NCBI RefSeq assembly: GCF_029267515.1
Contig: NZ_JAJUIS010000008.1
Coordinates: forward strand, 1-64,000
Source of the DNA: Seleniivibrio woodruffii
GTDB taxonomy: Bacteria > Chrysiogenota > Deferribacteres > Deferribacterales > Geovibrionaceae
DNA length: 64,000 nucleotides
Reading direction: 5' to 3'
In this document: positions 1 to 64,000 of the stretch, one piece after another
Layout: each line of letters begins with the position of its first letter
Position numbering within the stretch: the first letter of the stretch is position 1
Program-made: the position numbers and the translations under genes
The notes under the pieces: model-generated
Database searches by the model: none
Seen by the model: the letters and a program-made list of their open reading frames with translations, nothing else
What the model was told of the DNA's origin: nothing

Positions 1-197
1 ATGAAGAGCATCTTGAATAATATTACAGGATGGATACCGGGGCGACCGGTTGTGCTGTATAAGTCTTTCGTCTTTGCCTCTATAAAACGAAAGTCGATGC
101 TCTTAGCTATCTTGCGAAGAAGATGATCATGAGGGACAAGATCATCAATATTCAGGTAAAGTTCCGTTTCAAATTGGTCTTCTGTTTCTTTAAGCAT
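1..197 (-). CDS. IS1182-family transposase, N-terminal fragment (continues past window start)
   Basis: Reading the minus strand from an ATG at 195-197 gives 65 residues that run off the left edge without a stop. The protein begins MLKETEDQFETELYLNIDDL and continues with DHLLRKIAKSIDF and GRPGIHPVILFKMLF. This is the typical start of IS1182/IS4-like DDE transposases (the InsH N-terminal, DUF772-type domain): a 'lvp.dhllr.id' segment followed by 'GRP..dPv.lfkmll'. The catalytic DDE residues would lie outside the window, so whether the copy is intact cannot be judged. It lies 3' of the rsmI-like gene with about 300 bp of repeat-containing DNA between them. Confidence 0.8.
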   Translation of the reverse strand, partial: MLKETEDQFETELYLNIDDLVPHDHLLRKIAKSIDFRFIEAKTKDLYSTTGRPGIHPVILFKMLF

Positions 198-212
198 TAT
201 ATACAATAACAA

Positions 213-244
213 AAACCCCATGTATTTGCAATTACATGGGGTTT
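213..244. repeat. Perfect 12-bp inverted repeat upstream of the transposase
   Basis: AAACCCCATGTA (213-224) and TACATGGGGTTT (233-244) are exact reverse complements with an 8-nt loop. The hairpin lies 16 nt upstream of the transposase ATG. It could be part of the IS end or limit transposase expression. The role is inferred. Confidence 0.6.
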
Positions 245-257
245 GTCAACAACCTGA

Positions 258-281
258 GGCGACCTGCGGGTCGCCTTTTTT
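258..281 (+). terminator. Rho-independent terminator-like hairpin at the IS boundary
   Basis: GGCGACC (258-264) pairs with GGTCGCC (269-275) and six T follow. No plus-strand gene lies directly upstream inside the window, so it would stop plus-strand transcription coming out of the IS. Confidence 0.55.
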
Positions 282-388
282 ATTAATCATTCGTAAGTGA
301 TGTCGTATAGAGAAAAGAGAGCCTGCTTCAACCCTATGGGGTTCGCAGAGACATATATTTTAACGTAAGCAACAGTCTTAATCTAAAC

Positions 389-510
389 TTTCCGTTCAGA
401 ACCGAGCAGTTCAAGGCGTACGAAAAAAAATATGCGCAGTGTACAAAACATAGTACATGAGCAATATTTTTTTGAGTGAACGCAGAAATGCGATGCGTTA
501 TGAGCGGAAA
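389..510. repeat. Long palindromic intergenic element, copy A
   Basis: The outer arms TTTCCGTTCA (389-398) and TGAGCGGAAA (501-510) pair with one G-T. The inner arms around 424-444 and 453-473 (A-run, ATAT, GTAC / GTAC, ATAT, T-run) form the central stem. Copies at 16555-16671 and 28934-29055 have the same architecture and share GAGCAGTTCAAGGCG, AATATGCGCAGTGTAC and GAAATGCGATG with this one in whole or part. The right arm contains the last codons of the rsmI-like gene (stop at 498-500). The rest of the 283-497 gap shows nothing recognisable. Confidence 0.8.
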
Positions 511-1172
511 CTTCCAGCTATCACAAGTACAAACGGTTTTTTGACCTTGTCAGGTATCGCCGCAGCTATCTCCTTCGCACTTCCCCTATAAGTCTTCTCG
601 TCAGCCATGCCGAGGTTAAACGACATGCTCATGGGGCGGTCGATGAAGACAACCTCTTCGATAAGCTGGTTTGCGTGGTACGGTCTTTCAAACAGCACGA
701 CAGTGTCCCTGCTGTTCATAACCCTGTCCATGAATTTCTTTCTCTGGACGCCCTCTTTCGGCGGAAATCCCATGAAATGAAATCTTTCGGAAAAGTATCC
801 GGAAACGGACAGAGCCGCAGTTATTGATGAAGGTCCGGGGACTGAGATAACGTTAAATCCCGCGTTCCATGCCATATTCACAAAATCATATCCGGGATCG
901 GCAACGCAAGGCGTGCCGGAATCGCTCATTATGAGTACGTTCTCGTGTCCTTTGCAGATATCCAGCAGAAATTCCTTATCGCGGTCGAGAGAATGTTCGT
1001 TCAGCAGCATCTGCTCTTTGTCTCGGAAGCCTGACGCTGCAAGCATTCTGCCCAGATTGCGTTTGTCCTCACCGACGATGAGGGAGCATTTTTCAACTAC
1101 TTCAAAAAGATACGTCGGCGAACCTGTATATTCGCCGCTGATGCTTGTGCCCGCTATGTAAAGTGTCGTCAT
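498..1172 (-). CDS. rsmI: RsmI-like 16S rRNA 2'-O-ribose methyltransferase (tetrapyrrole-methylase fold)
   Basis: Known RsmI enzymes use SAM to methylate C1402 of 16S rRNA. This 224-residue protein shows the family core: LIVGEDKRN near residue 35 (usual 'AEDTR'), [12 protein letters not shown] near 83-94 (usual SDAGTPGISDPG), [15 protein letters not shown] and FMGFPPKEG. It is shorter than typical RsmI (about 280) because it ends right after the catalytic domain. The usual N-terminal ATPIGNL motif is replaced by AGTSISG. The start overlaps the serS stop by 4 nt (ATGA), so it is the last gene of the ribF operon. Because of the divergent motifs, another SAM-dependent target is possible. Confidence 0.75.
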
Positions 1173-2440
1173 GCGGTTATCACTTCCAGACCGCCGAGGT
1201 ATGGTCTGAGTGCTTTTGGAACGGTAACTGAGCCGTCCTCGTTCTGATAGTTTTCAAGTACGGCAACAAGCGTTCTGCCGATTGCAAGTCCTGAACCGTT
1301 CAGCGTATGGGCAAACTCGACCTTTTTGCCGTCCTTTCTGCGGAGGCGTATGGATGCCCGGCGCGCCTGATAGTCTGTGAACGTTGAACAGGAGGAAATC
1401 TCCCTGTAGGTATTCGCAGACGGCAGCCACACTTCAATGTCGAAAGTTTTTGCGGATGAAAAACCTATATCGCCTGAGCAGAGTGTCATAACTCTGTAGG
1501 GCAGTTCCAGCGTGCGCAGTATATTTTCAGCGGAATCAAGGAGTTCCGCAAGCTCCGCTTCTGAATCTTCGGGAGCTGTTATCTTAACAAGCTCAACCTT
1601 GTTGAACTGGTGCTGACGGATGAGTCCGCGCACGTCCTTTCCGTGTGAACCGGCTTCTCTGCGGAAACATGCGGAATATGAGCAGTGACGGATAGGCAGT
1701 TCCGTTTCGGAGATTATCTCTCCGCTGTAAAGGTTTGTAACGGAAACCTCTGCCGTTGGGATAAGGTACAGTCCGTCCCGTTCGCATTTGAAGAGTTCCT
1801 CTTCAAACTTGGGGAGCTGTCCTGTTCCGCGCATTGCGTCGGCGTTCACAAGGTAGGGTGCAAGCACCTCTTTGTATCCGCGCTGTGCGTGGGTATCCAG
1901 CATAAAGTTGATGAGCGCCCTTTCCAGTTTCGCGCCCATACCCATGTATGCGGTAAATCTTGATTTCGCAACTTTTGTTCCGCGTTCAAAATCCAGAATT
2001 TTCAGGTTTTCGGCTATATCCCAGTGGGCTTTCGGTTCGAAGGAGAATTTTTTCGGTTCGCCCCAAGTCTTGCTGACCACATTCTCCGTTTCGTCTTTGC
2101 CCACAGGTACTTCGTCTTTAACAAGGTTCGGCAGGTTGAGGAGCATATCCTCCATCTTTGCCTGAATCTCAGCTAGGATCCTGTCGTTGGCGTCTATCTC
2201 GTCGCCCGCAATGCGCATCTTCTCCTGAATTTCGGAGATATCGCCGCCATCTTTGCGGATTTTGCCTATCTCTTTGCTGACGGTGTTGCGTTCGCTTTTC
2301 AGATCGTCGTTTTTCGCCTGCAGTTTTTTGCGCTCCGCATCCAGAGCCATAAGCCCGTCGAAATCAAACTGAGCACCTCTGTCTGCGGTCTTTTTCCGCG
2401 CTATGTCCTGATTTGCGATTATATATTTAATGTCAAGCAT
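1169..2440 (-). CDS. serS: Seryl-tRNA synthetase
   Basis: This enzyme charges tRNA-Ser with serine in the cytosol (class II synthetase). At 423 residues it has normal length. Residues about 25-100 form the charged antiparallel coiled coil that grips the tRNA long arm. The class II motifs are clear: motif 2 with [11 protein letters not shown] near 255-265, then the family sequence [13 protein letters not shown], and motif 3 near 380-390 with [26 protein letters not shown] is the serine-enzyme signature region. The gene lies 5 nt downstream of bamD and overlaps the rsmI-like gene by 4 nt, indicating co-transcription. Confidence 0.98.
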
Positions 2441-2445
2441 CTTCG

Positions 2446-3219
2446 TTAAGCTCCCTTCTTTTCCAGTCTCTTCTGAACCCTGTCGAGAAGTGATACAAGC
2501 TGTTTCGCAACGTCCTTTGCATATTTTGTGTCGGGCTTCTCTTTCATGAGCTGGTTGAAATATCTGAGGGCATCGTTCTCTTTGCCCTCCTGTGCTGCAT
2601 AGTAAAGCCCGTACTCATAGAGTGCGTCCTCGTATGCGTTGGTGTCCTTGTATCTTTCTATGATGTAGTCCAGTCTCTTTACACCCGCCTGCGGTTCTTT
2701 TATGCGGATATAGAATTTCGCCACATAAAGTTCGCGGTCTGCAAGCATGTTGCGAAGTTCAACAATCTTTTCGGTAAGTTTGAATTCTTTTGAAAAACCG
2801 GGGTCTTTCTCCCTTAATGTCGTAAAGCTCTTGAGGGCACCTTCCGCCGCGGACATATCCCTGTCCATCTTGTCTATGAGGGCATAGTGTGAAAGCCCAA
2901 GCCTGAGAAGCGCGGTGTTTGCGTCTTCGGAAGAACCGTAAACGTCAAGATACTGCTGATAGGCGGGTATCGCTTCGGGGTATCTCTTGCTCAGGAAATA
3001 AGAATCCGCGAGGAAAAGCTGTGCTTTTGCAGCCATATCCGGTGATTCAGCTTCCATAATGGAGTTTTCGAACATCGGAATGGCATCTTCGTAGTTCTTT
3101 TTCTGAAAATAAGCCAGACCTTTCTGCATACTTTCGTCGGCATTGAGGTGGGGCTGGGGTTTCGTACACGCAAAGAGTGTGGCGGCAGCCAGCACGAAGA
3201 CAAGAAGTTTTTTCATCAT
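2446..3219 (-). CDS. bamD: Outer membrane assembly lipoprotein BamD (TPR)
   Basis: BamD is the TPR lipoprotein of the BAM complex that inserts beta-barrel proteins into the outer membrane. The 257-residue protein starts with a lipoprotein signal, with LFACTKP as lipobox and Cys18 as the lipidated residue. TPR-like helices follow: [36 protein letters not shown] and [11 protein letters not shown]. The family hallmark near residues 163-190 is [20 protein letters not shown] followed by LDYIIERY. It sits between rimO (1-nt gap) and serS (5-nt gap). A generic TPR lipoprotein is less likely because of the BamD-specific C-terminal half. Confidence 0.87.
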
Positions 3220-3220
3220 A

Positions 3221-4534
3221 TCACCATATGTTGTCTGTTATTTCACAGTAAATGTCGGGGTAAACGATTCTTTTTATTCTGCATCTGTATGGACCGAAAC
3301 CTCTGTCGGCGAGTCCGCCGATGATATAGGTGCGTCCGTCTATTTCAGGAGCCTGAAAAACGGCTCTGCCCTGAAGAATGAACTCCGATTCCTCGCTTTC
3401 GCCCTCAACGTAGGCGATTATGTCGTCTTTTCTCATGGATTTCAAGCGTGTATTGGTATTCTCTTTCTGGAGTTTCTGTAAAACCTTTATGCGCCTGTTC
3501 ACCTCACGCTTGCCGGCGGGCATTCCAAGGTTATAAGCGGAGGTGCCTTTTTCCCTGTAGTAGGGGAAAAAACCTGCGAAGTCAGGCTTATGCTTTTTCA
3601 GAAAAGCAACAAGCTCATCAAAATCCGCATCCGTTTCTCCGGGAAACCCAACGATCATAGTGGTGCGCAGAAAACTATCGGGGTCTTTCCTCCTTATGGC
3701 GGTGAAAACCCTGTCTATCATTTCAGGGTCGGATTTCCGTTTCATAGCTTTAAGCATCTTCGCGCTGTAGTGCTGAACAGGAATATCGAAATAGCTCAGT
3801 ATCTTATGCGAAGAACATATAGTTTCAATAAGCTCGTCGTCCACTCCGTCGGGGTTCATGTACATCACTCTGACAGAGAAATCGCCCTCAATGTTCTCAA
3901 TTTTTTTCAGCAGCGGCACTATCTCTTTCCGTCCGTATAGGTCGGTTCCGTACTTTGTGTTGTCCTGTGAAATAATTATTATCTCTTTAATACCCTGCTT
4001 AACGAGGTTTTCAGCCTCCGCCAGAATGTCCTCTGCGGGTCGGCTGACAAGCTGACCGCGGATGCCGGGTATAGCGCAGTATGAGCATTTGTTGTTGCAC
4101 CCTTCCGATATCTTGAGATACGCGAAATAGGGCGTATTGGCGATAAGGCGGGATGTGCCGTAGTTTTTCGGGCGCTCGCCCGTGCCGTTCAGGAAACCTA
4201 TTACCTTATCAAGTTCGCCCACGCCTGTGAAGAAATCTATCTCCGGCATCTCCTTGAGCAGTTCCAGCTTATAGCGCTCGCTCATACATCCGGTGACTAT
4301 GAGTTTTGCGTCCTTCTGTTTGCGCCGGCTCATTTCCAGTATGTTGTCGATGGCTTCCGCCACGGCAGGTTCGATGAATCCGCAGGTATTAACCACTATT
4401 GCGTCGGAATCTTCCGGAACATGGGTTATCTCATACCCCTCGTCCCTGATTGAACCCATGAGATATTCAAGATCCACCTGATTTTTTGAACAGCCAAGGC
4501 TGATAAATGAAATTTTCTTATTTTTGTCCTTCAA
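3221..4534 (-). CDS. rimO: Ribosomal protein S12 methylthiotransferase RimO
   Basis: RimO is a radical-SAM enzyme with two [4Fe-4S] clusters that adds a methylthio group to an aspartate of ribosomal protein S12. The 437 residues show the UPF0004 domain with three Cys (SLGCSKNQVD, VNTCGF, VTGCMSERY), the radical-SAM CX3CX2C motif in EGCNNKCSYCAIPGIRG near residue 150, and GFPGETDADFDELVAFLKK. Near the C-terminus FQAPEIDGRTYIIGG matches the RimO-type TRAM domain better than MiaB. The start codon lies inside the 3' end of ribF (17-nt overlap), so translation is probably coupled. Confidence 0.93.
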   Translation of the reverse strand: MKDKNKKISFISLGCSKNQVDLEYLMGSIRDEGYEITHVPEDSDAIVVNTCGFIEPAVAEAIDNILEMSRRKQKDAKLIVTGCMSERYKLELLKEMPEIDFFTGVGELDKVIGFLNGTGERPKNYGTSRLIANTPYFAYLKISEGCNNKCSYCAIPGIRGQLVSRPAEDILAEAENLVKQGIKEIIIISQDNTKYGTDLYGRKEIVPLLKKIENIEGDFSVRVMYMNPDGVDDELIETICSSHKILSYFDIPVQHYSAKMLKAMKRKSDPEMIDRVFTAIRRKDPDSFLRTTMIVGFPGETDADFDELVAFLKKHKPDFAGFFPYYREKGTSAYNLGMPAGKREVNRRIKVLQKLQKENTNTRLKSMRKDDIIAYVEGESEESEFILQGRAVFQAPEIDGRTYIIGGLADRGFGPYRCRIKRIVYPDIYCEITDNIW

Positions 4535-5441
4535 AAAACACCTTTATGTTGTCGCAGTCGGTCATAATCTGAGTTTTAAGCTCATCCACCGACCCGAATT
4601 TTCTGTCGCTACGCATGAAGTGAATCACTTCAGCTTCGATGTATTTTCCGTAGAGGTTCCCCGAATAGCCGAACAGGTTGACCTCCACCCTTTTTTTAAG
4701 TCCTTCGCCCACTGTGGGGCGTTCCCCTATATAGAGCGCGCCGTTATAAACGCCGCCGTCCGTGTGCACCCTTGCCGCATATATGCCGTTCATGGGTATA
4801 AGTTCGTTGACAGGCTCGATGTTTGCTGTCGGGAAACCTATTCCGGTGGCTATGCCGTCGCCCCTTACCACAGTTCCGCCTATGGTGAAACTGCGTCCCA
4901 GAAGCTGCGCAGCAGAATCCGCATCCCCGGCCAGAAGAGCCTTACGGATATTTGTGCTGGATGCCGTAACGCCGTCCACAACCACCTTAGGCACCTGAAC
5001 AGCCGTGAATCCGAGCCTGCTGCTGAGATGCACCAGATATTCGTATGAACCGGCTCTGCCCCGTCCGAAGCGGTAGTCATACCCTACCACGATGAACGAA
5101 GCACGCATCTTTTTCACCAGAAACTCGCTGACGAATATCTCAGGATTTATGCCCGCCAGATGCTCGTCAAATTTCATTAGGAACAGCTTATCCGCTCCAA
5201 GCCTTTCAAATTCGCGTATCTTCATATCCAGCGTGGATATAAGTTTCACGTCCGCGCCGAAAAATTTAAGCGGGTGCGGCTCAAATGTAACAAGTGCGCT
5301 TTCCAGCCCCTTTTCCCTTGCAAGGCTCACAGTGCGGCGTATAAGCCGCGCGTGCCCCGCGTGCACCCCGTCGAAGTTGCCAAGACTGACAACCATATTT
5401 CTGTCCGACTGAAAAGAGGATATGTCCCTGATTATTTCCAT
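4518..5441 (-). CDS. ribF: Bifunctional riboflavin kinase / FAD synthetase
   Basis: RibF converts riboflavin to FMN and then to FAD. The N-terminal adenylyltransferase module has SLGNFDGVHAGHARLI (HIGH-like motif, residues about 19-34) and VGYDYRFGRGRAG near 118. The C-terminal flavokinase module has GIATGIGFPTANIEP (ATP-binding PTAN motif, about 195-210), NGIYAARV and HFMRSDRKFGSVDEL. At 307 residues it has normal length. It is the first gene of the minus-strand operon ribF-rimO-bamD-serS-rsmI and is transcribed divergently from the efflux operon. Confidence 0.97.
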   Translation of the reverse strand: MEIIRDISSFQSDRNMVVSLGNFDGVHAGHARLIRRTVSLAREKGLESALVTFEPHPLKFFGADVKLISTLDMKIREFERLGADKLFLMKFDEHLAGINPEIFVSEFLVKKMRASFIVVGYDYRFGRGRAGSYEYLVHLSSRLGFTAVQVPKVVVDGVTASSTNIRKALLAGDADSAAQLLGRSFTIGGTVVRGDGIATGIGFPTANIEPVNELIPMNGIYAARVHTDGGVYNGALYIGERPTVGEGLKKRVEVNLFGYSGNLYGKYIEAEVIHFMRSDRKFGSVDELKTQIMTDCDNIKVFFEGQK

Positions 5442-5577
5442 CTAAGTAATATGCCAGACACATTAATTTAATCAATCAGAATTTAACGCGAAAACATCAA
5501 TTCTTCACGGTTTTTTCACCAAACGCAGTAAAATGAAAAAAGATAACGTTTTGAATCTGTTAAATGCAAGTTTAAGG

Positions 5578-5606
5578 TTGACATATATAAGTCTTGTCCA
5601 TAATAT
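5578..5606 (+). promoter_or_regulatory. Sigma-70 promoter of the regulator/efflux operon, with possible operator
   Basis: TTGACA (5578-5583), a 17-nt spacer and TAATAT (5601-5606) form a near-consensus promoter. The -10 region runs into a direct repeat ATATTCAT-ATATTCAT (about 5603-5619). A repeat like this is a candidate operator for the ArsR-type protein encoded just downstream. The operator role is inferred. Confidence 0.7.
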
Positions 5607-5639
5607 TCATATATTCATTTTTCTTTGGAGGTTTTTATT

Positions 5640-5942
5640 ATGGAAGAATGGTTCGCAATGTACTCCGAGAAGCTCAAGGCAATAGGTCACCCTATCAGAC
5701 TCAAACTGATGGTTGGTCTCATGAGCAACGAGTGCAACGTTACCAAAATCTGTAAAGGGCTTGATATCCCTCAGGCCACCACAAGTCAGCACCTTGCAAT
5801 ACTCAAAAACAAAGGGCTGATCAAAGGCAAAAGGTCCGGAACCAGCATTTGCTACAGCATCGCCGACGACGGCATCAAAGCTATGATTAAAGAACTTATG
5901 GAGAAGACAGGATGCGTTTCCCCGTGCGAGGGTTCACACTAA
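5640..5942 (+). CDS. ArsR/SmtB-family transcriptional regulator
   Basis: This 100-residue winged-helix repressor is of the ArsR/SmtB type. I chose the ATG at 5640 because GGAGG lies at 5627-5631, inside the alternative TTG start. The core is KLKAIGHPIRLKLMVGLM (helix 1) and the recognition helix region DIPQATTSQHLAILKNKGLI, then a wing with GKRSGTSICYSI. Cys32 and Cys38 sit near the position of the ArsR metal-binding helix, and Cys92 and Cys96 are at the C-terminus. A metal, arsenic or thiol-persulfide sensor is therefore possible. The 3' end overlaps the TolC gene by 31 nt, so it most likely controls the efflux operon behind it. Confidence 0.88.
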   Translation: MEEWFAMYSEKLKAIGHPIRLKLMVGLMSNECNVTKICKGLDIPQATTSQHLAILKNKGLIKGKRSGTSICYSIADDGIKAMIKELMEKTGCVSPCEGSH

Positions 5943-7228
5943 GCCTTGCGCTGCTTTTTGCGGCACAGGCACACGCGGCTTCACTCACCTTTGCTCAGGC
6001 AAAGGAGATGGCGCTTAAAAATTCGAACGTCATAAAATCATATAAGGCGGACGAAGAAGCGGCAGGCTACGTCAAAAATCAGGCTGTGGGCAGCTATCTT
6101 CCAAATATCAGCCTGCACCAGACTCTCATGAAATCCGATGAACCGGGCACCGCTGCATTTGCCACGGCAAAGCAGGGCAGGTTCGACATGAACTATTTCA
6201 TGAACAATATGGCAAGCCCCGACACCGTTACAACCTATACCACACAGGTTCAGGTTATGCAGCCGATATTTATGCAGGGACAGATCTATTACGGCATAAA
6301 ACAGGCGGACAAAGCCTATCAGGCAAGCCGTATGCAGACAGAACGGGCGACGCAGTTCACCCTGTATAATCTGCACATGGCGTTTTACGGGCTGGCTCTC
6401 GCTGAAAAGGCGCTGGACACCGCAAACCACTCATACGAACGCACAAAAAGATACTACAGGAACGCCGCAGACTTTTTCAACAACGGTCTCATCGTTAAAA
6501 GCGACCTGATGGTATCTGAAAGCTACATGCTTATGAACGAACAGGCGGTCAAAGAAGCCGAAAAGCAGCACGCGGTTGCCATGAGCAACCTGCAAAGGCT
6601 TCTTGACTCCGATGAACCCGTTAAGGTCGTCTGGACGACACCGGAACTGGAATTCTCCGAGGATATTTCCAAATATACCGCTACTGGACTGAAAAACAGG
6701 CAGGATCTCTCTGCTATGCAGAAATATCTGGACGCGGCAGGATATGAAACCAAAAAGGCAAAGGCGGCTCTTCTGCCCTCCGTTTACCTCTTTGCGGACT
6801 ATCAGCGCAACGACGACAAGTTCCTCGGCGACAACGGAGACGGTACGACATACGGGATTCAGGCGGATATGAACCTGTTCAAAGGCTTCGGCGATTATAA
6901 CAAAATTGCCGAAACAAAGAGCAGACAGATTTCCCTTATGCACCAGATATCAGACAAAAAACTCGAAATAAAATCCGAGATAAAGAATTCTTATTACGGC
7001 GTTATAGCCGCATCCAAACAGATCGAGGCGTCAAAAAAACGTGTTGAGGCAGCGCAAACGGCGCTCGCTATTACGGAAAACAGGTTTAACGAAGGTCTTT
7101 CGAAGGTTACTGAGCTGCTGGACAGGGAAGTTGACCTGAAGCAGGCTGAGCTTTCGCTCTATATGTCCGAATATCAGGAGATAGTTGAGAAAGCGGGACT
7201 TCATCTGGCAGCCGGAGATTTACACTAA
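5912..7228 (+). CDS. TolC-family outer membrane efflux protein
   Basis: This outer-membrane channel subunit of a tripartite efflux pump has 438 residues. It has an N-terminal signal peptide (LSLALLFAAQAHAA, cleavage near residue 23) and two TolC-like alpha-hairpin repeats. Each starts with long helices: LTFAQAKEMALKNSNVIKSY near the N-terminus, and EIKSEIKNSYYGVIAASKQI and ALAITENRFNEGLSKVTELL near the C-terminus. The latter is the family signature that ends in a 'y..al..y' type segment. The chosen start overlaps the regulator gene, so the two genes are translationally linked. The RND adaptor and pump genes follow after a 136-bp gap with their own promoter. Confidence 0.9.
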   Translation: MRFPVRGFTLSLALLFAAQAHAASLTFAQAKEMALKNSNVIKSYKADEEAAGYVKNQAVGSYLPNISLHQTLMKSDEPGTAAFATAKQGRFDMNYFMNNMASPDTVTTYTTQVQVMQPIFMQGQIYYGIKQADKAYQASRMQTERATQFTLYNLHMAFYGLALAEKALDTANHSYERTKRYYRNAADFFNNGLIVKSDLMVSESYMLMNEQAVKEAEKQHAVAMSNLQRLLDSDEPVKVVWTTPELEFSEDISKYTATGLKNRQDLSAMQKYLDAAGYETKKAKAALLPSVYLFADYQRNDDKFLGDNGDGTTYGIQADMNLFKGFGDYNKIAETKSRQISLMHQISDKKLEIKSEIKNSYYGVIAASKQIEASKKRVEAAQTALAITENRFNEGLSKVTELLDREVDLKQAELSLYMSEYQEIVEKAGLHLAAGDLH

Positions 7229-7236
7229 AATTTAAA

Positions 7237-7281
7237 GAGACTGCTGCGCCACTGCAATAACTGCAAGGACGTAGCAGTCTC
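7237..7281. repeat. Interspersed hairpin repeat (family 2), short copy after tolC
   Basis: GAGACTGCT (7237-7245) pairs exactly with AGCAGTCTC (7273-7281), followed by ATTTTCATTTTT. The AGACTGCT end is shared with copies at 19940-20011 and 37212-37273. It may also act as a terminator for the TolC gene, since a T-rich stretch follows. Confidence 0.55.
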
Positions 7282-7305
7282 ATTTTCATTTTTAAAACAA
7301 ACGGC

Positions 7306-7333
7306 TTGAAAACTGTGCACTAAATATTATAAT
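7306..7333 (+). promoter_or_regulatory. Sigma-70 promoter for adaptor/RND genes, AT-rich possible operator
   Basis: TTGAAA (7306-7311), a 16-nt spacer and TATAAT (7328-7333). The region from 7322 to 7347 is an AT-rich partly palindromic stretch. On the minus strand it reads ATATTCAAATATTAT, which resembles the ATATTCATATATTCAT repeat at the promoter upstream of the regulator gene. The same regulator may bind both sites (inference). Confidence 0.55.
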
Positions 7334-7364
7334 ATTTGAATATAATAAAATTAAGAGGATTAAA

Positions 7365-8501
7365 ATGCTTCGTAAGTTCATTGCCTCGGCAGCAATTCTT
7401 GCACTTCTGACGGCGTGCGGCGGAAATGACAAAAAAACGGAAACTGCCCCTGCACCAGCAACCGTAAAGGTGAAACTCCACTCCGTTTCCGAATCGGACG
7501 TGGACGCAACACGCGTGTTCACAGCCACCGTCTCCAGCGACAAGACAGCGATCATCATCCCAAAGGTCACAGGCTATGTTGAACAGATACTTGTCACCCC
7601 CGGACAGCAGGTTAAGGCAGGACAGCTCCTTGCCGTTATAAAAAGCGGCGAACTTGAGCAGAAGATGGCTTTTGCAGCCTCAGGCGAAATGGAAACACAG
7701 AACGCGCTGCGTCAGGCAAATATAGGCTATAAAATGGCTCAGTCAGAGTTTGACCTGGCGGAAAAGACATACAACAGGTATGTGAACCTCATCAGAAACA
7801 GCAGCGTTTCAAAACAGGAATTCGATCAGGTGGAATCTCAGTATAAGGTCGCAAAGGAGAACCTTGACCTTGCTGCGGAAAAGGTTCAGCAGGCAAAGAT
7901 AAAGTCCGGTCAGGCGGGAGCCATGAAAAGCGAAGTGGACACATATCTGTCATACACCCAGCTTCGGGCACCATTTGACGGCATCGTACTTGAAAAGAAC
8001 ATGGATGCGGGCAACCTTGCAAACCCAGGCAGCCCCGTCCTTAAAATAGGCAACAACGTCCCTGTTGTCGTGGCGTACATCAGCCAGAATATGATAGAAG
8101 AAGTTAAACTCGGCACAAAAGCAGTGGTCTCCATAGACTCGCTGGGCGACGAGTTTGACAGCACCGTTCTTGAAATAAGCCCCGATATCGACCCGGCAAC
8201 AGGCAACTTTAAGGTAAAGCTCTCCGGCTGTGAAAAAATGGCGCAGGGCATGTTTGCCAAAGTACGCTTCATCACAGGCAAGGAGAAGGTCATAGCCGTT
8301 CCTTCGTCCGCAATAGTCACACGCGGACAGCTCACCATGGTGTTCGTTGAAGACAAAGGAAAGGCTGATATGCGCGTTGTTAAAACCGGACGCGATTTCG
8401 GCGGGTTCACAGAGATACTCTCAGGTCTCTCCTCCGGTGAAAAGGTTGTTTCCGAAAACGCCGCAATACTGAAATCCGGCGACATCTTAGAGGCTGAGTG
8501 A
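7365..8501 (+). CDS. RND efflux periplasmic adaptor (membrane-fusion lipoprotein)
   Basis: The adaptor joins the inner-membrane RND pump to the TolC channel. It has 378 residues and starts with a lipoprotein signal (LALLTACGG, Cys18 lipidated). The biotinyl-lipoyl-like domain is split in two: IPKVTGYVEQILVTPGQQVK before, and YTQLRAPFDGIVLEKNMDAG after, a coiled-coil hairpin of about 110 residues. A beta-barrel domain (VVVAYISQNMIEEVKLGTKA) and a membrane-proximal domain (FAKVRFITGKEKVIAVPSSA) follow. The stop codon overlaps the start of the pump gene (TGATG), indicating coupled translation. Confidence 0.93.
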   Translation: MLRKFIASAAILALLTACGGNDKKTETAPAPATVKVKLHSVSESDVDATRVFTATVSSDKTAIIIPKVTGYVEQILVTPGQQVKAGQLLAVIKSGELEQKMAFAASGEMETQNALRQANIGYKMAQSEFDLAEKTYNRYVNLIRNSSVSKQEFDQVESQYKVAKENLDLAAEKVQQAKIKSGQAGAMKSEVDTYLSYTQLRAPFDGIVLEKNMDAGNLANPGSPVLKIGNNVPVVVAYISQNMIEEVKLGTKAVVSIDSLGDEFDSTVLEISPDIDPATGNFKVKLSGCEKMAQGMFAKVRFITGKEKVIAVPSSAIVTRGQLTMVFVEDKGKADMRVVKTGRDFGGFTEILSGLSSGEKVVSENAAILKSGDILEAE

Positions 8502-11500
8502 TGGAATATCCCGAAAAAAAGAATCTTGCGTCAAAGATAGCCTCGGCGTTCATAACGTCGAAGATAACGCCGCTTCTGGTGATAGCTACGCTGTTCATCG
8601 GAATGGTGTCCATAATAATGACGCCCAAAGAGGAGGAACCCCAGATAGTGGTTCCGATGGTGGATATACTCGTCCCCTATCCGGGCGCAACCGCGAAAGA
8701 CGTTGAAAAATCAGTGACAGAACCGCTTGAAGACATAATCTGGGAGATACCCGGAGTCGAGTACGTCTACAGCACCAGCATGAACGACATGAGCATGGTT
8801 ATAGTCCGTTTCAAGGTGGGCGAGGACGAGGAAAAGTCCATAACCAAGCTGAAAGACAAGATAGATTACAACATGGACAGGATGCCCCACGGCGTGGAGC
8901 CTCCGCTCATCAAAAAGCAGTCCATCGACGACGTTCCGCAGATGGCGTTCACCTTCTGGTCGGACAAATACGATTCATACCAGTTGAGACGCATAGTTTC
9001 CGAGGTTGAAAAGAACCTCAAGGAAGTTGAGAACGTATCGAAAACAGATATAATCGGCGGCTATAAGCGCATGGTGCGCATAGAGCCGAACATCGAAAAG
9101 CTGAAAAGCTATAACCTTGACCTGTTCAGGCTGTTCAAAGCCGTCGAAATGAGCAATATGTCCCTTAACACAGGCGAGATAACCAAGAAAAACAAGGTTC
9201 TCTACGTCAGCGCAGGCGGATTTTATAAGGATGCGGAAGCTGTCAGGAATATGGTTGTGGGCGTTTCACAGGGCAAAGCAGTCTATATGAAGGACGTTGC
9301 CACCGTAACCGACGGTCCTGAAATTCCCGACCATTTCCTTCTGATGGGCTTCAAAGCGTCTAAAGACATGGAACGCTATCCGGCCGTAACCCTTTCAATC
9401 TCAAAGAGACAGGGCAGCGACTCCGTGGTGGTTTCCGATGCGGTTCTGCATAAGCTGGACGCACTTAAAGGCTACATAATCCCCTCGGATGTCAACGTCG
9501 AGGTTACAAGAAACTACGGCGACACAGCCTTCGTTAAGGTCATGACCCTCATCGAACACCTTGTAGGCGCCATCATTGCAGTTATTCTCGTTATGAGCTT
9601 AACAATGGGCTGGCGTGCCGGAGCGGTTGTTTTTGTGGCGCTTCCGGTGACGTTTGCACTGACGTTCTTCGTCTATTTCATGTTCGACTACACACTGAAC
9701 AGGGTAACTCTGTTCGCCCTCATATTCGTTGCGGGACTGGTGGTGGACGACGCCATCATTGTTGTGGAGAACATGGAACGGCACTTCCGGCTTGGCGCTA
9801 AAAACCTGCTGCAAAAGGCTATTTATGCAGTCGGCGAGGTGGGTAATCCCACCATACTTGCAACCGTAACGGTCATTGTAGCAATTTTCCCCATGGCGTT
9901 TGTACGCGGACTTATGGGCCCCTACATGAAGCCAATGCCCATAGGCGCTTCGCTGGCTATGATATTCTCGCTTTTTGTGGCGCTTATCATAACCCCCTGG
10001 CTCGCATATAAACTGCTAGCCGGACACGCTGCAAAGAGTGTTGAGGCACCCGTTGAGGATGAAGCGGCATACGTAAAAACGACAAAACTTTACAGGATAT
10101 ACAACAGAACGTTCTCCGCACTGATAGACAGCGCGCGCAACAGGATAATCTTTACCATCGTGATTCTTTCGCTCTTTTTCGGCGCATTCATTTTCATCCC
10201 CACAAACCTTGTGGTAATGAAGATGCTGCCGTTTGACAACAAGAACGAAGTTCAGATAGTTATAGATATGCCCGAAGGAACACCACTTGAACGTACAAAC
10301 CTTGTTGCGTCCGAGGTTGGAAAATACCTGGCTACAGTGGACGAAGTTAAAGACTATCAGATATATACCGGTATCGCATCACCGTATAACTTCAACGGTC
10401 TGGTGCGCCACTATTTCATGCGGCGCGGGCACAACGTAGCAGACATTCAGGTGAACTTCGTTGACAAGAGCGAAAGGAATCTGGACAGCCACGAGATGGC
10501 AAAGAAGCTGCGCAGACCAGTTCAGGAGATAGGCAGCAAATACGCCGCAAACATAAAGATTGCGGAAGTTCCGCCCGGCCCCCCCGTTCTCTCAACACTG
10601 GTTGCTGAGATTTACGGACCCGACGAAAAGACCCGCTCCGACATAGCAAAACAGGTTCTCGGTGTGTTCAAGTCAACGAAAGGCGTTGTGGACATTGATA
10701 CTTACGAAGAGGACGACATGATGCAGTACGACCTTCAGGTTGACAAACAGAAGGCGGCTGTGATGGGGATCTCTGCCGAGATGGTATCAAAAACCCTTTA
10801 TATGGCTCTTCAGGGTGCCAAGGTGGGTATTCTCCACACGGAAGAGGACAGGGAACCCGTTGATATTGTTATCAAATTGCCCGAAGATAGGCGAAATATG
10901 ATAGAGACCCTTCAGGAGATAAACCTTATCTCCATGAGCGGTCAGCCCGTCAGCCTCGGCGAGCTTGTTACAGTACGCCAGAAGCTCAAGGACAAAGCTG
11001 TTTATCATAAGAACATGAAGCCCGTCACCTACGTCGTAGCAGACGTTGCAGGAGAGATTGAAAGCCCCGTTTACGCCATTCTGGGCATGAAAGAGAAGAT
11101 GTCGCAGATAAAATGGCACGGGCTTGACGTTAAACAGTACTGGACAGGACAGCCGGACACATACGACCTGCCCTCCGTCAAATGGGACGGCGAGTGGCAG
11201 ATTACCTATGAAGTGTTCCGCGACCTCGGACTTGCGTTTGCGGCGGTTCTGGTGCTCATGTATTTTGTGCTGGTTGGCTGGTTCCGCTCGTTCGCAACAC
11301 CGCTAATCATGATGGTACCCATTCCGCTTTCCCTTCTGGGCATCATACCCGGTCACTTCATATTCGGGCAGTTCTTCACTGCCACCAGTATGATAGGCTT
11401 CATAGCACTGGCGGGTATCATGGTGCGCAACGCGGTGCTTTTGATAGACTTCATTGAGCACGCGCTGGCGAACGGAAGAACACTGCGCGAGGCGGTAATA

Positions 11501-11728
11501 GAATCAGGAGCCATAAGAACGCGCCCCGTGGTACTGACCACTGTTGCGGTTATAACAGGCGCGCTGTTCATGCTGCCCGACCCGATATTCGCAGGTCTCG
11601 GCGTATCGCTTATCACGGGTGCTGTTGTTTCAACGGTGCTCACACTGCTTATTATTCCTCTTATGTACTTTTTCCATAAGAGGTTTTGGGATAAAAAACA
11701 CAGAATGGAGGAATACAATGTCCATTAA
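8501..11728 (+). CDS. RND-family efflux pump, inner-membrane permease
   Basis: This proton-driven pump component has 1075 residues from the ATG at 8501 (a GTG directly before it is also in frame). It shows the RND plan of 12 membrane helices and two large periplasmic loops. The proton-relay helix carries AGLVVDDAIIVVENMERH with the paired Asp. The porter domain begins VPYPGATAKDVEKSVTEPLE with GVEYVYSTS. The second half has GIMVRNAVLLIDFIEHA and ends with IIPLMYFFHKRF. The substrate cannot be told from sequence. The general pattern is closer to hydrophobic/amphiphilic efflux (HAE) pumps than to heavy-metal pumps, although the ArsR-type regulator upstream would suit a metal or reactive sulfur signal. 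Confidence 0.95.
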   Translation: MEYPEKKNLASKIASAFITSKITPLLVIATLFIGMVSIIMTPKEEEPQIVVPMVDILVPYPGATAKDVEKSVTEPLEDIIWEIPGVEYVYSTSMNDMSMVIVRFKVGEDEEKSITKLKDKIDYNMDRMPHGVEPPLIKKQSIDDVPQMAFTFWSDKYDSYQLRRIVSEVEKNLKEVENVSKTDIIGGYKRMVRIEPNIEKLKSYNLDLFRLFKAVEMSNMSLNTGEITKKNKVLYVSAGGFYKDAEAVRNMVVGVSQGKAVYMKDVATVTDGPEIPDHFLLMGFKASKDMERYPAVTLSISKRQGSDSVVVSDAVLHKLDALKGYIIPSDVNVEVTRNYGDTAFVKVMTLIEHLVGAIIAVILVMSLTMGWRAGAVVFVALPVTFALTFFVYFMFDYTLNRVTLFALIFVAGLVVDDAIIVVENMERHFRLGAKNLLQKAIYAVGEVGNPTILATVTVIVAIFPMAFVRGLMGPYMKPMPIGASLAMIFSLFVALIITPWLAYKLLAGHAAKSVEAPVEDEAAYVKTTKLYRIYNRTFSALIDSARNRIIFTIVILSLFFGAFIFIPTNLVVMKMLPFDNKNEVQIVIDMPEGTPLERTNLVASEVGKYLATVDEVKDYQIYTGIASPYNFNGLVRHYFMRRGHNVADIQVNFVDKSERNLDSHEMAKKLRRPVQEIGSKYAANIKIAEVPPGPPVLSTLVAEIYGPDEKTRSDIAKQVLGVFKSTKGVVDIDTYEEDDMMQYDLQVDKQKAAVMGISAEMVSKTLYMALQGAKVGILHTEEDREPVDIVIKLPEDRRNMIETLQEINLISMSGQPVSLGELVTVRQKLKDKAVYHKNMKPVTYVVADVAGEIESPVYAILGMKEKMSQIKWHGLDVKQYWTGQPDTYDLPSVKWDGEWQITYEVFRDLGLAFAAVLVLMYFVLVGWFRSFATPLIMMVPIPLSLLGIIPGHFIFGQFFTATSMIGFIALAGIMVRNAVLLIDFIEHALANGRTLREAVIESGAIRTRPVVLTTVAVITGALFMLPDPIFAGLGVSLITGAVVSTVLTLLIIPLMYFFHKRFWDKKHRMEEYNVH

Positions 11729-11912
11729 GGATATTTTAAGACTTGTACCCGGCATATTCATACTTCTGAGTGTCGGACTGACAGTTGCCACTGACAATAA
11801 ATGGTGGCTGGCACTGGCGGCTTTTGTGGGGCTTAACCTGCTTCAGTCCGCTTTCACAAAATGGTGTCTGCTGGAAGACATCCTGCGCAAAATGGGTATC
11901 CGCGAGGTTTAA
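11718..11912 (+). CDS. Small inner-membrane protein, DUF2892/YgaP-like
   Basis: This 64-residue protein has two predicted membrane helices (VPGIFILLSVGLTVAT and WWLALAAFVGLNLLQSAF) and a short tail, KWCLLEDILRKMGIREV. The pattern matches the DUF2892 family also found at the membrane end of rhodanese YgaP. It overlaps the pump gene by 11 nt and precedes a strong terminator, so it is the last gene of the efflux operon. The conserved KWC-P/L-L segment holds a single Cys. Its role is unknown. It may accompany the pump or handle sulfur or thiol stress (inference). Confidence 0.75.
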   Translation: MSIKDILRLVPGIFILLSVGLTVATDNKWWLALAAFVGLNLLQSAFTKWCLLEDILRKMGIREV

Positions 11913-11920
11913 CAGAAAAT

Positions 11921-11957
11921 AAGCCCGACAGTTTCTCTGTCGGGCTTGATTTTTTTG
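11921..11957 (+). terminator. Terminator of the efflux operon
   Basis: AAGCCCGACA (11921-11930) pairs with TGTCGGGCTT (11939-11948), followed by GATTTTTTT. It lies 8 nt after the small membrane protein gene. This is a classic intrinsic terminator. Confidence 0.9.
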
Positions 11958-11973
11958 TGTTATATAATGCTTC

Positions 11974-13005
11974 ATGAGCATCATCAAACTTGAAATAAAC
12001 TACAAAAACCTTCTTATAGCTGCATTGGGTGTAGGCGTTATAGTCCTGCTGTTCAAACTCCAGACCATCATCACGGTCTTTGCCATCTCTTTTTTCATAG
12101 CTTATATGTTCGATCCTGTGGTTGATATCTTTGAGGCACGCAGGATACCCAGATATCTCACCATTCTCGTCATGATGGCAATAGCCGCTGCCCTCATCTC
12201 CCTGTTTCTTGCATGGCTGATACCGGTTGCCGCATCGGAGCTTCAATATCTTGCGAACAATTCACAGAACTATATTGATTCCGCATTCGGATTCCTCCAG
12301 CACTCAGCAGCACTGCTGAACATCCAGCTTGACGTCGAAGCAGTCAAGCTGCATATAGCGTCCCGCAGCACCGACTATATCCGCGAGATATTTTCAAGCA
12401 TGTCCTCCATAATGTCCTCTTTTACAAAAGTCACAGGAGTGCTGCTCAATATCGCTCTGATTCCCATTCTTGTTTTCTACTTTCTGAAAGATTTCGATAA
12501 GATACTTGCCCGCGCGCTGGAATTTCTGAACAACAAGTTTAAGATGGATTTTAAAGGCTACTACTCAGAGTTTGACGAAATACTCTCAAAATATTTCAGA
12601 GGACAGATAATAGTCGCCATGATACTAGGAGTGCTGTATACAATAGTTCTGCTCATCGCCGGGGTTAAACCCGCCGTCATACTGGGTGCGGTTTCCGGTA
12701 TACTCAGCATAGTTCCATATCTCGGATTTATCGTCGGTTTTTCCACATCCGTTATTCTCGCCGCTCTTCAATACGCGGACATGCTCCACCCTCTTCTGGT
12801 TATAATCGGTTTTTCCGTAGTACAGTTTCTTGAGGGCAACTTTATAACGCCTAAAATCATAGGCGGCTCTCTGGGACTGCATCCCACTGCTGTAATATTT
12901 GCGCTTATGGCTGGCGGATCGCTATTCGGCATCGGCGGAATGATCATTGCCCTTCCTGTTGCGGCTTTCATACGCGTTCTTATAACCGAACGTTCATCAG
13001 ACTAA
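11974..13005 (+). CDS. AI-2E/PerM-family membrane transporter
   Basis: This polytopic inner-membrane protein has 343 residues and belongs to the PerM/AI-2E transporter superfamily. It has two N-terminal helices (LIAALGVGVIVLLFKLQTII, ISFFIAYMFDPVV), a central soluble segment of about 100 residues, and a C-terminal set of helices. The family sequence includes VPYLGFIVGFSTSVI and FLEGNFITPKIIGGSLGLHP with the typical glycine-rich end FGIGGMIIALPVAAFIR. Family members have been linked to autoinducer-2 export or Na+/H+ exchange, so the substrate is open. It stands alone between the efflux terminator and the ModE operator. Confidence 0.88.
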   Translation: MSIIKLEINYKNLLIAALGVGVIVLLFKLQTIITVFAISFFIAYMFDPVVDIFEARRIPRYLTILVMMAIAAALISLFLAWLIPVAASELQYLANNSQNYIDSAFGFLQHSAALLNIQLDVEAVKLHIASRSTDYIREIFSSMSSIMSSFTKVTGVLLNIALIPILVFYFLKDFDKILARALEFLNNKFKMDFKGYYSEFDEILSKYFRGQIIVAMILGVLYTIVLLIAGVKPAVILGAVSGILSIVPYLGFIVGFSTSVILAALQYADMLHPLLVIIGFSVVQFLEGNFITPKIIGGSLGLHPTAVIFALMAGGSLFGIGGMIIALPVAAFIRVLITERSSD

Positions 13006-13043
13006 AACACCTTAACTAAGTTTTAACATTTTCTCTTGCAAAT

Positions 13044-13069
13044 GCGTTATGTTCTGTGTTACATAACGC
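13044..13069. promoter_or_regulatory. ModE-type operator (perfect 9-bp inverted repeat)
   Basis: GCGTTATGT (13044-13052), 8 nt, ACATAACGC (13061-13069). This matches the known ModE box layout (CGTTAT...ATAACG). It ends 2 nt before the modE ATG, so bound ModE would block initiation and autoregulate the whole mod operon. Confidence 0.85.
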
Positions 13070-13071
13070 TT

Positions 13072-13764
13072 ATGAAAATAGACGGTAAACTCTGGATAGA
13101 TATCAACGGAAACGGAATTGCAGGACACGGCAGGATAAAACTGCTTGAACTGGTGCAGGCTACCGGTTCCATTAAAAAAGCCGCAGAGAGCATCAGAATG
13201 AGCTATAAAGCGGCATGGGACAGTATAAACCTGCTGAACGAGATATACGGCACACCGCTGGTGGAGAGGCAGACCGGAGGTAAAGGGGGCGGAGGTACAA
13301 CCCTTACCAAATCCGGACTGGAACTTATTAAAACCTATAACCACTTGAGCCGGCTGCACATGATGTATCTCGGCACACTTACGGAATCAAACAAACTGGG
13401 CGGCGTTATCAAATCCATCGCGGACACCTATGCCCTTGCCGAAACCGACAACGGCAACATCATTGCAGGAACAATGCTGGACTCCGACCTTAAACCAGGC
13501 GAAACAGTTTCTATATTCGTCAACCCAAAAGATATCATACTTGTGGATAGCGACAAACTGAAAACAAGCGCCAGAAACATCCTTAAAACAACTACCGAGT
13601 CGGTCTCCCCTGAAAAGGATATGACGGAAGTTATCTTGAAGACTGCATACGGCACTGTGCTGAAACTTAACATCACAACCGCAAGCTCTGAAAAACTCGG
13701 TCTTGCACCGGGAAGAGAGATATTTGCACTTTTCAAAACCGCTTCCGCTTTAATAATGAGGTGA
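13072..13764 (+). CDS. modE: Molybdate-responsive regulator ModE
   Basis: ModE senses molybdate or tungstate and represses uptake genes. I start it at the ATG at 13072, directly after the operator, giving 230 residues. An in-frame ATG at 13036 would put the operator inside the gene. The N-terminal winged helix has GRIKLLELVQATGSIKKAAE, MSYKAAWDSINLLNEIYGTP and VERQTGGKGGGGTTLTKSG, the ModE signature. The C-terminal half holds two TOBE/Mop-like segments (LGGVIKSIADTYALAE... and TEVILKTAYGTVLKLNITTA) that bind the oxyanion. modA follows after 4 nt. Confidence 0.93.
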   Translation: MKIDGKLWIDINGNGIAGHGRIKLLELVQATGSIKKAAESIRMSYKAAWDSINLLNEIYGTPLVERQTGGKGGGGTTLTKSGLELIKTYNHLSRLHMMYLGTLTESNKLGGVIKSIADTYALAETDNGNIIAGTMLDSDLKPGETVSIFVNPKDIILVDSDKLKTSARNILKTTTESVSPEKDMTEVILKTAYGTVLKLNITTASSEKLGLAPGREIFALFKTASALIMR

Positions 13765-13768
13765 AATT

Positions 13769-14500
13769 ATGAAAAAGCTCCTGATCATCGCTCTTGCGCT
13801 GGCTCTCTCAACAACTGCCTTCGCAAAAGAGCTGAACATCTCCGCAGCGGCAAACCTTCAGTTCGCTCTGGAAGAGGTCGGAAAAGCCTACAAAGCTGAA
13901 ACAGGCACAGAAGTTAAAGCCGTTTACGGTGCTTCGGGCAAACTTGTTGCCCAAATAATCAACGGTGCAAAATTCGACATCTTTCTTGCCGCAGATATGA
14001 GCTTCGCTCAGAAAGCGTATGAAGCAGGTCTAACAACAGACAAACCCGTTATGTACGCGGAAGGGCTTCTCGTTCTCTGGTCTAAAAAATACGACATAAA
14101 AAAACTTTCCGATCTGAAAGATCCCAAATATGCAAAAATAGCCATAGCAAATCCCGCAACAGCACCCTATGGCAGAGCAGCTGTTGAAGCTATGAAAAAA
14201 GCCGGCGTATACGACACTGTCGCTGACAGAATCGTACAGGGCGAAAGCATCTCCACGATGGACACATACATCCAGACAGGCGCAGCCGACGCAGCTTTTG
14301 CTGCTAAATCACACCTTGCCAGCGGTAAAGTTAAAGACGCAGGCGCATGGTTCGATGTTGACAGAAAACTTTATGCACCAATCGAACAGGGCGGTGTAAT
14401 TCTTAAAACAGGCGACGTTGCCGAATCCCAGAAATTCATGGAATATCTGATGAAAGGCAAAGGCGCGGAGATCATGAAGAAATACGGCTACGCAAAATGA
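13769..14500 (+). CDS. modA: Molybdate-binding periplasmic protein ModA
   Basis: This is the solute-binding component of the molybdate/tungstate ABC importer. The 243 residues begin with a signal peptide (LLIIALALALSTTAFA, cleavage near 19-20). The mature protein starts with KELNISAAANLQFALEEVGK, the ModA opening with oxyanion-binding Ser/Ala. VYGASGKLVAQIINGAKFDI and FLAADMSFAQKAYEAG follow, then NPATAPYGRAAVEAMKKAG and the C-terminal end typical of ModA. The stop overlaps the next start by 4 nt (ATGA). It is repressed by ModE if the upstream operator works as expected. Confidence 0.96.
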   Translation: MKKLLIIALALALSTTAFAKELNISAAANLQFALEEVGKAYKAETGTEVKAVYGASGKLVAQIINGAKFDIFLAADMSFAQKAYEAGLTTDKPVMYAEGLLVLWSKKYDIKKLSDLKDPKYAKIAIANPATAPYGRAAVEAMKKAGVYDTVADRIVQGESISTMDTYIQTGAADAAFAAKSHLASGKVKDAGAWFDVDRKLYAPIEQGGVILKTGDVAESQKFMEYLMKGKGAEIMKKYGYAK

Positions 14501-14898
14501 ATCAGCTAGAGGCAAAGGTTCTCCATTACCGAACCTCCGGTCAGATTATCCTTTGCGAGCTTGAAACTTTCGGCTCGGAAGTCACTGCTGTGATTCTCGA
14601 CAGCCCCGGCGAGCTTGCTTATCTGAAAGAGGGAAATTCGCTGAACATCCTGTTCAAGGAAACGGAGGTAATAATCGCCGCAGGCGAGATAGGTCAGCTC
14701 AGTCTGAACAACAGGTTTAAAGGCACCATAACGGCGATGGAGAAAGGTGATATATTCACCAGCCTTTCCATAGACTTCGGTACGGGGATAACATCGGTGA
14801 TTACGACAAAATCCGTAAACAGGCTCGGACTTGCGGTCGGAAAAGAGGTCACCGCCCTTGTTAAGGCAAACGAAATAGCAATAGGCAGGAGAGACTAG
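14497..14898 (+). CDS. Tandem Mop (di-TOBE) molybdate-binding protein
   Basis: This 133-residue cytoplasmic protein is made of two Mop/TOBE repeats. Residues about 1-65 (NQLEAKVLHYRTSGQIILCE... FKETEVIIA) and 70-133 (LSLNNRFKGTITAMEKGDIF... VTALVKANEIAIG) are similar in plan. Each ends in the 'g..v.a.ika..v.i..' strand of molbindins. Proteins like this store or buffer molybdate. A gene of this kind inside the transporter operon, between modA and modB, is unusual; the TOBE domains are more often fused to ModC or ModE. It overlaps modA by 4 nt and touches modB. Confidence 0.85.
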   Translation: MNQLEAKVLHYRTSGQIILCELETFGSEVTAVILDSPGELAYLKEGNSLNILFKETEVIIAAGEIGQLSLNNRFKGTITAMEKGDIFTSLSIDFGTGITSVITTKSVNRLGLAVGKEVTALVKANEIAIGRRD

Positions 14899-15570
14899 AT
14901 GCGAGAGCTTCTATCTCCGCTTATCCTGACATTTGAACTTGCGGCTGTGACAACATTTCTTCTGGCTGTCACAGCCATTCCTTTTGCATATTGGCTGTCA
15001 TCTGTAAATTTCAGAGGAAAATCCATAGTGGAATCAATAACCGGACTGCCGATAGTTCTGCCCCCTTCGGTTCTGGGTTTCTATCTTCTGGTTTTCATGG
15101 GTCCCCACGGTCCTCTTGGAAGTATTCTGGAAGAGTTTAATATCAGGCTGGTCTTCACATTCGAAGGTCTTGTCCTTGCATCGGTGATATACAGTCTGCC
15201 ATTTATGGTGCAGCCTGTTCAGGCAGGCTTTGAAGCGCTGCCGGTCTCTCTTAAAGAGGCTTCTTACACCCTCGGCAAGTCAAAATTTCAAACCTTTTTC
15301 CGTGTGGTTCTGCCCAATATCAAACCGTCGCTTATCACAGGCATCGTCCTCAGCTTCGCCCACACCGTCGGCGAGTTCGGAGTGGTTCTTATGATAGGCG
15401 GAAGTATTCCCGACCAGACAAGGGTGGCATCCATTGCAATTTACGATCAGGTGGAAGCAATGAACTACGGTACGGCACACTTCTATTCGGCGGTTCTGTT
15501 TGTTCTCGCCTTCCTCGTGCTTGTGACAGTCAACATGGTCAACAGAAAGATAAGCGGAAAGACAATATGA
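14899..15570 (+). CDS. modB: Molybdate ABC transporter permease ModB
   Basis: This is the membrane channel of the molybdate importer, 223 residues with five or six helices. The family-defining sequences are visible: LSSVNFRGKSIVESITGLPI followed by VLPPSVLGFYLL, then the EAA cytoplasmic loop for ATPase contact, EASYTLGKSKFQTFFRVVLP (about 115-135). HTVGEFGVVLMIGGSIPDQT near 152-172 is specific for ModB. The gene starts directly after the di-Mop stop codon and overlaps modC by 4 nt. Confidence 0.97.
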   Translation: MRELLSPLILTFELAAVTTFLLAVTAIPFAYWLSSVNFRGKSIVESITGLPIVLPPSVLGFYLLVFMGPHGPLGSILEEFNIRLVFTFEGLVLASVIYSLPFMVQPVQAGFEALPVSLKEASYTLGKSKFQTFFRVVLPNIKPSLITGIVLSFAHTVGEFGVVLMIGGSIPDQTRVASIAIYDQVEAMNYGTAHFYSAVLFVLAFLVLVTVNMVNRKISGKTI

Positions 15571-16430
15571 TTGAAATTGACGTTGTAAAACGTATAAAAA
15601 CCGCCTCCGGCGAGGTCGATATGCACGCTAAAGTGGATATCGAAAAGGGAGGATTCTGCTCGCTGTTCGGAAAATCCGGCGCTGGTAAGACGACTATAAT
15701 GCGTCTTCTGGCAGGGCTTACAGACCCCGACGACGGCGTTATAAAAATATCCGGCAAAACATGGTATGACAAAAAGAATAAAATAAATATTCCGGTAAAC
15801 AGGCGTAAATGCGGCTTCGTTTTTCAGGACTATGCGCTGTTTCCAAATATGACGGTACGCAGAAACGTTGATTACGCATCGGTTAACAAGTCAAACGTGG
15901 ATATACTGATAGATATGGTCGGCATGACGGAGCTGAAAGACAGAAAACCTGCGACACTTTCCGGCGGACAGCGCCAGAGGGTGGCGCTTGCGAGGGCGCT
16001 TGCTGCTGAGCCGGAGATTCTGCTTCTGGACGAACCTTTTGCGGCACTTGATGCAGATATGCGGAATACTCTGCAAAACGAGCTTAAAACCATACACGAC
16101 ACCCTCGGAGTGACCACCATACTTGTAAGCCATGACAAGGGCGAGGTTTTTAAACTGGCAAACAAGGTATACGTTCTCGACGACGGAGTTATCACCAACG
16201 TTGGCAGTCCCGAAGAGGTCTTCACCGACAACACCATAAGCGGAAAATTCAAATTCACAGGACGGGTCTTAAAGGTTGAAAAGGCGGACTGCCTTTACAT
16301 TCTCACCCTTTCAATAGGAACTGAGGTCGGGCATGTTGTGGCGACACACTCCGAGGCTCACGATTTAGCCGCCGGCGACAGGGTTCTGGTTTACACAAAA
16401 GCGTTCAACCCTTCTGTAAGAAAGATATAA
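15567..16430 (+). CDS. modC: Molybdate ABC transporter ATPase ModC
   Basis: This ATPase drives molybdate import. Its 287 residues show Walker A GKSGAGKTT (about 35-43), Q-loop VFQDYALFPNMTVRRN, signature LSGGQRQRVALARAL, Walker B ILLLDEPFAALD and the switch His in VSHDKGE. Classical ModC (about 350 residues) carries a complete C-terminal TOBE pair. Here only about 60 residues (FKFTGRVLKVEKADCLYILT...) follow the ATPase, so the regulatory part is reduced. The separate di-Mop protein in the same operon may take over that role (inference). Confidence 0.95.
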   Translation: MIEIDVVKRIKTASGEVDMHAKVDIEKGGFCSLFGKSGAGKTTIMRLLAGLTDPDDGVIKISGKTWYDKKNKINIPVNRRKCGFVFQDYALFPNMTVRRNVDYASVNKSNVDILIDMVGMTELKDRKPATLSGGQRQRVALARALAAEPEILLLDEPFAALDADMRNTLQNELKTIHDTLGVTTILVSHDKGEVFKLANKVYVLDDGVITNVGSPEEVFTDNTISGKFKFTGRVLKVEKADCLYILTLSIGTEVGHVVATHSEAHDLAAGDRVLVYTKAFNPSVRKI

Positions 16431-16459
16431 AAAAAGGCACGTAAAACCGTGCCTTTTTA
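16431..16459 (+). terminator. Terminator of the mod operon
   Basis: AAAAAGGCACG pairs with CGTGCCTTTTT around a 6-nt loop, directly after the modC stop. The symmetric A/T flanks make it potentially bidirectional, so it may also stop transcription coming from the mop gene on the other strand. Confidence 0.9.
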
Positions 16460-16554
16460 GTTCTTATTTGTGTTTTTATGGAAGGTCTCTTTTTTGCTGC
16501 TTAGATGCAAGCATTTTAACCATGCGTTACATGGAACCTGCCTAACTAACAGGC

Positions 16555-16671
16555 GCTGCTTAGAGCCGAACAGCCCAAGGCGGCTTGTAAAAAATCTTTT
16601 GACGTGTACACAGAAGTACACAAGAAAGATTTTTTACAAACAACGAAGGGATGTGATGTGCTATAAGCGGC
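16555..16671. repeat. Long palindromic intergenic element, copy B
   Basis: The outer arms GCTGCTTA (16555-16562) and TAAGCGGC (16664-16671) pair with one G-T. The central stem TTGTAAAAAATCTTTT...GTGTAC and GTACAC...AGATTTTTTACAA surrounds a short loop. The layout and the shared blocks (GCCGAACAGCCCAAGGCGG, AACGAAGGGATGTGATGTG) align with copies A and C, but stem sequences differ while pairing is kept. It ends 7 nt before the mop stop codon. The stretch 16460-16554 shows nothing else. Confidence 0.75.
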
Positions 16672-16678
16672 GGCAGAA

Positions 16679-16888
16679 TCAGTCTACTGCTACTATGATT
16701 GAGGACGCCTTCATAATGGTATAAACCTTTTTGCCTTTAGCAAGTGCAAGGTTGTCGGAAGACGCTTTTGTAATGACGGAAACCACTTCCTGACCGCCTG
16801 TAAGCTCAACAACCACCTCAACGTTAACGGGTCCTTCTTTTATCTCTTTAACTTTTCCTTCAAGTACGTTTCTGGCGCTGAATTTCAT
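16679..16888 (-). CDS. mop: Molbindin, single-domain Mop protein
   Basis: This 69-residue molybdate/tungstate-binding protein is of the Mop family, which assembles into hexamers that hold up to eight oxyanions. The sequence is canonical: MKFSARNVLEGKVKEIKEGP, NVEVVVELTGGQEVVSVIT, KASSDNLALAKGKKVYTIMK and ASSIIVAVD. It has its own promoter (16921-16949) and a GGAGG ribosome-binding site, and is transcribed towards the mod operon. It is the second stand-alone Mop gene in 2.4 kb. Confidence 0.95.
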   Translation of the reverse strand: MKFSARNVLEGKVKEIKEGPVNVEVVVELTGGQEVVSVITKASSDNLALAKGKKVYTIMKASSIIVAVD

Positions 16889-16920
16889 AACGAACCTCCT
16901 GTGCTTTATTTGATAAACAA

Positions 16921-16949
16921 AATATAGATCGGCATTCGCTACACGTCAA
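16921..16949 (-). promoter_or_regulatory. Sigma-70 promoter of mop
   Basis: On the minus strand: TTGACG (16944-16949), 17-nt spacer, TATATT (16921-16926), 33 nt before the mop ATG. Upstream of it lies the inverted repeat ATAACGC-TTCAT-GCGTTAT (16977-16995). Its halves match the ModE half-site but are in everted order. Read as GCGTTAT-N7-ATAATTA on the minus strand (16963-16983), it also resembles a degraded ModE box. Confidence 0.65.
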
Positions 16950-17064
16950 CAGAATTTCTTCTTAATTATCAATATAATAACGCTTCATGCGTTATTCGGA
17001 AAACGCTAAGATGCTGATTTTGATGGATAAAATATTTAATAGAAAAAACCGGAAAATAACGACA

Positions 17065-17799
17065 CTATTTCAACGGGAAGTTGAAATAGGTATCGCTGAA
17101 CGGCTCGTTTTTCAGCGTGAAGTGCCACCATTCCTTGTCGTAGTTATAAAAACCGTACTTTTCCATGGCGTTTTTCAGAATGTATCTGTTTTTCCGCTGA
17201 ATACCTTTTATATCGGGATTATCAGTTGCGGCAAGGGGACTGAAACAGTCGAAACCCGTTCCCATATCAAGGGAATTATCACCGAAGCGTTTGTCGGCGG
17301 GCGCGTCGCAGCGCTTCATGTTTTTATACGGGATAAAGTTCTCTTTCGGTTTGCTTCCGAATGGAATAACGGTCAGATCAACGGTGCTTCCTCTGGAGTG
17401 TCCCGATTTGTGTGCGATGAAACCGCGAACAAAAAGTGTCTCTTTAGGTTCATCCGGGTAAAATTCGGCTTTGGTCTTCGTGTCGTTGATGTCCTCCGCC
17501 CATCTTGCGAAGTGATCAACGGCTGTCTGCGGACGGTAGCAGTCGTAAACTTTCAGCCCAAGCCCTTTAGTTTTAAGTTCCGCCTGCACCTTTTTAAGTG
17601 CCTGCGCCGCCTGAGCGGTGAGCACACACTCCGGTTCGTCGTAACCTTCAACAGGAACACCGACAAAGTTATGATATCCGAAATATCTGATATCATATGA
17701 AATATCCGGTACAACATCCCTCAGATATACGAAACCGTCGGGCAGTGCAAAGCACACGGAAGAGACGAAGGTCAATAATGCCGTTAAAAAAATTTTCAT
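17065..17799 (-). CDS. VanX/DdpX-like D-alanyl-D-alanine dipeptidase (M15D)
   Basis: This 244-residue secreted zinc peptidase has a signal peptide (FLTALLTFVSSVCFA, cleavage near 18). The first zinc ligands are in SGHSRGSTVDLT (His and Asp of the SxHxxGxxxD motif, about 134-143), and the second His in KEWWHFT near 233, preceded by the catalytic Glu. KVYDCYRPQTAVDHFARWAE and GTGFDCFSPLA also match VanX. Chromosomal members usually act in peptidoglycan dipeptide recycling. No vanA/vanH is nearby, so glycopeptide resistance is not suggested. It overlaps the helicase gene by 4 nt. Confidence 0.9.
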   Translation of the reverse strand: MKIFLTALLTFVSSVCFALPDGFVYLRDVVPDISYDIRYFGYHNFVGVPVEGYDEPECVLTAQAAQALKKVQAELKTKGLGLKVYDCYRPQTAVDHFARWAEDINDTKTKAEFYPDEPKETLFVRGFIAHKSGHSRGSTVDLTVIPFGSKPKENFIPYKNMKRCDAPADKRFGDNSLDMGTGFDCFSPLAATDNPDIKGIQRKNRYILKNAMEKYGFYNYDKEWWHFTLKNEPFSDTYFNFPLK

Positions 17800-19919
17800 A
17801 CGAGCCTCAAAAAGCCTATGCGTATTTTTTTTAGTCCTGTCGCCTTGAAGAACACGTCAGCGTTGGCTGTGTCTCCGGTTCCGGCGATGGCGACAACCAT
17901 ACCTTCTCCGAATTTTTCATGGAAAACCTTGCTTCCGCTTTTGATGCCGTTAACCTCTTTTGCTGAAACGGCGGCTTTGCGTTCCTCTTTTATATAGCCC
18001 GGAACCGGACGCTTAGGAGCTGCCGCCTTCATGCCGACGATACCCATCTCGTCCAGAAAAGTTGAGCGGCGCTGCGGCATACGGTTTCCGTAAACCATCC
18101 TTGTGGATGCGTATGTCATGTGGAGGTTCTGTTTCGCACGGGTTACACCGACATAGCAGAGTCTGCGCTCCTCCTCAAGCTGTGCAGGTTCGTCCAGACT
18201 GCCCTGCAAAGGGAACAGCCCGTTTTCCAGCCCTGTAAGGAAAACGTTCTCAAACTCAAGCCCCTTCGCGGAATGGATGGTCATGAGTTTTACGGCGGGT
18301 GCGGAATCCGCCTCGTCAACAGAGGTGGTAATCGCCGTTGCCGCGAGGAAATCGGTTATATTGCCGTCGGGCAGTGCCTGTTCAAACATCACCGCCGCGT
18401 TATAAAGTTCGTTTATGTTTTCGATGCGTTTTTCCGCCTCATGCTCGTCCTCGTAACGCTTGATAAACGCCTCGTAGTCGGTCATGTTTATGACCAGCTT
18501 CACCATATCACTTATTTTGGGCGTAACGGAAAGCTCTTCGAATATCATAAGATACGGTTCCATACCCCTTCTCTGGGCACCGCGCATCTGAGGGAGGAAA
18601 CGTTTGCACGCCTCGATGAGGTTTATACCCTCTTCCGAAGCATACGCGGTTATGCTGTCCACAGCAGTTTCGCCCACGCCGCGGGGAGGAGCCTTCACGC
18701 TTCTGGTGAAGGAAACTGAATCGTAAGGGTTATCGTAAAGCCTCAAATAGCAGAGGATGTCCTTAATCTCTTTTCGCTGATAGAAACTTATGCCGCCTAT
18801 GACTTTATATGACAGGTTGAGCCTGTTCAGGAACACTTCAAAGTTCCGCGACTGTGCGTTGGTTCTGTAAAGAACGGCTATCTCGTCCGCAGGCACTCCC
18901 TTGTCGATATAGTCCCTTATGTTGCTGACAACGAACTCCGCCTCGGCGGTTTCGTTTGAAACCGGCATAACCTGCACCATGCCGCCCTCATCGCGGAATG
19001 CTTTCAGGTCTTTTCCCTTGCGCATACTGTTGTTGCGGATAAGCTCGTTTGCCGCAGTCAGAATGACGGGACGGCTTCTGTAGTTTTCCACCAGACGGAC
19101 TATCTTTGCCGTGGGGTAAACGGTATCGAACTCAAGGATGTTTCGGATATCCGCACCGCGCCAGCCGTAGATAGACTGGTCGTCGTCGCCCACAACACAG
19201 ATGTTGCCGTTGTCGCCAGACAGAATATTCAGAAACAGGAACTGGATATCGTTGGTATCCTGATACTCGTCAACAAGGATATACCTGAACATATTCCTGT
19301 AATACTGAGCAATGTCGGGGTTGCGGCGGAACATGCGGATTGTGAGTGCCAGCATGTCGTCGAAATCTATAAAATTCTGCTCTTTCAGCTTCTGCTGATA
19401 GAGTTTGAAAACGTCTTCCATCATGTAAAAAGGGTCGGTGCCGGGGTTCAGTTCGTCAACGTATGCGCGGGTGTTTTTAAAATTGCTGATGCGCCACATA
19501 TACTGTTTCGGCGGATATTTTTTTACGTCTATGTTCAGACCCTTCACGATATCACGGACTACGGACAGTCTGTCGTCCTGATCCAGTATGCCGAATCCGG
19601 CGCCAAGGTCTATAAGGTGTCCGTCCCTGCGCAGAAGGCGCAGACAGATGGAGTGAAAGGTGCCTATCCAGATGTCGGAATCCCGTCTGTCAACTAGTTT
19701 AAGAATACGTTCCTTCATCTCTCCCGCCGCCTTATTTGTGAATGTGACGGCAAGTATATTCTGGGGTGCAACACCCAGATTGTTTATCAGATGAGCGATA
19801 CGGTAGGTTATCACACGGGTCTTACCTGTGCCTGCACCGGCAAGCACCAGCAGGGGACCTTCCGTCTGTTCCACCGCCGCATATTGTTCCGCGTTAAGTT
19901 CTTTTGAATAATCAGGCAT
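17796..19919 (-). CDS. pcrA: UvrD/PcrA-type ATP-dependent DNA helicase
   Basis: This superfamily 1A 3'-5' helicase acts in repair and removal of stalled or RecA-coated DNA. The 707 residues carry all motifs: Walker A LAGAGTGKTRVITYRIAHL, motif Ia AVTFTNKAAGEMKER, DEYQDTND (motif II), GDDDQSIYGWRGADI (III), LVENYRS, TIHSAKGLEFENVFLTGLE (V) and RLCYVGVTRAKQNLHMTYA (VI). The C-terminal tudor-like segment GSKVFHEKFGEGMVVAIAG is typical of PcrA/UvrD for RNA polymerase contact. Between UvrD and PcrA the name is a convention. Confidence 0.96.
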   Translation of the reverse strand: MPDYSKELNAEQYAAVEQTEGPLLVLAGAGTGKTRVITYRIAHLINNLGVAPQNILAVTFTNKAAGEMKERILKLVDRRDSDIWIGTFHSICLRLLRRDGHLIDLGAGFGILDQDDRLSVVRDIVKGLNIDVKKYPPKQYMWRISNFKNTRAYVDELNPGTDPFYMMEDVFKLYQQKLKEQNFIDFDDMLALTIRMFRRNPDIAQYYRNMFRYILVDEYQDTNDIQFLFLNILSGDNGNICVVGDDDQSIYGWRGADIRNILEFDTVYPTAKIVRLVENYRSRPVILTAANELIRNNSMRKGKDLKAFRDEGGMVQVMPVSNETAEAEFVVSNIRDYIDKGVPADEIAVLYRTNAQSRNFEVFLNRLNLSYKVIGGISFYQRKEIKDILCYLRLYDNPYDSVSFTRSVKAPPRGVGETAVDSITAYASEEGINLIEACKRFLPQMRGAQRRGMEPYLMIFEELSVTPKISDMVKLVINMTDYEAFIKRYEDEHEAEKRIENINELYNAAVMFEQALPDGNITDFLAATAITTSVDEADSAPAVKLMTIHSAKGLEFENVFLTGLENGLFPLQGSLDEPAQLEEERRLCYVGVTRAKQNLHMTYASTRMVYGNRMPQRRSTFLDEMGIVGMKAAAPKRPVPGYIKEERKAAVSAKEVNGIKSGSKVFHEKFGEGMVVAIAGTGDTANADVFFKATGLKKIRIGFLRLV

Positions 19920-19939
19920 GAAAATTAATCCTCAAAAAT

Positions 19940-20011
19940 GAGACTGCCGTGTCGCCCTGATCCTCGCAGAGACGGCAATTGTCTTTGCGAGGGCATCGCC
20001 CGAAGCAATCT
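19940..20011. repeat. Interspersed hairpin repeat (family 2), full copy
   Basis: The ends AGACTGCC...AGCAATCT and the inner stem CCTCGCAGAGAC (about 19961-19972) with GTCTTTGCGAGG (7-nt loop, one G-T pair) define it. It shares ATTGCTTCG...CTCGCAAAGAC (reverse orientation) with 37212-37273. It fills the gap between the Nudix and helicase genes, both on the minus strand. Confidence 0.75.
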
Positions 20012-20020
20012 GAAACGAAA

Positions 20021-20557
20021 TCAATATCCTTTAGCTTTGAAAACGCCGTATGCCGCCAGAGGTATGCTGTGCAGGATGGTTCCGTCGGCAATCATAGCTT
20101 CAAGCTCCTGCCGCGTGACCTCCACAGGCTCAATGTCCTCGAACGGGTCAAGATTCAGTTCCTTCACTTTTTCGCACCCTTCCGCAAGATAAGCATAGCA
20201 GAAATTGTCCATGAATGCAGGGTTGGGGCGCATTTTTGACAGAAGGGTCAACTTTCCCGTGAACCCTGTCTCCTCGGTGAGCTCGCGAAGCGCTCCCGAA
20301 TCCGCATCTTCGCCCGCTTCAAGAGCGCCGCCGGGAAACTCGTATGTAACCTCTCCCGTGGCGACACGGAACTGCTTCACAAGGATAAACTTTCCCTCTT
20401 TAGTAACAGGGATTATAACAGCCCAGTCCTTCATGCTGACAACGGTGAATGTGCCCGTCTGTCCGTTTTTTGAAAAGTGAAAATCCCGATGCTCAATTTT
20501 AAGAACGGCGTCTTTAAATCTTTCGCGCCGCTCTTTCAGAAACCAGCGGTCTTTCAT
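20021..20557 (-). CDS. Nudix hydrolase (ADP-ribose pyrophosphatase-like)
   Basis: This enzyme probably hydrolyses ADP-ribose or a related nucleoside diphosphate derivative. I chose the ATG at 20555-20557 (178 residues), which starts one nucleotide after the preceding gene's stop. A longer start inside that gene is unlikely. The Nudix box is complete near 88-110: GGALEAGEDADSGALREL followed by TEETGF. The sequence before it (VKQFRVATGEVTYEFPGGAL) and after it (MRPNPAFMDNFCYAYLAEG) matches the ADPRase subgroup with its 15-20 residue spacer to the Pro-rich signature. Confidence 0.9.
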   Translation of the reverse strand: MKDRWFLKERRERFKDAVLKIEHRDFHFSKNGQTGTFTVVSMKDWAVIIPVTKEGKFILVKQFRVATGEVTYEFPGGALEAGEDADSGALRELTEETGFTGKLTLLSKMRPNPAFMDNFCYAYLAEGCEKVKELNLDPFEDIEPVEVTRQELEAMIADGTILHSIPLAAYGVFKAKGY

Positions 20558-20558
20558 A

Positions 20559-20885
20559 TTAAAGAATAAGCCCGCTGTCGGATTTGCCGCCGAGACCGCC
20601 AAGGTTTCCGGCTATTCTGATGTTGGATTTTGTTTCTATGTATTTGTTCGCAAGGTCTGCGGGGGTCTCTTTATATTCGTAAACGACATGGTCGAGTCTG
20701 ATGCTTCCGCGTACCTCGTCCTCAAAAGGGAAACCGAATGGAACTATGGCAATCTGAAGTGAGCCAGTGTGTGTAGGCATTGCCTGAACAAGAACAACGT
20801 CGTTAACCATGCCTGCGGCTGCGTCTTTGATACCGATGATGGTTTCGCCTGAAACCAGCTTTGCGAACATTATATTTTCAACCAT
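20559..20885 (-). CDS. Conserved hypothetical protein, Sm-like fold suspected
   Basis: This 108-residue protein starts at the ATG 20883-20885, with AAGGAG upstream. The first 75 residues read like an Sm/LSM beta-barrel: FAKLVSGETIIGIKD, VNDVVLVQAMPTHTG, LQIAIVPFGFPFEDE and RLDHVVYEYKETPADLANKY. The pattern 'kLvsGeeiig...d..vv.p..' followed by a C-terminal 'y' segment occurs in many small bacterial proteins of unknown function. The Gly-rich tail GNLGGLGGKSDSGLIL is probably disordered. It is co-transcribed with the Nudix gene. RNA binding is possible but unproven. Confidence 0.6.
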   Translation of the reverse strand: MVENIMFAKLVSGETIIGIKDAAAGMVNDVVLVQAMPTHTGSLQIAIVPFGFPFEDEVRGSIRLDHVVYEYKETPADLANKYIETKSNIRIAGNLGGLGGKSDSGLIL

Positions 20886-21041
20886 TGCTATTCTCCTTTT
20901 TTGCCTTATTAAAGGATGAACACTGTACCACATCAAAAAAAAATATTCAGCATAAAATATCTCAAGACACTGAAAAATATGGTGAAAAGTCATGTTTTTT
21001 CTGAAAATGGTTTTCAATAGGAGGTTGGCACCTTTTTCTTA

Positions 21042-21070
21042 TTGACAATAGCGTACTTAGACCTTATTAA
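21042..21070 (+). promoter_or_regulatory. Sigma-70 promoter of the ferredoxin gene
   Basis: TTGACA (21042-21047), 17-nt spacer, TATTAA (21065-21070). The ferredoxin ATG follows 29 nt later behind a GGAGG site. The strong elements suit a highly expressed electron carrier. Confidence 0.8.
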
Positions 21071-21078
21071 ACCCTTAG

Positions 21079-21267
<189 letters not shown>

Positions 21268-21294
21268 TTAACGGCAAAAAACGAATTTTCATAT

Positions 21295-21320
21295 AGCCCT
21301 GTGTAACGCAGGGCTTTATT
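21295..21320 (+). terminator. Terminator after the ferredoxin gene
   Basis: AGCCCTG pairs with CAGGGCT (7-nt loop), followed by TTATTTT. It separates the ferredoxin from the cysE operon. Confidence 0.8.
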
Positions 21321-21351
21321 TTAAATATAATTACTACAAGGCAGCTAGGAT

Positions 21352-22017
21352 ATGGGAATAATAACCACTATAAAAGAAGAGATAAACACCGTTTTTGAAC
21401 GCGACCCGGCAGCGAAGAGTAAGATTGAAATTCTGCTGTGTTATCCCGGTCTGCACGCCATGATTTTTTACAGAGCGGCACACTGGTTCTGGGTGCGCAG
21501 AATGTTTCTCATAGGAAGGGTGCTTTCGCATCTGGGCAGATTTCTCACCGGTGTAGAGATTCACCCCGGCGCAACCATCGGCAAGCGGTTCTTCATCGAC
21601 CACGGCATGGGGGTTGTCATTGGCGAAACTGCCGAGGTCGGAAACGACGTAACCATCTATCAGGGAGTGACTCTCGGAGGTGTCAGCCTTGAAAAAAAGA
21701 AGCGTCACCCCACCGTCGAAGACAACGTTGTCATAGGTTCAGGAGCAAAGGTGCTCGGTTCGTTCACAGTGCACAAAAATGCGAAGATAGGTTCCAACTC
21801 CGTCGTTGTTAAGGAGGTGCCGGAAGACGCAACAGTCGTTGGCATCCCCGGAAAAATAGTAACAAACGGAAAGGAACAGTCCGCAAGATTCGACCATAAC
21901 CTTTTGCCGGACCCCGTGGCAAGGACTATAACAGACATGGCGACAAGAATGTGCCATATGGAATCAGAGATAAACAATCTCAAAAAGAAGCTGGAAAAGT
22001 ATGAAAATAACGACTAA
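21352..22017 (+). CDS. cysE: Serine O-acetyltransferase
   Basis: This is the first step of cysteine synthesis: acetyl-CoA plus serine gives O-acetylserine. The 221-residue protein has an N-terminal helical part and a left-handed beta-helix with hexapeptide repeats from about residue 65: [40 protein letters not shown] and [18 protein letters not shown]. The catalytic His in IDHGMG and the substrate loop are present. A coiled-coil tail ([16 protein letters not shown]) ends it. It overlaps the iscR-like gene by 17 nt, tying cysteine supply to sulfur mobilisation. Confidence 0.96.
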
Positions 22018-22432
22018 AAGCAGATATGCCATCCGTTCCATCTTTGCGCTTGTTCTGCTTGGCGGCGACGAAAGACCCGTCACCCTTACACAGATAGCCG
22101 AACACGAGGACATCTCGCGCAAATATCTCGAACAGATATTCATAAAGCTGAAAAAAAGCAAAATCGTCGAAGGTTCAAGGGGCGCACAGGGAGGATACAT
22201 CCTCGCCAAACCTGCGAATATGATAACTCTGAAAGAGGTTATATACGCCATGGACGGTCCGGTTTCGGTGTCGGACTGCACAAACGAAAGCGTGTGCGGC
22301 AACTTTGACCACTGCGGAATAAACTGGCTTTGGAGCGGACTGAAAAAAACTGTGGACAATTACCTTGAGAATATTACTATATATGACCTAAAGAGACAGG
22401 CAACAGGAGGGAAAGATGTCAATTTATCTTGA
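22001..22432 (+). CDS. iscR: Rrf2-family Fe-S regulator, IscR-like
   Basis: This 143-residue winged-helix regulator opens [20 protein letters not shown] with the recognition region [20 protein letters not shown] and [20 protein letters not shown]. The cluster loop has three Cys spaced CX5CX5C ([20 protein letters not shown], about 89-108), as in E. coli IscR. The fourth ligand, His107 in E. coli, is Asn here (CGIN instead of CLTH). It overlaps both cysE (17 nt) and iscS (17 nt). It probably represses this sulfur/Fe-S operon when clusters are plentiful. Confidence 0.9.
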
Positions 22433-23570
22433 CTACAGCGCTACCACGCCCATTGACCCGCGGGTCTTTGAAGCGATGATTCCATATTTCAAAGAAAAAT
22501 TTGCCAACCCTTCGAGCATCCACTCGCTCGGACGGGTCGTCCGTGAGGATGTTGACAAAGCCCGCGCGACAATAGCGAAATCCATCGGCGCGGAACCCCA
22601 TGAGATAATTTTCACAGCCAGCGGCTCGTCATCCGACAACATGGCAATCAGAAGCATCGCAGAGAAATTTGCCGACAGAGGCAAACACATCATCACCTGC
22701 GCCATCGAGCACAAGGCGGTTCTGCAAACCTGCAAGTATCTGGAAAAACACGGATATGAAGTGACCTACCTGCCTGTGGACAAGGAGGGTCTGGTCAGCA
22801 TTGAAGACTTCAAAAACGCTATCAGACGCGACACTATCCTTGTTTCAATCATGCTGGTCAACAACGAGATAGGCACTATACAGCCAATCCGCGAAATATC
22901 CGACATAGCAAAAAAACATCAGATATTCGTCCACACCGACGCAGTTCAGGCTATGGGCAAAATGAAGATAGACGTTGGCGAGCTCGGCGTTGACCTGCTT
23001 ACCTTCTCCGGTCACAAGATATGCGCACCCAAAGGCATAGGCGTTCTCTACGTTGACGAAAACCTCAAAGACGATATGGTACCCCTCGTTTTCGGCGGAA
23101 GCCAGGAATTCGGACTGAGGGCAGGCACAGAAAACGTGCCCAATATCATCGGTCTGGCAAAGGCTTGCGAAATAGTCATGGATGAGCTTGACGAAGAAAC
23201 CGCGCACATCAGACATCTGCGCGACCTTTTCGAAAACAGGATTCTTAACGAGATACCCAAAACCTATGTCAACGGCAGCAGGGAAAAAAGGGTATGCAGC
23301 GTTACCAATATAGCTTTCAAATACATTGAGGCGGAAGCCCTCATGATATACGCTGACGAAATATGCTGCTCCACAGGCAGCGCGTGTACTTCCGAAAGTG
23401 TTGATGCGTCACATGTTCTTTACGCCATTGGGGTTGACCCTGTTGACCTTCATGGTTCCATCCGTTTCAGCTTCGGCAGATTCAACACCGAAGAGGAGAT
23501 TAACCGCGCCGTGGACATGATTAAATCCAGCGTGGAAAAACTCCGCGCAATGTCACCCCTTGCTCAGTAA
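22416..23570 (+). CDS. iscS: Cysteine desulfurase (IscS/NifS)
   Basis: This PLP enzyme takes sulfur from cysteine and passes it as persulfide for Fe-S cluster and thiocofactor assembly. The 384 residues start [33 protein letters not shown] and the PLP-lysine segment FSGHKICAPKGIGVLY (about residue 200) are clear. The active Cys loop is CCSTGSACTSESVDASHVL (about 322-340). No iscU or other scaffold gene follows; the next gene is an MFS transporter, overlapping by 11 nt. That makes the operon cysE-iscR-iscS only. Confidence 0.95.
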   Translation: MSIYLDYSATTPIDPRVFEAMIPYFKEKFANPSSIHSLGRVVREDVDKARATIAKSIGAEPHEIIFTASGSSSDNMAIRSIAEKFADRGKHIITCAIEHKAVLQTCKYLEKHGYEVTYLPVDKEGLVSIEDFKNAIRRDTILVSIMLVNNEIGTIQPIREISDIAKKHQIFVHTDAVQAMGKMKIDVGELGVDLLTFSGHKICAPKGIGVLYVDENLKDDMVPLVFGGSQEFGLRAGTENVPNIIGLAKACEIVMDELDEETAHIRHLRDLFENRILNEIPKTYVNGSREKRVCSVTNIAFKYIEAEALMIYADEICCSTGSACTSESVDASHVLYAIGVDPVDLHGSIRFSFGRFNTEEEINRAVDMIKSSVEKLRAMSPLAQ

Positions 23571-24741
23571 CGATTCAAACGATAAAGCGGCGGCGCGGGA
23601 CAAATTTTTAATTCCCGTGCTCGCCGCATACTATTTCCTGCACTACTGCACTCTTGGGATAATCTATCCATATTTCGGCTTCTACTTCAAGCAATCAGGC
23701 TACACAGGCACCGAGATAGGAATTTTCCTGTCCATACTCCCCATTGTATCGTTCACATGCACAAGCCTATGGGCGGATATCTTCACACGTGTGAAGCGGC
23801 GCAGACTTTTCATGGTAACGGGAATAATCGTCTCATCGTTCGCACTCGTGCCGATATATTTCATAAACAATAAGCCGCTCACGGCTGTTCTTCTTGCTGT
23901 GTTCGCGCTGTCCCGTACGGGGATTCTGCCTGTAATAGACAGTTTCGCATCGTCTCTTAACGACCGCATACCCTACGGAAGGATGCGGATATTCGGCTCC
24001 GCAGGCTTCATAGTGACATCCGTTGCCACCGGATTCTTTTTTGACAGCTTCGGAGCAGGCGCATTCATCCTGCTCTATACAGTTTTCAGTCTCCTTTCGG
24101 CAGTTCCGGCTCTGCTGGCAGATTACGACACGGGGATTTTCAAGCCAAGAGGCAGAGATGAAAAAAAACTCAGCCCGCAGTTAAAAATTTTCTTCGCCGG
24201 AGTCACCATATATCTGTCGTCATACGCTTTTTTAAGCAATTTCTTCAACATAAAGGTTGCAGAAGCGGGTTTCGGGCAGACCTATGCCGGATACATGTGG
24301 ACGACGGGTGTTCTTGCCGAGATGTTCTTCATGTACAATCAGGAACGGGTGCTGAAAGCCATGCGCGTTGAATATATAATGATATTCTCAATGCTCCTTG
24401 GCGGCGTGCGCTATTTTGCCACAGCAGTCACGGATTCCCTCTTTCTGCTGTTCTTTTTCTCCGCTTTCCACGGTTTTGCATATGGAACCTTCCACATAAG
24501 CATAATGAAATTTTTCCGCACGAAACTCCCGGAAGGACTGCGGCTCAGAGCACAGACCATCTATTCCGGCGTGGGCTACGGACTGGGCACGGTGGCTGGT
24601 TCTTTCGTCTCCGGTCTGGTTTTTGACCACATGGGACTGAAGCCTGTATTTTTCACTGCATTTTTCTTTTGTGTCGCCGGAGCATCTGTAATATATTGGT
24701 ACATGGGCATAGAGGAGAAAAATGGCAGCAAACAAGGTTGA
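23560..24741 (+). CDS. MFS transporter (MFS_1-like/PPP-type)
   Basis: This 393-residue membrane protein has about 12 helices. It begins LAAYYFLHYCTLGIIYPYFG and FYFKQSGYTGTEIGIFLSIL, the pattern of the LacY/3-phenylpropionate-like MFS_1 group. ADIFTRVKRRRLFMVTG is the motif A loop between helices 2 and 3. RIPYGRMRIFGSAGFIVTSV and YGLGTVAGSFVSGLVFDHMG fit the same group. The gene overlaps iscS (11 nt) and the next small gene (20 nt). The substrate is unknown; a sulfur or amino-acid compound would suit the neighbours, but that is a guess. Confidence 0.85.
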   Translation: MLSNDSNDKAAARDKFLIPVLAAYYFLHYCTLGIIYPYFGFYFKQSGYTGTEIGIFLSILPIVSFTCTSLWADIFTRVKRRRLFMVTGIIVSSFALVPIYFINNKPLTAVLLAVFALSRTGILPVIDSFASSLNDRIPYGRMRIFGSAGFIVTSVATGFFFDSFGAGAFILLYTVFSLLSAVPALLADYDTGIFKPRGRDEKKLSPQLKIFFAGVTIYLSSYAFLSNFFNIKVAEAGFGQTYAGYMWTTGVLAEMFFMYNQERVLKAMRVEYIMIFSMLLGGVRYFATAVTDSLFLLFFFSAFHGFAYGTFHISIMKFFRTKLPEGLRLRAQTIYSGVGYGLGTVAGSFVSGLVFDHMGLKPVFFTAFFFCVAGASVIYWYMGIEEKNGSKQG

Positions 24742-24979
24742 TACGCTCCTTGCGGAGCTTGAAACACTGGCACAGCAGTTGGGCATCCGCCTGCGCTATG
24801 AATCTACGCGGGCAAAGGGCGGTTTATGCCAGCTCGACGGTAAATACCAGTTTATTCTGGACAGAAAAGCGGCGAAGGACTACCGCCTGCTTATGCTGGC
24901 GCGCGCCATAAAAACTTTCGACCTTTCTGACATGTACATCAGCCCTAAACTTAGAGAGTACCTTGATGAAGAGGTCTGA
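24722..24979 (+). CDS. Conserved hypothetical protein, 85 aa
   Basis: I do not recognise a named family. The sequence runs MAANKVDTLLAELETLAQQL, GIRLRYESTRAKGGLCQLDG, KYQFILDRKAAKDYRLLMLA and RAIKTFDLSDMYISPKLREY. Short proteins with this plan ('lRye...GGlC.l.G...iild', then 'aL...dld..yl.P.lRe.le') recur in anaerobic bacteria, so it is likely real. It is soluble, without signal or membrane helix, and has one Cys in the GG-x-C position. It overlaps the MFS gene by 20 nt and nth by 14 nt, and is surely translated with them. Confidence 0.75.
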   Translation: MAANKVDTLLAELETLAQQLGIRLRYESTRAKGGLCQLDGKYQFILDRKAAKDYRLLMLARAIKTFDLSDMYISPKLREYLDEEV

Positions 24980-25625
24980 CATAAAAGAAGTGTACGACCT
25001 GCTGGAAAAGGCGTACATCGAAATGGACGAGCCTTCCGTCACAAAAATATCCAAACAGACGAAACGTGACCCGTTCAGAGTTCTGGTGAGTTGTCTTATC
25101 AGCCTGCGCACGAAGGATGAGGTTACTCTGGCTTCCTCCGAACGGCTCTTTGCGAAGGCAGACAACCCGGCGGACATGCTGAAACTTTCTAATGAAGAGA
25201 TAGAAAAACTCATATATCCCGCAGGATTTTACAAAACAAAAGCAAAAACAATTTTAAACATTTGTCAAATATTAATAAATGAGTATAATTCAAAAGTGCC
25301 CGACGACATAGACACTCTGGTGACGCTTAAAGGTGTCGGCAGAAAGACCGCAAACCTTGTCATTGTCGAAGGTTACGGCGAACCGGCAGTATGCGTTGAT
25401 ACTCATGTTCACCGCATTTTTAACCGATTAGGCTATGTGAAAACAAAAACGCCCGAAAAAACGGAAACAGAGCTGCGAAAGCATCTGCCGAAAAAATACT
25501 GGATACGAATCAACGAGATACTTGTGGCATACGGGCGCGAAATATGCAGACCCGTTTCCCCGCGCTGTTCCGCTTGCGGGCTTGACAGCTTTTGTGATAA
25601 GAACGGCGTAACATCCCGGAGGTAG
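24966..25625 (+). CDS. nth: Endonuclease III (DNA glycosylase/AP lyase)
   Basis: This enzyme removes oxidised pyrimidines and cleaves abasic sites. The 219 residues from the ATG at 24966 include LVSCLISLRTKDEVTLASSE, the helix-hairpin-helix LVTLKGVGRKTANLVIVEG with catalytic Lys, and the catalytic Asp in CVDTHVHRIFNRLG. The C-terminal [4Fe-4S] loop CRPVSPRCSACGLDSFC has the CX6CX2CX5C spacing. The usual 'LSAQTTD' segment reads LISLRTKDE, a variant seen in several anaerobes and archaea. Confidence 0.93.
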   Translation: MKRSDIKEVYDLLEKAYIEMDEPSVTKISKQTKRDPFRVLVSCLISLRTKDEVTLASSERLFAKADNPADMLKLSNEEIEKLIYPAGFYKTKAKTILNICQILINEYNSKVPDDIDTLVTLKGVGRKTANLVIVEGYGEPAVCVDTHVHRIFNRLGYVKTKTPEKTETELRKHLPKKYWIRINEILVAYGREICRPVSPRCSACGLDSFCDKNGVTSRR

Positions 25626-25626
25626 T

Positions 25627-26085
25627 ATGCGTCAGCATAACATTGATGAAACAGACAAGCTGATTTTGAACATGCTTGTGAAAAATGCCAGAACTTCATA
25701 TGCGGACATTGCAAAAGCGGCTGATATGAAATCCCCTTCCGTTATTGACAGAATAAAAAGACTGGAATCTCTGGGGATAATCAGAAACTATACCGTTGAT
25801 ATTGACTACAAACAGCTCGGATATGATGTTATCGCTTTCATAGGCATCTCCATCGACAACGCGAAACACATTGACGACTTTGAAATAACAATTCAGAATC
25901 TGGACGAAGATATCCTTGGCTGTCACCATGTTACAGGTGACTTCACCTTTCTTCTGCACGTTGTGACCAGAAACACCGACAGCCTTTCAAAGCTGATAAA
26001 AAAGATACGCAACGTTCAGGGAGTGGACAAGACAAATACCATTCTGGTGTTCTCAACCAAATTAGACAAGAAGAGACCTGTATGA
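25627..26085 (+). CDS. Lrp/AsnC-family transcriptional regulator
   Basis: This 152-residue protein has an N-terminal helix-turn-helix: IDETDKLILNMLVKNARTSY, ADIAKAADMKSPSVIDRIKR and LESLGIIRNYTVDIDYKQLG. The C-terminal RAM domain is of the ACT type (VIAFIGISIDNAKHIDDFE..., ILGCHHVTGDFTFLLHVVTR). Such regulators form octamers and respond to amino acids. It starts 1 nt after nth and overlaps the following glycosyltransferase by 4 nt, so all are one transcript. Its target genes are not visible. Confidence 0.93.
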   Translation: MRQHNIDETDKLILNMLVKNARTSYADIAKAADMKSPSVIDRIKRLESLGIIRNYTVDIDYKQLGYDVIAFIGISIDNAKHIDDFEITIQNLDEDILGCHHVTGDFTFLLHVVTRNTDSLSKLIKKIRNVQGVDKTNTILVFSTKLDKKRPV

Positions 26086-26846
26086 AATTCAGCGTCGTCA
26101 TCCCCGTTTACAACAGAACAGACACTCTTCGCACTGCGATCGAGTCCGTTCTTTGTCAGACGTTTAAAGACTATGAAATAATAGTTGTGGATGACGGTTC
26201 CGATCTTTCTGTCGCACAGTGTCTCAAGCCATACATGAGCCTGATAAACTACATACGTCACGACAGAAATCAGGGCGTCAGCGCAGCCAGAAACACCGGC
26301 ATACGCGCAGCAAAAGGCGAATATATAGCTTTTCTTGATTCCGACGACGTGTGGCTGCCAGCGAAGCTGCAAAAGCACAACGAAATATTTCAGAAAGGAT
26401 GGCTTTTCTGCTTTTCCGATGAATATTGGTTCAAAACCGACAGATTCGTCAACCAGACGGACAAACATGCAAAATACGGCGGGCAGATATTTTCAAAAAT
26501 TCTGGACATGTGCCGCATCAGCCCTTCAAGTGCATCCATGCACCGCAGTATTTTTTTAACCTGCGGCTTTTTCGACAGCAATATGCGCGTTTGCGAGGAT
26601 TACGACCTTTGGCTCCGCATAGCGTCAAAACATTATATTCACTATATACAGGAAAAACTTATAATACGCCGCGCCGTCACCGACGACCAGTTGAGCAAGA
26701 ACATTATGTTCATCGAATCCATACGTCTCGTTTCGCTCGCCAGACTGGTGAGATGCAAAAAACTGACTCTGGCACAGAAAAAAGCGGCTATGACAGAGAT
26801 TAACAGAAAGTATTCCATCGTACAGAATGGTATAAAACGGTTTTAA
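26082..26846 (+). CDS. Family 2 glycosyltransferase
   Basis: This 254-residue GT-A enzyme begins FSVVIPVYNRTDTLRTAIES, with EIIVVDDGSD carrying the first Asp motif, NQGVSAARNTGIRAAKGEYI and the metal-binding FLDSDDVW (about 85-92). VCEDYDLWLRIASKH near 170 contains the ED catalytic-base motif. No membrane anchor is visible. It is separated by 11 kb from the polysaccharide cluster and is co-transcribed with a Lrp-type regulator and nth. Its product cannot be named from sequence. Confidence 0.9.
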   Translation: MKFSVVIPVYNRTDTLRTAIESVLCQTFKDYEIIVVDDGSDLSVAQCLKPYMSLINYIRHDRNQGVSAARNTGIRAAKGEYIAFLDSDDVWLPAKLQKHNEIFQKGWLFCFSDEYWFKTDRFVNQTDKHAKYGGQIFSKILDMCRISPSSASMHRSIFLTCGFFDSNMRVCEDYDLWLRIASKHYIHYIQEKLIIRRAVTDDQLSKNIMFIESIRLVSLARLVRCKKLTLAQKKAAMTEINRKYSIVQNGIKRF

Positions 26847-26910
26847 TTCTTGCATTAAAGGTTTTTTTTATGTATGCTGAAACATTCATTACATTAAAAA
26901 AGGCTGCCCT

Positions 26911-28740
26911 ATGAATAAATACATAGTTTTGATAATTTCACTGTTTGCTTTCGCAGCGTGCGCCCCACTTTCACCGCGCCCCGCAGACACCGACGACCTC
27001 TCTTCATCCACAGCAAAATCAACAAAAATTCAGGACGAACCGCTTTTTCTCAACCAGCCGGAAGAAACAGCTCCGGACGGGTTTGAAAAGTTTTCCCTGC
27101 CGAATTACCTTGATGATATAAACTCAAGAGAACTCGTTATATATGACGTACTTAAAAAGCAGACCGAGTTCCACCTCGACCAGAGCGATTCCGAATACGG
27201 CAAATATGACACCATTGCCCTTGTTGAAGAAGACCGATTCAACGCATATGTAAACCTTTTTACCAACAGATATTCCACCATTTTCCAGAAATGGCTGAAC
27301 CGCTCCAACCAGTACATTTATATCGTCCGTGACATTTTCCGCAGAGAGGGCGTGCCGGACGACCTCACATATCTCCCCTTCACAGAGAGCGGGTTCAACC
27401 CCTCCGTCACATCCCACGCAGGCGCTTGCGGCATGTGGCAGTTCATGAAAGGAACGGGCAGAATGTACGGTCTGGACACAGACTTCTGGGTTGATGAACG
27501 ACGTGATTTCGAAAAAGCCACAAGAGCAGCCGCTCGTCACCTTAAAGACCTTTACAACAATCTCGGAGACTGGTATCTGGCTCTTGCCGCATACAACGCA
27601 GGACAGGGCAAAATAACCACTGCTATAAAACGCTACGGCACAAACGATTTCTACGAACTTTCCAGCAGGGAGAAAACATATCTCCGACCGGAAACAAAAG
27701 ACTATGTACCAAAATTTCTTGCGCTGCGCTATCTTGCACGCAACTATCAGGAATTTGGTTTCGATACACCGAACGGGCTCCCCATGCTCTATGAAAAGGT
27801 CACTCTTTACAGTCAGTCCAACCTGTATGTGATCGCTGATCTTCTCGGCACGGATATAGAAACACTGCGCGAGCTCAACCCCGAACTTATGACCCCCATG
27901 ACTCCCCCCGTTGACGAATACGTTCTGCGTGTCCCATACGGCAAGCGTCTTGAACTTGAAAGCAAGCTGGAACACGTCACAGACGAAGAACTTGCGCAGT
28001 TTTACGTTGTTAAAGCGAAAGCGGGCGAAAGTCTTGACACAATCGCTTCCGAATACGGACTGGAATCGGCAGAACTCAAAAAAGCCAACGGGTTCACTGT
28101 TAACCGTGTAATGAAAGATACTTACGTTTTTGTTCCGATACCGCAGATTTATGACGAAGAGCTTAACTCCGACTTTGCAGGCGAGCTTAAAAGATACAAC
28201 CCGAAAGTACACATAGTACGAAGAGGCGAAACGTTTAACGCCATCGCAGCCAGATACGGTCTCACTCCCGATGAACTTTCCGCACTTAACAACGATATGG
28301 CGCCCAGACGTATGCGCCGCGGACAGTCACTCGTCATCTCCGATACCTACTACAGCGACAAAGACAAACGCATCGCCATCACGAAGCCTCTTAAAACTCA
28401 GACAGAAAGAGCAAGCACATCAGTAAAATATAAAGTCAGATCCGGCGAAAACCTCTTCCGCATAGCCAAGAAATTCGGAACAACAGTTGCCGACATAAGA
28501 GAAGCAAACGGCATCAGAGGAAACAATATCATGGTCGGTCAGGTGCTTACGGTTCCATCAACATCAGGAAAAGCAAGACAGGCTTCATCAACCGCTGCAA
28601 GATCCACCAAATATAAAGTCAGAAACGGCGACAACCTTTGGGCAATCGCTAAGAAATTCGGAACCACCGTTGACGACATCAAAAGGATTAACGGCGTTGG
28701 CAGAGGCATCCGCCCCGGTATGGTACTGAGAATAGACTGA
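26911..28740 (+). CDS. mltD: Membrane-bound lytic murein transglycosylase D with four LysM repeats
   Basis: This 609-residue lipoprotein cleaves peptidoglycan glycan strands. The signal ends LFAFAACAPL (Cys17 lipidated). The SLT domain near 145-275 has LPFTESGFNPSVTSHAGACG with catalytic Glu, MWQFMKGTGRMYGLDTD and LALAAYNAGQGKI. Four LysM repeats follow near residues 365-410, 430-475, 508-552 and 566-609 (FYVVKAKAGESLDTIASEYG; HIVRRGETFNAIAARYG; YKVRSGENLFRIAKKFG; YKVRNGDNLWAIAKKFG). The last two are nearly identical, pointing to recent duplication. E. coli MltD has two LysM, so this is a longer version. It is monocistronic, with a terminator. Confidence 0.95.
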   Translation: MNKYIVLIISLFAFAACAPLSPRPADTDDLSSSTAKSTKIQDEPLFLNQPEETAPDGFEKFSLPNYLDDINSRELVIYDVLKKQTEFHLDQSDSEYGKYDTIALVEEDRFNAYVNLFTNRYSTIFQKWLNRSNQYIYIVRDIFRREGVPDDLTYLPFTESGFNPSVTSHAGACGMWQFMKGTGRMYGLDTDFWVDERRDFEKATRAAARHLKDLYNNLGDWYLALAAYNAGQGKITTAIKRYGTNDFYELSSREKTYLRPETKDYVPKFLALRYLARNYQEFGFDTPNGLPMLYEKVTLYSQSNLYVIADLLGTDIETLRELNPELMTPMTPPVDEYVLRVPYGKRLELESKLEHVTDEELAQFYVVKAKAGESLDTIASEYGLESAELKKANGFTVNRVMKDTYVFVPIPQIYDEELNSDFAGELKRYNPKVHIVRRGETFNAIAARYGLTPDELSALNNDMAPRRMRRGQSLVISDTYYSDKDKRIAITKPLKTQTERASTSVKYKVRSGENLFRIAKKFGTTVADIREANGIRGNNIMVGQVLTVPSTSGKARQASSTAARSTKYKVRNGDNLWAIAKKFGTTVDDIKRINGVGRGIRPGMVLRID

Positions 28741-28763
28741 GAAAGGTATAACCTGAAAATATA

Positions 28764-28798
28764 AAGCCGCGTTTCGAAAGATTCGCGGCTTTTTTTTG
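28764..28798 (+). terminator. Terminator after mltD
   Basis: AAGCCGCG and CGCGGCTT pair around a 12-nt loop, followed by eight T. It lies about 25 nt downstream of the stop codon. Confidence 0.9.
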
Positions 28799-28803
28799 CG
28801 TAC

Positions 28804-28855
28804 TGAGATCGCCGCGTCGCTACCGCTCCTCACGAAGACGAGATAGAGTCTCGCG
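28804..28855. repeat. Degenerate family-2 interspersed repeat
   Basis: GAGATCGCCGCGTCGCTACC and GCTCCTCACGAAGACG resemble the left half of the repeat at 19940-20011 (GAGACTGCCGTGTCGCC...CTCGCAGAGACG), and AGTCTC closes it. It is part of the 317-bp gap between mltD and folE2. The rest of that gap holds the mltD terminator, palindrome copy C and about 80 bp with nothing recognisable. Confidence 0.45.
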
Positions 28856-28933
28856 AACCCTCAGAGGTGAATAAGCCTCCCTTGAGAAAAAGGAAGATGC
28901 ACCATACATATTAGTATGTGAGCTGTTCCAAAC

Positions 28934-29055
28934 TTTGGTGTTTATAACCGAGCAGTTCAAGGCGAAGGATAAAAAATATGCGCAGTGTACGAATGTGTAC
29001 ATGAGCAATATTTTTTGACTGCAACGAAGAAATGCGATGTGTTAGAAACGCCAAA
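28934..29055. repeat. Long palindromic intergenic element, copy C
   Basis: The outer arms TTTGGTGTTT (28934-28943) and AAACGCCAAA (29046-29055) pair over 10 bp with one G-T. The centre is AAAAAATATGCGCAGTGTAC and GTACATGAGCAATATTTTTT around a short loop. The core is nearly identical to copy A (GAGCAGTTCAAGGCG; GCGCAGTGTAC; GTACATGAGCAATATTTTTT; GAAATGCGATG), but the outermost arms differ in sequence. It ends 2 nt before the folE2 stop codon. Confidence 0.85.
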
Positions 29056-29057
29056 AA

Positions 29058-29834
29058 TCAGATGCGTTTGTCGCGGGTGATACTGGCATAGGCCGAGTGA
29101 TTGTGTATGCTCTCCATATTCTCGCTGGAAACTTCGAACCACACAACGCGGTCGTCTGCCATCAGCTTTGTGGCGGCGTTTCGCACAACATCTTCGACAA
29201 AAGTCGGGTTTTCGTACGACTTTTCGGTGACGTATTTTTCGTCCTCGCGTTTAAGAAGGGGGAAGACCGGGGATGATGCCGAGCTTTCGGCAATCTCTAT
29301 TATCTCCTCAATCCACATAAGTTTTTTCATACGGACGGAAATCGTTATATAGCCGCGCTGGTTATGCGCGCCGTATTGACTAATCTCTTTTGAGCAGGGA
29401 CACAGGGTCATTACCGGAACACGGACAGACATCACTGCGTCGCGTCCGTCGGGTCCGGAAGATCCAAAATATTCACAATAGTAATCCATCATGGCTTCCT
29501 GACCGGAGACAGGAGCCTTTTTCATAAGAAAATAGTTGAACGAAAGTTCAATAAATGATTCCTCGCTGTCCAGCCGTTCCTTCATCTCGTCCAGAATATG
29601 ACCGACGGAATAAAGGTTTATGTCCTCTGAATGGCGGCTGAGTATCTCGACGAACCTCGACATATGCGTGCCTTTGAAATTGTGGGGCAGGCGCACATAC
29701 ATATTGATACGGGCAACAGTGCTCTGTTTGCCCTTGTCGCGGTCGGAGAGTACAACTGGGTAGCGGATATCCTTTATGCCGACGCGGTCAACGTCGAGAT
29801 TTCTGTGATCCCGCTGATTCTGAATATCTTTCAA
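29058..29834 (-). CDS. folE2: GTP cyclohydrolase FolE2 (type IB)
   Basis: This enzyme converts GTP to 7,8-dihydroneopterin triphosphate for folate (or queuosine) synthesis, using a metal site other than the zinc site of FolE. The 258 residues match the family: NQRDHRNLDVDRVGIKDIRY, RLPHNFKGTHMSRFVEIL, the catalytic Cys/metal segment LCPCSKEISQYGAHNQRG (about 143-160), and the end NMESIHNHSAYASIT. It is the last gene of the minus-strand run that starts with cca. It follows the TPR gene after 2 nt. Confidence 0.96.
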   Translation of the reverse strand: MKDIQNQRDHRNLDVDRVGIKDIRYPVVLSDRDKGKQSTVARINMYVRLPHNFKGTHMSRFVEILSRHSEDINLYSVGHILDEMKERLDSEESFIELSFNYFLMKKAPVSGQEAMMDYYCEYFGSSGPDGRDAVMSVRVPVMTLCPCSKEISQYGAHNQRGYITISVRMKKLMWIEEIIEIAESSASSPVFPLLKREDEKYVTEKSYENPTFVEDVVRNAATKLMADDRVVWFEVSSENMESIHNHSAYASITRDKRI

Positions 29835-29836
29835 TA

Positions 29837-30562
29837 TTACCTTCTCTTGCCCATTCTCTGGTTGGCAAGGAACTGCTGGTAGGGTTTTGCGCCCTGAGGC
29901 ATCTTAGCGCCAAGGTGCATCTGGAGCCACAGGTTGCCGTAGTTCTGCATTTTAAGTTTTTTACCGTTCTTAACGGCTTCCATAGCTGATTGCAGTCTTT
30001 CGTCAAGCGGGTTTTTATCCGCACCTTTTGAAAGTATTACCACAGCCTTGTCATTATCGCCCTTTTCCATAAGGAAATGTGCGTAGAGACTGTATAAAAA
30101 GCCCTGTTTCGGAGAGCCTTTGATAGCCTTATCCATTATCTTACAGCACTGTTCGAAATTGCCCTCTTTAAATCTCAGAGCCGCCAGCATAGCCATAGAC
30201 ATCCAGTTTTTTGTAAAACCGTTGTTCAGATAGGGTTCGGCTTCATCGAACTTCTGGTTTGTATAGAGGATGATACCTATCTGCGCATCTATCTGTTCTT
30301 TAACGAAAAACTGCCATTTGCCGTAAGGATACGCTTCCTTCAGCTTTTCGATGGCTTTGTCCGCGCGTCCCGCGGTGAGGTCCTTCTCAACCATTTTAAA
30401 ATGATCCGTGAGCTTGTTCATGAACTTTTTGCCCACGAAAAAATTGATTCCCAGCACGCCCACAACGAACAGAAAAATCGGCCAGAAGATGCTGTATGTG
30501 AGAAAATAGAGTATAAGCGCAAGAGCTGTTGAAATTGCAACCGAAACTGCCAGTGTGTACAT
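29837..30562 (-). CDS. Membrane-anchored TPR-like protein of unknown function
   Basis: I start it at the ATG at 30562 because GGAG lies 9 nt upstream; the in-frame TTG at 30577 is within that ribosome-binding site. The 241 residues open with two hydrophobic helices (LAVSVAISTALALILYFLTY and FWPIFLFVVGVLGINFFVG). A cytoplasmic or periplasmic helical repeat region follows, with TPR-like units: AGRADKAIEKLKEAYPYGKW, NQKFDEAEPYLNNGFTKNW, EGNFEQCCKIMDKAIKGSP and KGDNDKAVVILSKGADKNP. The tail is basic and Gln-rich. It sits between yraN and folE2. No function can be given. Confidence 0.75.
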   Translation of the reverse strand: MYTLAVSVAISTALALILYFLTYSIFWPIFLFVVGVLGINFFVGKKFMNKLTDHFKMVEKDLTAGRADKAIEKLKEAYPYGKWQFFVKEQIDAQIGIILYTNQKFDEAEPYLNNGFTKNWMSMAMLAALRFKEGNFEQCCKIMDKAIKGSPKQGFLYSLYAHFLMEKGDNDKAVVILSKGADKNPLDERLQSAMEAVKNGKKLKMQNYGNLWLQMHLGAKMPQGAKPYQQFLANQRMGKRR

Positions 30563-30635
30563 ATTGAGATTCTCCAATTTTATAAAAGGTGTAGGATTAT
30601 ATCATCAAGACCCGAATTTTCAAGCAGAAATGCCG

Positions 30636-30968
30636 TTATGCTCCGAACGCATTCTTAATATGGGTGATTTCGCCTTCATCTATAGATATCACGTCGAACC
30701 GCGCCTGCATAGGCTTTCTGCCGGCCATATAGGTCTGCGCCGTCAGCAGCAGCTTTTCCTGCTTTTTCCGTGTCACCGATTCGAAACCCATCCCGTAGCC
30801 TGAACCGCTTCTGGTCTTCACCTCGACAAACACAAGAACGCCGTCCTTTTGGGCGATCAGGTCTATCTCGCCGAATTTACAGCGGTAGTTCTTCTCAAGA
30901 ACGTCATACCCGTTTGACAGCAGATATTTTTCCGCCCGTTTCTCGCCGCTCTGTCCCAGTCCGAGCAT
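30636..30968 (-). CDS. yraN: YraN-family (UPF0102) endonuclease-like protein
   Basis: This 110-residue protein has a restriction-endonuclease-like fold. LGQSGEKRAEKYLLSNGYDV and LEKNYRCKFGEIDLIAQKDG, then VLVFVEVKTRSGSGYG, show the family nuclease residues (E..DLIA...FVEVKTR). Known as a conserved neighbour of rnhB, as here, where it overlaps rnhB by one base (TGATG). Exact activity in the family is unsettled; a Holliday-junction or repair nuclease role is often suggested. Confidence 0.93.
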   Translation of the reverse strand: MLGLGQSGEKRAEKYLLSNGYDVLEKNYRCKFGEIDLIAQKDGVLVFVEVKTRSGSGYGMGFESVTRKKQEKLLLTAQTYMAGRKPMQARFDVISIDEGEITHIKNAFGA

Positions 30969-31519
30969 CAGATGAAATTCCCGCAGAAGCTGATTCTGTG
31001 CAGCGGAGTCAGCCCGAATTTCTTTATGGCATCAGTATGCTTTTTCGTGCCGTATCCCTTGTTGGAATACCAGTCATAATCGGGATATTCGATGTGCATC
31101 TTCGTCATAAGTGCATCGCGAAAAACCTTTGCAACGATTGACGCAGCGGCGACGCACTGGAACTTGTCCTCCGCCTTGAAAGGGTGCTCCATAGGCACCT
31201 TAACGTCTTTAAGGTCAACAGCGTCCACGATAACTTTATGATACTCAATGGTTATCTGCCCCAGAGCATCCATCATGGCGCGCTTTGTGGAGTTCAGAAT
31301 GTTTATCTCGTCGATGGTGGAATTGTCCACCATACCGATACCGATTGCCAGCGCATTTGCACGGATAACACCGTCCAGCAGACGGCGCTGTTTCTCAGGT
31401 ATTTTTTTGGAATCTATAAGCCGCGTATCTGAAAAATCCTCCGGCAGTATAACGCAGGCGGCAACCACAGGTCCCGCCAGACATCCTCTGCCAACCTCGT
31501 CTATGCCGACTGTGAGCAT
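30968..31519 (-). CDS. rnhB: Ribonuclease HII
   Basis: This enzyme removes ribonucleotides and RNA primers from RNA-DNA hybrids. At 183 residues it is slightly short but complete. The acidic metal-binding residues are in VGIDEVGRGCLAGPVVAACV (Asp7, Glu8), DSKKIPEKQRR, IVDAVDLKD and KAEDKFQCVAAASIVAKVFR. It starts 1 nt after hypB and is followed by yraN. Confidence 0.97.
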   Translation of the reverse strand: MLTVGIDEVGRGCLAGPVVAACVILPEDFSDTRLIDSKKIPEKQRRLLDGVIRANALAIGIGMVDNSTIDEINILNSTKRAMMDALGQITIEYHKVIVDAVDLKDVKVPMEHPFKAEDKFQCVAAASIVAKVFRDALMTKMHIEYPDYDWYSNKGYGTKKHTDAIKKFGLTPLHRISFCGNFI

Positions 31520-31520
31520 A

Positions 31521-32171
31521 TCAGCCTTTTTTCGCTTTTGTCATTTTTTCGATATAGTCAGCCACCTTATCAAGTCCCTCGCCAGTTCTGCATGAAGTGG
31601 TGAAAAACTCAAGCTCCGGCTGGATACCCTTTGCATATTCGATGCACTTGTCCACGCTGAAATCAACATAGGGGAGCAGGTCAATTTTATTAATGATATA
31701 AGCTGAGCCTGCGCGGGTCATAACAGGATATTTAGCCGGCTTATCATCCCCCTCGGTAACGGACAGAAGAACGACCTTCGCGTCTTCACCAAGGTCATAT
31801 TCCGCGGGGCAAACGAGGTTGCCGACGTTCTCAATGATGAGCAGGTCAAGGTCATAACCCAGCGAGCCGAGAGCTCTTTCAACGTCTATCGCCTCAAGGT
31901 GGCACGCATTGCCGGTATTCACCTGAAACGCTTCAACGCCTGTCGCCTTTATCCTGTCGGCGTCGTGGGTTGTCTGCTGATCGCCTTCAACAACGGCAAT
32001 TTTATATTTATCTTTCAGCATCACCAGAACCTTTTCCAGCAGTGAGGTTTTTCCGCTGCCTGGGGATGAAACGAAGTTAAGAACCGCAACACCTTTCAGC
32101 TTTTCACGCAGTTCCGCCGCTTTCATCTCGTTTTTGGTGAGTATTTTTTCCTGAATATTAACGGTTTTCAT
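31521..32171 (-). CDS. hypB: Hydrogenase nickel incorporation GTPase HypB
   Basis: HypB uses GTP to deliver nickel into [NiFe]-hydrogenase precursors together with HypA. The 216 residues show Walker A NFVSSPGSGKTSLLEKVL (about 33-50), VVEGDQQTTHDADRIKATG, the metal-binding NTGNACHLEA (Cys and His), LIIENVGNLVCPAEYDLGED and NKIDLLPYVDFSVDKC. It has neither a His-rich N-terminal stretch for nickel storage nor the E. coli CxxCGC motif. hypA lies directly upstream (1-nt overlap). hypCDEF and the structural genes are not in the window. Confidence 0.96.
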   Translation of the reverse strand: MKTVNIQEKILTKNEMKAAELREKLKGVAVLNFVSSPGSGKTSLLEKVLVMLKDKYKIAVVEGDQQTTHDADRIKATGVEAFQVNTGNACHLEAIDVERALGSLGYDLDLLIIENVGNLVCPAEYDLGEDAKVVLLSVTEGDDKPAKYPVMTRAGSAYIINKIDLLPYVDFSVDKCIEYAKGIQPELEFFTTSCRTGEGLDKVADYIEKMTKAKKG

Positions 32172-32515
32172 CAGTCCACCTCGATTTCTGAAACAGTAAG
32201 TTCTTCGCCTGTAATAAGTTCCACTTCATACGAACCGCATTTTGAACATGCGAAGAACATTTCGTCATACGTATCCGTCGCGCCGCACTTATTGCATTTT
32301 CCCGTCACGGGGACGTTGTCTATGACAAGAACGGACTCCGCTATCATGGGATATTCCTCTTTAATGGCGTCATAGGCAAATTTCAGCGCTTCGCTGTCCA
32401 CAGCGGCAAGCCTGCCTATCTTTGCGGTGACGCTGCGCACAACCTTTGCGCCGTTGGCGTTCGCGTTTTCCAGCACAATCTCAATGAGACTGTTTGCTAT
32501 TCCAAGTTCGTGCAT
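32171..32515 (-). CDS. hypA: Hydrogenase maturation nickel metallochaperone HypA
   Basis: HypA binds nickel and hands it to the hydrogenase large subunit with HypB. I start it at the ATG at 32515 because the nickel-binding N-terminus must be MHE (MHELGIANSLIEIVLENA). A 9-residue longer reading is also in frame but would hide His2. The 114 residues carry the zinc site as two CxxC pairs (GKCNKCGATDTYDEMFFACS followed by KCG). The start lies inside the 3' end of coaE (19-nt overlap). Confidence 0.95.
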   Translation of the reverse strand: MHELGIANSLIEIVLENANANGAKVVRSVTAKIGRLAAVDSEALKFAYDAIKEEYPMIAESVLVIDNVPVTGKCNKCGATDTYDEMFFACSKCGSYEVELITGEELTVSEIEVD

Positions 32516-33141
32516 ACCCTCTCCCGTTTGCTTTTTGTGCATTTCCCAATAAGTTTTATAAGCTCAATCACCCGTCTTACCTCCCTCTCCAGCCTGTCGA
32601 TGTCGGAGGAGTTGTCTATTACAAAGTTTGCGTATTTCAGTTTTTCTTCAATGGACATCTGCGCGTCGATTATCTTTTTCGCCTGTTCCTGCGTGATGCT
32701 GTCGCGCTTCATAACCCTTTGCAGTTGCACTTTAGGGTCTGTATAAACCACGATTAGCCAGTCAAACCGTTTATAGCTGCCTGATTCGACCGTAAGCGCA
32801 GCCTGGGTTATGATTATCGCTTTGTCGTTTCTGCCTTTTATGCCGCCAACGGCTTTGCTCTCATATTCCAGTATCGCGGGCTGGACAATGCCTTCAAGAA
32901 CTTTTCGTTTTTCAGGGTTATTGAAAACTATTTCACGAATCTTCGCCCTGTCAAGGGTTTCATCCTCTCTGACTATTTCGCGTCCGAAAGCCTCCACAAC
33001 GCCAAGGTACGCCTTTTCGCCGGGACGCATTACGATACGGCTTATCTCGTCCGTGTCGATGCAGTGACAGCCGTGTTTTTCAAAGAACATCGCCGCCGTA
33101 CTTTTTCCGCTGGCAATGTTGCCTGTAAGACCAAGATACAT
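32497..33141 (-). CDS. coaE: Dephospho-CoA kinase
   Basis: This is the last step of coenzyme A synthesis. The 214 residues start MYLGLTGNIASGKSTAAMFF (P-loop GNIASGKS), then HCIDTDEISRIVMRPGE with the catalytic Asp, VFNNPEKRKVLEGIVQPAIL and VYTDPKVQLQRVMKRDSITQ (lid region). The C-terminal end overlaps hypA. It starts immediately after the Cys-rich small gene upstream. Confidence 0.95.
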   Translation of the reverse strand: MYLGLTGNIASGKSTAAMFFEKHGCHCIDTDEISRIVMRPGEKAYLGVVEAFGREIVREDETLDRAKIREIVFNNPEKRKVLEGIVQPAILEYESKAVGGIKGRNDKAIIITQAALTVESGSYKRFDWLIVVYTDPKVQLQRVMKRDSITQEQAKKIIDAQMSIEEKLKYANFVIDNSSDIDRLEREVRRVIELIKLIGKCTKSKRERVCTNLE

Positions 33142-33381
33142 CTATACCCCGTAAATATTTCTGTAGACTGCGACCTTTTCCTCGTCTTTCAGAGTGCTGA
33201 CAAGGACGCAGAGCTCGTCAGGCTTATAGCCTTTGCAGCCCCAGGGTCTCTTTTCGTATATTGTGCAGAGGTTTTCCGGTGACAGATACCTGCACCGCTC
33301 ACCCGCTTTTTTGTCTATCTCTTTTATGTCAAACGCCGTACAGCAGGTGCCGCACAGAAGACAGTCTATCTTATTTTCCAT
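33142..33381 (-). CDS. Small Cys-rich protein, YkgJ-type CxxCxxCC family
   Basis: This 79-residue protein belongs to the putative Fe-S or zinc cluster family YkgJ (UPF0153). The Cys pattern is DCLLCGTCCTAF near 7-17, GERCRYL, ENLCTIYEKRPWGCKGY near 37-52 and DELCVLV. The family sequence 'C..CG.CC...C..L....C.iY..RP..C' is followed closely. Its function is unknown. It overlaps the hydrolase gene upstream by 11 nt and abuts coaE. Confidence 0.85.
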   Translation of the reverse strand: MENKIDCLLCGTCCTAFDIKEIDKKAGERCRYLSPENLCTIYEKRPWGCKGYKPDELCVLVSTLKDEEKVAVYRNIYGV

Positions 33382-34135
33382 CTTTCACTATAGTATTTGT
33401 GAGCCTTCCTATGCCGTCAATCTCAACTTCCACAACGTCGCCCGGTTTAACGCTGCCGATGCCTGCCGGAGTACCTGTGGCTATGATATCGCCCGGCATA
33501 AGGGTCATTATCTCGCTCATAAACTCTATCAGAGCAGGAACGTCGTTTATCATCATGTCCGTTGTTCCGTTCTGTTTCAGTTCGCCGTTTACGAAAGTTT
33601 TTATGCGGGCTGTTTTCCAGTCGAAATCTGTCTCTATCACGGGACCGATGGGCGCGAAGGTATCAAAACCTTTGGCGCGGGCAAATTTTCCGTCCAGCTT
33701 CTGCAAGTCTCTTGCCGTATAGTCGTTGATGCAGGTATATCCGAAAATTACGCTCTCCGCGTGTTCGCGTTTAACTTTTCTGCATTTCTGCCCTATCACA
33801 ACAGCAAGTTCCCCTTCATAGTCCACATGCTGACTTGTGCGCGGGAAGACTACCTCTCCGCCGTGTCCTGTGACGGCAGTGGAGGGCTTTATGAATATCA
33901 TAGGGACTTCCGGCACTTCGTTGCCCAGTTCCTTTGCGTGCTCCGCATAGTTGCGGGCGACGCACACCAGCTTTGAAGGATACACAGGCGGCAGATACTG
34001 TGCTGTTTTCGCATCGCGCACCCTGTCCGTAACAACGTATTCGCCGAAGAACGAACCCTCTATCTCGCGGATAATCTCTCCGTCAACAATTCCTTTCTTC
34101 TCTGCCAGTCCGTCCAGAAATCTGCAAAATTTCAT
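33371..34135 (-). CDS. Fumarylacetoacetate hydrolase-family protein
   Basis: Members of this family cleave C-C bonds in acylpyruvate or diketo acids or decarboxylate oxaloacetate. The 254 residues contain KLVCVARNYAEHAKELGNEV, PMIFIKPSTAVTGHG, QHVDYEGELAVVIGQKCRKV (metal-binding Glu in EGELA), FGYTCINDYTARDLQ, FAPIGPVIETDFDW and DIIATGTPAGIGSVKPGDVV. These match the YcgM/COG0179 group. The actual substrate is uncertain. It lies between cca (8-nt gap) and the YkgJ-type gene. Confidence 0.9.
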   Translation of the reverse strand: MKFCRFLDGLAEKKGIVDGEIIREIEGSFFGEYVVTDRVRDAKTAQYLPPVYPSKLVCVARNYAEHAKELGNEVPEVPMIFIKPSTAVTGHGGEVVFPRTSQHVDYEGELAVVIGQKCRKVKREHAESVIFGYTCINDYTARDLQKLDGKFARAKGFDTFAPIGPVIETDFDWKTARIKTFVNGELKQNGTTDMMINDVPALIEFMSEIMTLMPGDIIATGTPAGIGSVKPGDVVEVEIDGIGRLTNTIVKDGK

Positions 34136-34143
34136 ATCAGCCT

Positions 34144-35280
34144 CTATAAATATTTATCTTTAATATACTTTTCTGCACACTCAAGGGTCATGAGTTCCCT
34201 TGAAGCGAGTTTGGGGCGCACGTCGGCGATTATCTCACCCATCATCCTGCCGGCAGGAACACCCATGGCCATAAGCAGTCCGCCGTTAATCTTCATTGGC
34301 GTTTCAAAGTCCACATAGCCCATCTCTATCATAACACGGTGAACATAGGTTTCAATATCCCATACTTCAACTTTGTCCCGTGCCGCCAGCAGTCCGTAAA
34401 TATGCAGTGCATCCCGCACCTCGTCGGGATACTCGTATATCAGCCTGCGCAGAGCGAAAGAGTCGCCCTCAACGCTGTTTGCCGTCAGCTTGCCTGCAAG
34501 TTCAGCAGTTCTGAGAACGTTTTTGAGAGAGCGGTGTGAAAGCCCTATCTCCTCGACAAAACGTTTGGCGTCAGACTGTTCCGCAGCCAGAGCCGCAAAA
34601 AAGAACTCGGCGCCCATTGACAGTTTTGCCGCCTCCACCGCTGCGGCTGAAAGTTTAAGCCCTTTGAAAATCTCGCCGTAAAGCCCGCTTTCATTCATGG
34701 AGCAGACAGCAATACCGGCATATTGCCCACTGAACAGCTTTGAAAATTCCTGTAATATACGCTCAGACGCGGAACGCTCAATCATTGTTTTTTCGGAGGA
34801 TACCTTATTCATTGTCTCATCCGCTATCACAAACCCAAGCTGCGCCTGAAAACGGAACGCCCTCAGCATCCTGAGCGGGTCATCGCTGAAAGTACTCTCT
34901 CCGACATGGCGTATCACCCCTGCATAGATATCCGCAGGGTCGCCGATGATGTTCCCGTCAAAATCCATGGCAAGGTTGTTAACAGTGAAATCCCGCATAA
35001 GCAGGTCTTCCTCAATGGTTTTACCTCTTGGCTTTGATATGTCCAGCTCTGCATCGGGGCAGACAAGACGTATATTGTCTTTAAATTCCACCCATGCGGA
35101 AGGCAAAAGCACACGCACAGCAGATGCAAAGTCTTTGTAATCATGGGAAAGACACACAAGATCTACGTCGGCAACGGATCTTTTCAGCAGGACATCCCGA
35201 ACGCATCCGCCAACCAGATATGCTCTGAATCCGCATTCGTCAACCAACGCCTTCAACTGTGAAAAGAAAGGTACGTTCAT
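34144..35280 (-). CDS. cca: CCA tRNA nucleotidyltransferase / poly(A) polymerase family
   Basis: This class II nucleotidyltransferase adds or repairs the CCA end of tRNA. The 378 residues begin with the head domain: AYLVGGCVRDVLLKRSVADV with metal-binding DVDLVC, KPRGKTIEEDLLMRDFTVNN LAMD in motif order, DPADIYAGVIRHVGE and DDPLRMLRAFRFQAQLGF. The C-terminal helical body is poorly conserved and short. An A-adding enzyme (split CC/A system) or poly(A) polymerase cannot be excluded, because only one such gene is visible here. It is the first gene of the minus-strand run. Confidence 0.88.
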   Translation of the reverse strand: MNVPFFSQLKALVDECGFRAYLVGGCVRDVLLKRSVADVDLVCLSHDYKDFASAVRVLLPSAWVEFKDNIRLVCPDAELDISKPRGKTIEEDLLMRDFTVNNLAMDFDGNIIGDPADIYAGVIRHVGESTFSDDPLRMLRAFRFQAQLGFVIADETMNKVSSEKTMIERSASERILQEFSKLFSGQYAGIAVCSMNESGLYGEIFKGLKLSAAAVEAAKLSMGAEFFFAALAAEQSDAKRFVEEIGLSHRSLKNVLRTAELAGKLTANSVEGDSFALRRLIYEYPDEVRDALHIYGLLAARDKVEVWDIETYVHRVMIEMGYVDFETPMKINGGLLMAMGVPAGRMMGEIIADVRPKLASRELMTLECAEKYIKDKYL

Positions 35281-35335
35281 GCCTTATCCCGAATAATTTA
35301 CAAATATTTAAGCCATATCATAAATCTTTTATGTG

Positions 35336-35364
35336 TTGACAACAACCATTTTCGAAGAGATATT
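35336..35364 (+). promoter_or_regulatory. Sigma-70 promoter of the phosphoesterase operon
   Basis: TTGACA (35336-35341), 17-nt spacer, GATATT (35359-35364), only 6 nt before the ATG at 35371. Such a short leader implies a leaderless or near-leaderless mRNA, or that the real promoter is elsewhere. Confidence 0.5.
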
Positions 35365-35370
35365 TGTCAA

Positions 35371-35853
35371 ATGAAGATACTTATCATATCAGATACGCAC
35401 ACTGATTCAATAGCAAAACTGCCGCAGGCGGTCATTGAAGAGGCAAAGCTGTGCGACGCCGTTATCCATGCGGGAGATATTGTGAGTTTTCAGCTTATAA
35501 ACGAGCTTATGGCTGCGTGCCCTCTGGTTTACCCTGTTAAGGGAAACATGGACCCATATTACAACGACGAACGGCTGCCGGAAAAACGTCTTCTTGAATT
35601 TGAAGGGGTAAAAATTGGCGTGGCGCACGGCATGGGAAACCCGTCCGGCATAGAAAACCGTCTGCTGTATACCTTTCCTGATGCAGATATAATTGTTTTC
35701 GGGCATACACACAAACCCTTCTGGGGCGAGATAAGCGGCGTGTGGTTCCTCAACCCCGGAAGCCCTACGAACAAAAGAACAGAACCGTTTCACACCTATG
35801 CGGTTCTCACCATAGACAACGGCACTTTCAGCGCCGAGATAAAAAGGATTTAA
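35371..35853 (+). CDS. Metallophosphoesterase, YfcE/MJ0936 family
   Basis: This 160-residue phosphodiesterase shows the binuclear metal ligands of the family: ILIISDTHTDS (DxH), AVIHAGDIVS (GD), PVKGNMDPYYND (GNxD), VAHGMGNP (GH) and VFGHTHKPFWGEISG (GHTH), followed by FLNPGSPTNKR. The length and order are those of the MJ0936/YfcE group that hydrolyses artificial phosphodiesters and possibly cyclic nucleotides. The FAD dehydrogenase gene follows after 2 nt. Confidence 0.93.
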   Translation: MKILIISDTHTDSIAKLPQAVIEEAKLCDAVIHAGDIVSFQLINELMAACPLVYPVKGNMDPYYNDERLPEKRLLEFEGVKIGVAHGMGNPSGIENRLLYTFPDADIIVFGHTHKPFWGEISGVWFLNPGSPTNKRTEPFHTYAVLTIDNGTFSAEIKRI

Positions 35854-35855
35854 TT

Positions 35856-37208
35856 ATGAGAGTAGCGATAATCGGAGCGGGCAGCGCTGGCATGACCGCC
35901 GCGTACAACTTTATGAAACATCCGGATATCCATGCGGATATCTTTGAAAAAGGCAAGGATATCGAAAAACGCAGCAGAAGCGAGGTTATGGAAGGTTTCG
36001 GCGGTGCAGGAGCCTATTCCGACGGCAAACTGACGCTTACAACAGAGTACGGCGGCTGGCTGCCTGACTATATGCCCGAAGACGTTCTGGAAAATTACAT
36101 AGACGAAGCGGACAATATGTGGAAAACAATCAGCGGAGTGCTGGAAACAGACTCCGGATTTGATTACGAAACCACTAAAGACCTGCAATACCAGTGCAGC
36201 AGACACAAGCTGAAACTTATTCCCGCAAAGATACGCCACCTCGGCACGGATAACTGTCTGCTTTTCATCAAACGCATAAACGAGATGATCAAACAGTCCG
36301 ACAACATAAATCTTTACTGCGAAACGCCAGTCACCGACCTGATAGTCGAAAATGACGAAGTTAAAGGCATTGTCGTTATAGAAAACGGCGAAGAGGTGCG
36401 CAAATACTACGACAAGGTTATCCTTGGCGTGGGGCGCTCCGGCAACGGCTGGATGCAGGATATTGTCCGTAAATACGGAATCGAGAACGGAATAAATCCA
36501 GTGGACATAGGAATCCGCGTGGAAGTACCCCGTTCAGTAACCGACAGATTTACCGATAATCTGTATGAATTTAAAATCAAATATTACACCAGCGAGTTCG
36601 AGGACGAGGTGCGTACATTCTGCGTCAACCCCGGCGGATTCATATCCATTGAAAAGAACGCGGGCGGGTTGCTCACCGTTAACGGACACAGCTATAAGAA
36701 CAAAAAGAGCGATAACACCAACTTTGCGCTTCTGGTTTCAACCAAATTCACAGAACCTTTCGACGAGCCTGTCAAATACGGACAGTACATCGCCAACCTC
36801 GCCAACCTTCTCAGCGGTGACAACGTTATCGTGCAGAGATACGGCGACTTCATCCGCGGCAGACGATCCACAGAGAGCCGCATCCGCAAAAATTTCGTTG
36901 TTCCGACACTGAAAACAGCTCTTCCGGGAGACCTTTCGTTCGTCCTGCCCTACAGATATCTGCACAACCTGAAAGAGACCATTGAACAGCTCGACAAGGT
37001 TATGCCAGGCATGGCAGATCCCAACACGCTCATGTACGGTGTCGAGGTCAAGTTCTATTCCGTGCGCATAAAGGTAGACGCGAAAATGAAATGCAGCAGT
37101 CTGGACAACCTCTACTGCACAGGGGACGGTGCGGGAATCACCAGAGGAATCATACAGGCATCCGTTTCGGGGCTTATTGCTGCAAAAGACATTATTGAGA
37201 ATAAATAA
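35856..37208 (+). CDS. FAD-dependent dehydrogenase (COG2509 type)
   Basis: I start it at the ATG at 35856, giving 450 residues that open directly with the dinucleotide-binding fold MRVAIIGAGSAGMTAAYNFM. Further family marks are EGFGGAGAYSDGKLTLTTEY, VILGVGRSGNGWMQDIVRKY, PVDIGIRVEVPRSVTDRF and the FAD-binding end LYCTGDGAGITRGIIQASVS. Proteins of this group are uncharacterised flavoenzymes in anaerobes. The middle has CVNPGGFISIEKNAGGLLTV, with a conserved Cys near residue 249. The substrate is unknown. Confidence 0.85.
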   Translation: MRVAIIGAGSAGMTAAYNFMKHPDIHADIFEKGKDIEKRSRSEVMEGFGGAGAYSDGKLTLTTEYGGWLPDYMPEDVLENYIDEADNMWKTISGVLETDSGFDYETTKDLQYQCSRHKLKLIPAKIRHLGTDNCLLFIKRINEMIKQSDNINLYCETPVTDLIVENDEVKGIVVIENGEEVRKYYDKVILGVGRSGNGWMQDIVRKYGIENGINPVDIGIRVEVPRSVTDRFTDNLYEFKIKYYTSEFEDEVRTFCVNPGGFISIEKNAGGLLTVNGHSYKNKKSDNTNFALLVSTKFTEPFDEPVKYGQYIANLANLLSGDNVIVQRYGDFIRGRRSTESRIRKNFVVPTLKTALPGDLSFVLPYRYLHNLKETIEQLDKVMPGMADPNTLMYGVEVKFYSVRIKVDAKMKCSSLDNLYCTGDGAGITRGIIQASVSGLIAAKDIIENK

Positions 37209-37211
37209 CAC

Positions 37212-37273
37212 AGATTGCTTCGATGCCCTCGCAAAGACTTCTCTGCGAGGAGACAAGCCGATGAAGCAGTCTC
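37212..37273. repeat. Interspersed hairpin repeat (family 2), full copy
   Basis: The outer arms AGATTGCTTC (37212-37221) and GAAGCAGTCT pair over 10 bp with one G-T. The inner hairpin is CTCGCAAAGA CT TCTCTGCGAG. It lies 4 nt after the FAD dehydrogenase stop and just before the cupin gene. Confidence 0.75.
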
Positions 37274-37288
37274 TACAGGAGACTATAC

Positions 37289-37636
37289 ATGATAGTTAAA
37301 GTTGAAGGACTGGAAGCAACCACAATGGAGAAACCCAGAGGCGGCAAGGGAAGCGCCCTGAGACTGGCATATGAAGCCGCAACAGGCTTTAAAGGCGAGG
37401 TAACAAATTTTGCCATGATGTCCCTTGAGCCTCACAGCTCAATCGGTATGCACCAGCACGTAGGCGACATGGAGATATACCTGATGCTCGACGGCAAAGC
37501 AAAGACCATCGACAACGGTCAGGAATATGAGCTTGTTTCCGGCGATATGATGATAACAAAAGACGGTGAGGAACACTGCCTCGTTAACGACGGCGAAACA
37601 CCCGTCACTTTTCTTGCGGTAATCATTAAACACTGA
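37289..37636 (+). CDS. Small cupin-domain protein
   Basis: This 115-residue single-domain cupin has motif 1 MMSLEPHSSIGMHQHVGDME with IYLMLDGKAKT (two His and a Glu for metal binding, about 49-61) and motif 2 DMMITKDGEEHCLVNDGETP with His near 91. The N-terminus (MEKPRGGKGSALRLAYEAAT) is conserved in the group. Metal-binding cupins of this size range from isomerases to sensors, so no function is assigned. It is followed by a terminator. Confidence 0.85.
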   Translation: MIVKVEGLEATTMEKPRGGKGSALRLAYEAATGFKGEVTNFAMMSLEPHSSIGMHQHVGDMEIYLMLDGKAKTIDNGQEYELVSGDMMITKDGEEHCLVNDGETPVTFLAVIIKH

Positions 37637-37644
37637 TAAATCAT

Positions 37645-37668
37645 AGGCAGGCTTAGGTCTGCCTTTTT
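37645..37668 (+). terminator. Terminator after the cupin gene
   Basis: AGGCAG (37645-37650) pairs with CTGCCT (37659-37664), followed by TTTT. It lies 9 nt after the cupin stop and touches the 3' end of the oppositely transcribed glycosyltransferase gene. Confidence 0.75.
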
Positions 37669-39544
37669 AATTCTGATATTCTGCGACAGCGGCGGCTGCC
37701 TTCTCTTTCGCCTCTCCATATGCCCTGTTAAGCAGCATATTCCTTGAATCAGATTCAACCGCCGATGCGGGGACTCTATAGAGAGAAGTTGTTTTAGGAA
37801 CATAGACAAATCTGTTACCATAGGCATATCTCAGCCACAGGTTCCAGTCCTCAAGATATGTCAGGGACTCGTCGAAACCGCCCCTTTCAAGATATAAAGT
37901 GCGTCTGAAAAGCACCGACTGAATGGGAAAATAATTATGGTCGAGAAGTACTTCATAATCGAATTCCTGCAAATACCCTTTTAACGACCTGTATTCCTTT
38001 TCAGTATAAGAGCTTTTTGAATCACCTTCAAAAACCGTAGGGATCTCGAAAGTAAGAGAATATGCTGCTGCGTGGTCGTCATTGCGGTTTAACGCCGCAA
38101 TCAGCACCTCAACATGGTCGGCAAACAAAATATCGTCGTCGTCGAGGAACATGCAGTAATCTCCGGAAGCCACAGACAGCCCGTAATTTCCCGCCGCAGA
38201 TCTTCCCACCTTCTCAAGTCCGAAATATTTAACGTTCATTCTGCTGCGGACGCTCTCAATGAGCGGTGCCATGGTCTGTCCGCCGTCCTCAACGACTATC
38301 ACTTCAATATTTCCGTAGGTCTGGTTAAAGATGCTCATGAGAGCCTGCATTAGCAGAATCTCACGCCCCTTATAGGTGCGCACGACGATACTCACGGTGC
38401 TGCCAGTGTCCGGCAGAGCAATTTGGTACCAGCCGCCGTTACGTTTAAAATCGTAATCTATCCCTCTGAACGGCGCGTAAAATCCTTCCCGCACGCGTCT
38501 TGTTCTTCTGAAATAGCTGTAATTATTTATGATTTTCTTTATATTCCTGAAAAGAGCTTTTCTTGAATTTTTGTATTTTTCTTTTGAAAACAGCAGAATC
38601 AGATAAATAAGAACTATCTGCAATCTGTCCGCAAAGCGTCCGTATCTGAGTCTCACATACGCACAGCCCAGAGTGCTCAATTCATATTGAAGAGGCTTGA
38701 CATGCCCCTCCTTCTCGTATGAGAAATGTTCCACAACAGCATCCGGACAATATTTCAGAACGTAGCCTTCCGATCTGAACCTGTAGGACAGTTCCACATC
38801 CTCAGCATACATGAATATTTTCGGTTCGTACCCGCCCACCGCTTCATATGAGCTTCTTCTGAGCAGTATACACGCATGTGAAGACCAGTTAGTTTCCAGC
38901 GTCACCGGATCGTAATATTTCGGATGCTCGAAAGGTATCTGGCGAAGCTCCCATGATGCGGCTTTTCCCCCTGTGTCTGCAAGGGCGTGCTTTACAACTG
39001 TGGAAACAGCGTCCGAAGTAAACACAAGGTCGATATTCGTTATCAGACAGAAATCAGAACTGCCGGAGCTTATCGCTCTGTTGTGTCCGGCACCGAATCC
39101 CAGATTATCCTGAACGATTATTTTTACTGAACCGAACGCGTCTGCATATTTCGCCGCATACTTTTCAAGCCTCTCAACAGTATCGTCTGCGGAGCTGTGG
39201 TCAACGAAACACAGACGAATCTTTTCGAGCGGATAGCTCTGGTTCACCAGACTGTCAAAAAATTTATCAACCCATGCCGAACTGTTGTATGTAACAACGG
39301 AAACATCAATATCAACAGGGGCGAAACCTTCCGCATAAGTTATATCATTGAAAAAATCACCGGCATATAAAAAACGGTTTTCTGTGAGCTTCGCAGTAGC
39401 TTTAAGATTATCAGGTGAAGATATCATTCTGAAAGGGACTGAAGAAAGGTATTCTCCGTATCTCCGCAGCGCTCTGTAAATACCCGGGAGAAAAGACACC
39501 TTTCTGTAAATAGGGCGCAGAGTACGTTTCAGTTTGTTGGTCAT
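37667..39544 (-). CDS. Two-domain family 2 glycosyltransferase
   Basis: This 625-residue protein has two GT-A domains in one chain. The first (about 75-330) has VDISVVTYNSSAWVDKFFDS, NLGFGAGHNRAISSG, ITNIDLVF and MYAEDVELSYRFRSEGY, like rhamnosyltransferases. The second (about 380-600) has VSIVVRTYKGREILLMQALM, EVIVVEDGGQTM, AAGNYGLSVASGDYCMFLDD and YLEDWNLWLRYAYGNRF. A bifunctional enzyme adding two sugars is likely. It is the most downstream gene of the polysaccharide cluster and overlaps the acyltransferase gene by 4 nt. Confidence 0.9.
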   Translation of the reverse strand: MTNKLKRTLRPIYRKVSFLPGIYRALRRYGEYLSSVPFRMISSPDNLKATAKLTENRFLYAGDFFNDITYAEGFAPVDIDVSVVTYNSSAWVDKFFDSLVNQSYPLEKIRLCFVDHSSADDTVERLEKYAAKYADAFGSVKIIVQDNLGFGAGHNRAISSGSSDFCLITNIDLVFTSDAVSTVVKHALADTGGKAASWELRQIPFEHPKYYDPVTLETNWSSHACILLRRSSYEAVGGYEPKIFMYAEDVELSYRFRSEGYVLKYCPDAVVEHFSYEKEGHVKPLQYELSTLGCAYVRLRYGRFADRLQIVLIYLILLFSKEKYKNSRKALFRNIKKIINNYSYFRRTRRVREGFYAPFRGIDYDFKRNGGWYQIALPDTGSTVSIVVRTYKGREILLMQALMSIFNQTYGNIEVIVVEDGGQTMAPLIESVRSRMNVKYFGLEKVGRSAAGNYGLSVASGDYCMFLDDDDILFADHVEVLIAALNRNDDHAAAYSLTFEIPTVFEGDSKSSYTEKEYRSLKGYLQEFDYEVLLDHNYFPIQSVLFRRTLYLERGGFDESLTYLEDWNLWLRYAYGNRFVYVPKTTSLYRVPASAVESDSRNMLLNRAYGEAKEKAAAAVAEYQN

Positions 39545-40728
39545 AGCAGCACTATATCTACTATAAGAAACAGAAAAAGGATGCCGAACGGCGCAAACTT
39601 TTTCACCATTTTACCGGACACTACGCCGTCGCGAAGATCGAGAAACGGTTTTTCAACATAGCTGTATGTAGTTAAAGCCAGTGAATAGTATGCGGTAAAC
39701 AAAACCGGATAGAGCAGGTAGGGTCTTGGATATACAAAATCGTATATTCCAAGCGCTGAAAGCAGTTTTATAACGAAAATTATACAGATTATATGCCCAA
39801 GGTACAGTGAATACGCCAGCTTGCTCGTCCACGCAGCCGCTTTCTCAATATAACCGGAAGGTTCGCGCCTTATATTGTTGAAATATGGCAGCAGGAGTGC
39901 CAGCAGAAGACCATGCAATGTTACGCCGAATACCTGCACCCAGCGCTCTGTTATCCCTGCGGCTCCGAGATAATACCACACGAACAATCCAGCTATGAGA
40001 GCAAACCACAGGACGCTCAGCGACCTTATCCTGTTCCAGAAATCGGCGTGATAAAAATTTATATACGCCATCAGAACTCCGAACATTATAGAATCCAGAC
40101 GGGCAAGAACAACCATTCTTGATTCCCAGTTCCATGCGTTATAGTCCATATGCGGCAGGTGCAGCCTGTAACCTATAGCAACAGCCAGAAGAAACAGAGC
40201 CGACAGATAAAACGCTATCCTCTTTGATGAAAACCTGTAAGCCGCAAGAAATATCAGAGGGAACCAGAGATAGAAATGCTCCTCTATCGCAAGAGACCAT
40301 GATATCGTAAAAAAATCGTCTGGAATAGACCATGCAAAGTTCTGCATAAAAAGCCAATACTCAGGATGAAAGGTCAGGTCATGTTTCCCGTGGTAATCGA
40401 AATTAAGAAACGCCAGCAAAGCTATGACATACAGGGGTATCGTCCTCATCCATCTGCGTTTCCAGAAAGTACTGATGTCCTTCATCGTGCCGAAACGTCC
40501 TTTTTCTATCAGCCGCACAATGATGGTGCCGATAAGAAAACCGCTCAGCACAAAGAATATCTCAACACCGATAACGGCAAACCGTCCTATGGGTTTTATC
40601 CATTCATATACCTGAGAATGTTCCAGCGTATGCCCCACAAGAACGAACAATATCGCCAGCGCTCTCATTATATCAAGACCGAAAATATAATCGGACTTCT
40701 GTTTTACGGTGTTATCTGTTTCACTCAT
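39541..40728 (-). CDS. OafA-type membrane acyltransferase (acyltransferase family 3)
   Basis: This 395-residue membrane protein has about ten helices. It starts with the family motif FGLDIMRALAILFVLVGHTL (catalytic-type His), then IGVEIFFVLSGFLIGTIIVR and FWKRRWMRTIPLYVIALLAF (Arg motif). SWSLAIEEHFYLWFPLIFLA is the third conserved block. Relatives O-acetylate surface polysaccharides (OafA, NodX). It overlaps its neighbours by 4 nt on both sides, so it probably decorates the polysaccharide made by this cluster. Confidence 0.92.
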   Translation of the reverse strand: MSETDNTVKQKSDYIFGLDIMRALAILFVLVGHTLEHSQVYEWIKPIGRFAVIGVEIFFVLSGFLIGTIIVRLIEKGRFGTMKDISTFWKRRWMRTIPLYVIALLAFLNFDYHGKHDLTFHPEYWLFMQNFAWSIPDDFFTISWSLAIEEHFYLWFPLIFLAAYRFSSKRIAFYLSALFLLAVAIGYRLHLPHMDYNAWNWESRMVVLARLDSIMFGVLMAYINFYHADFWNRIRSLSVLWFALIAGLFVWYYLGAAGITERWVQVFGVTLHGLLLALLLPYFNNIRREPSGYIEKAAAWTSKLAYSLYLGHIICIIFVIKLLSALGIYDFVYPRPYLLYPVLFTAYYSLALTTYSYVEKPFLDLRDGVVSGKMVKKFAPFGILFLFLIVDIVLL

Positions 40729-41411
40729 TTAATGTAATACTTCCTGATTATCCGTTCGTTGTATCCTTCGTCAAAAGAAATGCCCAAATGCTCTGTGACA
40801 GACCTGATGCTATCCGTATCAATAAAATAAGCGTTTCCGCAGGAAATTTTATTACAGACCGCTTTCTTGCCCAGCAGTTTTTCAATCACTTCAACAAACA
40901 CACTTACAGGATGGGAACAGGAAGAGGCGATATTGATCGTTTCATTCATTCGCAACCTGTTATCTATGAAATAACCTGCAATTTTCGCAACATCCTCAGA
41001 ATCTATAAGATTTCTGGTTGCGTTTTCCCACACGTCAAAGCTCTCCGACGAGCTTATTCTGTTAAAAAGAAAATTGACGAAGGTCGGGCTTCCTGTCGCA
41101 CCCACAACCTGCGGAAGCCTGAATATGTAGAATTGTTTATGATTCTGCCTTATCAGCTCCTCCATTCTTAGTTTATGGCGGACATAATGACTTTCCTCCA
41201 TAGAGGGATCATAAACGCTGCAGGTGCTGAAATATACGAATACGGAGCCGGAATATTCCGACAGGGCATTTTCAAGCAGATCTTGCTCACGCCTGAACGC
41301 TGATTCCCTGTTCTCCCGCGAGTCGGAAACACCGCTGGCAAATATCAGCACGGAACTGTCGCTCTGATATTTCTGAAAAGCGTGAGCCATCATTCCCTTT
41401 CCGATGATCAT
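40725..41411 (-). CDS. NAD-dependent epimerase/dehydratase-like protein (short)
   Basis: This 228-residue protein is related to extended SDR sugar enzymes but shorter than usual (about 300). The N-terminal dinucleotide motif is reduced to MIIGKGMMAHAFQKYQ. VYFSTCSVYDPSMEESHYVR followed by HKLRMEELI has the Ser/Tyr-x3-Lys catalytic arrangement. IFRLPQVVGATGSPTFVNFL and NLIDSEDVAKIAGYFIDN follow the normal order. The sugar nucleotide acted on is unknown. It overlaps both neighbours by 4 nt. Confidence 0.78.
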   Translation of the reverse strand: MIIGKGMMAHAFQKYQSDSSVLIFASGVSDSRENRESAFRREQDLLENALSEYSGSVFVYFSTCSVYDPSMEESHYVRHKLRMEELIRQNHKQFYIFRLPQVVGATGSPTFVNFLFNRISSSESFDVWENATRNLIDSEDVAKIAGYFIDNRLRMNETINIASSCSHPVSVFVEVIEKLLGKKAVCNKISCGNAYFIDTDSIRSVTEHLGISFDEGYNERIIRKYYIK

Positions 41412-43006
41412 CTTTCACCTGATGGTTGCTTCTGAGACGGGGCAACGTATCCTGGAGTGTTCAGTAGCTCGCCGCCGAACCTATCCTCGGTGTGCACAGT
41501 CATAACATATTCCAGAGCCTTCCCGGCTTTCGCTTCCGCTGTTTTCCTGTCCGAAAGAATCATTCTCACCGCCTCAACGTATTTATCAGAGTTCTCATAA
41601 TCCGCGACAGGATATCCCCTGTCGCCAGAGATAACCTCGCCGACACCGCCGACAGCAGACGCCACAACAGGAATACCGGCAAGAGCGGCTGCGATTACCA
41701 TGGTGGGAATACCATCCCACTGTGATGTATAGAGAAAGAGTGCGTAATCTTCAAATCCAAGAGCTTCAACTCCGTTGAAAGACCCTTTCATATCTACGTT
41801 CTTCTGTTTTTTCAACTGACTGATAACATTCTTGGGGCTCTCAAGCAGCGGTTCTCCGTATACGTCAAACTGGACGTCGGGCAGCTTTTCCACTATTTTA
41901 AGAAGAATATCAGGACGTTTCTGTCTGTCCAGCCTTCCCGCCCAGAGCACCTTTTTCGACGGAGCCTTCCTTTCGGCAAAGCTCACCGATGCTATAGGCG
42001 AATGGAGCACTCTGAACAGTTCCTCAGGATATCCGTATGTCTTTCTGAGCAGTGCCGGAAAAGAGCTGTTGTCACAAAAAACGTTTGTCAGCAGCCTGTA
42101 GCACACAGGCAGATAGGTTCTGGCATAACCCACAGGTTCGCCATATCTGTCGTAATCGTCACAAAAGACTGAAGCGAATATCTTTGTCTTGTTTCTGACT
42201 GCATTCCCGTAGTTTTTCACGACTTCCCAGACAAGTCTGGAATTGATGATATGCAGCGTCTGAATGTCCAGTTGGAGCAGCAGTCTGGCAAGTACCTGAA
42301 CCATCTCAGTTTCAGTCATCCTTTTCAGTTCTTTGGAAACGTCGATAACGTCCACACCGGAGGGCAGCCTTTCAAGCCAAGGGGAATCTCCAGGCTCTGT
42401 CAGGATGACAAGAACCTTTCCCTCCGGCAGTCCGGCGGCAAAACGCACATGCAGCAGAGCAACATAGTCAGCTCCGCCCCTTTTCAGCCATGGCAGCGCA
42501 AAACAGTGCGTATAGGCAGTACCGGAGCATTTTTTTAGAAACCCGCGGTATACCTCTCCTGGTTTTTTATTTATCGGATGCTTATAGTTGTGATAAGTCG
42601 CAAGTTTGATCTGCGAAGGGGTCATTTCAGGATAAATTTCAGAGGACATGTTCCTCATTTCCGTAACAATCCATTCGGGCATAGGAACGCCGTCGCCCAT
42701 TGGCGCGGACGGTGTCACAGCACCGTCAAAAGGAAGCCTGCCCTCTCTCTTTCCGTGTCTTATGTAATGAACGAGCGGATTTATGCCCGCGTTCTTAACG
42801 TCTGAGTTTGACTGAAGATAAAAGGATGTGTCAAAATATCGGGAGGGATTGCGCCCCTCTTTCCAGCCTTTGCCGATAAAATGAACGATGGCGGGATATT
42901 TCGAGGTTCTGACATCAGGGTACTGTTCGTAATAATATTTACTGCTGAACATCCCGGACTTTAGAATTATGAACAACTCAAGCAGATATCGCATCGCCCG
43001 CTCCAT
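41408..43006 (-). CDS. GT4-type glycosyltransferase with N-terminal repeat module
   Basis: This 532-residue protein has two parts. Residues about 15-95 contain two copies of a ~38-residue unit: SSKYYYEQYPDVRTSKYPAI then VHFIGKGWKEGRNPS, and DTSFYLQSNSDVKNAGINPL then VHYIRHGKREGRLPF. This unit is known from surface-glycan transferases. The rest is GT-B: VLWAGRLDRQKRPDILLKIV, MKGSFNGVEALGFEDYALFL, and the donor site TSQWDGIPTMVIAAALAGIP with VVASAVGGVGEVI. It overlaps the neighbouring GT gene by 29 nt. A later in-frame ATG (42994) is possible. Confidence 0.88.
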   Translation of the reverse strand: MERAMRYLLELFIILKSGMFSSKYYYEQYPDVRTSKYPAIVHFIGKGWKEGRNPSRYFDTSFYLQSNSDVKNAGINPLVHYIRHGKREGRLPFDGAVTPSAPMGDGVPMPEWIVTEMRNMSSEIYPEMTPSQIKLATYHNYKHPINKKPGEVYRGFLKKCSGTAYTHCFALPWLKRGGADYVALLHVRFAAGLPEGKVLVILTEPGDSPWLERLPSGVDVIDVSKELKRMTETEMVQVLARLLLQLDIQTLHIINSRLVWEVVKNYGNAVRNKTKIFASVFCDDYDRYGEPVGYARTYLPVCYRLLTNVFCDNSSFPALLRKTYGYPEELFRVLHSPIASVSFAERKAPSKKVLWAGRLDRQKRPDILLKIVEKLPDVQFDVYGEPLLESPKNVISQLKKQKNVDMKGSFNGVEALGFEDYALFLYTSQWDGIPTMVIAAALAGIPVVASAVGGVGEVISGDRGYPVADYENSDKYVEAVRMILSDRKTAEAKAGKALEYVMTVHTEDRFGGELLNTPGYVAPSQKQPSGER

Positions 43007-43730
43007 TGAAATCTTTGCTGAAAATGCCGGACGGTCTCATAATGCCGTTGGCGCTCGTCTCGCTCATTATCCTGCTTCCCTGTCTGCGTCTGTAAAATCC
43101 TACGGTTTCAGGGGTAAGACGGTGAACAAAGCCAGCAGCCACAGTTTCACAGTTCCAGTGCCAGTCTTCAAAGGCGAAACCGGTTTCTTTCACATGGGTT
43201 CCGACATAGGGAACTTTCTGATATACGGATTTACGCGCGATAGTCCATGCAGACGTCCAGTAATTCGATGTAAGAAGACCGTCTATGGAAAATTTGTTTT
43301 CAGTCTGGTCTATCTGTCTGCCGAAACACTTTATCTGATCAAAAGTCACCATATATTCAGGATGCAGAATTACGTTGTCACCATATTGCTTTAAATAGTA
43401 CATGGAACGCTCTATCCAGTTTTCTGAATAGAGGTCGTCGCCGTCGAATATCGCGATCGTATCCGCTGAAGCGGCGGCGATACCTTCGTTTCTGGATTTC
43501 CCTGCATCTTTGCAGTCCACTTCCAGCATTTTAACAATATCTCTGTCAGCAGGGTGATTCTCCAGCACACGTCCGGTTTCTTCGTCAATATTGTCCAGCA
43601 CCCATATGTATTCACAGCGTATGCCGTTTTTTTCCGCAAACCTGCGACATCTTTCTATGGAATTAAGAGTTATATGAGCCAGTGTTCCTTCATGATGGAA
43701 TGTTATTATCAGACTTATATCTATATTCAT
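42978..43730 (-). CDS. Family 2 glycosyltransferase
   Basis: This 250-residue GT-A protein is started at the ATG at 43730; an upstream in-frame TTG is less likely. It begins NIDISLIITFHHEGTLAHIT, with YIWVLDNIDEETGRV, CKDAGKSRNEGIAAASADTI and the metal motif AIFDGDDLYSENW. FAFEDWHWNCETVAAGF carries the ED base motif. No membrane helix is seen. It is part of the polysaccharide cluster, with about 70 nt separating it from the next gene upstream. Confidence 0.88.
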   Translation of the reverse strand: MNIDISLIITFHHEGTLAHITLNSIERCRRFAEKNGIRCEYIWVLDNIDEETGRVLENHPADRDIVKMLEVDCKDAGKSRNEGIAAASADTIAIFDGDDLYSENWIERSMYYLKQYGDNVILHPEYMVTFDQIKCFGRQIDQTENKFSIDGLLTSNYWTSAWTIARKSVYQKVPYVGTHVKETGFAFEDWHWNCETVAAGFVHRLTPETVGFYRRRQGSRIMSETSANGIMRPSGIFSKDFNGAGDAISA

Positions 43731-43801
43731 ATTATGCAAAAACCTCTCTCTACCACTAATTCATATGATTTAGCTTTGTCAAGGTAAAACTGGCATCAGA
43801 C

Positions 43802-44953
43802 CTATAGTGCTCCGGTCATCAGTTTTTTTAATCTGCCCAGTTTTCGGTACAATTTCCAGAATTTAGTACTATATATGGCGTTTAAAGACGCGCTTGTCGC
43901 ATCCAACTCAGCTTTCGCCTGTCTCAGTTCCTCACCCCTGATCACGAGTTCCTTTCTGACAGCATCAACATCGGAACATTTTGACTGATAAGCAAAATTA
44001 AACTCTGCGTATTTTTTAAAAAAGAAAGCGAACTGTTCGGTATTCACAGCGCAGTCGTGTCCGAGCCTGTCAAACTGTTCCAGAAGCACCGCAAATCTTC
44101 CGTAATCTATCTCTTTAAGTTCAAAAAAACAGTAAAGTCTTTCCAGCTTGTCCTTTTCGGAAACGTCAGCTCCGATAAGAACACCGATAAGAGATGCCGG
44201 AAAAAAACAGAAGTTTCTGAAAACATGGAGCATCTCGAAATCAATCCTGTTCTTTTTGGCATCCGTCAGCCCCATGCTCAGATTCGCACCGTTGCTCATC
44301 ACCCTGTAGCATGAAAGTTTCCTCTGCATAACTGCCGCCCTGTCAGTTCTGAGAAGCAGCCTGATCCACATATCATAGTCCTGCGTTTGCAGAAGCCTGT
44401 TGTCGAACATGGTTCCGTCTTCAACAAGAGTCCGCCTGAACATAACAGTGACCGCATTGGTTCTGTTCTCCTGCGTTATATAGCTGCGCAGAATATCCGC
44501 ACCATCAAGCAGTTCAGGCTTGTTGAACCAAGCCGTTACCGGATGTTCCTCAATAAGCTCATCAGACTCGTCCACAACGTTTATCCATGTGAACGAAAGG
44601 TCAAGCCCTTTCTCCCGCATGAAGTCAAGCTGAGCAGCCACCTTTTCAGGCTCAAAATAATCGTCACCGGAAAGGGGGCATATGTATTCACCACGACACT
44701 CGGAAATTGCAAAATTTGAACCGTAAGAAACAAGGGTGTTGTATTCCATAGGGAAAAACTTTATTCTGCCGTCCTTTGCGGCATATTCAGAAATTATTTC
44801 CGCCGAACTGTCGGAGGAACAGTTATCCACAACAACAAGTTCTATATTGCCGTAAGTCTGCCCAAGAACACTCTCAATGGTCTTGCCGATATATTTTTCG
44901 TGATTAAAGCAAAGTATAAATACACTGACCAGCGGGCTGTTATTCATACTCAT
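43802..44953 (-). CDS. Family 2 glycosyltransferase with C-terminal coiled coil
   Basis: This 383-residue protein has an N-terminal GT-A domain: [60 protein letters not shown] with DDYF, and [15 protein letters not shown] (ED-like motif as QD). The last 60 residues are a coiled coil ([20 protein letters not shown] followed by [20 protein letters not shown]), a tail seen in many O-antigen transferases and often thought to mediate complex formation. It overlaps the aminotransferase gene by 14 nt. Confidence 0.9.
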
Positions 44954-46040
44954 TTACTACCCGCACTATATTTTCAGTCACGCTTTCCTCCTGAACACTG
45001 CTAATGGGCAGGCTCAGTACCTGAGCATGTATAGACTCGCTCACAGGATAGCTTCTTTCATTCCATTCCGGATAAGCCATCTGCCTGTGCGGAGGTATGG
45101 GATAATGTATCAGCGTCTGTATGCCGTTCTGTTTCAGATATTCCTGAAACCTGTCTCTTTCCTCTGTTCTGACAGTGAACAGGTGCCAGACATGATCCTG
45201 TGGATTTCTGACATACGGAAGAACTATTTTTTCATTCTTTATATTCCGCAGGTAATATTCAGCCGTCCTGCGTCTTTTTTCTGTCTCTTCGTCAAGATAT
45301 CTGAGTTTCACACGAAGCATCGCAGCCTGAATTTCATCAAGTCTGCTGTTGAAACCTTTATAGATGTTGACGTATTTTTCTTTGCTGCCGTAATTTGCGA
45401 GGGTTCGCACGGCTTCGCTGAGCTCGTCGTCGTCGGTGGTGACAGCACCGCCGTCGCCCAGACAGCCGAGATTCTTACCAGGGTAAAAGCTGAACCCGCC
45501 TGCATCACCAAGACCGCCGCATCTTCTGCCGCCGAAGTACGCACCGTGGGACTGAGCGCTGTCCTCAATCACTTTCAGCCCGTAACGCTTTGCAATAACA
45601 GATATTTCATCCATTTCACAGGTCTGACCGTAAAGATGAACGGGCATGACCGCTCTGGTTTCAGCAGTTATCTTTTCCTCTATTGCGCGAGGATCGATGA
45701 GGCAGCTTTCGGAATCCGGTTCAACCGGAACAGGCACGAGATTGTTTCGGGATACTGCAAGAATTGTCGCTATATATGTATTGGCGGGAACAATCACCTC
45801 GTCCCCGTCCTTCATAAACCCAAGTTCTTTATAAGCTCCAAGTATAAGAGTGAGCGCATCCAGACCGTTTGCAACACCTATGCAGTGCCTCACACCGCAA
45901 TATTGAGCAAACTCGGACTCGAAACAGGCGCACTCGTTTCCGTGTATGTACCATCCGCTGTCGATTACGCGGCGGCAGGCATCAATAAGTTCGTCCCTGT
46001 AAACGGAGTTTATCTTCTGTAAATCAAGAAAAGGAATCAT
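44940..46040 (-). CDS. DegT/DnrJ/EryC1 sugar aminotransferase, FdtB/QdtB-like
   Basis: This PLP-dependent enzyme aminates a keto-sugar nucleotide, probably dTDP-3-keto-6-deoxyhexose at C3. The 366 residues begin [80 protein letters not shown] (PLP lysine near 185) and [20 protein letters not shown] are all family marks. The neighbouring FdtA-like ketoisomerase makes a 3-amino-3,6-dideoxy sugar (Fuc3N or Qui3N) the best guess. The dTDP-glucose pathway genes rmlA and rmlB are not in the window. Confidence 0.92.
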
Positions 46041-46100
46041 CTCGTCTCCACCCAGTAAACCGGCCGCCTCAAAGCGGACAGTTGATAAAATAAATCTATA

Positions 46101-46511
46101 TCAGATTCCGTTTTTTTGCACTTCATCCATGAAAGAATCATAATTGCGTATGTAATCCTCCTCCCTGTAGTGTTCGTCCGCAAGAACCATAAGAACACAA
46201 TCGGGGCTGAAATCATACATTTCACGCCATAAAAGACCTTCTATTATCAATCCTTTAGAAGGTGAATCCAGCTTAACATCAACTTTTTTTCTGCCGTCGT
46301 CCAGCAAAACGGTGCAGCTCCCGCTTGTACAGATTAAAAGCTGCCGCAGTTTAAGATGGGCATGAAAACCACGCCTGACACCGACTTTCGTATTAAAAAT
46401 GTAATATACGCGCTTTATATCAAACGGAACGTTTCCGTTCTCTTCCAGAGCTATCAGGGAACCGTTTTCATCCCCGATGATTCTGAGATCTATCAATGAA
46501 TAGCCGTTCAT
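46101..46511 (-). CDS. dTDP-4-keto-6-deoxyhexose 3,4-ketoisomerase, FdtA/QdtA-like
   Basis: This cupin-fold enzyme of 136 residues belongs to the FdtA/WxcM C-terminal family. The sequence is typical: DENGSLIALEENGNVPFDIK, RVYYIFNTKVGVRRGFHAHL (catalytic His pair), KLRQLLICTSGSCTVLLDDG, GLIIEGLLWREMYDFSPDCV and DEHYREEDYIRNYDSFM. It shifts the keto group from C4 to C3 so that the aminotransferase can act. FdtA gives the galacto and QdtA the gluco product; I cannot tell which. A gap of 60 nt without a gene follows before the aminotransferase. Confidence 0.93.
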   Translation of the reverse strand: MNGYSLIDLRIIGDENGSLIALEENGNVPFDIKRVYYIFNTKVGVRRGFHAHLKLRQLLICTSGSCTVLLDDGRKKVDVKLDSPSKGLIIEGLLWREMYDFSPDCVLMVLADEHYREEDYIRNYDSFMDEVQKNGI

Positions 46512-47836
46512 AACCTTTCAACCTTGTCAAGAAAGTAAGTCCCTTCGTTATAAAACATGGAAGCGAAACACTTTCTGGGTGATTCAAATTCCACCTTTAT
46601 TGATTCATAATTCATTATAACATCTAAAAACTGGTGATACTGATTTATATCCACGGGATACTCCAGACCGACGTTAAAAGTGTAAACACCGGCTCTCAGC
46701 GGAATTTTCACTTTAGCCGTGACAATGTAGCTTTCGCCTTTCTCAACCGGAGGAAAGGTTATACCATCCTGAGCGTTGGTCCATGTGAGCTGCATTATTC
46801 CGTCGAGACTGGACAGAGAAAAACCTATCACAAACGTCGGCATGGATTCGTAAAACTCCACGGCAGCCTGCAGATAATATTCATGATTGCTGACAAGTTC
46901 ATGTACCTGTTTAAAATTTTCATCCAGAAGAACCGCGCCCTTGATTGCCCCTCTGCCGTCCCCGTATCTCTGGGAAACAGCAAGGTCGAGGGTCTTCTCT
47001 TTAAACTCCACAACAACAGGTATGACGTTTCCGGAAACAGATGTATCAGCGGCATCGGCAGACTGAACAGCGGAATCGCCTTCAAGCTCGCTGTTGATGT
47101 TCAGATGCTGCGCCTCTATGTATTTGTTTACAACATTTCCCGCGTCGCCGTATTGCTTCATGGTTCCGTTTTCAATCCAGATAGCCTTCTTGCACAGCGA
47201 CTTAACAGAATAGGTATCGTGGCTGACAAAAAGCACTGTAACACCTTTTTCCATCATGGCTCTCATTCTCGCCATACATTTTACCTGAAAAAGGATATCG
47301 CCCACGCTCAGTGCTTCGTCAACGATGAGAATGTCAGGTTCCACGTTTATCGCAACCGCAAACGCCAGACGGGCGAACATACCGCTGGAATACATTTTTA
47401 CGGGCTGGTAAACGAAATCGCCGATATCCGCAAAAGATAGGATATCGTCTATTCTTCCTTCCATCTCCTTTTCGGTGTATCCCATGAAGGATCCCTGAAG
47501 GTAGATGTTCTCAACCCCCGTATATTCCATATTGAAACCTGCACCGAGTTCAAGAAGGGATGAGATGCGCCCCTTAACATCCACTTCGCCGGCGGTTGGG
47601 GTGAGCACTCCCGTCAGTATTTTAAGCAGAGTGGACTTTCCTGCACCGTTTTTTCCTATAATCCCGACAGTTTCGCCCTTGCCGATGTCGAAACTGATGT
47701 CGTTCAGCGCGTAGAACTCCTTGTGGTACTTCTTTCTAAGAGGATGAAGCGTTTCAAGGAGCCTGTCCCTCGTTCTGTCGTACAGGTTGTATACTTTGGT
47801 CAGATTTCTGACGGAAATAACAATATCGTTCGTCAT
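46508..47836 (-). CDS. wzt: Polysaccharide ABC exporter ATPase with cargo-recognition domain (Wzt)
   Basis: This ATPase of an ABC-type O-antigen or capsule exporter has 442 residues. The nucleotide-binding part has Walker A GIIGKNGAGKSTLLKILTGV, the family sequence LLELGAGFNMEYTGVENIYL, signature KMYSSGMFARLAFAVAINVE, Walker B ILIVDEALSVGD and switch LFVSHDTYSV. Residues about 270-442 form a beta-sandwich (AVLLDENFKQVHELVSNHEY, TVKVKI-like strands, FASMFYNEGTYFLDKVERL). In E. coli O9a the corresponding domain recognises the capped chain end, so export is probably structure-specific. It overlaps wzm and fdtA-like genes by 4 nt each. Confidence 0.95.
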   Translation of the reverse strand: MTNDIVISVRNLTKVYNLYDRTRDRLLETLHPLRKKYHKEFYALNDISFDIGKGETVGIIGKNGAGKSTLLKILTGVLTPTAGEVDVKGRISSLLELGAGFNMEYTGVENIYLQGSFMGYTEKEMEGRIDDILSFADIGDFVYQPVKMYSSGMFARLAFAVAINVEPDILIVDEALSVGDILFQVKCMARMRAMMEKGVTVLFVSHDTYSVKSLCKKAIWIENGTMKQYGDAGNVVNKYIEAQHLNINSELEGDSAVQSADAADTSVSGNVIPVVVEFKEKTLDLAVSQRYGDGRGAIKGAVLLDENFKQVHELVSNHEYYLQAAVEFYESMPTFVIGFSLSSLDGIMQLTWTNAQDGITFPPVEKGESYIVTAKVKIPLRAGVYTFNVGLEYPVDINQYHQFLDVIMNYESIKVEFESPRKCFASMFYNEGTYFLDKVERL

Positions 47837-48645
47837 ATTACATCCGCAAAATGGGGACGCAAACGGTTAAAGATAACCGTGCCCGCTATCAGTATTATAA
47901 GTGTTACAACCCAGAAGTTCAGCGTCAACCACGGGTGCTCCCAGAAGCCGACACGGTAGAGCAGAGACTCTCTGAATCCCTCGGTTATGTAATACACAGG
48001 ATTGAACTTAAAAAATATTCTGTATTTTTCAGGAATTATATGCAGCGACCAGAATATGGGCGTGCCCCAGAAACCGAACTGGATAAACATGCCTATGACC
48101 TGCCCGATATCCTTTAGAAAAACCATCAGCGCCGATGTCAGAAACGAAAGACCCAGAAGAAGAACCAGCATAGCAAATATGTAATAAACTATCTGGAGGT
48201 TATAAAACGAGAACCCTATGCCGTAAACCGCCATGAAAAAGAACAGCACAAAGATGAAAAAAACATGAATAACAAACGATGACATGATCTTAACCAGAGG
48301 TAAAAGGCTCACGCGGAAAACAACTTTATTTACAAGAAATTTATATTCAATGATAGAGTTGGTGGCATTCATCCATGCCTCGGAAAAGAAGAACCACGGA
48401 ACCATACCCGCCAGAAGCCAGACAAGGAAAGGGACGTCACCTACGGGCTTGGACTTGAACCCAACCTGAAAAACAAACCAGAAAATCATAATCGTAATGA
48501 ACGGCTGAACAAACGCCCAAAGAAGACCAAGATAAGATCCGAAATATTTTGATTTGAAATCCCTCTTCGCAAACTGAACAAGCAGGCGCCATGACCTGAA
48601 AACATCCGCAACGAACGAAAAGGAAACCAAAAAGAACCTAAGCAT
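47833..48645 (-). CDS. wzm: Polysaccharide ABC exporter permease (Wzm)
   Basis: This is the membrane subunit of the exporter. I prefer the ATG at 48645 (270 residues) because GAGGGG lies upstream; an ATG seven codons earlier is also in frame. The N-terminal amphipathic part LLVQFAKRDFKSKYFGSYLG and LLWAFVQPFITIMIFWFVFQ are the ABC-2 type signature of Wzm/KpsM-like proteins. FWGTPIFWSLHIIPEKYRIF and FKFNPVYYITEGFRESLLYR follow in the usual order. Six membrane helices are expected. It is the first gene of the main polysaccharide operon. Confidence 0.94.
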   Translation of the reverse strand: MLRFFLVSFSFVADVFRSWRLLVQFAKRDFKSKYFGSYLGLLWAFVQPFITIMIFWFVFQVGFKSKPVGDVPFLVWLLAGMVPWFFFSEAWMNATNSIIEYKFLVNKVVFRVSLLPLVKIMSSFVIHVFFIFVLFFFMAVYGIGFSFYNLQIVYYIFAMLVLLLGLSFLTSALMVFLKDIGQVIGMFIQFGFWGTPIFWSLHIIPEKYRIFFKFNPVYYITEGFRESLLYRVGFWEHPWLTLNFWVVTLIILIAGTVIFNRLRPHFADVI

Positions 48646-48729
48646 CTGCCGCCCCTCACATATCATAAGACTATACTATAATACCCGTTATAAATATAGA
48701 ATAAATTAGAATTAACAGGCATTAGTTGC

Positions 48730-48751
48730 GAAAACGCGGAGACATCCCCGC
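48730..48751 (-). terminator. Weak terminator after the acylation cassette
   Basis: On the minus strand GCGGGG pairs with CTCCGC (one G-T) around ATGT (48736-48751), followed by GTTTT. It lies about 20 nt after the beta-helix acyltransferase stop and separates that unit from wzm. Confidence 0.5.
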
Positions 48752-48770
48752 AAAGATGAAAGAAAAAACG

Positions 48771-49487
48771 TCACCCGTTTATCAGGTAATCCGGAACCTT
48801 TGTCACAAATTTTGCAGGGTTTCCCGCAACAACCGAATACGGCTTTACGTTCTTTTTGACGATAGAGCCTGCTGCAATAATGGAATTGTCGCCTATAACA
48901 ACAGACGGCATGAGCACTGCGGACGCACCGACTGAAACGTCATCGCCGATAACAGGACCGGTTATATCACCATCCGAATATCCTGCACGACCGATATTAT
49001 TGTCGTTCACAGTAACAACGCCGACGCTGATAAAGACTCTGTCCCCGATACGGCAGTTTCCTGTTATATGAGCATTATCCATTATCTTCGTCTCATTTCC
49101 GATAGTAACGTTATAGTTAAGAGTCACGTTTCTGCTGATTATACATCGGCTGCCGATGACGGCGCCCTCTCTTATTGATGCGTTGTCCCCCACGAGACAA
49201 TTGTTTCCGATGCTCACGTCTGCGTATATCACAGCACCGGGGGAGACAACACAGCCGCTGCCTATCGAGACGGATCCGAAATCGTCGTTCAGCTTTCTTG
49301 AGGTCGCACCGGCGCTTTTCGGCAAACGTCCTATGACAGAAAACGGGAATATCTCCGCTCCGTCCCCTATTCTGACATTATCCTTTATAACGGCGTAATC
49401 GTGTATCACAACGTTTTCGCCTATCTCGACGTTGTTCCCTATTTTTACAGTATCGGCGATATCCGCAGAGGAAGCTATTTTATTCAT
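48771..49487 (-). CDS. Left-handed beta-helix (hexapeptide) acyltransferase
   Basis: I start it at the ATG at 49487 (238 residues), which overlaps the SDR stop by 4 nt. The protein is almost entirely hexapeptide repeats: ADTVKIGNNVEIGENVVIHD, VRIGDGAEIFPFSVIGRLPK, VVSPGAVIYADVSIGNNCLV, AVIGSRCIISRNVTLNYNVT and VVIGDNSIIAAGSIVKKNVK with VVAGNPAKFV at the end. The layout (an insert with RLPKSAGATSRK early, long helix) resembles sugar N- or O-acyltransferases and LpxD. With an ACP gene in the same unit, it may use acyl-ACP rather than acetyl-CoA (inference). Confidence 0.88.
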   Translation of the reverse strand: MNKIASSADIADTVKIGNNVEIGENVVIHDYAVIKDNVRIGDGAEIFPFSVIGRLPKSAGATSRKLNDDFGSVSIGSGCVVSPGAVIYADVSIGNNCLVGDNASIREGAVIGSRCIISRNVTLNYNVTIGNETKIMDNAHITGNCRIGDRVFISVGVVTVNDNNIGRAGYSDGDITGPVIGDDVSVGASAVLMPSVVIGDNSIIAAGSIVKKNVKPYSVVAGNPAKFVTKVPDYLING

Positions 49488-50239
49488 ACAAGTGTTCCGC
49501 CGCCGTCTATCTTTATCAGCGAACCGGTCATCCACTTCGCTTTGTCCGAAAGGACGAACGCCACAGTCTCGGCAACGTCCTCCGCCTCGCCTATACCGAG
49601 CGGATACTGCGAGTTTATTTTATCAATTATTTCTTCACCGTGAACGGATACCAGTTCGTCCAGCATATCCGTTTTCACAAAACCGGGCAAAACGGCGTTA
49701 ACGCGTATCTTTCTGGCGGCAGCCTCAGCGGCAAGCGAAACCGTAAGCGCATTTAAGGCACCTTTTGAAGCCGCATATGCAACCGCACCGGGAAAAGCCT
49801 TCACCGATGCCACGGAAGAGATGAAAACGATTGATGCGCCATTCCCAACGGTGCATTTTTTATCCATGACACCTCTTGCAAGTTCGGCTCCGGCGTGCAC
49901 GTTGATGTTGAAAAGTTCCTTGTCCCTGTTCCTTTGTGAATTAAAAGCTATGGTCTGAGATATCCCTGCGCAATGCGCCATACCTTTCAGAAGACCGTTC
50001 TCTGCCGCTATTCTCTTAACAAGAGGCACTATTGAGGGGGTGTCCGTCAGATCTGTTTCATAAACAAAAACATTTTCAGGACATGGAGAGTTCTCTTTCA
50101 TGTCTGCCAGCTTTTGCGCATCTCTTGCAATGGCGGCAACCTTTGCGCCTTCACCGAGGAGTTTGTAAGCAACGGCTTTGCCTATACCTCTGCTGGCTCC
50201 GGAAACAAGAAAAAGATCGTCTGAGGAAAAAAGTTTCAA
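49484..50239 (-). CDS. Short-chain dehydrogenase/reductase, 3-ketoacyl-ACP reductase-like
   Basis: This 251-residue SDR has the NADP-binding LVSGASRGIGKAVAYKLLGE, the catalytic Ser in IVFISSVASVKAFPG and the Tyr-x3-Lys in AVAYAASKGALNALTVSLAA, then RKIRVNAVLPGFVKTDML. The end SDKAKWMTGSLIKIDGGGTL is typical for FabG-like enzymes. Between an ACP gene (4-nt overlap) and an acyltransferase gene (4-nt overlap), reduction of a beta-ketoacyl-ACP to 3-hydroxyacyl-ACP is the likely step. Confidence 0.9.
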   Translation of the reverse strand: MKLFSSDDLFLVSGASRGIGKAVAYKLLGEGAKVAAIARDAQKLADMKENSPCPENVFVYETDLTDTPSIVPLVKRIAAENGLLKGMAHCAGISQTIAFNSQRNRDKELFNINVHAGAELARGVMDKKCTVGNGASIVFISSVASVKAFPGAVAYAASKGALNALTVSLAAEAAARKIRVNAVLPGFVKTDMLDELVSVHGEEIIDKINSQYPLGIGEAEDVAETVAFVLSDKAKWMTGSLIKIDGGGTLV

Positions 50240-50463
50240 GACAGCTTGTCCTCAACAAGAGCTGTCAGGTCGGAAACCTTTTTAAGCGCCATAAGATCAG
50301 CCACTTTCACCGTAATGTCAAACTCGTCTTTAAGAAATGTAAAAAGCGCCATGGCGGCAAGTGAATCCCACTCGTCGATATCTCCAAGCTCCGTGCCTGT
50401 CTCTATGTCATATTCTGTATCCAGTAAGGATTTAAGTTCCTCGATAAACTGCTGTTCAGTCAT
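50236..50463 (-). CDS. Acyl carrier protein (dedicated, cluster-linked)
   Basis: This 75-residue acidic helical protein has the phosphopantetheine attachment serine in DIDEWDSLAAMALFTFLKDE (DSL motif, about Ser34). The first helix region is FIEELKSLLDTEYDIETGTE and the last is ALKKVSDLTALVEDKLS. It differs clearly from the housekeeping AcpP consensus (LGADSLDTVELVMALEE), as expected for a specialised carrier. It sits between the KAS III-like gene (1-nt gap) and the ketoreductase gene. Confidence 0.93.
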   Translation of the reverse strand: MTEQQFIEELKSLLDTEYDIETGTELGDIDEWDSLAAMALFTFLKDEFDITVKVADLMALKKVSDLTALVEDKLS

Positions 50464-50464
50464 A

Positions 50465-51394
50465 TTATGCTCCTTGAACTCTGTTCAGTATTCCCGATGC
50501 CCACGAAAGACCGACACCGAAACCGGAAATAAAAATAGTGTTAATATTTTTGTTATCAATAACTTTCTCAAGCATAACAGGGATGCTTGAGGACACTGTG
50601 TTGCCGTAGTCCTCAATATCAAAAACCACCTTCTCCGGAGAAAGACCAAGTTTTTTGCGGAGAGTATCAACGATGAATTTGCTGCCCTGATGAAACATGA
50701 AGCAATCCACATCCTCAGCCGATATTCCGTTTACCGCGAGAACCTTTTCAAAGTCCAAAGGAACGTATGCGGATGCAAAGTTGAATATCTCGAATCCGTC
50801 CATGAAAAGGACCCCGTCTCGGCAGATAAGGTTTTCATATTTTTTACCGATGGTACCGAACGACATTTTTCCGAGAGTGTAAACAGGGCTGTCGGTGAAC
50901 AGGGTGACGGCGGCGGCATCTCCGAAAAGGAGTGATGTGTTCTTGTCTTCAGGATCTATGACTCTGGAATACTGGTCGGATGTGAAAAGAAGTCCGGTTC
51001 TGAAACCGTTCTCCTCCATAAATGATTTAATTACTGACGCCCCGTATACAAATCCGGAGCAACCAAGCGATATGTCGAAACATGCACAGCTTTCAGGCAT
51101 GTCAAGTTTTCCGTGAACAACTGCGGATGTGTGAGGGATGTTGTAATCAGGATTTTGCGTAACAACGATAAGACAGTCCACTGCGTTTTTGTCTATTTTT
51201 ACCTTTTTATCGAGATTCTCATAGGCGAGTACACACATGTCAGAAGAAGAAATGCTCTTATCCACGACTCTTACGTTCTTTATACCAATCTTCTTCTCTA
51301 TAAAAGATTCGTTTATGGCAAATTTCTCCATCCTGTCGTAGTTGGATATTTTGTCAGGTGCGTAATATGAAGCGACATTTGTTATTCCTATCAC
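50465..51394 (-). CDS. KAS III (FabH)-like 3-oxoacyl-ACP synthase
   Basis: This thiolase-fold condensing enzyme is started at GTG 51394 (309 residues), because GAAGG lies 6 nt upstream and the protein then opens at the conserved VIGITNVASYYAPDK. A GTG 12 codons earlier is also open. The catalytic triad is complete: Cys in FDISLGCSGFVYGASVIKSF, His in CFMFHQGSKFIVDTL and Asn in YGNTVSSSIPVML. FabH joins acetyl-CoA with malonyl-ACP, so a four-carbon acetoacetyl-ACP product would suit the ketoreductase next door. It is the first gene of a four-gene unit with its own promoter. Confidence 0.92.
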   Translation of the reverse strand: MIGITNVASYYAPDKISNYDRMEKFAINESFIEKKIGIKNVRVVDKSISSSDMCVLAYENLDKKVKIDKNAVDCLIVVTQNPDYNIPHTSAVVHGKLDMPESCACFDISLGCSGFVYGASVIKSFMEENGFRTGLLFTSDQYSRVIDPEDKNTSLLFGDAAAVTLFTDSPVYTLGKMSFGTIGKKYENLICRDGVLFMDGFEIFNFASAYVPLDFEKVLAVNGISAEDVDCFMFHQGSKFIVDTLRKKLGLSPEKVVFDIEDYGNTVSSSIPVMLEKVIDNKNINTIFISGFGVGLSWASGILNRVQGA

Positions 51395-51433
51395 CGTATC
51401 ACCTTCTGAGAAATCAGTTATTCTACACACATA

Positions 51434-51462
51434 ATCTTACACTTTATCAGTTTCCCAATCAA
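51434..51462 (-). promoter_or_regulatory. Promoter of the KAS III-ACP-SDR-acyltransferase unit
   Basis: On the minus strand: TTGATT (51457-51462), 17-nt spacer, TAAGAT (51434-51439), about 40 nt before the GTG start. The rest of the 51395-51530 gap shows nothing else convincing. Confidence 0.6.
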
Positions 51463-51530
51463 GCATAATTGCTTTTAAACAGAAATATCCGCTTTGCTAT
51501 AAGCGAATTAACAAGAAATTAAGATTGATG

Positions 51531-52358
51531 TCAGAACCGTTCCAGAGCGGCTATGAGTCCGCCGTTTATTCTGCGGCGTTCGCCGTCGAATATCCAGCCC
51601 CATTTATTGAAATATTTGATGGCGGAGTTGATGTGTATCATCCTCTGGCGGAAATATTTGTATGAACCCCGTCCTCTGTGGTGGTATATGAAAACCGAAG
51701 GAACATAATAGCTGCCTGCGGTTTTATTGAAGCGTCTGGAAAAATCCACGTCTTCCATAAGGATGAAGAAACGCTCGTCAAAATATCCTGCTTTTTCCAG
51801 AGAAGTTTTGCGGATAAACATAAAGCAGCCGGAAAGATTTGCAACCCTGAGACTTTCAGCACTTTCATATGCGCGAAGCTCATATTTGCTGTCGTATCTT
51901 TCCACGACGTTTTCCGGCAGGTACTGGCTGAACATCCTCACAGCAAGATTAACAGGCGTTGGCAGCAGCTTTGCGGCATACTGGTTCTCACCGTTTGCAG
52001 AGAGCACCTTAGGCACGATGAGTCCTGCCTCCGGATGATGAGCCATATAATCCGCCAGCTTTGCCGGCACGTCGTTTTCAAAATATACGTCGGGATTGCA
52101 TATGATGTGGTAATCGGCAAGACTTTCGTATCTGTCTCTGAGGATAAGGTTGTGTCCTGCGCCGAAACCGACGTTTCGCTCGGTGTCGATAACCTCTATG
52201 CGTCCGCCATCCTCGTAATCAGGAAGGGGTAAACCGGAATTATTGACAATGTAGATTTTGGATATGCACTCACTGTTCAGCAGGCTTTTTACAGTTTCTG
52301 CAAAAACGTTAAGATCCGTATCATAATAGACTATCGAAACTGTAACTTTATATTCCAT
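51531..52358 (-). CDS. Rhamnosyltransferase-like family 2 glycosyltransferase
   Basis: This 275-residue GT-A enzyme has KVTVSIVYYDTDLNVFAETV, YIVNNSGLPLPDY, the family segment RNVGFGAGHNLILRDRY, the metal-binding DYHIICNPDVYFEND and the acceptor-side region LSGCFMFIRKTSLEKAGYFD with RFFILMEDVDFSRRF. These marks are typical of WbbL/RfbF-type transferases. The C-terminus (HRGRGSYKYFRQRMIHINSA) follows the group. It begins the polysaccharide cluster on the minus strand. Confidence 0.9.
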   Translation of the reverse strand: MEYKVTVSIVYYDTDLNVFAETVKSLLNSECISKIYIVNNSGLPLPDYEDGGRIEVIDTERNVGFGAGHNLILRDRYESLADYHIICNPDVYFENDVPAKLADYMAHHPEAGLIVPKVLSANGENQYAAKLLPTPVNLAVRMFSQYLPENVVERYDSKYELRAYESAESLRVANLSGCFMFIRKTSLEKAGYFDERFFILMEDVDFSRRFNKTAGSYYVPSVFIYHHRGRGSYKYFRQRMIHINSAIKYFNKWGWIFDGERRRINGGLIAALERF

Positions 52359-52387
52359 TAAACAACCCGCCGCAAAATAACTGTATA

Positions 52388-52415
52388 TATTTACGCATAT
52401 TCAGAATTTAATCAA
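52388..52415 (-). promoter_or_regulatory. Possible promoter of the first polysaccharide glycosyltransferase
   Basis: On the minus strand: TTGATT (52410-52415), 16-nt spacer, TAAATA (52388-52393), about 30 nt before the ATG. The surrounding 138-nt gap is AT-rich and shows nothing else. Confidence 0.4.
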
Positions 52416-52497
52416 CTTAAAATGACTCTTTTTGTTCGAAATTCACATCACCAGCCCCGAACACTTAACAAAGAATGTATCAGAGTAAAAAAGTTCA

Positions 52498-52965
52498 TCA
52501 GTTATTTGCAAGAAAATCAGTTATTTCTTTCCTTATGTTCTCAATAAGTTTAGGGATATTCGCCTCAACCTGCGGACTGAGAGTCATATCCATATCCACG
52601 GAAGCAGTCTGGATACCGTACAGCATAACCTCTGCCGGACGCACACCCATAAGCTGTGCCGTAGCCAGCATATCCTTCATCCCCATCTGGTGTGCGGAGA
52701 GTTTATTTTCAAAAACAGCGTCTATATCGTTTCCGTCAACACGGACAACGGTTCCGGCTTCCAGTCCGAAATCCACCGCATCGGCTATAACAAGCCTGTC
52801 CGCCCACTCTATGTATACCAGAAGATCTAGCCCAAGGGTTCCGCCGTCCATAACGCGCAGATTGTCCCTTTCCGGAAACTCTTTCATCAGTTCCTGTGCG
52901 GCAATGACCCCCGCTGCGTCGTCGTTCATAACAAGATTGCCTATTCCAAGCACAAGCAGCTTCAT
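52498..52965 (-). CDS. [NiFe]-hydrogenase maturation protease (HyaD/HybD family)
   Basis: This endopeptidase cleaves the C-terminus of a hydrogenase large subunit after nickel insertion. The 155 residues show the nickel-sensing Glu/Asp/His positions of the family: LVLGIGNLVMNDDAAGVIAA (here Asp15/Asp16), MDGGTLGLDLLVYIEWADRL, IADAVDFGLEAGTVVRVDGN (Asp) and NKLSAHQMGMKDMLATAQLM (His). No hydrogenase structural gene is adjacent; hypA and hypB lie 20 kb away on the same strand. It overlaps ispF by 4 nt. Confidence 0.93.
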   Translation of the reverse strand: MKLLVLGIGNLVMNDDAAGVIAAQELMKEFPERDNLRVMDGGTLGLDLLVYIEWADRLVIADAVDFGLEAGTVVRVDGNDIDAVFENKLSAHQMGMKDMLATAQLMGVRPAEVMLYGIQTASVDMDMTLSPQVEANIPKLIENIRKEITDFLANN

Positions 52966-53447
52966 GATTGCTCCTTAATAATTATGGCGGTAGCAAGGGC
53001 GGCTATGCCCTCCTCTCTGCCCGTAAAGCCCATTTTTTCGGTGGTAGTCGCCTTTACGGTGACATCCTGCACGTCTATCCCGATAACATCCGCAATTGTC
53101 TTGCGCATCAGAGGGATATGGGGTGCCATCTTAGGTTTCTGGGCGATTATCTCCGCATCAACATTTGATATCTCAAACCCCGCCTGCCGTATCATATCAA
53201 CGGCTTTAGCAAGGAGTATTTTCGAATCTATGCCTTTATACGCCATATCGCTGTCTGGGAAAAGATTCCCGATATCCCTGCCCAGCGCCGGACCGGCTAC
53301 CGCGTCCACTATGGCGTGTATAAGAACATCCGCGTCGCTGTGCCCGTCCAGTCCAAGGTCATAATCTATCTCAACACCGCCGATAACCAGCCTTCGCCCC
53401 CGCGCAAACCTGTGGGCATCGAAACCGATTCCGCTTTTAATCTTCAT
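52962..53447 (-). CDS. ispF: 2-C-methyl-D-erythritol 2,4-cyclodiphosphate synthase
   Basis: This is the fifth step of the MEP isoprenoid pathway. I start at the ATG at 53447 (161 residues), which gives the canonical opening MKIKSGIGFDAHRFARGRRL (zinc ligands Asp, His). VIGGVEIDYDLGLDGHSDAD, VAGPALGRDIGNLFPDSD and VKATTTEKMGFTGREEGIAA complete the family marks. No ispD is adjacent; the hydrogenase protease gene follows with a 4-nt overlap. Confidence 0.96.
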   Translation of the reverse strand: MKIKSGIGFDAHRFARGRRLVIGGVEIDYDLGLDGHSDADVLIHAIVDAVAGPALGRDIGNLFPDSDMAYKGIDSKILLAKAVDMIRQAGFEISNVDAEIIAQKPKMAPHIPLMRKTIADVIGIDVQDVTVKATTTEKMGFTGREEGIAALATAIIIKEQS

Positions 53448-53551
53448 TATTTTTCTCCTGTACCATTCTATACACTTTATTACCATTTTAAAACATTTTA
53501 TGTTGATTTAGCATTTCACATAGTTAATATTGGGAAATCGGGGGATAATTT

Positions 53552-55525
53552 ATGCACATACCGATTCTGACTGATATTACCATTATTTTTCTGTTTGCAG
53601 CCGGCGCTCTTTTCATTTGCGGAAAGCTGAAGATACCTGAGATCATGGGATATCTTCTCGCCGGGGTTCTTGTGGGTCCCAACGGTCTGGGGCTGATACA
53701 CGCCGTTAAACAGGTTGATATAATGGCGGAGATAGGCGTTGTGCTCCTGCTTTTCACCATAGGCATAGAGTTTTCCCTCTCCACGCTGCTTTCACTGAAG
53801 CGTCCCGCCCTGATAGGCGGCAGCTTACAGGTTGCGGCGTGCGTTGCGGCTTTCACAGGCGCCGCGTATCTGGGCGGATATCAGCTTAACACCGCCGCAG
53901 TGATAGGTATGATGGCTGCTGTTTCCGGTACGGCAATTATGCTTAAAGTGTTTGCGGCAAGGGGCGAGGTGGACTCGCTGTACGGACGCATATCCCTCGC
54001 CGTTTCGATATTTCAGGACATAGCGGTTATTCCCATGATGCTTCTGGTTCCTCTGCTTGCCGGACAGGGCGGCAATTTTTCCGATGTTGGCATAATCCTC
54101 GGCAAGGCGGTCGTCGTCGTCGTACTGCTGTTCGCATTTGCAAGGTTCCTCGTACCCAGACTCCTTTATCAGGTTGCGGCGACAAGAAGCCGAGAGCTGT
54201 TTATGATAACAGTGGTTCTCGTATGTCTGCTTGTTGCGTGGATGACCTCTAAAACAGGTCTTTCTCTTGCGCTTGGTGCTTTTCTCGCCGGAATAGTGGT
54301 GAGCGAATCAGGTTACGGTCAGCAGGCTCTGGGCGACGTTATACCATTTAAAGACGTTTTCGCAGGATTCTTCTTTGTTTCCATAGGTATGCTTCTTAAT
54401 CCCGAAGTTGTTATAAATAACCCGATAATGACCATATCAAGCCTGATACTGCTCATCCTCATCAAGTTCGCCGTAACAGGCTTTGTTGTGAATATAATAG
54501 GATACCCTGTGCGCACCTCCGTTCTGGCGGGCATGTCGCTGGCGCAGGTTAGCGAATTCTCATTCATTCTGGGCGCTGTGGGCGCATCATCCGGTCTGCT
54601 CACTTCTGAACAATACTCTTTTTTCATTGCAGTGACAGTGCTTTCAATGGCATCCACCCCATTCCTCATAATATCCGCACCTCACGTTGCGGAACTGATT
54701 GCCAGATTCCCTATGCCTCAGACATTCCGCGGAGGATACCTTTCCGAAGAGCAGAAAGAACCTGAGAAAGAGCTTATAGACCATATCATCATAGCCGGTT
54801 TCGGCATGAACGGACGCAACACTGCAAGAGCGGCAAGAGAGGCAGGTATCGAATATATCGTTATCGAGATGAACCCGGACACCGTGAGAAAAGAGAAGCA
54901 CAACGGTACACCCATCTTTTTCGGCGACGCTTCACAGACCGCCGTTCTGGAGCACGCCTGTCTGAAAACCGCCCGTGTGATGGTGATAACACTGCCGGAT
55001 CCTGTGGGTGTCCGCAAGATAGTGGAGACGGCAAGACGGGAAAATCCCACCATATATATTATCGCCAGAACCAGATACCTGACGGAGTTCACCGCGCTTA
55101 AAGCTCTGGGTGCAAACGAAGTCGTTGTTGAGGAATATGAAACATCCATCGAAACCTTTTCAAGGGTGCTCAAAAAATACAGAGTTCCACGCGAACAGAT
55201 AGAAGATCTCGCCAATAACATCAGAACTGAAATAATGGGCAAACCCGGAGAAATGATATCCGGCGGTCCGGACGACAACATGACCATAGCAAATATGAGT
55301 GTGAACAAGGTGACTGTTCCGGTCGGTTCCAATGCGGCTGGAAAAACCGTGCGGGAGGTGGATATCAGATTCCGCTATAAACTGAACCTGCTGGCTGTCA
55401 ACAGAGGTCTTGAGACCATATCCAACCCCGGCAGTGATTTCGTTCTTAACGAAAGAGACGAGCTGATACTTATGGGCGAAGAGACGGACGCAGATAATTT
55501 CAAACAGAATATCGGGCAGAGCTGA
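53552..55525 (+). CDS. Kef-type cation:proton antiporter with TrkA-N and TrkA-C domains
   Basis: This 657-residue inner-membrane protein of the CPA2 family exchanges K+ or Na+ for protons. Residues about 1-385 form 12-13 helices, with KIPEIMGYLLAGVLVGPNGL, GVVLLLFTIGIEFSLSTLLS, SIFQDIAVIPMMLL and ALGAFLAGIVVSESGYGQQA. A TrkA-N/RCK domain follows (DHIIIAGFGMNGRNTARAAR, TPIFFGDASQTAVLEHACLK), then a TrkA-C domain (NKVTVPVGSNAAGKTVREVD). The combination is that of KefB/YbaL-like proteins with nucleotide gating. A terminator is not obvious; the tandem repeat array follows the stop codon. Confidence 0.93.
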   Translation: MHIPILTDITIIFLFAAGALFICGKLKIPEIMGYLLAGVLVGPNGLGLIHAVKQVDIMAEIGVVLLLFTIGIEFSLSTLLSLKRPALIGGSLQVAACVAAFTGAAYLGGYQLNTAAVIGMMAAVSGTAIMLKVFAARGEVDSLYGRISLAVSIFQDIAVIPMMLLVPLLAGQGGNFSDVGIILGKAVVVVVLLFAFARFLVPRLLYQVAATRSRELFMITVVLVCLLVAWMTSKTGLSLALGAFLAGIVVSESGYGQQALGDVIPFKDVFAGFFFVSIGMLLNPEVVINNPIMTISSLILLILIKFAVTGFVVNIIGYPVRTSVLAGMSLAQVSEFSFILGAVGASSGLLTSEQYSFFIAVTVLSMASTPFLIISAPHVAELIARFPMPQTFRGGYLSEEQKEPEKELIDHIIIAGFGMNGRNTARAAREAGIEYIVIEMNPDTVRKEKHNGTPIFFGDASQTAVLEHACLKTARVMVITLPDPVGVRKIVETARRENPTIYIIARTRYLTEFTALKALGANEVVVEEYETSIETFSRVLKKYRVPREQIEDLANNIRTEIMGKPGEMISGGPDDNMTIANMSVNKVTVPVGSNAAGKTVREVDIRFRYKLNLLAVNRGLETISNPGSDFVLNERDELILMGEETDADNFKQNIGQS

Positions 55526-55527
55526 AA

Positions 55528-55810
55528 GAGCATTGACGTTTTTCCCCACAGACGAAAAAAACAAAGATTATAAGACTTCGCAGACTGAGTGAGCAGAGCG
55601 TGAGCGCAGGGAGGCTATTGCCGACTGGAGCGTTGGCGTTTTTTTCCACGGACGAAAAAAAACGAAGATTATAAGACTTCACGGATGAAGTCCGCGGAGC
55701 AAGCGAAGGATGCTTCAGCAGACTGAGTGAGCAGAGCGTGAGCGCAGGGAGGCTATTGCCGACTGGAGCGTTGGCGTTTTTTTCCACGGACGGGAAAAAA
55801 ACGAAGATTA
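55528..55810. repeat. Tandem repeat array between the antiporter gene and csrA
   Basis: Three head-to-tail units start at 55528, 55628 and 55766. The unit is GAGCRTTGRCGTTTTTYCCC-like, then ACRGACGAAAAAAACRAAGA, TTATAAGACTTC, CAGACTGAGTGAGCAGAGCG, TGAGCGCAGGGAGGCTATTG and CCGACTG. Unit 1 is 100 nt. Unit 2 is 138 nt because 38 nt (ACGGATGAAGTCCGCGGAGC...) are inserted. Unit 3 is a 45-nt partial copy that ends near the csrA stop codon. Sequence identity between units is very high, so the array is recent or kept uniform. Confidence 0.9.
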
Positions 55811-55812
55811 AA

Positions 55813-56043
55813 TTATGTATTGTGCTGTTTAAAGAAATCCACAAGAGAGACGAGGTTCTCTTTCTTAACCGCCTGAAGATTCTCCTCTTTGATAGCCTCG
55901 TAAACCTCCTTACGGTGAACACTCACATCTTTGGGCGCATCTATGCCTATCTTGACATTGCGCCCTGCGACCTCGACGATGGTTACTTCGATATTATCGC
56001 CGATGATTATGCTCTCGTTTATCTTCCTTGATAATACAAGCAT
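55813..56043 (-). CDS. csrA: Carbon storage/translational regulator CsrA
   Basis: CsrA is an RNA-binding dimer that blocks ribosome binding at GGA-containing leaders, including flagellin mRNA. The 76 residues begin with the canonical [40 protein letters not shown] (RNA-contact region) and [20 protein letters not shown]. The C-terminus is longer than the 61 residues in E. coli, as is usual in FliW-containing bacteria where it is part of the FliW interface. It lies 15 nt after fliW and is the last gene of the flagellar run. Confidence 0.98.
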
Positions 56044-56058
56044 GTGCCTTCCTGTGGT

Positions 56059-56529
56059 TTATTTATTGAACAGAGGAGTCTTAATCTGCCATTTATCTTC
56101 TTCCAGAATAACCTGCTTTGCAAGTTTTTTCTCAGTATTCATAACCATTGGCGCTCTCAGGTTCATAGTAGCGTTTTTAGGCTGGTCCGGAACAACGACG
56201 ATGCAGAACAGTTTCAGTTTGCTTTCGTCTTCGGCACCGAGAATTTTTAACTCGCGTTTGTTCATTTTGGGTGAGTATTCCTGAACAAAAAGCTCCGGCT
56301 CCACAAGGATGAAGCAGATATCCTTGTCCTGAACCGACTGGAACCAAAGGAAAGGATATGATTTTTCGTTCGAGATAAGAATAAAATCGTTAAGGTCGGG
56401 GAAGCCCAGCATCGGGGACGACAAAGTTATTATGTCATTCTCGGTGAAGGTGATTTCACCCAGTTTACCGGATACTATCTTTCTGGTTTCCATTGTATCC
56501 TCACATATATTGACAGAATTTGCACCCAT
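56059..56529 (-). CDS. fliW: Flagellar assembly factor FliW
   Basis: FliW binds CsrA and flagellin in turn, so that flagellin synthesis follows export. The 156 residues include SGKLGEITFTENDIITLSSP, MLGFPDLNDFILISNEKSYP, FLWFQSVQDKDICFILVEP and FCIVVVPDQPKNATMNLRAP, all family features. The ATG at 56529 has a good AAGGAG; a second ATG 11 codons later (56496) also has GAGG, and family members usually start there, so the first 11 residues are uncertain. It is placed between flgL and csrA. Confidence 0.95.
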   Translation of the reverse strand: MGANSVNICEDTMETRKIVSGKLGEITFTENDIITLSSPMLGFPDLNDFILISNEKSYPFLWFQSVQDKDICFILVEPELFVQEYSPKMNKRELKILGAEDESKLKLFCIVVVPDQPKNATMNLRAPMVMNTEKKLAKQVILEEDKWQIKTPLFNK

Positions 56530-56576
56530 GAAATTCTCCTTGGTTCAGTTATCATCTTATATTTAATCGGCACTTT

Positions 56577-59500
56577 TTACAGATAATCAAGCAGACTTAC
56601 ATTTAAAAGCAGCGATGTTGATTTCAACGCATACTGGTAAGCCGTTTCGGCAACGGTAAGATCTGCCGAAGCCTGTGTCTGGTCTATAAGTGTCGATCCT
56701 GTATATTTAGCTTTAAGCTCCTCAGTGGTGAGCTTGAGCGATTCATTAAACGTCATTGCCGATTCAGCCTTGCTTGTGCTGTTGCCGACAGTGGTCAGCG
56801 CGGCAAGAACCTGAGATTCAGCCTGCGCCAGAACGTCCAGCTCATACTCTATTCCCGAACCGACTGCCGCTGTGAAAGAATCAGTGGCATAAAGGTATCC
56901 GGCGTCATAGTATTGATAAACACCGTCAGCCACATAATATTTCTCTCCGGCGGTATCCATCGTATAGGTGTTTATAAGCTCTCCGCTGTCGCCTGTAACC
57001 TTCATGGTCACAGCGTCGCCTGCCTTCGCAAAGCCCATAGTGCTTTCGTAGTCTCCTGAAATAGAGCTGCCTGTTACACCGTTGAAAGAAAAGCCTATGC
57101 TGTCTGTTCCCACCATTTCAGCCTGAACTATGCCGCTTATACCGGCATCGGCAAGTTTTTCGTTGATGTTGGTTATCATATCTTCATAGGTCATGAAATT
57201 TTCCGCATCAACCTCGATGCTGACAGTTTTGTCGGTACCGTCATTATAAGAGAACGTCAGGGTTCTTTCCTGAGAGTTCTTTTCGCTGAGATCCATAGTG
57301 ACAGCCGTTCTGCTTGTGATGGTATCTGCACCGGCCTTGTTGTAAAAACCGAGAGAACCTGCCGCATCACCTGAAACTATAATATCGGATGTCGGACCGG
57401 AAAATGAAATTAATTCTCCTGCTGCCATGGATGCAGTGAGTCCGGTTGCACCCAACTGAGAGTTTATCTCGGCAATCAACGCGGCGTTGTCCGCATAGTC
57501 AACGTTCGGAACGGTTACTGTTGCAGTCTGCCATGCAGCACCATCGTAATAGTTAATATCCAGCGTCGCGGGATTATCCAGATTACTGAGTTGCAAAGTG
57601 GGTGAAATTTCCGCTGTGGCGGGTTTAAGGTCGTCCATACCCATCACATATGCGGAAAGCTCGTCGTTATAGTTGACGTCTATTTCCATAGCTCCGGAAT
57701 TTGTGTCGATACGGAGCTGACCGTTATCGTTATAGGCCCGCACGCCCAGTTTCTGCAGATCATAGTCAGAATTTATCTGCGCAACAAAGTCTTCCAGTTT
57801 GTCGTCGGAAGTTGCCGCAGAGGAGGAATAGTTCTTCGTAACCTTTCCGTCGTCTGTATTAATAACCAGTTCAAAGCCCACGGTACCGACGTTCAGGTCG
57901 TTGAAATTTGATGATGTCCACTCCTGTTTTTTCTGGAGATAGAAATCGCTTTGAGATTCCGAATACTGAACTTCGAAATTAAATATCTCGTTATAGTTGC
58001 CCCTGAACTCACCGTCAAGCGATGGAACGGCTGTTGAATTCAGTGTCTCTTTATTCCATGAGCTTGGAGCACCTATCCCCGAATCGGGGATGTTCATCTC
58101 AAGAGCGTAGTAAAGGTTTTCAAGGGACTTGAAAACGTTTACGTTTTCACCCTTTTCCGTAATGTTAAGGTCGCCGAAGCTGAGGTTCGAGTTTGCCGTC
58201 AGGTCGATTGAGAAAGTAGTCGTAACGGGCGTTGCCGAACCTGCTATGGAACCGAGCTGCATCTTCACGCCGTTTCCGATATCTATGTCTCCGCCGTCAT
58301 AGTTCGCCTTTAATATCGGGTTGGCGGAATTATCGTATATTACGTTTCCGAGCTTGTCGGTAACTTTCACAGTAATGTCTGTGGCGCCTACGTTTACCAC
58401 AACGTCCCAACTGTCGTCTTTTTTGGAACTGTAATACCCTGACAGCATGATATCCGATGAGTTTTTCGCATAACCGATACCGGAGTTGTGTTCATCAACA
58501 GCAAACGAGAGCTTGCTCGTTCCGCTTCTGAGGTCTTTAAGCTGCAGTTTGCCGTCAACTATGGATGCGTCCACGGCGTTTCCGTACAGGTTTTCAATAT
58601 ATGCCAGCATATCGCTGATATTCTTTTCGTTATCCACCGGATAGTCGCTTCCGCGCGGTGTATCGAACTGATAGTCTGCTCCGACCTTTGTGGCGAGGTT
58701 CGTTTCATCGGTGTATTCCGCGTTAATCAGTTCGAAGGTTATGTCATACTGACCGGGAGTCGCCGTGTCTGTTACGGTGCCGTACACATCGAAACCCAAC
58801 CCGTTGTCCAGCAAAGACTGATTAAGAGCTGACTGAATGTCTGCTGCAGAACCGGAAGCGGGTGTAAAGCCTATGGTCTGACCGTTAACGGTGACCTCGG
58901 TATATACGCCGCCTGTTATGGCAACGTCGTTGTGTGTTGTAGTAACCGGACCGACATAATTGTCATATGACAGTTCAAAAGTCGTATCCATGCCGTTTGC
59001 CGTAACCGGCAAAGCGTTGAATCCCAGCTTATTGTTCTGGGAACCTGTGACGGATATCTGAACGCCTTCGCCTGTTCTGTTTGAAACAAACATTATTCTG
59101 TCGCCGTCGCTGACAGCAGACATCTCACCGCCAAGTCCCTGATTTTCAAGGCTTCTGTTTATATCGAAGATAACTTCGTCCATGTCGGAATAACCTTTCT
59201 GCGCAAGGGTCACCTGGTAGTCTCTGTTGGCGTATCTGACAGTTATTGTTCTTTCCTCTTCGGAAGCGGTCGCCATATCAAGGTTCACGTTTGATGGAGC
59301 GGAAACTTTCGCAGTACCGATGGCGTATCCGTTGTGGTCCGTACCGGAAAAACTTATGGAATCAGCGGTACTTACGTTTGCACCATCAATCTGCGTGAAC
59401 TTGGTGGTGTTCGTTATACCTATTCCGTTAACGGTGTTCCTTGTGGTTCCCTTTGTGGTTCTGTAAGTCTCCATAAAGGTTTCCTGACCGTTGACGTTTA

Positions 59501-60365
59501 TTACAACGTCCTGATTTGACGCTATTTTCGATGTTATCTTCCCGTCATCGCCAAGATAGGTGATGTCGTCACCGGGGGTATAGTAAAACTGCATTTTCAT
59601 GGTTGTACCGTCAACCAGACCTGAGGGGAGCTTGACCCCTACGCCTATGCCTGTGTTTATAACGGTTTCGCCCTCATACGCAGCAACCAGAGTCGTAGTG
59701 GTGATGTTGCCTGTGGTGGTGGTCTCATCCGAGCCGTTGCTGTCCAGAAGTACGGTCTTTCCAAGGGAATCTGTCATATTAAGATATGCAACACCGTCGA
59801 TGATGCTCATATTCATTGTGTACGAACCTTCGGAAAGTTCCGGCATATCGCCGTAAAGTCTTTTGGATATGGCTTCGGAACCTGAGATGTTGGAAACCAC
59901 GGCGGAAACCTCTCTGTCGCCGCTTACAAACGGCTCCGTCTGGGTTTCATATCCGGCAAAGACATATCTGCCGAGATATTGTGAATTTCCGATATCCTTC
60001 ATAGCATTAAGTATGGAAAGCACGTCGCCGGCAAGAGCTTTCCGGCTTTCGGCATTCTGGCTGTCGTTTCTGCCCGCGACTGCAAGTTCGTTCTTAGCTT
60101 TCGAAAGGTAGTCGTATGCGGTCTGAAGCAGGTTATCCTCGTTGTCCAGCCATGTCACGGCGTTTTCAGCGTTTCTGCCGTACTGTGTGGCATCGTTGGA
60201 CATTATCTGCATACCGTATGCAGTGACATAATATGTCGGGTCATCCTCCGGATTAAGCATGTTTCTTCCGGCAGTAACCCTTTCATTCGCATCCAGAAGA
60301 TTTGAAAGACTTCTGGCGTTACCTGACGTATATGTCATATGAACCATATTGGTTGTAATTCTCAT
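56577..60365 (-). CDS. flgL: Flagellar hook-filament junction protein FlgL (giant form)
   Basis: FlgL (HAP3) joins the hook to the filament. The N-terminus MRITTNMVHMTYTSGNARSL and VTAGRNMLNPEDDPTYYVTA (D0/D1) and the C-terminus LDVLAQAESQVLAALTTVGN and TVAETAYQYALKSTSLLLNV (D1/D0) are those of FlgL, which normally has about 300 residues. This one has 1262. The added ~1000 residues (about 150-1160) are mostly beta-rich with at least five Flagellin_IN-like units near 375-450, 490-545, 850-905, 940-1005 and 1035-1112. Examples are YEDMITNINEKLADAGISGI and NAALIAEINSQLGATGLTAS. It would expose a large surface domain at the junction. Confidence 0.93.
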   Translation of the reverse strand: MRITTNMVHMTYTSGNARSLSNLLDANERVTAGRNMLNPEDDPTYYVTAYGMQIMSNDATQYGRNAENAVTWLDNEDNLLQTAYDYLSKAKNELAVAGRNDSQNAESRKALAGDVLSILNAMKDIGNSQYLGRYVFAGYETQTEPFVSGDREVSAVVSNISGSEAISKRLYGDMPELSEGSYTMNMSIIDGVAYLNMTDSLGKTVLLDSNGSDETTTTGNITTTTLVAAYEGETVINTGIGVGVKLPSGLVDGTTMKMQFYYTPGDDITYLGDDGKITSKIASNQDVVINVNGQETFMETYRTTKGTTRNTVNGIGITNTTKFTQIDGANVSTADSISFSGTDHNGYAIGTAKVSAPSNVNLDMATASEEERTITVRYANRDYQVTLAQKGYSDMDEVIFDINRSLENQGLGGEMSAVSDGDRIMFVSNRTGEGVQISVTGSQNNKLGFNALPVTANGMDTTFELSYDNYVGPVTTTHNDVAITGGVYTEVTVNGQTIGFTPASGSAADIQSALNQSLLDNGLGFDVYGTVTDTATPGQYDITFELINAEYTDETNLATKVGADYQFDTPRGSDYPVDNEKNISDMLAYIENLYGNAVDASIVDGKLQLKDLRSGTSKLSFAVDEHNSGIGYAKNSSDIMLSGYYSSKKDDSWDVVVNVGATDITVKVTDKLGNVIYDNSANPILKANYDGGDIDIGNGVKMQLGSIAGSATPVTTTFSIDLTANSNLSFGDLNITEKGENVNVFKSLENLYYALEMNIPDSGIGAPSSWNKETLNSTAVPSLDGEFRGNYNEIFNFEVQYSESQSDFYLQKKQEWTSSNFNDLNVGTVGFELVINTDDGKVTKNYSSSAATSDDKLEDFVAQINSDYDLQKLGVRAYNDNGQLRIDTNSGAMEIDVNYNDELSAYVMGMDDLKPATAEISPTLQLSNLDNPATLDINYYDGAAWQTATVTVPNVDYADNAALIAEINSQLGATGLTASMAAGELISFSGPTSDIIVSGDAAGSLGFYNKAGADTITSRTAVTMDLSEKNSQERTLTFSYNDGTDKTVSIEVDAENFMTYEDMITNINEKLADAGISGIVQAEMVGTDSIGFSFNGVTGSSISGDYESTMGFAKAGDAVTMKVTGDSGELINTYTMDTAGEKYYVADGVYQYYDAGYLYATDSFTAAVGSGIEYELDVLAQAESQVLAALTTVGNSTSKAESAMTFNESLKLTTEELKAKYTGSTLIDQTQASADLTVAETAYQYALKSTSLLLNVSLLDYL

Positions 60366-60378
60366 GTCAGCCCCCTAA

Positions 60379-62130
60379 TTATCTGCCGCCGGTGCCAAGA
60401 CCGTTCACAATCTTGTCGATCATCTCGTCAATGACGTTGATGAATCTTGCGCTAGCTTCATACGCCCTCTGGAAACGGATTATTTCCGCCATCTCCTCAT
60501 CCAGCGAAACGCCTTTGATGCTCTCCAGCTTCAGTGAATATTCATCCACCAGATTCTCTTTTGTGGTAGCATAAGTATCTGCGGTGGCTTTATCGGTTGC
60601 TATAGTACCTATGAAGAGTGAATAAAACTCGTCAATAGTTACGTTCTGTTCAAAAACTTTTGTCCCCTTCAGATCGGCAATTGCCGCAGCGTTAGTGTTA
60701 TCGCCGACAGCACCTGACTGAGAAGTGGCAAGGTAGCTTATGTTCTCTTTTATCAGTGTTGAAACGTCTATATTGGAAGCGTCCTGACCGGAGAAAAAGC
60801 CATATGTACCTGACGCAACAAGAATACCGGAAGTATCCTCCGCAAAGGAGAAAGTATAGCCTGATTCAGAGGTTATCTTGAGCGTGTTGCTCTGCGAAAG
60901 GGAAGCCTGTACCAGGCCGCCGTTGGGGTTTCCGTCGGCGTACGATATTTTCGATATGATGGAGTTCAGCGAATCCTTTGACGGGTCTATCTCTATGTCA
61001 AGGTTCTCCACCACGTTGCCTTCGCTGTCGTATACGGAGATACGCAGCACTCCGGCATTAACGGCTGTAGGCAGTGCACCTGCCGGTTCGTTAAGAGGAT
61101 ATGATGCGTTTTTTACTCCTGTGGAAGAAGTTATCTGAGTAAGCCTGTCTGAACCCTGACCAAGAGCGTGAAGCTCGTTTGTTGCTGTTATAAGTGTGGA
61201 AGCGAGATCGTTAAGCTGATCCTTATAGGTCTGAGCAAGGTTGTCACGCACCTCCAGTTCGCCGCCTATCTTGCCGGAACTGAAAGCGGATGTGATGTCA
61301 ACTCCCTGCGGTCCTGTTGTTTTTGATCCCCAGTAGATGCTCACATCGGTATCGGAACCGGATGTCTGAGCAGCAGTAAGAGTGAACGCATTACCCTCGT
61401 CAACAAGGGCGTTACCTCCGACATAAACTGCAACCTGTCCTGACGAACGCTCAGTAACTGTTATATTGGCAAGTTCCGAAAGGTCGTTAAGAAGCATCTC
61501 ACGCTGATCTCTCAGATCGTTCGCCATTGAGCCTGTCGCCTCTATGAGCGCTATCTGACCGTTCAGATATGATATGTTTTGTGAGATGGAATTTATTTCG
61601 GAAACATAGTCTTTAATGTTATCGTTGGACTGGCTCTGCATATCCTCAAGAGCGGAATAGCTCGCGCGTATCTTCTCTGCAAGAACGGACGCTTTCTCAA
61701 TTACCGTCTGTTTCTTGATGAGCGCCTCGTCGGATTCATCGGTGGCAGTGTTCGCAAGGTCGCTCCACGCATCGAAATATTCCGACATAGCCTCTCCGAG
61801 ACCGGAACCGTCTTCAAGCTCATTGAAGTATATCTCAATGTTGGTCAGCGTGTCCTGCATCGTCGTATAATACGCCAGATCGGACGTTTCCGTCCGTATG
61901 GTTGACGCAAGAACCGCGTCGTAGACCTGCACAACGTTCTCAACGGTTACGCCGCGTCCGAAAACTCCGTAGCTTGTGAGCTGGGAGTTGGAAGTTACAA
62001 GGCTGACCCTCTGTCTCGAATACCCTTCGGTGTTGACGTTTGTGATGTTGTTACCCGCAACATCAATCTGCGCCTGCGATGCAAAGAGCCCGGATACGCC
62101 TGTGGATAATATTCCTAATATGTTTCCCAT
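60379..62130 (-). CDS. flgK: Flagellar hook-associated protein 1 FlgK
   Basis: FlgK (HAP1) forms the first junction ring between hook and filament. The 583 residues begin NILGILSTGVSGLFASQAQI followed by DVAGNNITNVNTEGYSRQRV (Flg_bb_rod motif). SYLNGQIALIEATGSMANDL and RDQREMLLNDLSELANITVT are typical of FlgK. The C-terminal end EEMAEIIRFQRAYEASARFI with NVIDEMIDKIVNGLG is the conserved D0 helix. A size of 583 is normal. It is 13 nt upstream of flgL. Confidence 0.97.
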   Translation of the reverse strand: MGNILGILSTGVSGLFASQAQIDVAGNNITNVNTEGYSRQRVSLVTSNSQLTSYGVFGRGVTVENVVQVYDAVLASTIRTETSDLAYYTTMQDTLTNIEIYFNELEDGSGLGEAMSEYFDAWSDLANTATDESDEALIKKQTVIEKASVLAEKIRASYSALEDMQSQSNDNIKDYVSEINSISQNISYLNGQIALIEATGSMANDLRDQREMLLNDLSELANITVTERSSGQVAVYVGGNALVDEGNAFTLTAAQTSGSDTDVSIYWGSKTTGPQGVDITSAFSSGKIGGELEVRDNLAQTYKDQLNDLASTLITATNELHALGQGSDRLTQITSSTGVKNASYPLNEPAGALPTAVNAGVLRISVYDSEGNVVENLDIEIDPSKDSLNSIISKISYADGNPNGGLVQASLSQSNTLKITSESGYTFSFAEDTSGILVASGTYGFFSGQDASNIDVSTLIKENISYLATSQSGAVGDNTNAAAIADLKGTKVFEQNVTIDEFYSLFIGTIATDKATADTYATTKENLVDEYSLKLESIKGVSLDEEMAEIIRFQRAYEASARFINVIDEMIDKIVNGLGTGGR

Positions 62131-62161
62131 GTTCCTCTCCCGCCTTTTTCAGGGGCGAACT

Positions 62162-62641
62162 TTAGCCTGTCTGACAGATGGTTGACGTTTTGGCAGAGTT
62201 ATACTGCTTAGTTATGCCGTAGGTGTTTCTGCCTGCGATTCCGAGCTTCTGGAAAAGCCCGTCGATAAGCGTCATATTTGTCTTGAAAAGAATTTTGAGC
62301 GAGGTGTTCGCGTCGTTAACCTTTTTTGTGAGGGCAACAAGCTCATTGCGGACTGCCATCAGCTCCGAGGAATGTTCGCCAGCCAGTTCACGCGCGATAA
62401 TCTCAACACGAAGCCCTTCGCGCCCGTGCTGTTTCTCAATTTTTTTGATGCAGTTGACAAAAGCCTCGTTGATAACCTTTTCCTTGTAAGCAAGGGTGTC
62501 TTTGGTCTTCGCAAGCTCGTTTGTGCGGGCTGCGTTCCATTTCATCGCGGCTTCTTTTTCCTGCTGAAGAATGGACAGCATCTCAGTGTAAACTTTTTTC
62601 TGAGAGTCCATTATCTCAAGCAATGCTTTGATGTTTTCCAT
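62162..62641 (-). CDS. flgN: Flagellar export chaperone FlgN
   Basis: FlgN is the cytoplasmic chaperone that delivers FlgK and FlgL to the export gate. The 159 residues are almost fully helical: MENIKALLEIMDSQKKVYTE, MLSILQQEKEAAMKWNAART, ELAKTKDTLAYKEKVINEAF and AVRNELVALTKKVNDANTSL. The C-terminus ends NTYGITKQYNSAKTSTICQT, the Y-containing tail that in FlgN binds the cargo. It lies between flgM and flgK. Confidence 0.88.
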   Translation of the reverse strand: MENIKALLEIMDSQKKVYTEMLSILQQEKEAAMKWNAARTNELAKTKDTLAYKEKVINEAFVNCIKKIEKQHGREGLRVEIIARELAGEHSSELMAVRNELVALTKKVNDANTSLKILFKTNMTLIDGLFQKLGIAGRNTYGITKQYNSAKTSTICQTG

Positions 62642-62709
62642 CTCATACCTCCGAATGATTCGGCAGCTATGAGATACAGGCTGTCATACGGGTTTTGGAC
62701 TAAAGGTTT

Positions 62710-63009
62710 TTAGAAGAGGTCTTCCACCGATGTCTGTACAATCTTATCCGCAATCTGGCGTCCGGAAACATTATAGGTTCCGTTTTCGATTCTGCTTTTC
62801 AGATCAGCCACCAGATCGGTTCTGACATCGGGAGAGGATGCAAGAGTATTTTTCATTCCTGCCAGCACTTTAGCACTGTCAGAAAGTGAAACCGAATCAG
62901 AGCCGGATGTTGATGAGGCAGACTCCGCTGAGGAAGCAGATGTCTTCTTCTTTGAAGCCGCTTCGTTCGCCTTGTTCAGGTCGAATCTCATTTTGTCGTC
63001 TATTCTCAT
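62710..63009 (-). CDS. flgM: Anti-sigma-28 factor FlgM
   Basis: FlgM holds the flagellar sigma factor FliA until the hook is complete, then is exported. The 99 residues have a disordered Ser-rich N-terminal half (ASKKKTSASSAESASSTSGS) and the conserved C-terminal part: SDSVSLSDSAKVLAGMKNTL, VRTDLVADLKSRIENGTYNV and SGRQIADKIVQTSVEDLF. The last block is the FliA-binding signature. A near-consensus sigma-28 promoter precedes the gene, so FlgM expression would depend on the factor it inhibits. Confidence 0.96.
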   Translation of the reverse strand: MRIDDKMRFDLNKANEAASKKKTSASSAESASSTSGSDSVSLSDSAKVLAGMKNTLASSPDVRTDLVADLKSRIENGTYNVSGRQIADKIVQTSVEDLF

Positions 63010-63032
63010 TTTGAGCCTCCGGTACTAGTCTC

Positions 63033-63059
63033 TAATCGGACTACCCTCTAAAAACTTTA
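63033..63059 (-). promoter_or_regulatory. Sigma-28 (FliA) promoter upstream of flgM
   Basis: On the minus strand TAAAGTTT (63052-63059), 11 nt, TCCGATTA (63033-63040). The known consensus is TAAAGTTT-N11-GCCGATAA, so the -35 and spacer match fully and the -10 has two mismatches. It ends 24 nt before the flgM ATG and probably drives flgM-flgN-flgK-flgL-fliW-csrA. Confidence 0.88.
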
Positions 63060-63126
63060 GCAGTTTTAATCCGGTTATTCCAGTAAAAAAATCTGTTACC
63101 CGTTTCCTGCACTCATATAGCGTCAG

Positions 63127-63519
63127 TTACCTGACTGACATTTCAGAAGCAACATCCGTGCCACTTAATTTCTGCCTTAATTTGACTATATCGTCCCCTG
63201 CAGAGGCTGTTTTTTCCTGTGCGGGGAAATTATTTCCTTTCGAGTTGTCCGCATACTGGCTCATGGAATCGTAAAGCATCTTCGCAAGGCCCATGCCGCC
63301 GTTTTTAACCGACTCCTGAGCAACCTCGGAATCAAGCATGGAGGTGAAAATCTCCTCTCCTCTGCTCTTTTCGATAAGCCCGCCCTCAACATCTGACTTG
63401 CGCATAGTCTCGAACATCTTTGAAACGAAAAGCGCCTCGAAGTCCTCACAGGCTTTTTTCAGCTTTTCACTCTTATCCTTCGCATAGTTTACGGAGCTGT
63501 CTACCAAATCGATATTCAT
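63127..63519 (-). CDS. flgJ: Flagellar rod-binding protein FlgJ (N-terminal domain only)
   Basis: This rod-cap type protein has 130 residues: KDKSEKLKKACEDFEALFVS, KMFETMRKSDVEGGLIEKSR, GEEIFTSMLDSEVAQESVKN and GGMGLAKMLYDSMSQYADNS match the FlgJ rod-binding domain (PF10135). The muramidase domain of gammaproteobacterial FlgJ is absent, as in many other phyla where a separate lytic enzyme is used. It overlaps the flgI stop by one base. Confidence 0.93.
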   Translation of the reverse strand: MNIDLVDSSVNYAKDKSEKLKKACEDFEALFVSKMFETMRKSDVEGGLIEKSRGEEIFTSMLDSEVAQESVKNGGMGLAKMLYDSMSQYADNSKGNNFPAQEKTASAGDDIVKLRQKLSGTDVASEMSVR

Positions 63520-64000
63520 TACATCACCTGAAGTTCGCCGTGGAGCGCGCCGGCGGATTTGATCGCCTGAAGTATGGATATCAGGTCTCTGGGGGTCACT
63601 CCTATGGAGTTGAGCGCCTTTACAAGGTCGCTTATGGCAACGCCTTCGGGAACCACCATCAGCTTGGCGTTCTCCTCTGTAACGGTTATCTGTTGCTGCT
63701 GCTGTCCCTGCTGGTTGTTATTGTTGTTCTGACCGCCCTGATCGCCTATGAAGTTCTGATCCCTGTTCACCTCAACAGTGGAGTTGATGTTTATGGTCAG
63801 ATTGCCGTGGGATACGGCGACGGTGTTTATGCGGACGTCCGCACCCATAACTATAGTGCCCGTACGCTCGTCAACAACAACCTTGGCAAGGTTGGAAGGT
63901 TCTATCTCCGCGGACAGAATATTATCCATGAACACATAAAAGTTATCCATCTGCGCGCGGGGAACCACTATCTCAAGAGTGGAAGGCGACGTTATCTTCG
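63519..64000 (-). CDS. flgI: Flagellar P-ring protein FlgI, C-terminal part (continues past window end)
   Basis: FlgI forms the periplasmic P ring of the flagellar basal body. Only the last 160 residues are inside the window; the frame stays open to base 64000. LSAEIEPSNLAKVVVDERTG, TIVMGADVRINTVAVSHGNL, TINI and the end PEGVAISDLVKALNSIGVTP with RDLISILQAIKSAGALHGEL are the family C-terminus. Between them lies a stretch rich in Gln and Asn (GGQNNNNNQQGQQQQQITV) where other FlgI have a short variable loop. Confidence 0.96.
   Translation of the reverse strand, partial: KITSPSTLEIVVPRAQMDNFYVFMDNILSAEIEPSNLAKVVVDERTGTIVMGADVRINTVAVSHGNLTININSTVEVNRDQNFIGDQGGQNNNNNQQGQQQQQITVTEENAKLMVVPEGVAISDLVKALNSIGVTPRDLISILQAIKSAGALHGELQVM

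Follow-up and report, generated by a model that had tools for sequence, protein, structure and literature searches.

The window, a 64 kb stretch of DNA from Seleniivibrio woodruffii, contains a series of five plus-strand genes encoding, in this order, an ArsR-family repressor, a TolC-type outer membrane channel (OMF), a periplasmic adaptor (MFP), an RND permease and a YgaP-like transmembrane protein (DUF2892). The arsR gene (5640-5942) encodes a protein of 100 amino acids which scored 45.7 bits with PF01022 (cut-off 22) and belongs to the ArsR/SmtB family. The channel gene (5912-7228, PF02321) starts within the end of arsR, and is followed by the genes for the adaptor (7365-8501, PF16576 and TIGR01730) and for the permease (8501-11728, PF00873). 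The last gene (11718-11912) encodes a protein of 64 amino acids with a single cysteine, Cys50. This protein is a member of PF11127 (40.4 bits, cut-off 25.3) and is the only match to this family at E <= 0.001 in the genome of the window. The original prediction, made from the sequence of this region, had placed an ArsR regulator in front of a complete RND operon, and all four remaining components (OMF, MFP, RND and DUF2892) were indeed identified using Pfam. It had also listed four cysteines in the regulator, at positions 32, 38, 92 and 96; these are correct, but Cys71 had been overlooked.

A consensus scan of the plus strand revealed two promoter-like sequences, TTGACA-17-TAATAT upstream of arsR (5578-5606) and TTGAAA-16-TATAAT upstream of the adaptor gene (7306-7333). 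Between the channel and the adaptor genes there is a plus-strand hairpin (7234-7284) with 23-nt arms that are 78% complementary. It is a possible attenuator or terminator, and may uncouple the expression of the channel from that of the pump. Similar hairpins are visible by eye in the close relatives L038 and L039. Downstream of the operon, a sequence scan found a terminator-like stem of 12 pairs followed by a T run (11920-11948, plus strand). Just beyond, at 13072-16430, lies an ordinary-looking molybdate-type cluster with a ModE-like regulator carrying a TOBE domain; the open reading frames after this regulator resemble, by eye, ModA, Mop, ModB and ModC.

Candidate operators at the two promoters

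Candidate operator 1, AATATTCATATATTCAT (5602-5618, plus strand), came from a repeat search and orthologue comparison and lies over the -10 box of the first promoter. Candidate operator 2, which reads TATATTCAAATATTATAATATT on the minus strand (7323-7344), came from the repeat search and from orthologous gaps and overlaps the -10 box of the second promoter. Similar AT-rich sites had been predicted at these two promoters, and both of the quoted repeats are present: ATATTCATATATTCAT begins at 5603 on the plus strand, ATATTCAAATATTAT is read on the minus strand at the second promoter, and their common form is AATATNNNNATATT. Without mismatch this form occurs exactly twice in the 64 kb, at 5602-5615 and 7323-7336, that is at both promoters. 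When one mismatch was allowed there were nine matches against 2.53 expected, four of them within the two promoters, and none of 100 shuffles reached nine. The exact form was found in 135/20000 and 50/20000 composition-only shuffles of the two gaps.

A matrix trained on 78 arsR upstream regions detected a site in 66 of them, these being the training set itself. Operator 1 is the best match in the whole window (score 25.0), with the promoters of close relatives included in the training set. Its exact 17-mer is present at the arsR promoter of all five same-genus genomes, and the arsR site of L111 (Desulfuromonas) is nearly identical to that of the window. A TTGACA-like box is also visible in many of the orthologous arsR promoters. 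In some relatives the site is an imperfect inverted repeat, AATATnCATATATATGnATATT, and in L060 the inverted repeat is nearly perfect, of which the window retains mainly the left half. A clear site was not seen in a few arsR upstream regions, for example those of L043, L050 to L052 and L054. Operator 2 scored 10.9 in the window, which is above the 95th percentile of the controls (8.66) and below the 99th (14.96), and the orthologous gaps of L042, L043 and L044 scored 18.2, 18.7 and 13.9. Its core, TAATATnTGAATATA, is kept in seven of the 11 channel-adaptor gaps of the family that were examined, counting the window; it was not found in the gap of the same-genus locus L040 nor in three loci of another genus. 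In L046 this gap has only 20 bases. Comparison with relatives therefore supports the shared operators of the original prediction, the predicted sites being conserved at both promoters, with operator 1 the more widely conserved of the two.

The sites were also compared with the SqrR-type operator ATTC-N8-GAAT. Operator 1 has three mismatches to it and does not fit, and operator 2 has one. Among the arsR upstream regions this operator occurs exactly in 1/78 and with at most one mismatch in 11/78 against 14/258 controls, a weak enrichment. An AT-rich site over the promoter of its own gene is a feature that the window ArsR would share with the ArsR/SmtB metal sensors. We suggest that the ArsR protein is an autoregulated repressor which binds an AT-rich AATATTCATATATTCA-like site and, when bound, would cover the -10 box of its own promoter and that of the second promoter, which lies in the channel-adaptor gap, so that the pump is off. 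Repression at the -10 box by ArsR is well supported by the position and conservation of the putative sites.

The pattern search in the genome of the window gave 11 matches against two in the control, and five were examined: those of the window, of trxA and of C3, C14 and C9. The last three were rejected as ArsR targets because their sites are intragenic or coincide with the beginning of a zinc-ribbon coding sequence. The site upstream of trxA (L194:5898-5914, which is C29:75897-75913 on the minus strand) reproduces the 17 bp of operator 1 exactly, and it is found in the genome of the window and in two other genomes of the genus. It raises the idea that the regulator responds to another thiol or redox stress (disulfide, oxidative or nitrosative) shared with the thioredoxin system, the operator controlling trxA as well. 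We consider this very doubtful: only three of the five same-genus genomes have the site, and its position, ahead of the likely -35 box and adjoining conserved coding sequence, means that its conservation may be incidental.

Conservation of the module and predicted control of unlinked pumps

The original prediction considered the combination of ArsR, RND pump and DUF2892 protein unusual. This is not supported, since the set is found again in Deferribacterota and at a single locus in deltaproteobacteria, and plasmids of other phyla carry islands of RND, DUF2892 and ArsR genes. The DUF2892 gene adjoins the RND gene in 18/18 further Deferribacterota loci and in 11/12 deltaproteobacterial loci. In L148 the gene order is that of the window, with ArsR followed by the channel, the adaptor, an RND permease (46% identical) and DUF2892. 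Judged by these gene neighbourhoods, the ArsR-RND-DUF2892 operon is a recurring module and not an oddity; no description of it was found in the literature searched (open-licence papers). A draft Denitrovibrio-type genome (L042:4932-8144) has its RND gene split into two open frames, perhaps by a sequencing error.

In the deltaproteobacteria, mostly Desulfuromonadales, the pump stands beside ArsR in only one of 66 loci, L148. In 13 of 20 genomes with ArsR relatives a single RND homologue was found at E <= 1e-120; the other seven gave none. Twelve of these 13 places were covered, the remaining one (L178) being a short contig, and in all 12 the channel, adaptor and RND genes are together. They include two genomes labelled only Deltaproteobacteria, and some such loci are filed under Myxococcota. 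The promoters of these pumps were not in the training set, and 8/12 scored above the 95th percentile of 258 control upstream regions while 4/12 did not; the score of L189 is lowered because its channel start was probably miscalled. The difference from the 258 controls gave a Mann-Whitney p of 7.0e-8, and that from 87 AT-rich controls 1.3e-5, values which are optimistic because the promoters share ancestry. Control of the unlinked pump by ArsR in deltaproteobacteria is thus supported statistically, as a prediction from promoter sequences. Strong operator-like sites were also seen upstream of a 4Fe-4S protein gene (L184:1535-2227) and of a DUF3373 gene (L148:4556-6370); these genes are near RND operons and are possible further targets. 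Some deltaproteobacterial operons contain extra genes, encoding a C_GCAxxG_C_C redox protein (L183, L189 and L191), a metallo-beta-lactamase-fold protein (L182 and L183) or a 4Fe-4S protein (L184).

Families f2-f5 (L047-L055 and L077) have, besides the operon-linked ArsR, a stand-alone ArsR close to that of the window, and in L047-L049 another ArsR gene directly adjoins the stand-alone one. A regulator swap in the family of the window, in which the stand-alone type would have taken the place of the f2-f5 operon type, was considered and is not settled by the tree: the grouping of f1 with the stand-alone type has a support of 76/91, and its grouping with the operon type is not rejected (p-AU 0.42). 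The regulator tree took in 20 of the 66 non-Deferribacterota loci, and alignment A3 comprised 38 of the 80 loci plus the window. No pump was found beside the f7 ArsR relatives (L057, L064, L065, L073 and L074) in the stretches examined, and no sulfur genes were found among the scanned neighbours of the stand-alone ArsRs of Deferribacterota. The neighbours of the deltaproteobacterial ArsRs (methyltransferase, hydrolase and aminotransferase, mostly in opposite orientation) were uninformative as to function.

Fold and cysteines of the regulator

The structure model of ArsR is a winged helix with a mean pLDDT of 89.2. It matched CzrA with a Z of 16.1 and 1.3 A over 91 residues, which assigns it to the winged-helix fold, and its structural matches include CzrA, CadC, HlyU, SqrR and BigR, with CzrA and CadC among the closest. 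The cysteines differ in their conservation. Cys32 is kept in 78 of 79 ArsR homologues, and neither Cys32 nor Cys71 varies among 16 Deferribacterota sequences. Position 71 is a cysteine in 13/79 homologues, all from Deferribacterota, and His, Phe, Tyr or Ser in the other 66, and position 40 is a cysteine in 65/79. These residue counts come from 79 of the 80 ArsR loci, L107 being left out because its start motif is different. Cys38 and the C-terminal cysteines are missing in the operon-linked ArsRs L059, L060, L062 and L063.

In the model a two-residue strand (32-33) lies ahead of helix 3 and residues 69-74 form the second wing strand. Strands equivalent to these two pair in winged-helix folds, so that Cys32 and Cys71 may be neighbours in the modelled protein. 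The presence of Cys32 in 78/79 homologues makes thiol-based sensing by ArsR plausible. We propose that a thiol-reactive signal would modify conserved cysteines: Cys32, which lies in the short strand ahead of helix 3 and may form a pair with Cys71 of the wing, with possible contributions from Cys38 and the C-terminal Cys92 and Cys96. The modified ArsR would then leave the DNA and allow the channel, adaptor, RND permease and YgaP-like protein to be made.

The window ArsR has the same fold as SqrR, BigR, YgaV and HlyU and is similar in size. It differs from them in having no helix-2 cysteine and in carrying Cys92 instead of a cysteine at 91. The alignment with SqrR extends over 92 residues (ArsR 1-92 on SqrR 17-108), and we take Cys41 and Cys107 to be the sensing cysteines of SqrR. 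According to the alignments and the structural match, the dithiol of SqrR, BigR, HlyU and YgaV is absent from the window ArsR, the helix-2 cysteine being replaced by Val25 and the helix-5 cysteine by Gly91, which Cys92 adjoins. Cys31 of YgaV likewise falls on position 25. The possibility that Cys38 and Cys92 are the HlyU sensing pair was ruled out, since the alignments place the helix-2 cysteine on Val25. The NCBIfam BigR model gave 49.6 bits against a cut-off of 155. This model is strict, because all five pump-linked ArsRs from plasmids (see below) also score under its cut-off (65.6-99.1 bits). By numbering arithmetic, Cys38 corresponds in position to Cys63 of sHdrR, a third cysteine that the paper describing it considers unlikely to matter generally (PMC12423496).

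Nature of the inducing signal

The fold admits a different reading, in which ArsR is a metal or metalloid sensor with a thiolate site of Cys32/Cys38 and Cys92/Cys96 for As(III), Sb(III), Cd(II) or similar ions, and the operon encodes a pump for metal or metalloid stress. The protein has an ArsR/SmtB fold whose closest structures include CzrA and CadC, its Cys38 is within helix 3, a location which we take to be near the classical alpha3 metal site, and arsenate respiration occurs in the genus Seleniivibrio. The window ArsR resembles the metal sensors CzrA, CadC and ArsR both in fold and in having a cysteine in helix 3, but the ELCVCD-type CxC motif, presumably typical of such sensors, is absent, and what it would control is an RND pump accompanied by a YgaP-like protein. 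Moreover, Cys38 and the C-terminal cysteines are not found in several operon-linked orthologues, no ars genes occur among the neighbours that could be identified, and another ArsR adjoins a P-type metal ATPase in the genome of the window. The permease also argues against a metal substrate. It has no cysteine and its TM4 motif is VVDDAI, in which we take the DD to be a mark of multidrug-type and not metal-type pumps; to our knowledge heavy-metal RND pumps do not have this TM4 DD. It belongs to the RND superfamily (PF00873, ACR_tran, 547.6 bits, cut-off 28) and scored higher with the best named multidrug model (NF033617, 481.7 bits, cut-off 1250) than with the CusA/CzcA model (TIGR00914, 278.4 bits, cut-off 701.45), both scores being under the cut-offs. 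A metal sensor is consequently an unlikely explanation.

The same scores, together with MexK as the nearest solved relative by sequence, could mean that the operon encodes an ordinary multidrug pump and that ArsR reacts with organic electrophiles or drugs such as quinones, bile acids, solvents or dyes. The structural neighbours of ArsR include, at lower Z, QsrR, YodB and HypR, which are regulators of the quinone and redox type. The permease shares its family with the multidrug pumps MexK, MdtB and OqxB, but it is far under the named-family cut-offs and its linkage to the regulator and to DUF2892 is different. This linkage of RND and DUF2892 recurs, and islands on plasmids add ArsR, rhodanese and FAD oxidoreductases, none of which was found at five control loci, so we regard drug sensing as improbable.

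The plasmid islands favour reactive sulfur. The survey covered 14 of 53 plasmid records with an RND homologue, a non-random choice of one per genus among 40 listed; the flanks were of 6 kb, except for a shorter left flank in the Shinella record, and the gene tables are incomplete. The RND homologues are 37-50% identical to the window permease. Within about 6 kb of them, DUF2892 was found in 11 records, ArsR in nine, an FAD oxidoreductase in eight and a rhodanese or sulfurtransferase in seven, and three of the 14 had none of these. Four of the eight flavoproteins were tested and all matched the SQR model, under its cut-off; that of the Sphingomonas plasmid matched a solved SQR at 3.4e-139. The pump-linked ArsRs of the Paracoccus and Azospirillum plasmids carry the canonical dithiol. 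The control RND loci were six of 14 listed (1507 matched), one of them without annotation, and none of the five annotated ones had any of the four kinds of neighbour; the Thioclava control has MBL-fold and TauE genes nearby.

Published work describes comparable associations. YgaV is encoded together with YgaP (PMC9774250), whose transmembrane domain gives the DUF2892 family its name, and the operon of the window has a member of this family. One paper reports RND pumps in the vicinity of ArsR regulators that carry the sulfane-sulfur dithiol, and adds that many ArsR relatives encoded close to sulfur genes do not have both cysteines and may work differently (PMC12423496). The excerpts of the papers on A. 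baumannii, E. coli YgaV and P. putida contained no RND pump under such a regulator. A further case, likened here by its description, is that of Azospira suillum, in which RND components and a DUF2892 gene form part of the H2S response: an operon with RND and SQR genes (Dsui_3440-3443) and the DUF2892 gene Dsui_0042 are up under H2S, but H2S was oxidized at the same rate after the operon had been deleted (PMC5358917). It differs from the window in that the operon includes SQR, and in the available text of that paper the word ArsR does not occur.

Persulfide induction, one of the options named in the original prediction, is favoured by neighbourhoods in other phyla, but the canonical SqrR/BigR dithiol that would go with it is absent. 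A search with one SQR query at E <= 1e-20 gave no match in the genome of the window; in 47 genomes of the class it matched in 0/45 of families f1-f8 and 2/2 of f9, which is not the family of the window; other SQR types may escape such a search. If the signal is sulfur, it would therefore have to be sensed by other cysteines and arrive by another route, for example sulfur or polysulfide respiration.

We regard the ArsR-RND regulon, as deduced from the conservation of its genes and sites, as real and conserved. What is new is a regulon with one predicted operator common to Deferribacterota and deltaproteobacteria, and a cysteine arrangement unlike that of known sulfur sensors. Repression, thiol sensing, the cysteine pair, the sulfur signal and the exported substrate are what we infer beyond this. 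The likeliest signal would be reactive sulfur, a polysulfide or persulfide derived from sulfide, at about even odds; our lead guess for the exported substrate would be a sulfur species, and the pump and the DUF2892 protein would relieve sulfur stress. The model as a whole, an autoregulated thiol-sensing ArsR with an RND-DUF2892 pump induced by reactive sulfur, may equally well prove right or wrong. A bolder form of it is that this ArsR is a second kind of reactive-sulfur sensor, using Cys32 with the wing Cys71 (Deferribacterota) or Cys40 (deltaproteobacteria) and not a helix-2/helix-5 dithiol, and that through one operator shared across phyla it controls an RND-DUF2892 pump by which anaerobes without an SQR match would rid themselves of polysulfide or persulfide species. 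This is rather unlikely to be correct in full.

The operon offers a compact and testable regulon, of one regulator, one operator and one pump, found repeatedly in Deferribacterota and deltaproteobacteria. Should reactive sulfur prove to be the inducer, a tripartite pump would gain a role in sulfur detoxification, and sulfur sensing by ArsR proteins would have been reached with more than one cysteine arrangement.

What the first reader, a model, noticed from the sequence alone, without database searches (positions are those of the whole stretch)
56577..60365. Giant FlgL of 1262 residues with repeated Flagellin_IN-like units
Normal FlgL is about 300 residues. Here about 1000 residues are inserted between intact D0/D1 ends. 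At least five units follow the pattern '..y.dmi..IN..L...gi.a...g..l.fs....i.i.g.....GF', the same building block that decorates some flagellins and FliD. The hook-filament junction would have only eleven copies of such a domain, so a special task (adhesion, sheath contact, phage or host interaction, or mechanical stiffening) is likely.
Basis: partly seen in the sequence, partly recalled or inferred. Interest (0 to 1): 0.6.

Follow-up and report, generated by a model that had tools for sequence, protein, structure and literature searches.

The report
Giant FlgL collar of thick flagella
This gene codes for a four-times-oversized version of the ring protein that joins the flagellar hook to its propeller; the oversizing is shared by the whole bacterial phylum and, across unrelated bacteria, appears together with oversized propeller subunits, which suggests a size-matched collar rather than a one-off adhesin.

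Summary
Window 56577-60365, minus strand, is one uninterrupted 1262-codon flgL in a flgM-flgN-flgK-flgL-fliW-csrA block. The D0/D1 ends are intact and about 1016 residues lie between them. Of the five IN-like units, three (U1, U4, U5) are proven homologous. Two (U2, U3) rest on predicted topology and weak profile scores.

It is not an oddity of this genome. Near-complete FlgLs throughout the phylum are 1142-1544 residues, and near relatives align end to end, so a joining error is excluded. The insert is conserved, not hypervariable, which weakens the adhesin, host and phage ideas.

Across 69 genomes outside the phylum, FlgL length tracks flagellin length (phylogenetic contrasts r=0.64, p=4e-9). 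The relation is a threshold one: FlgL of 900 or more residues occurs only with flagellins of about 750 or more, in about six lineages. A prediction noted before a hold-out search held. The insert shares no detectable sequence with the flagellin outer domain.

Best reading: an 11-copy outer collar that matches the junction to a thick filament and a large cap. Contact is inferred, not shown. Geovibrio thiophilus, whose filament is solved (9AU6), also encodes a ~1400-residue FlgL, so this is directly testable.

The parts
56577..60365 (-). flgL, hook-filament junction protein, 1262 aa (stop codon 56577-56579)
   Evidence: single ORF; TIGR02550 FlgL equivalog above cut-off; full-length orthologues in independent assemblies
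59925..60365 (-). N-terminal D0/D1, residues 1-147
   Evidence: Flagellin_N 42.3 bits; Salmonella FlgL 9go6 aligned 1-148; D1 helices in model
59265..59924 (-). first insert domain (residues 148-367), containing the FlgL-type D2 motif YxGDxGxIxxKI...VxINVxGxxxF at residues 266-307
   Evidence: motif shared with FlgLs of other phyla; strongly conserved in the phylum alignment
58998..59264 (-). IN-like unit U1, residues 368-456
   Evidence: HMM of U1 finds U5 with 19.9 bits; shuffle maximum 7.2
58650..58910 (-). probable IN-like unit U2, residues 486-572
   Evidence: topology in model; hhalign U2-U5 probability 74.5, HMM score within the shuffle range
58146..58649 (-). conserved middle region, residues 573-740 (helix-strand motif ISDMLxxIExLYGNxVxAxxxxGxLQxxDLRSG, then FlgL D2-like sandwich strands)
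   Evidence: weak profile match of 583-627 to C. jejuni FlgL 9gsx (i-E 0.023) and of 619-722 to Xanthomonas FlgL D2, 5ziz (1.6 bits)
57855..58145 (-). conserved linker region, residues 741-837 (NVF.SL.NLYxAL... LDGEFRGNYN)
   Evidence: conserved in alignment A1; 93/89/79% identity to three congeners
57588..57854 (-). probable IN-like unit U3, residues 838-926
   Evidence: topology in the model; HMM score within the shuffle range
57330..57578 (-). IN-like unit U4, residues 930-1012 (absent in some families of the phylum)
   Evidence: Flagellin_IN 28.8 bits, above cut-off; U4-U5 hhalign 99%, E 1.9e-18; gap in five of 15 sequences of A1
57018..57278 (-). IN-like unit U5, residues 1030-1116
   Evidence: HMM of U5 finds U4 with 44.9 bits and U1 with 32.1 bits; shuffle maximum 8.2
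56580..56870 (-). C-terminal D1/D0, residues 1166-1262
   Evidence: C-terminal match to FlgL 9gsx; long D1 helix in model; Flagellin_C found in 6 of 15 orthologues
60379..62130 (-). flgK (583 aa), directly upstream
   Evidence: TIGR02492 353 bits
62162..62641 (-). flgN, export chaperone of FlgK/FlgL
   Evidence: PF05130 43.8 bits
62710..63009 (-). flgM, anti-sigma-28
   Evidence: PF04316 71.4 bits
56059..56529 (-). fliW
   Evidence: PF02623 131 bits
55813..56043 (-). csrA
   Evidence: PF02599 94.3 bits

Best explanation
This is a genuine FlgL whose outer (D2-type) domain has grown into a ~109 kDa multi-domain arm. SHOWN by computation: FlgL identity, intact polymerisation ends, an insert built partly of duplicated IN-type beta-beta-alpha-beta-beta-beta units, presence throughout the phylum, purifying constraint, and co-occurrence of giant FlgL with giant flagellin in about six lineages. 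INFERRED: eleven copies form an outer collar at the hook-filament junction. The collar matches the radius and surface of a thick filament (own flagellins of 793-800 aa, 62% and 51% identical to the Geovibrio thiophilus flagellin of structure 9AU6) and seats the enlarged FliD cap (896 aa) when filament growth starts. It would spread load between the thin junction core and the wide filament, and give the outer domains of the first flagellin turn a partner or a stop.
For: FlgL equivalog and operon context. Phylum-wide giant size. FlgL length against flagellin length: 64 families, log-log r=0.69; 69 genomes outside the phylum, independent contrasts on a FlgK tree r=0.64, p=4e-9, against 0.40 for FlgK. 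FlgL >=900 and median flagellin >=750 coincide in 15 genomes and are both absent in the other 61; about 6 parsimony changes; partial correlation given FliD 0.62. Prediction noted in advance and met: the only two giants in the hold-out set have 1137/1144-aa flagellins, no other flagellin there exceeds 620. Giant flagellins thicken filaments (PMC6248924). FlgL D2 is exposed on the outside of the junction, and the bulky D2 of Campylobacter FlgL limits cap domain movement (PMC12221982). FlgL D2 was already proposed to reinforce the junction (PMC6155364). Insert conserved within the genus and across families.
Against: No contact is shown. FlgL insert and flagellin insert share no detectable sequence. 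The correlation vanishes when FlgL >=700 is left out (r=0.15, p=0.27), so it is a threshold, not a smooth scaling, and the cut-offs 900/750 were chosen after seeing the data. FliD also enlarges with flagellin (contrast r=0.51), so part of the signal may be general growth of exported proteins. Flagellins of 621-684 aa occur with a small FlgL (G094, G183), and two Oceanospirillales with giant flagellins have a 'shorter' FlgL of unstated length. Lengths are stop-to-stop frames or match spans.
Confidence: 0.55

Rival explanations
1. General accretion: lineages that tolerate large outer domains enlarge all late export substrates (FliC, FliD, FlgL) independently, e.g. because of permissive export or selection for surface area. 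No direct fit between FlgL and the filament is involved.
For: FliD also correlates with flagellin (contrast r=0.51) and FlgK does so weakly (0.40). There is no sequence homology between FlgL and flagellin inserts.
Against: The FlgL-flagellin relation survives conditioning on FliD (partial 0.62). FlgK, the other junction protein exported by the same route, stays 583 aa in this genome.
Confidence: 0.25
2. The arm is an adhesin or a host/phage interaction module displayed at the flagellar base.
For: The insert is on the outside by homology (PMC12221982); beta-rich repeats are common in adhesins (general knowledge); the phylum includes the gut-associated Mucispirillum schaedleri with 1471 aa.
Against: The insert is conserved, not hypervariable (dN 0.03-0.06 in the closest pair; conserved columns across families). 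Only ~11 copies per flagellum. It is giant throughout the phylum and tracks flagellin size in unrelated lineages.
Confidence: 0.1
3. The arm mainly serves the cap: the bulky D2 holds the FliD pentamer in the right geometry to place the first large flagellin, and matters little once the filament has grown.
For: In C. jejuni the FliD D4 domain lies between D3 and an FlgL subunit, and bulky FlgL D2 may prevent D3 from dropping into the gap (PMC12221982). Own FliD is 896 aa. FliD covaries with flagellin.
Against: FlgL-FliD contrast r (0.40) is lower than FlgL-flagellin (0.69).
Confidence: 0.09
4. Artefact: fusion of two genes by misassembly, or a misannotated flagellin.
For: FlgL and flagellin are often confused (PMC7018530).
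Against: Full-length orthologues in independent assemblies; FlgL equivalog score; directly downstream of flgK; real flagellins lie elsewhere in the genome.
Confidence: 0.01

Closest known systems
Campylobacter jejuni FlgL (750 aa, structure 9GSX; genus and relatives 750-950 aa, PMC5691160)
   Same: FlgL with intact D0/D1 and an enlarged bulky D2; weak profile match in the middle region (residues 583-627, i-E 0.023) and at the C-terminus; among the fold hits
   Different: Window protein is ~500 residues longer, with a three- to five-unit IN-like array; most of the insert is not detectably homologous
Ordinary FlgL: Salmonella 9GO6 (317 aa), Xanthomonas 5ZIZ and Legionella 7C7Z/5YTI
   Same: D0/D1 match along residues 1-148; D2 motif at 266-307
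   Different: No or one small D2 domain (PMC6155364), no repeat array
FliD and flagellins with Flagellin_IN / D2-D3 domains (6IWY, H. pylori FliD, is the best fold hit of the U3-U5 fragment)
   Same: Foldseek E 1.2e-4 and probability 1.00 for the fragment; Flagellin_IN above cut-off for U4
   Different: TM-scores are low (0.21-0.26), so this is local resemblance; different protein and position in the flagellum
Giant flagellins (PMC6248924) and the Geovibrio thiophilus filament (9AU6)
   Same: Oversized outer domain of a flagellar axial protein; same family of bacteria; own flagellin 62% identical to 9AU6
   Different: FlgL insert shows no detectable homology to the flagellin insert

Membership tests
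FlgL (hook-associated protein 3, TIGR02550) | equivalog profile score above curated cut-off | tested here: met
   141.6 against 127.2 bits
FlgL (hook-associated protein 3, TIGR02550) | conserved N- and C-terminal D0/D1 helices | tested here: met
   alignment with solved FlgLs and helices in the model
FlgL (hook-associated protein 3, TIGR02550) | genomic place directly after flgK, with flgN | tested here: met
   flgM-flgN-flgK-flgL-fliW-csrA
FlgL (hook-associated protein 3, TIGR02550) | 11 copies at the hook-filament junction | not testable with these tools
   known for Salmonella and Campylobacter (PMC12221982); inferred here
Flagellin_IN repeat (PF07196) | profile score above gathering cut-off | tested here: inconclusive
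   unit U4 28.8 bits above the 22.7 cut-off in the six-frame search, whole protein 20.6 below; only 2 of 15 orthologues at E<=0.01
Flagellin_IN repeat (PF07196) | units homologous to each other | tested here: inconclusive
   U1, U4, U5 met (19.9-44.9 bits against a shuffle maximum of about 8); U2, U3 not met by sequence
Giant flagellin (FliC) | best match is flagellin, not FlgL | tested here: not met
   FlgL equivalog; Flagellin_N only 48.5 bits against 154-159 for the real flagellins
Campylobacterota-type FlgL (NF006265) | profile score above curated cut-off (749) | tested here: not met
   61.3 bits

The most novel reading that the evidence does not exclude
The size of the FlgL outer domain is locked to that of flagellin by direct fit: bacteria that thicken their filament must repeatedly and independently evolve an outer collar at the junction (and a larger cap), out of unrelated modules, so that FlgL length predicts filament architecture from the genome.
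Probability: 0.4. Interest if true: 0.7.

Novelty: new variant of a known kind. Interest (0 to 1): 0.5.

Why it matters
Junction studies rest on Salmonella, whose FlgL has 317 residues, and on a 6.5 A Campylobacter map. A whole phylum with 1142-1544-residue FlgL, and a rule linking giant FlgL to giant flagellin in about six lineages, turns an annotation curiosity into a testable structural principle: why a filament's outer surface needs a matching base. I found no report of this link in the held open-access library, which lacks most subscription papers.

Tried and rejected
Misassembly or gene fusion: rejected (orthologues). A 3226-aa FlgL frame in G018: the fetched stretch contains N runs, so it is taken as an artefact. 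Homology between FlgL insert and own flagellin or FliD: searched with hhalign and blastp, none. Giants of other phyla being homologous inserts (transfer): mostly not; D0/D1 and often the D2 motif are shared, with some extra similarity in G261. Smooth scaling of FlgL with flagellin: rejected, since the correlation vanishes below FlgL 700. Clostridial FlgL relatives (L051-L055, ~470 aa) as an intermediate: only the ends align. Phylum-wide samples around G066 and G158 for a large within-phylum test: those phyla yielded only 4 and 3 genomes. A published description of structure 9AU6: not in the library. dN/dS ratios: dS is near saturation, so only dN and identity are used. C. jejuni FlgL as a reported adhesin: in PMC7143056 the flgL mutant serves only as a non-motile, secretion-negative control.
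Full report
OBSERVATION. The ORF at 56577-60365 is on the minus strand and encodes 1262 residues without interruption. It passes the FlgL equivalog model and follows flgK at once, with flgN and flgM upstream and fliW and csrA downstream. The window belongs to a genome with close relatives named Seleniivibrio sp. and Deferribacteraceae. Residues 1-147 and ~1166-1262 are ordinary D0/D1. The AlphaFold model of residues 40-1230 (mean pLDDT 75, pTM 0.40) has the D1 helices at both ends and a long, flexible chain of beta-rich domains between them. The insert is 109 kDa against 27 kDa for the ends.

REPEATS. I built HMMs from alignment blocks of 15 orthologues and scanned the protein and 500 shuffles of its insert. 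U4 and U5 find each other and U1 far above the shuffles (U5 HMM: U4 44.9 bits, U1 32.1 bits; best shuffle 8.2). U1 finds U5 (19.9 bits) but not U4 (6.6 bits), although U4 finds U1 (27.6 bits). U2 and U3 are within the shuffle range and rest on predicted topology. Pfam Flagellin_IN reaches its cut-off for U4 only. A separate model of residues 836-1122 (pLDDT 79.5) finds Helicobacter FliD first in the PDB (E 1.2e-4, probability 1.00) but with low TM-scores. So 'Flagellin_IN-like' is fair for three units and probable for two. Unit U4 is missing in some families (L018-L022), and the U3-U5 region is about 100 residues longer in three of the four Mucispirillum sequences compared, so the array is modular.

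DISTRIBUTION. Of 51 genomes of the phylum, 49 hold a match to the FlgL model (which also rings for flagellins) and two, both of genus g6, have none. Near-complete FlgL frames are 1142-1544 aa, median 1405 over 42 of them. The relatives of the same genus align end to end at 58-93% identity. Outside the phylum, 88 FlgLs have a median length of 368 aa; 8 reach 900 aa and one reaches 1142. Papers already report 750-950 aa for Campylobacter and relatives (PMC5691160).

CONSTRAINT. Against three congeners, the first insert domain keeps 94, 82 and 74% identity, compared with 97, 93 and 90% in N-terminal D0/D1. dN is about 0.03-0.06 across the insert in the closest pair. dS is near saturation, so ratios are only indicative. 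The third-position GC of the insert equals that of flgK (0.53 and 0.53). Nothing suggests recent acquisition or arms-race evolution.

SIZE MATCHING. I compared FlgL length with flagellin length in the same genomes. Over 64 families outside the phylum the log-log correlation is 0.69. On a FlgK tree built from sequences taken, independent contrasts give r=0.64 (68 contrasts, p=4e-9) for FlgL-flagellin and 0.40 for FlgK-flagellin. Without the giants it is not significant (0.15), so the relation is a threshold: FlgL >=900 and median flagellin >=750 occur together in 15 genomes and are both absent in the other 61, with about six changes on the tree. FliD length correlates with flagellin too (0.51), but the FlgL-flagellin relation remains when FliD is held constant (0.62). 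Of the ten giants outside the phylum (FlgL >=700) for which FlgK was also located, nine have FlgL next to flgK and only G221 does not (positions), so they are not misread flagellins. The cut-offs were chosen after seeing the data. I therefore wrote down a prediction and tested 19 genomes not used before: the two with FlgL 911 and 1015 have flagellins of 1137 and 1144 aa, and no other has a flagellin above 620 aa. These two share one family and the phylum of G066, so they are not a further independent lineage beyond that phylum; two of the 19 (G262, G303) showed no flagellin beyond FlgL itself and two (G077, G139) only short fragments. Known exceptions or grey cases: G094 and G183 (flagellin 621-684, small FlgL) and the Oceanospirillales of PMC6248924, whose FlgL is described only as shorter.

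HOMOLOGY OF INSERTS. The inserts of other giants share D0/D1 and often the D2 motif at 266-307 with this one, and little else, apart from some similarity in G261. The insert has no detectable homology with the own flagellin or FliD. Large FlgL therefore seems to have been built several times from different modules, as expected if size or radius rather than a particular binding site is selected. This is inference.

MECHANISM. Eleven FlgL form the distal layer of the junction, with D2 exposed (PMC12221982). In Campylobacter the bulky FlgL D2 may limit how far FliD domains can drop (same paper). Giant flagellins thicken filaments (PMC6248924). The own flagellin (793 aa) is 62% identical to the Geovibrio thiophilus flagellin whose filament is in the PDB as 9AU6, and the genome carrying that flagellin at 100% identity also has a ~1400-aa FlgL. 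I conclude that the arm most likely forms an outer collar matched to a thick filament and a large cap. Whether it bears load, seats the cap or only follows a general growth of exported proteins cannot be decided from sequence.

Noticed in passing
G000:C34:1-1216 and G000:C28:1-1216 (loci L001, L004): Two further flagellin genes run off contig starts (frames of 435 and 450 aa), so the genome has at least four flagellin genes, possibly near-identical copies that broke the assembly.
   Followed up: no
L062:1580-4267 (G000 contig 29): Own FliD is 896 aa; in the genomes compared, frames of about 450-700 aa are common. FliD length also covaries with flagellin length.
   Followed up: yes
G013 and G020 (genus g6): Two 99% complete genomes of the order have no match to the FlgL model, while a third genome of the genus (G027) has a 1175-aa FlgL: probably a loss of flagella within one genus.
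   Followed up: partly
L023 (G018 contig 3): A 3226-aa FlgL frame; the fetched stretch contains runs of N, so the length is likely an assembly artefact.
   Followed up: partly
G305 contig 38 and G306 contig 21: Flagellins of 1137 and 1144 aa with FlgL of 911 and 1015 aa in a small unnamed phylum (four genomes held).
   Followed up: no
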